Shown: positions 1 through 6,615, counted from the first letter of the stretch. The stretch is 6,615 nt of DNA from Candidatus Zixiibacteriota bacterium (GCA_030628225.1 DAOVRJ010000142.1:1-6615); one strand, 5' to 3'. Notes: generated from the sequence alone by a model not told the origin. A program made the numbers and translations.

Positions 1-4
1 GAAA

Positions 5-32
5 TTTTCACTCTGCATTTTTCATTTTGCAT
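5..32 (+). repeat. Heptad array, TTTKCAT family (copy 1)
   Basis: Four 7-bp units in register: TTTTCAC, TCTGCAT, TTTTCAT, TTTGCAT. The same family recurs at 6488-6515 in this orientation and at 4876-4917 in the reverse orientation. The array may begin before the window. Confidence 0.75.
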
Positions 33-130
33 TGGGGGCCACATCAGAGGGTATACAGGTATCCCTTTTAATTGAGTCGTTCACTATTACTGAGAGTTCC
101 CGGCGGAAAGATCCCCCAGTGGCCCCAGGG

Positions 131-180
131 CACGTTGGCCGCAGCCAGGGGGAAACCTCCCCCTCCCAACCCAACCACCC
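131..180 (-). repeat. G-rich hairpin element, inverted copy
   Basis: Read on the minus strand, this 50-bp segment aligns without gaps to 6519-6568 on the plus strand, with 42 of 50 positions identical by hand count. Its core is GGTTGGGTTGG followed by a six-base-pair hairpin with arms AGGGGG and CCCCCT (147-152 and 159-164). The arms are identical in the two copies, while the six-base loop differs at two positions (AGGTTT here, AAGTGT in the other copy). I do not recognise the element from any named family. No transposase is nearby. Confidence 0.65.
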
Positions 181-183
181 TAC

Positions 184-225
184 CGAGCGTGGAACGCGGA
201 ACTCGGAACGCGGAACTGGGAGTTA
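184..225 (+). repeat. Heptad array, GGAACKC family
   Basis: Six 7-bp units: CGAGCGT, GGAACGC, GGAACTC, GGAACGC, GGAACTG, GGAGTTA. The four central units differ only at their last two positions. The unit is close to the reverse complement of the CTCCGCG family at 263-348, so the two arrays face each other as an imperfect inverted repeat. Confidence 0.8.
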
Positions 226-262
226 AAAGCTAAAATCAGAACAAAAGGGAAGTGGGGTTACA

Positions 263-348
263 CTCCCAGCTCCGAGCTCCGCACTCCGAGTTCCCAGCTC
301 CGCGCTCAAAAAGCTCCGCACTCCGCGCTCCCAGCTCCGCGCTCAAGA
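263..348 (+). repeat. Heptad array, CTCCGCG family (longest array)
   Basis: Twelve 7-bp units with a single two-base interruption after the seventh. Typical units are CTCCCAG, CTCCGAG, CTCCGCA, CTCCGCG and CTCAAGA. The first four positions are nearly constant and the last three vary. It lies between the GGAACKC array and the 9-bp array, just upstream of the peptidase promoter. Confidence 0.8.
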
Positions 349-366
349 AACTCTCCAAACTCTCTC
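349..366 (+). repeat. Short 9-bp array, AACTCTCNN family (copy 1)
   Basis: Two 9-bp units, AACTCTCCA and AACTCTCTC, followed by a degenerate AACAGGAAA. The same family forms a five-unit array at 5118-5162 in the same orientation. Two units alone would be weak evidence; the second array makes the family credible. Confidence 0.6.
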
Positions 367-399
367 AACAGGAAATTTTATCATCCACAAAAAAGTCTC

Positions 400-428
400 T
401 TGACAACAGCACCATTCTCTGGTAAAAT
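400..428 (+). promoter_or_regulatory. Sigma70-type promoter of the C25 peptidase gene
   Basis: A perfect -35 hexamer TTGACA (400-405) is followed by a 17-base spacer and a TAAAAT -10 hexamer (423-428, one mismatch to TATAAT). Transcription would start near 435, giving an untranslated leader of about 140 nt before the start codon at 575. It is the best promoter match I found in the window, correctly oriented, and placed just after the repeat arrays end. Start-site mapping would settle it. Confidence 0.75.
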
Positions 429-445
429 GGAAATAAGCGGAGGTT

Positions 446-548
446 CTTTTTCGGTGACAAATTCGTTCAATTAACATCGGTGGGAAAAAGGTGGACAGGC
501 TCATCCCCTGCCGGATTTCCTACGGGGGATAGGCACATCCTTTTTCTC
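446..548 (+). promoter_or_regulatory. Structured 5' leader with competing stems
   Basis: The segment GGGAAAAAGG (482-491) can form a 10-bp stem, including one G-U pair, with CCTTTTTCTC (539-548). The enclosed sequence adds a second stem, ATCCCC (503-508) with GGGGAT (525-530). The same middle segment can instead pair through GAAAAAG (484-490) with CTTTTTC at 446-452. These two pairings exclude each other, as in attenuators and riboswitches. I compared it from memory with common riboswitch classes (cobalamin, TPP, c-di-GMP, fluoride, molybdenum cofactor) and none fits. A regulatory role is inference; the pairing potential is seen directly. Confidence 0.4.
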
Positions 549-563
549 AGCAATCATCTCCAG

Positions 564-569
564 AGGAGG
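564..569 (+). promoter_or_regulatory. Ribosome binding site of the C25 peptidase gene
   Basis: AGGAGG lies five bases before the ATG at 575 and fixes that codon as the start in preference to the in-frame ATG at 599, which lacks a comparable site. The sequence CTCC (558-561) could pair with GGAG (565-568) across an AGA loop and partly mask the site; this small stem is weak on its own. Confidence 0.8.
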
Positions 570-574
570 GTTTA

Positions 575-3500
575 ATGGATCAGGTAGTCGTGAGAGCGAT
601 GAAAGGCCACGTTCTGCTGCTGGGTTTTCTCTGCCTGCTCATCTCCGGCACCGTCGCGGCCGAAACGATGACCTTTGGCGATAGCTGGGGTGAGCCGGGC
701 TTTCAACTGGTCTCCCAGAGGGATAGCGGCGTGGAGATCGTTTACTCCATGGGCTCGCTGAGCATCGAGGAGGTGGACATCGAGGGAGAGACCATGCAGA
801 TTTTAGCCATTCCGGGCGTCTTTTTGCCCAACGACGAGGGCGCGCCCAATCTACCCGGCACCGGCAGGTACATAGCTTTTCCCCAGGGGGCCACGGCAAG
901 ACTGGAGATCGTGGAGACCCGCAGCCAAACTCTGCGGGACATGAACATAGCCCCGGCGCCGCCCATACCCCGGGAGGATGACGACTCGCCGCTGGTATAC
1001 CGTAAGGATGCGGACATCTACGGTGCCGACACCTTTTATCCCCGGGAGCCCATAGCCCTGTCGCGGCCGCTGAAGATGCGCGGCGTGGACGCGGTCATCG
1101 TGGGCATCACCCCCTTTCAATACAATCCCGTGGCCAGGGAGCTGAAGGTATACACCGACGTGCGGCTCAGGATCACCTTTGAGGACGGCAATGGCCGCTT
1201 CGGCGAGGACCGCTACCGCAGTCGCTATTGGGAACCGGTGCTGCAGGCCCACCTGCTCAACTACGATTCCCTGTCGGAGGTGGATTTCAGCCATCGTCAG
1301 GGAACCAAGGGTACCGGCTGTGAGTACGTGATAATCGTGCCCGATGATGCCGATTTCATCGCCTGGGCCGATACCATCAAGCACTGGCGGACCCGGCAGG
1401 GCATCTCCACGGAGGTGTTCACCCTCAACGAGACGGGCTCATCGGCATCGGCCATCGAGAGCTGGATCAACAATACCTACAACACCTGGGACATACCGCC
1501 GGTGGCTGTCTTGCTGCTCTCCGATTATCCCGGCTCGGGGAAGGCCTACGGCATCACCTCGCCCATCTGGGACAGCTACTGCGTCTCGGACAACATCTAC
1601 GCCGATGTGGACGGGGACGATCTGCCGGAGATGAACTTCGCCAGGATCTGTGCCCGGGACGGTTCTGATCTGGAGCGGATGATCAACAAGTTCCTGAACT
1701 ACGAGCGCAGCCCCTATACCGACGCCGGTTTTTACGACCACCCGGTGTGTGCCGGGGGCTGGCAGTCCGACCGCTGGTTCATCCTCTGCTCGGAGGTCAT
1801 CTACGGGTTTTTGGCCAACGTGCACGGCAAGTCCCCTGTACGGGAGTACGCCATCTATTCCGGGACCCCGGGCAGCGTTTGGTCCACCAACCCAAACACA
1901 GGTATGATCGTGGACTACTTCGGGCCCAGCGGGCTGGGCTACATCCCGGCCACCCCGGAGCATCTCACCGACTGGGGAGCCAGCGCCACCCGGATGAACA
2001 ATGACATCAACTCCGGGTGCTTCATCGTCCAGCACCGGGATCACGGGGGCGAGACCGGATGGGGTGAGCCCGATTACGATAACGCTGACCTGGACAATTT
2101 AACCAACACCATGCTGCCCTTCGTTTTCTCCATCAACTGCCTCACCGGCATCTACAACTGGGGCAGCGAGTGCTTCGTGGAGAAGTTCCACCGCATCGAG
2201 CATGGCGCTCTGGGACTCATCGGGGCCAGCGAGAGCTCCTTTTCCTTTGTGAACGACACCTTTGTCTGGGGTATGTATGACTGCATGTGGCCGGAGTTCG
2301 ACCCGGGCTATCCTTCAGGAAAGAACACCGGGCCGGATGATCTGCGCCCCGGTTTCGCCAATGCATCGGGGAAATACTACCTGCAGGCCTCCAGTTGGCC
2401 TTACAACCCCGACTACAAGGACTACACCTACCACCTGTTTCACACTCATGGAGACGCCTTCACCACCCTGTACTCGGAGGTGCCGCAGAGCCTGACGGTG
2501 AGCTATCCAGGCGTACTGTACCTCGGGGCCATGTCCTTCCCGGTCACCGCCGACGAGGGCTCGGTCATCGCCCTGACCGTGGACGGGCAGATCATCGGCA
2601 CGGCCGACGGGACCGGCGGAACCGTCAGCGTGCCCATCACACCCCAGACCACCCCCGGTACCATGCTGGTCACCATCACCAAGTACAACTACTACCGCTA
2701 CGCCCAGTCGGTTCCGGTGCTGCCGCTGGAGGGACCCTTCGTGGTGCGCTACAAGCACGACGTGGACGACGATCTGTTAGGAGGCTCCAGCGGGAACGGG
2801 GACGGCGTCGTCAACCCGGGAGAGACCATCGAGCTTTTCCCCTTCTGGGTGATGAACTACGGGGTGGACACCGCCTTCACGGTCGGTGGCGCCCTCTATC
2901 TGGAGATCGCCGACCCATACGTGAGTCTCATCGATTCGCTGGACGACTACGGAACAATAGCCCCCGACGACTCGGCCCTGGGCGCCACCGGCTTTGTTTT
3001 CGAGGTGGACATGGGCGCTGCGGAAGGCCACAGGATCGATTTTCTGCTGAGCTGCACCGATGGCGACTCCGTCTGGAACTCATACTTCAGCGAGCTGGTG
3101 CGGGCCCCGGTCCTGGAATATGTCTCCAATGCGATCGACGACAGCGCAGGTGGCAACGGGGATGGCCGGATCGATCCCGGCGAGACGGTGGATCTGACCG
3201 TGACCATCGAGAACAGCGGAGGGGCAGGGGCCACGGGGATCGCCGGGACCCTGGTGTCTCTGAATCCATACGTGAGTGTTACCACCGCCCAGACCAGCTT
3301 CCCCGACCTGGATCCCGGAGATGAGATCGCCTCCCTGACCGATCTCACCATCTACCCGGATCCCCTTTGTCCGACGCCATCTCAGGCATCCCTGGAGCTC
3401 ACCTTGAGTGAGGCCAGAGGCTTCACCTTCGTGGATACCTTCACAGTTCGCATCGGCATGAAGCAGATCCTGTTTGTGGACGATGACGCCGGCGGTTCCT

Positions 3501-4810
3501 TTGAGACGTACTTCACCATCGCTCTTGACGCACTGGCTGTTGAGTATGATGTTTGCACAGGATCTGTTAGCCTGGAGGTCATGGAGGAGTACATCACCGT
3601 GATCTGGAACACAGGGGAGGATTATACCAGCACCCTCAATTCCTCTGACGAGGCCAACCTGATGGCCTACCTGGACGGCGGGGGCACCCTGTTTCTCTCC
3701 AGCCAGGACTACCTGTACGACATAGGTTCGCCCACCACCTTCTCGTCCAATTATCTGCACGTCTCCTCGTGGACCAACGACGTGGGTGTGGACGCCGTAG
3801 CGGGCACTCCCGGTGATCCTATCACCGACCGCCTGAGCTACACCCTCTCATATCCCCTTTACAACTGGTCCGACAGGATCGTTCCGCATGCCTCGGCGGC
3901 GCCGATCTTTGACATCACCGCCTCCAAGAGCAGCGAGCCGCTGCGGCCGCCGAAGGACGGAATTCCCCCGGATTTCGGAGATGCGCCGCCGCCCGGTCCC
4001 GGGAAGCAGACTTACTGTGCGCTTCGCTTTCCGGCAGAGGGAGACAGCGCTTACCAGGTGGTCTTCATGGCCATTCCCTTCGAATCCGTGCCCACGGCGG
4101 GAGATCGCCAGGAGCTGATGGAGAGGATCCTCGACTGGCTCCAGGGCGACAGAGACCCGCCGCTGGTTTCCGTGATCGTGCCCAACGGAGGAGAGGTCTG
4201 GGATGTGGGCAGCAAGCAGGATATCAGCTGGACGGCCACAGACCCATCGGGCATCAGCTCGATATCCCTGTATCTCTCTCTGGACGGGGGAGAGACCTTT
4301 GCGCACACCATCGCTCTGGGAGAGCATAACACACCGCCCTTTAGCTGGGTAGTCCCGCCCCTGCTCTCCGACAGCGCCGTGGTTAAAGCAGTCGCCTACG
4401 ACGCCCACTCGAACGAGGGTTGGAATGTGAGCGACAGCCTGTTCGCCATCGCCGATCTGAGTGCCCCCACGGATGTGCAGGATCTCTCGGTGGCCATTGA
4501 ATCCGGGGCCAAGTCCTTCAGCGGAGACATACGACTGTGGTGGAGCCCGGTTGAGGATAATGTGGGGGTGGATTATTACGTGGTCTATCGTGGTCTGGTG
4601 CCGATCCTTTTGGGCGACTCCATCGCCGCCCCGGCGGAGACCACCTACCTGGATGTGGGGGCAGTGGGCGACACTCTGGTGAATTACTACTACGTGGTCA
4701 AAGCCACCGATGCCGTGGGCCACAAATCCGGCGACTCCAACCATGTGGGCGAGTTCGATGTGCCCCTGACAAATATGGAGCCCCCCGAACCTCCCAAGAT
4801 CAGCCGGTAG
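575..4810 (+). CDS. Secreted gingipain-like (family C25) cysteine peptidase, multidomain
   Basis: This is a 1411-residue exported endopeptidase precursor. Residues 1-29 form a Sec signal peptide (hydrophobic 12-24, likely cleavage after VAA at 27-29). Residues 30-245 resemble the C25 propeptide, with LPGTGRYIAFPQGA at 93-106. The catalytic domain spans about 250-640. The likely dyad is His490 in HGGETGW and Cys522 in SINCLTG, 32 residues apart; in gingipain RgpB, His211 and Cys244 are 33 apart. SDNIYADVDGDDLPE (338-352) is a typical C25 segment before the active site. Two tandem beta-sandwich domains follow (about 722-842 and 845-960), each starting with an NGDG...PGET loop that probably binds calcium. 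Then come a glutamine-amidotransferase-like domain (about 963-1190, LFVDDD), an Ig-like domain (1194-1290, PNGGEVW) and a fibronectin III-like domain (1295-1390). The C-terminus ends in a short proline-rich tail with no recognisable type IX sorting domain, cell-wall anchor or membrane segment. Cleavage specificity cannot be read from the sequence. The peptidase family is secure; the boundaries of the later domains are approximate. Confidence 0.9.
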   Translation: MDQVVVRAMKGHVLLLGFLCLLISGTVAAETMTFGDSWGEPGFQLVSQRDSGVEIVYSMGSLSIEEVDIEGETMQILAIPGVFLPNDEGAPNLPGTGRYIAFPQGATARLEIVETRSQTLRDMNIAPAPPIPREDDDSPLVYRKDADIYGADTFYPREPIALSRPLKMRGVDAVIVGITPFQYNPVARELKVYTDVRLRITFEDGNGRFGEDRYRSRYWEPVLQAHLLNYDSLSEVDFSHRQGTKGTGCEYVIIVPDDADFIAWADTIKHWRTRQGISTEVFTLNETGSSASAIESWINNTYNTWDIPPVAVLLLSDYPGSGKAYGITSPIWDSYCVSDNIYADVDGDDLPEMNFARICARDGSDLERMINKFLNYERSPYTDAGFYDHPVCAGGWQSDRWFILCSEVIYGFLANVHGKSPVREYAIYSGTPGSVWSTNPNTGMIVDYFGPSGLGYIPATPEHLTDWGASATRMNNDINSGCFIVQHRDHGGETGWGEPDYDNADLDNLTNTMLPFVFSINCLTGIYNWGSECFVEKFHRIEHGALGLIGASESSFSFVNDTFVWGMYDCMWPEFDPGYPSGKNTGPDDLRPGFANASGKYYLQASSWPYNPDYKDYTYHLFHTHGDAFTTLYSEVPQSLTVSYPGVLYLGAMSFPVTADEGSVIALTVDGQIIGTADGTGGTVSVPITPQTTPGTMLVTITKYNYYRYAQSVPVLPLEGPFVVRYKHDVDDDLLGGSSGNGDGVVNPGETIELFPFWVMNYGVDTAFTVGGALYLEIADPYVSLIDSLDDYGTIAPDDSALGATGFVFEVDMGAAEGHRIDFLLSCTDGDSVWNSYFSELVRAPVLEYVSNAIDDSAGGNGDGRIDPGETVDLTVTIENSGGAGATGIAGTLVSLNPYVSVTTAQTSFPDLDPGDEIASLTDLTIYPDPLCPTPSQASLELTLSEARGFTFVDTFTVRIGMKQILFVDDDAGGSFETYFTIALDALAVEYDVCTGSVSLEVMEEYITVIWNTGEDYTSTLNSSDEANLMAYLDGGGTLFLSSQDYLYDIGSPTTFSSNYLHVSSWTNDVGVDAVAGTPGDPITDRLSYTLSYPLYNWSDRIVPHASAAPIFDITASKSSEPLRPPKDGIPPDFGDAPPPGPGKQTYCALRFPAEGDSAYQVVFMAIPFESVPTAGDRQELMERILDWLQGDRDPPLVSVIVPNGGEVWDVGSKQDISWTATDPSGISSISLYLSLDGGETFAHTIALGEHNTPPFSWVVPPLLSDSAVVKAVAYDAHSNEGWNVSDSLFAIADLSAPTDVQDLSVAIESGAKSFSGDIRLWWSPVEDNVGVDYYVVYRGLVPILLGDSIAAPAETTYLDVGAVGDTLVNYYYVVKATDAVGHKSGDSNHVGEFDVPLTNMEPPEPPKISR

Positions 4811-4834
4811 GAAGAGGGAAGATCGCATATAAGC

Positions 4835-4869
4835 AAAGTCGGCAGTAGGCAGTCGGCAGTAAGCAGTAA
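4835..4869 (+). repeat. Heptad array, GCAGTNN family
   Basis: A degenerate unit AAAGTCG is followed by GCAGTAG, GCAGTCG, GCAGTAA and GCAGTAA, five units in perfect 7-bp register. The first five positions are constant in the last four units. It starts 25 bp after the peptidase stop codon. Confidence 0.85.
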
Positions 4870-4875
4870 TTGAAA

Positions 4876-4917
4876 TGCAAGATGAAAAGTGCAAAGTGAA
4901 AAATGCAAAATGGAAAA
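4876..4917 (-). repeat. Heptad array, TTTKCAT family (copy 2, reverse orientation)
   Basis: Six units on the plus strand: TGCAAGA, TGAAAAG, TGCAAAG, TGAAAAA, TGCAAAA, TGGAAAA. C and A alternate at the third position. On the minus strand this is the same family as the arrays at 5-32 and 6488-6515. Confidence 0.85.
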
Positions 4918-4940
4918 AGCAGTTGAACTTTGCCTTTACG

Positions 4941-4968
4941 AATCCCGGATCCCGAACCCCGGTTCCCA
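4941..4968 (+). repeat. Heptad array, RATCCCG family
   Basis: Four units: AATCCCG, GATCCCG, AACCCCG, GTTCCCA. The last is degenerate. The unit resembles the reverse complement of the GGAACKC family at 184-225, so the two may share an origin. Confidence 0.7.
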
Positions 4969-4976
4969 GTAATTCC

Positions 4977-5004
4977 TCGAGTCTCCAGTCTCGAATCTCT
5001 AGTC
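4977..5004 (+). repeat. Heptad array, TCNAGTC family
   Basis: Four units: TCGAGTC, TCCAGTC, TCGAATC, TCTAGTC, then a partial TCGG. One further TCGAGTC plus TCGG occurs at 5044-5054. The family resembles the TCGAGAT array upstream of the mrp-type gene at 6436-6463. Confidence 0.8.
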
Positions 5005-5015
5005 TCGGCCTTTAA

Positions 5016-5029
5016 CCAGGATCCAGGAT
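5016..5029 (+). repeat. Heptad pair, CCAGGAT family (copy 1)
   Basis: Two identical CCAGGAT units, followed by CGG and a run of five T. The same unit forms a four-unit array at 5079-5106. Confidence 0.6.
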
Positions 5030-5078
5030 CGGTTTTTGTTTTCTCGAGTCTCGGTTTTTGCATTGTCTTTGACTCTAT

Positions 5079-5106
5079 CCAGCATCCAGGATCCAGTATC
5101 CAGGAT
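5079..5106 (+). repeat. Heptad array, CCAGGAT family (copy 2)
   Basis: Four units in register: CCAGCAT, CCAGGAT, CCAGTAT, CCAGGAT. Only the fifth position varies. Confidence 0.85.
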
Positions 5107-5117
5107 CTGCCTTTCCA

Positions 5118-5162
5118 GACTCGCTAAACTCCCTCAACTCGCCCAACTCTCTAAACTCTTTC
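5118..5162 (+). repeat. 9-bp array, AACTCNCNN family (copy 2), overlapping a stop codon
   Basis: Five 9-bp units: GACTCGCTA, AACTCCCTC, AACTCGCCC, AACTCTCTA, AACTCTTTC. The last unit runs two bases into the stop codon (5161-5163, minus strand) of the Mrp-type gene. The repeat therefore begins exactly where coding constraint ends. It belongs to the same family as 349-366. Confidence 0.8.
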
Positions 5163-6408
5163 AATGATCGCAGATGTTATCGCCTGTCTCCAGCGTGCCG
5201 TCCAGATACTTGCCGACCAGCTCATCGGGCGTTAGAGAGGGGGCACCGATGAGCACGTGGATGCCATGTTCCTCAAAGTGCCCCTGGGCCCGCTGGCCCA
5301 TCCCCCCGGCGATGATCATGTTGGCCCCCTGCTCATGGAGCCATTTGGGCAGAACCCCCGGCTCGTGCGCCGGTGGGTTGGCCAAGGTGGTCTGGACGAT
5401 CCGGCCATCGGCCACCTCCACCAGGGCGAATTGCTCACAGTGACCGAAATGCATGGCCAGCTTCCCCTGGGCCAGGGGTATGGCGATTTTTATCGTCGCA
5501 CCATCTCTTTTCTGCGAAACTTCTGCCTCGGGCTTGTTCGCAGAAAAGCTCTCTTTATTCTTCGGCTCGCCCATGCCGGCTAAAAGAGTCCGGATAACCC
5601 CTTCAAAGGCCCTGGCCGTTTCGGTTTCGGAATATTCCGAAACAAAGGGCACTCCCTTATCCGAAGCCTCTACCACCTGTGGATCCATGGGAATCATACC
5701 CAGAAAGGGCACATTCATCTCCATGGCCATCCGCTGACCGCCGCCCTTTTTGAAGACCTCGATCTCCTTGCCGCAGTGAGGACAGATCAGCCCGCTCATA
5801 TTCTCGATCACGCCCAGCACGGGCATCTTCACCTGGCGACAGAAGGTGATGGACTTGCGCACGTCGATGATCGATAGGTCCTGTGGACTGGTCACCACGA
5901 TGGCCCCATCCAGGTTGGGGATGAGCTGGGCCACCGAAAGGGGCTCGTCTCCCGTGCCCGGAGGGGAATCGATGATCAGGTAATCCAGCTCGCCCCACTC
6001 CACGTCCTTGAGAAACTGCTTGATGGCTCCCATCTTCAGAGGGCCCCGCCAGATAACCGCCATATCCTTATCCCTCAGCAGAAAACCCATGGACATCACC
6101 TTGATATTGGTGGCCACCTCGATGGGGTAGATAGTTTCCTGACCCATCCGGGGCACCTGATCCTCGATGCCCAACAGCTTGGGGATGCTGGGACCGTGAA
6201 TGTCGACGTCCAGCAGCCCCACCTGGTGCCCGTCCTGGGCCAGGGTGATGGCCAGATTTGCGGCCACGGTGCTCTTGCCCACGCCGCCCTTGCCGCTGAG
6301 CACCATGATCTTTTGCTTGATTTTACCCATTCTCTGATTCAGGGCCTCCTGGTCCAGCTCCTGCTGTTTCTTGAAATCCTGGGTTTGTTGATCAACCTTT
6401 GCGTTCAT
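5161..6408 (-). CDS. Mrp/NBP35-family iron-sulfur carrier ATPase fused to a NifX/NifB-like domain
   Basis: This 415-residue cytosolic protein probably binds and delivers [4Fe-4S] clusters to apo-enzymes using ATP. Residues 32-275 are the Mrp (ApbC) P-loop ATPase: deviant Walker A SGKGGVGKS at 38-46 with the extra lysine K40, DVDIHGPS at 67-74, and LIIDSPPGTGDE at 144-155. The family's CxxC that bridges a cluster between two subunits is Cys209 and Cys212. Residues 1-30 are polar, Gln-rich and probably helical. A charged linker (about 279-304) leads to a dinitrogenase iron-molybdenum cofactor domain (about 305-405, NifX/NifB C-terminal type) with HFGHCEQF at 320-327. The tail ends in NICDH, whose Cys413 and His415 could also bind metal. 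In the family such fusions occur in anaerobes without nitrogenase, so a role in nitrogen fixation should not be assumed. The ATG at 6408 is supported by AAAGGAG five bases upstream. The gene converges on the peptidase gene and has no visible operon partner here. The family is secure; the client protein is unknown. Confidence 0.93.
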   Translation of the reverse strand: MNAKVDQQTQDFKKQQELDQEALNQRMGKIKQKIMVLSGKGGVGKSTVAANLAITLAQDGHQVGLLDVDIHGPSIPKLLGIEDQVPRMGQETIYPIEVATNIKVMSMGFLLRDKDMAVIWRGPLKMGAIKQFLKDVEWGELDYLIIDSPPGTGDEPLSVAQLIPNLDGAIVVTSPQDLSIIDVRKSITFCRQVKMPVLGVIENMSGLICPHCGKEIEVFKKGGGQRMAMEMNVPFLGMIPMDPQVVEASDKGVPFVSEYSETETARAFEGVIRTLLAGMGEPKNKESFSANKPEAEVSQKRDGATIKIAIPLAQGKLAMHFGHCEQFALVEVADGRIVQTTLANPPAHEPGVLPKWLHEQGANMIIAGGMGQRAQGHFEEHGIHVLIGAPSLTPDELVGKYLDGTLETGDNICDH

Positions 6409-6413
6409 CGGTG

Positions 6414-6420
6414 CTCCTTT
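6414..6420 (-). promoter_or_regulatory. Ribosome binding site of the Mrp-type gene
   Basis: On the minus strand AAAGGAG lies five bases before the ATG at 6408 and supports that start. I could not identify a convincing -35/-10 pair between this site and the heptad arrays upstream, so the promoter may be weak, non-sigma70, or inside the arrays. Confidence 0.75.
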
Positions 6421-6435
6421 GTGAAAAACCGTTTA

Positions 6436-6463
6436 TCGAGATTCGAGATTCGAAATTCGAGAC
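6436..6463 (+). repeat. Heptad array, TCGAGAT family
   Basis: Four units: TCGAGAT, TCGAGAT, TCGAAAT, TCGAGAC, then a partial TCG. It starts only 28 bp upstream of the Mrp-type start codon, so any promoter for that gene must lie within or beyond it. Confidence 0.85.
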
Positions 6464-6487
6464 TCGTAAGGGCTTTGGAATCTTCAA

Positions 6488-6515
6488 TTTGCATTTTGCA
6501 TTTTTCATTTTTCAT
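6488..6515 (+). repeat. Heptad array, TTTKCAT family (copy 3)
   Basis: Four units: TTTGCAT, TTTGCAT, TTTTCAT, TTTTCAT. It lies directly before the G-rich hairpin element. Confidence 0.85.
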
Positions 6516-6518
6516 TTG

Positions 6519-6568
6519 GAGTGGTTGGGTTGGAAGGGGGAAGTGTCCCCCTCGCTTCAGCCAGCGTG
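6519..6568 (+). repeat. G-rich hairpin element, direct copy
   Basis: This is the partner of the inverted copy at 131-180 (42 of 50 identical, no gaps). It contains GGTTGGGTTGGAAGGGGG and a perfect six-base-pair hairpin, AGGGGG (6535-6540) with CCCCCT (6547-6552). The similarity fades as the element leads into the stronger hairpins at 6560-6615, which the other copy lacks in this form. Confidence 0.65.
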
Positions 6569-6615
6569 GCGCTGCGCGCCACCGGCTGGCTATCGGCGGT
6601 TGCACCGCCGATGCC
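6560..6615 (+). other. Two adjacent strong hairpins with identical TGC loops
   Basis: The first hairpin pairs GCCAGCGTGGCGC (6560-6572) with GCGCCAC (6576-6582) and GCTGGC (6585-6590), a 13-bp stem with a two-base CG bulge and a TGC loop. The second pairs ATCGGCGGT (6592-6600) with ACCGCCGAT (6604-6612), a perfect 9-bp stem also with a TGC loop; GGC (6588-6590) and GCC (6613-6615) could extend it past a one-base bulge. No T-run follows inside the window, so a terminator cannot be claimed. It may be part of a REP-like element or a structured RNA continuing beyond the edge. Confidence 0.6.

Follow-up and report, generated by a model that had tools for sequence, protein, structure and literature searches.

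Intergenic heptameric arrays of a Candidatus Zixiibacteriota genome form the arms of dispersed inverted-repeat elements with a fixed polarity

Introduction

Short tandem repeats with a unit of seven nucleotides are known from heterocystous cyanobacteria as STRR, which are intergenic arrays with several units and were described in this one phylum. We know of no description of a polarity of inverted pairs for the STRR.

Heptameric repeats of the types GGGAATC and GGGGA(T/C)T, with fixed and free positions (GGGANTN), are dispersed between the genes of Xanthomonas and Nostoc, as described in PMC4692102. The same paper reports 70-75 heptad pairs in 'convergent orientation' with the G-strand first. 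The G-strand reads away from the adjacent ORF whichever direction the ORF has, and divergent spacers are under-represented. In the marine Beggiatoaceae, TAACTGA direct repeats form short intergenic heptamer arrays with a scattered phyletic distribution (PMC4679880). Paired tandem hepta- and octanucleotides of Geobacter metallireducens were named 'global regulator sites' and were read as protein-binding sites (PMC2700814).

Here, we analysed a stretch of 6,615 nucleotides (the window) in which arrays with a common period of 7 bp had been predicted between the genes. The arrays were followed through the genome, its relatives and other phyla.

Methods

Contig C293, which the window covers in full, belongs to a draft genome of 2.34 Mb in 306 contigs with a completeness of 92% (GCA_030628225.1), and the analyses of this genome were done on its draft contigs. 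Coding and intergenic DNA were separated by a simple self-trained gene caller of our own. Contigs C1-40 were the unbiased set for the genome-wide autocorrelation at lag 7, and contigs C1-80, 11 of which were masked as runs of N, were the set for densities. Another 20 contigs, many of them picked for their arrays, were used for the anatomy of the elements and for polarity, not for densities. The unit families were drawn up by hand. For other phyla, 84,980 species genomes were scanned for GGCAGTNGGCAGTNGGCAGT, for which about 7 chance matches are expected in the whole collection, as estimated from its size.

Results

The reality of the arrays was first addressed in the window. Tandem Repeats Finder (TRF) reported a period of 7 or 14 at 11 places, matching the number originally given. 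With a strict scan at lag 7, 9 arrays were found in the 1.13 kb of intergenic DNA (three stretches) and none in the two genes, and 1000 dinucleotide shuffles gave a mean of 0.002; the arrays do lie between the genes and on both sides of both genes, as the original prediction held. A lower threshold raised the number in the intergenic DNA to 12. The lag-7 autocorrelation was 0.417 compared to 0.252 after shuffling (z = 12.6).

The excess was also predicted to be a property of the genome and to vanish in coding and in shuffled sequence. The intergenic DNA of contigs C1-40 showed a lag-7 peak with z = 16.8 over dinucleotide shuffles, and no such peak was observed in their coding DNA. In contigs C1-80, we counted 88 lag-7 arrays in the 70 kb of intergenic DNA and 4 in the 427 kb that are coding, whereas shuffles gave 0.1. 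Neither of the two outcomes that would have refuted the original prediction was thus observed. The few coding arrays that were inspected look as if they lie within short and doubtful gene calls. At each of the lags 4, 5, 6, 8, 10, 11, 12 and 13, the intergenic DNA of these contigs contained 0-2 arrays. The shared period is dominant but not exclusive, since arrays with a 9-bp unit occur as well (AACTCNCTN in the window and 17 intergenic lag-9 arrays in C1-80). The arrays are intergenic and dispersed heptameric repeats and on both counts belong to the class of STRR or long SSR.

About 180 arrays in 743 kb were reduced to roughly nine unit families: CGARTCT, AAARTGM, CCAGNAT, CCCTAAY, CTCCGMR, GGCAGTN, CCCGRAY, CTCTAAT and AAATTGC. 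Typically, only 1-2 positions of a heptad are truly free and the others are mostly about 85-100% fixed, which corrects the four or five fixed and two or three variable positions of the original prediction. Its eight different units of the window became about six families when both strands were read. GGAACKC (191) and CTCCGCG (263) are a single family on opposite strands, TCNAGTC (4976) and TCGAGAT (6436) are another, and TTTKCAT (5 and 6488) is the reverse complement of an AAATGCA array at 4873 that the unit list had lacked. GGG was found on the G strand of the families H and E only, whereas A, B, C, D, F and K are devoid of it and of the G-tracts for quadruplexes that characterise the Xanthomonas-type pairs. 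Since most units have no GGG, a quadruplex cannot be the common cause.

The positions of the arrays in the window are given in Table 1. They are the arms of several dispersed families of intergenic inverted-repeat elements, which is well supported. An element consists of a heptad arm of 20-70 bp, a spacer of mostly 30-75 bp and an arm on the opposite strand. The same spacer recurs at 2-7 loci and in both orientations with an identity of 88-100% (7 loci for one H spacer, 6 for one F spacer and 2-4 for others), such that many copies of inverted pairs flank a spacer, as in REPINs. This pairing into inverted arms of fixed polarity had been missed in the original prediction. Besides, there are mixed-arm elements without inverted ends.

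Table 1. Genes, arrays and elements of the window
Feature	Position	Strand	Remarks
Right-hand part of a B-type element, truncated by the contig start	1-132	-	Conserved end ...ACAGTGGCCCCAGGGCA; L053, L085, L071, L063 and L086 are 86-92% identical over 165-170 bp
C-strand arm of this element, TTTKCAY heptads	5-33	-	TRF
F-type G-rich arm, GGAACNC heptads	191-221	+	TRF
Conserved spacer of the F element, GTTAAAAGCTAAAATC...GTGGGGTTA	222-260	+	Also at L069, 95%
F-type C-rich arm, CTCCNNN heptads	261-344	+	TRF 263-353; family of 191-221, opposite strand
Gingipain-like C25 peptidase gene	575-4810		
A-type G-rich array, GGCAGTN	4837-4869	+	TRF 4837-4868
B-type purine array, AAARTGM	4873-4921	+	TRF
Spacer of a mixed-arm element	4922-4938	+	Left arm B, right arm C
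E-type C-rich array, CCCGRAY	4939-4967	+	TRF
C-type C-strand array, CGARTCT	4976-5007	+	TRF
D-type C-strand array, CCAGNAT	5008-5030	+	TRF 5016-5030
Second D-type C-strand array, CCAGNAT	5077-5107	+	TRF
9-bp array, AACTCNCTN	5119-5158	+	Absent from the original prediction
Mrp/NUBPL-type ATPase gene with Nitro_FeMo-Co domain	5161-6408	-	
C-type G-strand array, CGAGATT	6436-6466	+	TRF
B-type C-strand array, TTTKCAT	6488-6517	+	TRF 6483-6517
GC-rich nested hairpin repeat, GGGGGAAGTGTCCCCCTC..GCCAGCG / TGGCGCTGCGCGC / CACCGGCTGGC	6518-6615	+	

Several parts of the window recur elsewhere. Positions 1-170, the right half of the B element, are 86-93% identical at five or more other loci, and positions 4873-4999 match 9510-9636 of L082 at 93% identity. 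Blocks with an identical irregular order of units were also found at several loci. At the loci L063, L086 and L071, the apex of a GC-rich hairpin contains a B element with a length of 243-247 bp, whereas at L080, L066, L089, L079, L082 and the window end the same hairpin has a short tip of 13 bp. The apex of the hairpin at the end of the window thus is the site that is filled by the B element of about 245 bp at the other loci. The repeated blocks and the filled and empty sites show that hairpin modules are repeated and nested in one another, giving the intergenic DNA a mosaic structure. A MITE would have terminal inverted repeats and a target-site duplication. No target-site duplication, shared terminus or end motif was seen at the filled and empty sites. 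When folded, the F element of the window was better than its shuffles on both strands (z = -4.5 and -9.1) and the mixed-arm element at 4837-5107 was not (z = 0.3).

The polarity of the arms was then determined. Among inverted neighbours of the same family in this genome, the purine- or G-rich arm came first in 48 cases and the reverse was never observed. At a spacing of 21-75 bp, G-first and reversed pairs numbered 41 and 0 when both arms were of one family, and 17 and 4 when the families differed. Heptad-armed inverted repeats were G-first in 27 of 27 cases in this genome and, among the matches listed, in 47 of 48 untied cases of other phyla, where non-heptad hairpins of the matched DNA gave 81:67 as a control. 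In DNA of relatives and of array-bearing genomes from other phyla that had been taken without regard to arrays, it was 18 of 18. As related copies were counted too, the events are not independent, and it is the hairpin control and the diversity of the units that make the polarity rule credible. The leading G-rich strand in inverted pairs is also the mark of the Xanthomonas-type repeats. Both strands of a G-first inverted repeat read G-first, so the polarity is silent on which strand acts. At the inner edge of the arms, AAAGC was found 24 times inward and 9 times outward of 292, which is suggestive only as the copies are related.

With respect to the genes, G-type arrays were in the left half of complete spacers in 59 of 82 cases and C-type arrays in the right half in 64 of 93 (P = 2e-10). 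The density was 2.0 arrays per kb in divergent and 6.2 in convergent spacers. The polarity was independent of gene direction.

The scan for GGCAGTNGGCAGTNGGCAGT found at least 120 stretches. The matches listed include Planctomycetota, Bacteroidota, Acidobacteriota, Cyanobacteria, Chloroflexota, Verrucomicrobiota, Omnitrophota, Alpha- and Gammaproteobacteria and others. Lag 7 was also the most frequent period around these matches, where the unit words were different, and 180 further lag-7 arrays were counted compared to 2-34 for lags other than multiples of 7. Period and polarity recurred with other units in Acidobacteriota, Chlorobi, Chloroflexi, Planctomycetota, Bacteroidota and others, which indicates that the process is general. 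Closer to this genome, G003 (same family) has only some of its units in common with it and the units of G001 (same phylum) differ, with the period unchanged in both. The original prediction had missed that such arrays are not confined to cyanobacteria. The original prediction had also favoured one generating process over one mobile element. The recurrence of period and polarity across phyla speaks for such a process, whereas in this genome several dispersed families with conserved spacers carry the arrays, and the idea is thus half right.

To follow the origin of the arms, the order of their units was analysed. In other phyla, neighbouring units were identical in 49% compared to 42% after permutation (z = 8.9). 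In this genome, only 13% of the neighbouring units were identical, and units two apart were identical in 21% compared to 15% (z = 3.1). The excess at distance two with few identical neighbours suggests that the arrays here are older or grow by steps of 14 bp. A mirrored unit order between the arms was not observed overall, here or elsewhere (mean rank 0.49 and 0.52), so that a fold-back copying is not directly visible. A few pairs, such as L209, had a mirrored order.

Candidate enzymes were searched in 13 genomes that carry arrays or are close kin. RVT_1 was present in 4 and absent from this genome and 8 others, Ku was present in 1 and Y1_Tnp in 10. Several array-bearing genomes lack reverse transcriptase, several lack Y1/RAYT transposase and several lack Ku, so that nothing points to a dedicated writer. 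As far as draft genomes allow, these absences argue against the necessity of the enzymes. For the unknown repeat-writing process that had been considered, no candidate was found among RVT_1, Ku and Y1_Tnp in the 13 genomes.

Discussion

The arrays are best read as slippage-prone, mosaic, REPIN-like intergenic elements. We give a probability of about 0.5 to the explanation that they result from slippage, strand switching and spread, and are tolerated outside genes. The heptad arms would arise and change their length by replication slippage, which seems to favour steps of 7 nt in many bacteria. The inverted layout would come from strand switching during replication, favoured if the displaced nascent strand is G-rich, because G-T and G-A mispairs allow this strand to fold on itself and its C-rich complement cannot. 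On this physical argument, only a G-rich nascent strand should fold back. Later slippage would scramble the unit order of the arms. Recombination or an insertion at the tips of hairpins may spread the elements and swap their halves, which would produce the mosaic and mixed-arm forms. They would persist only where no gene or promoter is broken. No host function is needed for this, and none was shown. Some observations speak against parts of this explanation. The unit order is not mirrored between the arms, and no target-site duplication or end motif was seen. The G-first order also between non-complementary families goes beyond fold-back alone and is ascribed to recombination, and the low percentage of identical neighbouring units does not point to fresh slippage.

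A broader idea is that a general bacterial process builds strand-asymmetric arrays of short period at both intergenic edges with the G-rich strand inward. As the period and the polarity are constant across phyla and the unit word is freely replaced, the polarity would reflect this process and not sequence, quadruplex or gene function. We consider this possible and put it forward tentatively.

It is unlikely that the elements are selected bidirectional hairpins that act at gene ends as transcription terminators, mRNA stabilisers or regulator sites. The richness of convergent and the poverty of divergent spacers would fit, as would the G-type arrays near the left and the C-type arrays near the right spacer edge, which PMC4692102 also describes, and the paired tandem sites of Geobacter were proposed as regulator sites (PMC2700814). 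However, the polarity does not track gene direction and the mixed-arm element did not fold better than shuffles. The arms showed no compensatory pairing and no consistent strand or GU bias. No co-evolution of the arms was found in a comparison within types, the cross-family comparison being confounded because the spacer types were not all alike in orientation. A structure at the RNA level was rejected, since sense and antisense fold energies and GU counts by spacer orientation had no consistent direction. Rfam gave a single tRNA over 87 kb and no match to the elements.

Slippage alone, with independent period-7 simple-sequence repeats piling up where they are harmless, is quite unlikely. An excess of period 7 has been noted for numerous bacteria (work of Mrazek and co-workers cited in PMC4679880 and PMC4692102), the arrays are restricted to intergenic DNA and neighbouring units are homogenised in other phyla. 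But slippage by itself gives no inverted pairing, no 48:0 polarity, no conserved spacers and no recurrent irregular unit order. The conserved spacers and the polarity refute it as the whole story, and it is still part of the explanation.

We regard it as very unlikely that the elements are true REPINs, for which a RAYT/IS200-type Y1 transposase would mobilise non-autonomous copies with the heptads as terminal repeats. The geometry is REPIN-like, with inverted arms, a conserved spacer and a fixed polarity, and the genome has 4 Y1_Tnp genes. However, the three RAYT-like genes are flanked by palindromes of their own that are unrelated to the heptads, and the fourth gene is within an IS200-like element that has its own hairpin ends and is inserted in a B element. 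No GTAG/CGTC tag is common to the arms. This origin was rejected because the heptads do not flank the RAYT genes and Y1_Tnp is missing from the array-bearing genomes G005, G010 and G016.

A telomere-like addition of heptads to both 3' ends of a break before joining predicts G-first, non-matching arrays with an independent unit order, mixed-arm pairs and indifference to gene orientation, but is highly improbable, as the absence of RVT_1 from 9 of the 13 genomes, this one (G000) included, argues against a writer of the reverse transcriptase (telomerase-like) type, Ku is nearly always missing and the conserved spacers mean that most copies are duplicates and not new joins.

The explanation by slippage, strand switching and spread can be set against the known systems. 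Like the STRR, the arrays are intergenic heptamers with several units, but they occur in many phyla and have a polarity of inverted pairs. They share with REPINs and REP palindromes the dispersed intergenic inverted pairs with a spacer (PMC3116915, PMC3733652). REPIN arms are single tagged palindromes tied to a RAYT gene, whereas the arms here are tandem heptads. The Geobacter sites are similar as short-unit tandem arrays that occur at tens of loci, mostly as opposite-strand pairs whose spacing varies; they have few units and no general rule was proposed (PMC2700814). The TAACTGA arrays of Beggiatoaceae are also short, intergenic and scattered among taxa, but have one nearly invariant unit that is almost never inverted (PMC4679880).

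The earlier reports on heptads each dealt with one unit in one taxon and explained it by quadruplexes, regulators or slippage. With about nine families under one polarity rule, which is also found in distant phyla with non-quadruplex units, the explanation must be something common to all cases. The ratio of G-first to C-first pairs can be measured, which opens it to a survey of thousands of genomes and to a polymerase assay.

The closest relatives are the repeats of Xanthomonas and Nostoc, which share the intergenic dispersed heptads, the leading G-strand in pairs and the scarcity in divergent spacers. These genomes have one quadruplex-forming unit each and, as far as the available part of PMC4692102 goes, a polarity across units and phyla is not described, whereas here about nine families occur, most of them without GGG, and the arms share conserved spacers in a nested mosaic structure. 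In part, the elements were thus already known (PMC4679880, PMC2700814, PMC4692102). New, as far as the open literature searched shows, are the polarity over many units and phyla with a hairpin control, its independence from quadruplex units and the conserved spacers. In conclusion, the elements are best read as a broader type, with many units, of the inverted GGGAATC heptads that PMC4692102 describes for Xanthomonas and Nostoc.

Array periods and neighbouring elements

The heptad arms are accompanied by 9-bp arrays, AACTCNCTN, which are nested outside them and have the same polarity. Period 7 is therefore not the sole period. The same 9-bp arrays also flank F elements in the stretches L079, L251 and L084. 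In the window, the product of the peptidase gene carries a propeptide and, at its C-terminal end, Ig-like domains, and the ATPase has a Nitro_FeMo-Co domain fused C-terminally.

Features and their positions
Feature	Location	Strand	Details
C25 peptidase, gingipain-like, secreted	window 575-4810		PF01364, PF08126, PF03785
9-bp array	window 5119-5158		AACTCNCTN
P-loop ATPase, Mrp/NUBPL-type	window 5161-6408	minus	
IS200-like element with Y1 transposase	L261 ~1325-1940 (G000:C221)		ends CCCCCGCTCGTGAGCGGGGG
Palindromes flanking RAYT-like Y1 genes	L265, L269, L274		GGGGACACATCCCATTTT; GTAGCGTCGCCTC; GGAGTGCGGCAGC
H-type arms	L080 4344-4488; L237 91-200; L053 2259-2425		TTAGGGN/TTTAGGG
Near-perfect long heptad arrays, other bacteria	L115, L129, L128, L151 (Mesorhizobium), L135, L186		

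In the source genome, the IS200-like element was inserted within a B-type heptad hairpin. Three RAYT-like Y1 genes were each surrounded by their own palindrome family.

The Acidobacteriota stretch L306 (genome G005) contains six inverted heptad pairs in 20 kb, with a partly mirrored unit order in several, which makes them a promising site for seeking recent fold-back events. The long arrays of other bacteria, with the units TAGGCAG and TTGGCAG, are likely recent expansions and are fit for comparing strains.

The H-type units resemble eukaryotic telomere repeats, and their arms are laid out as in a head-to-head telomere fusion.
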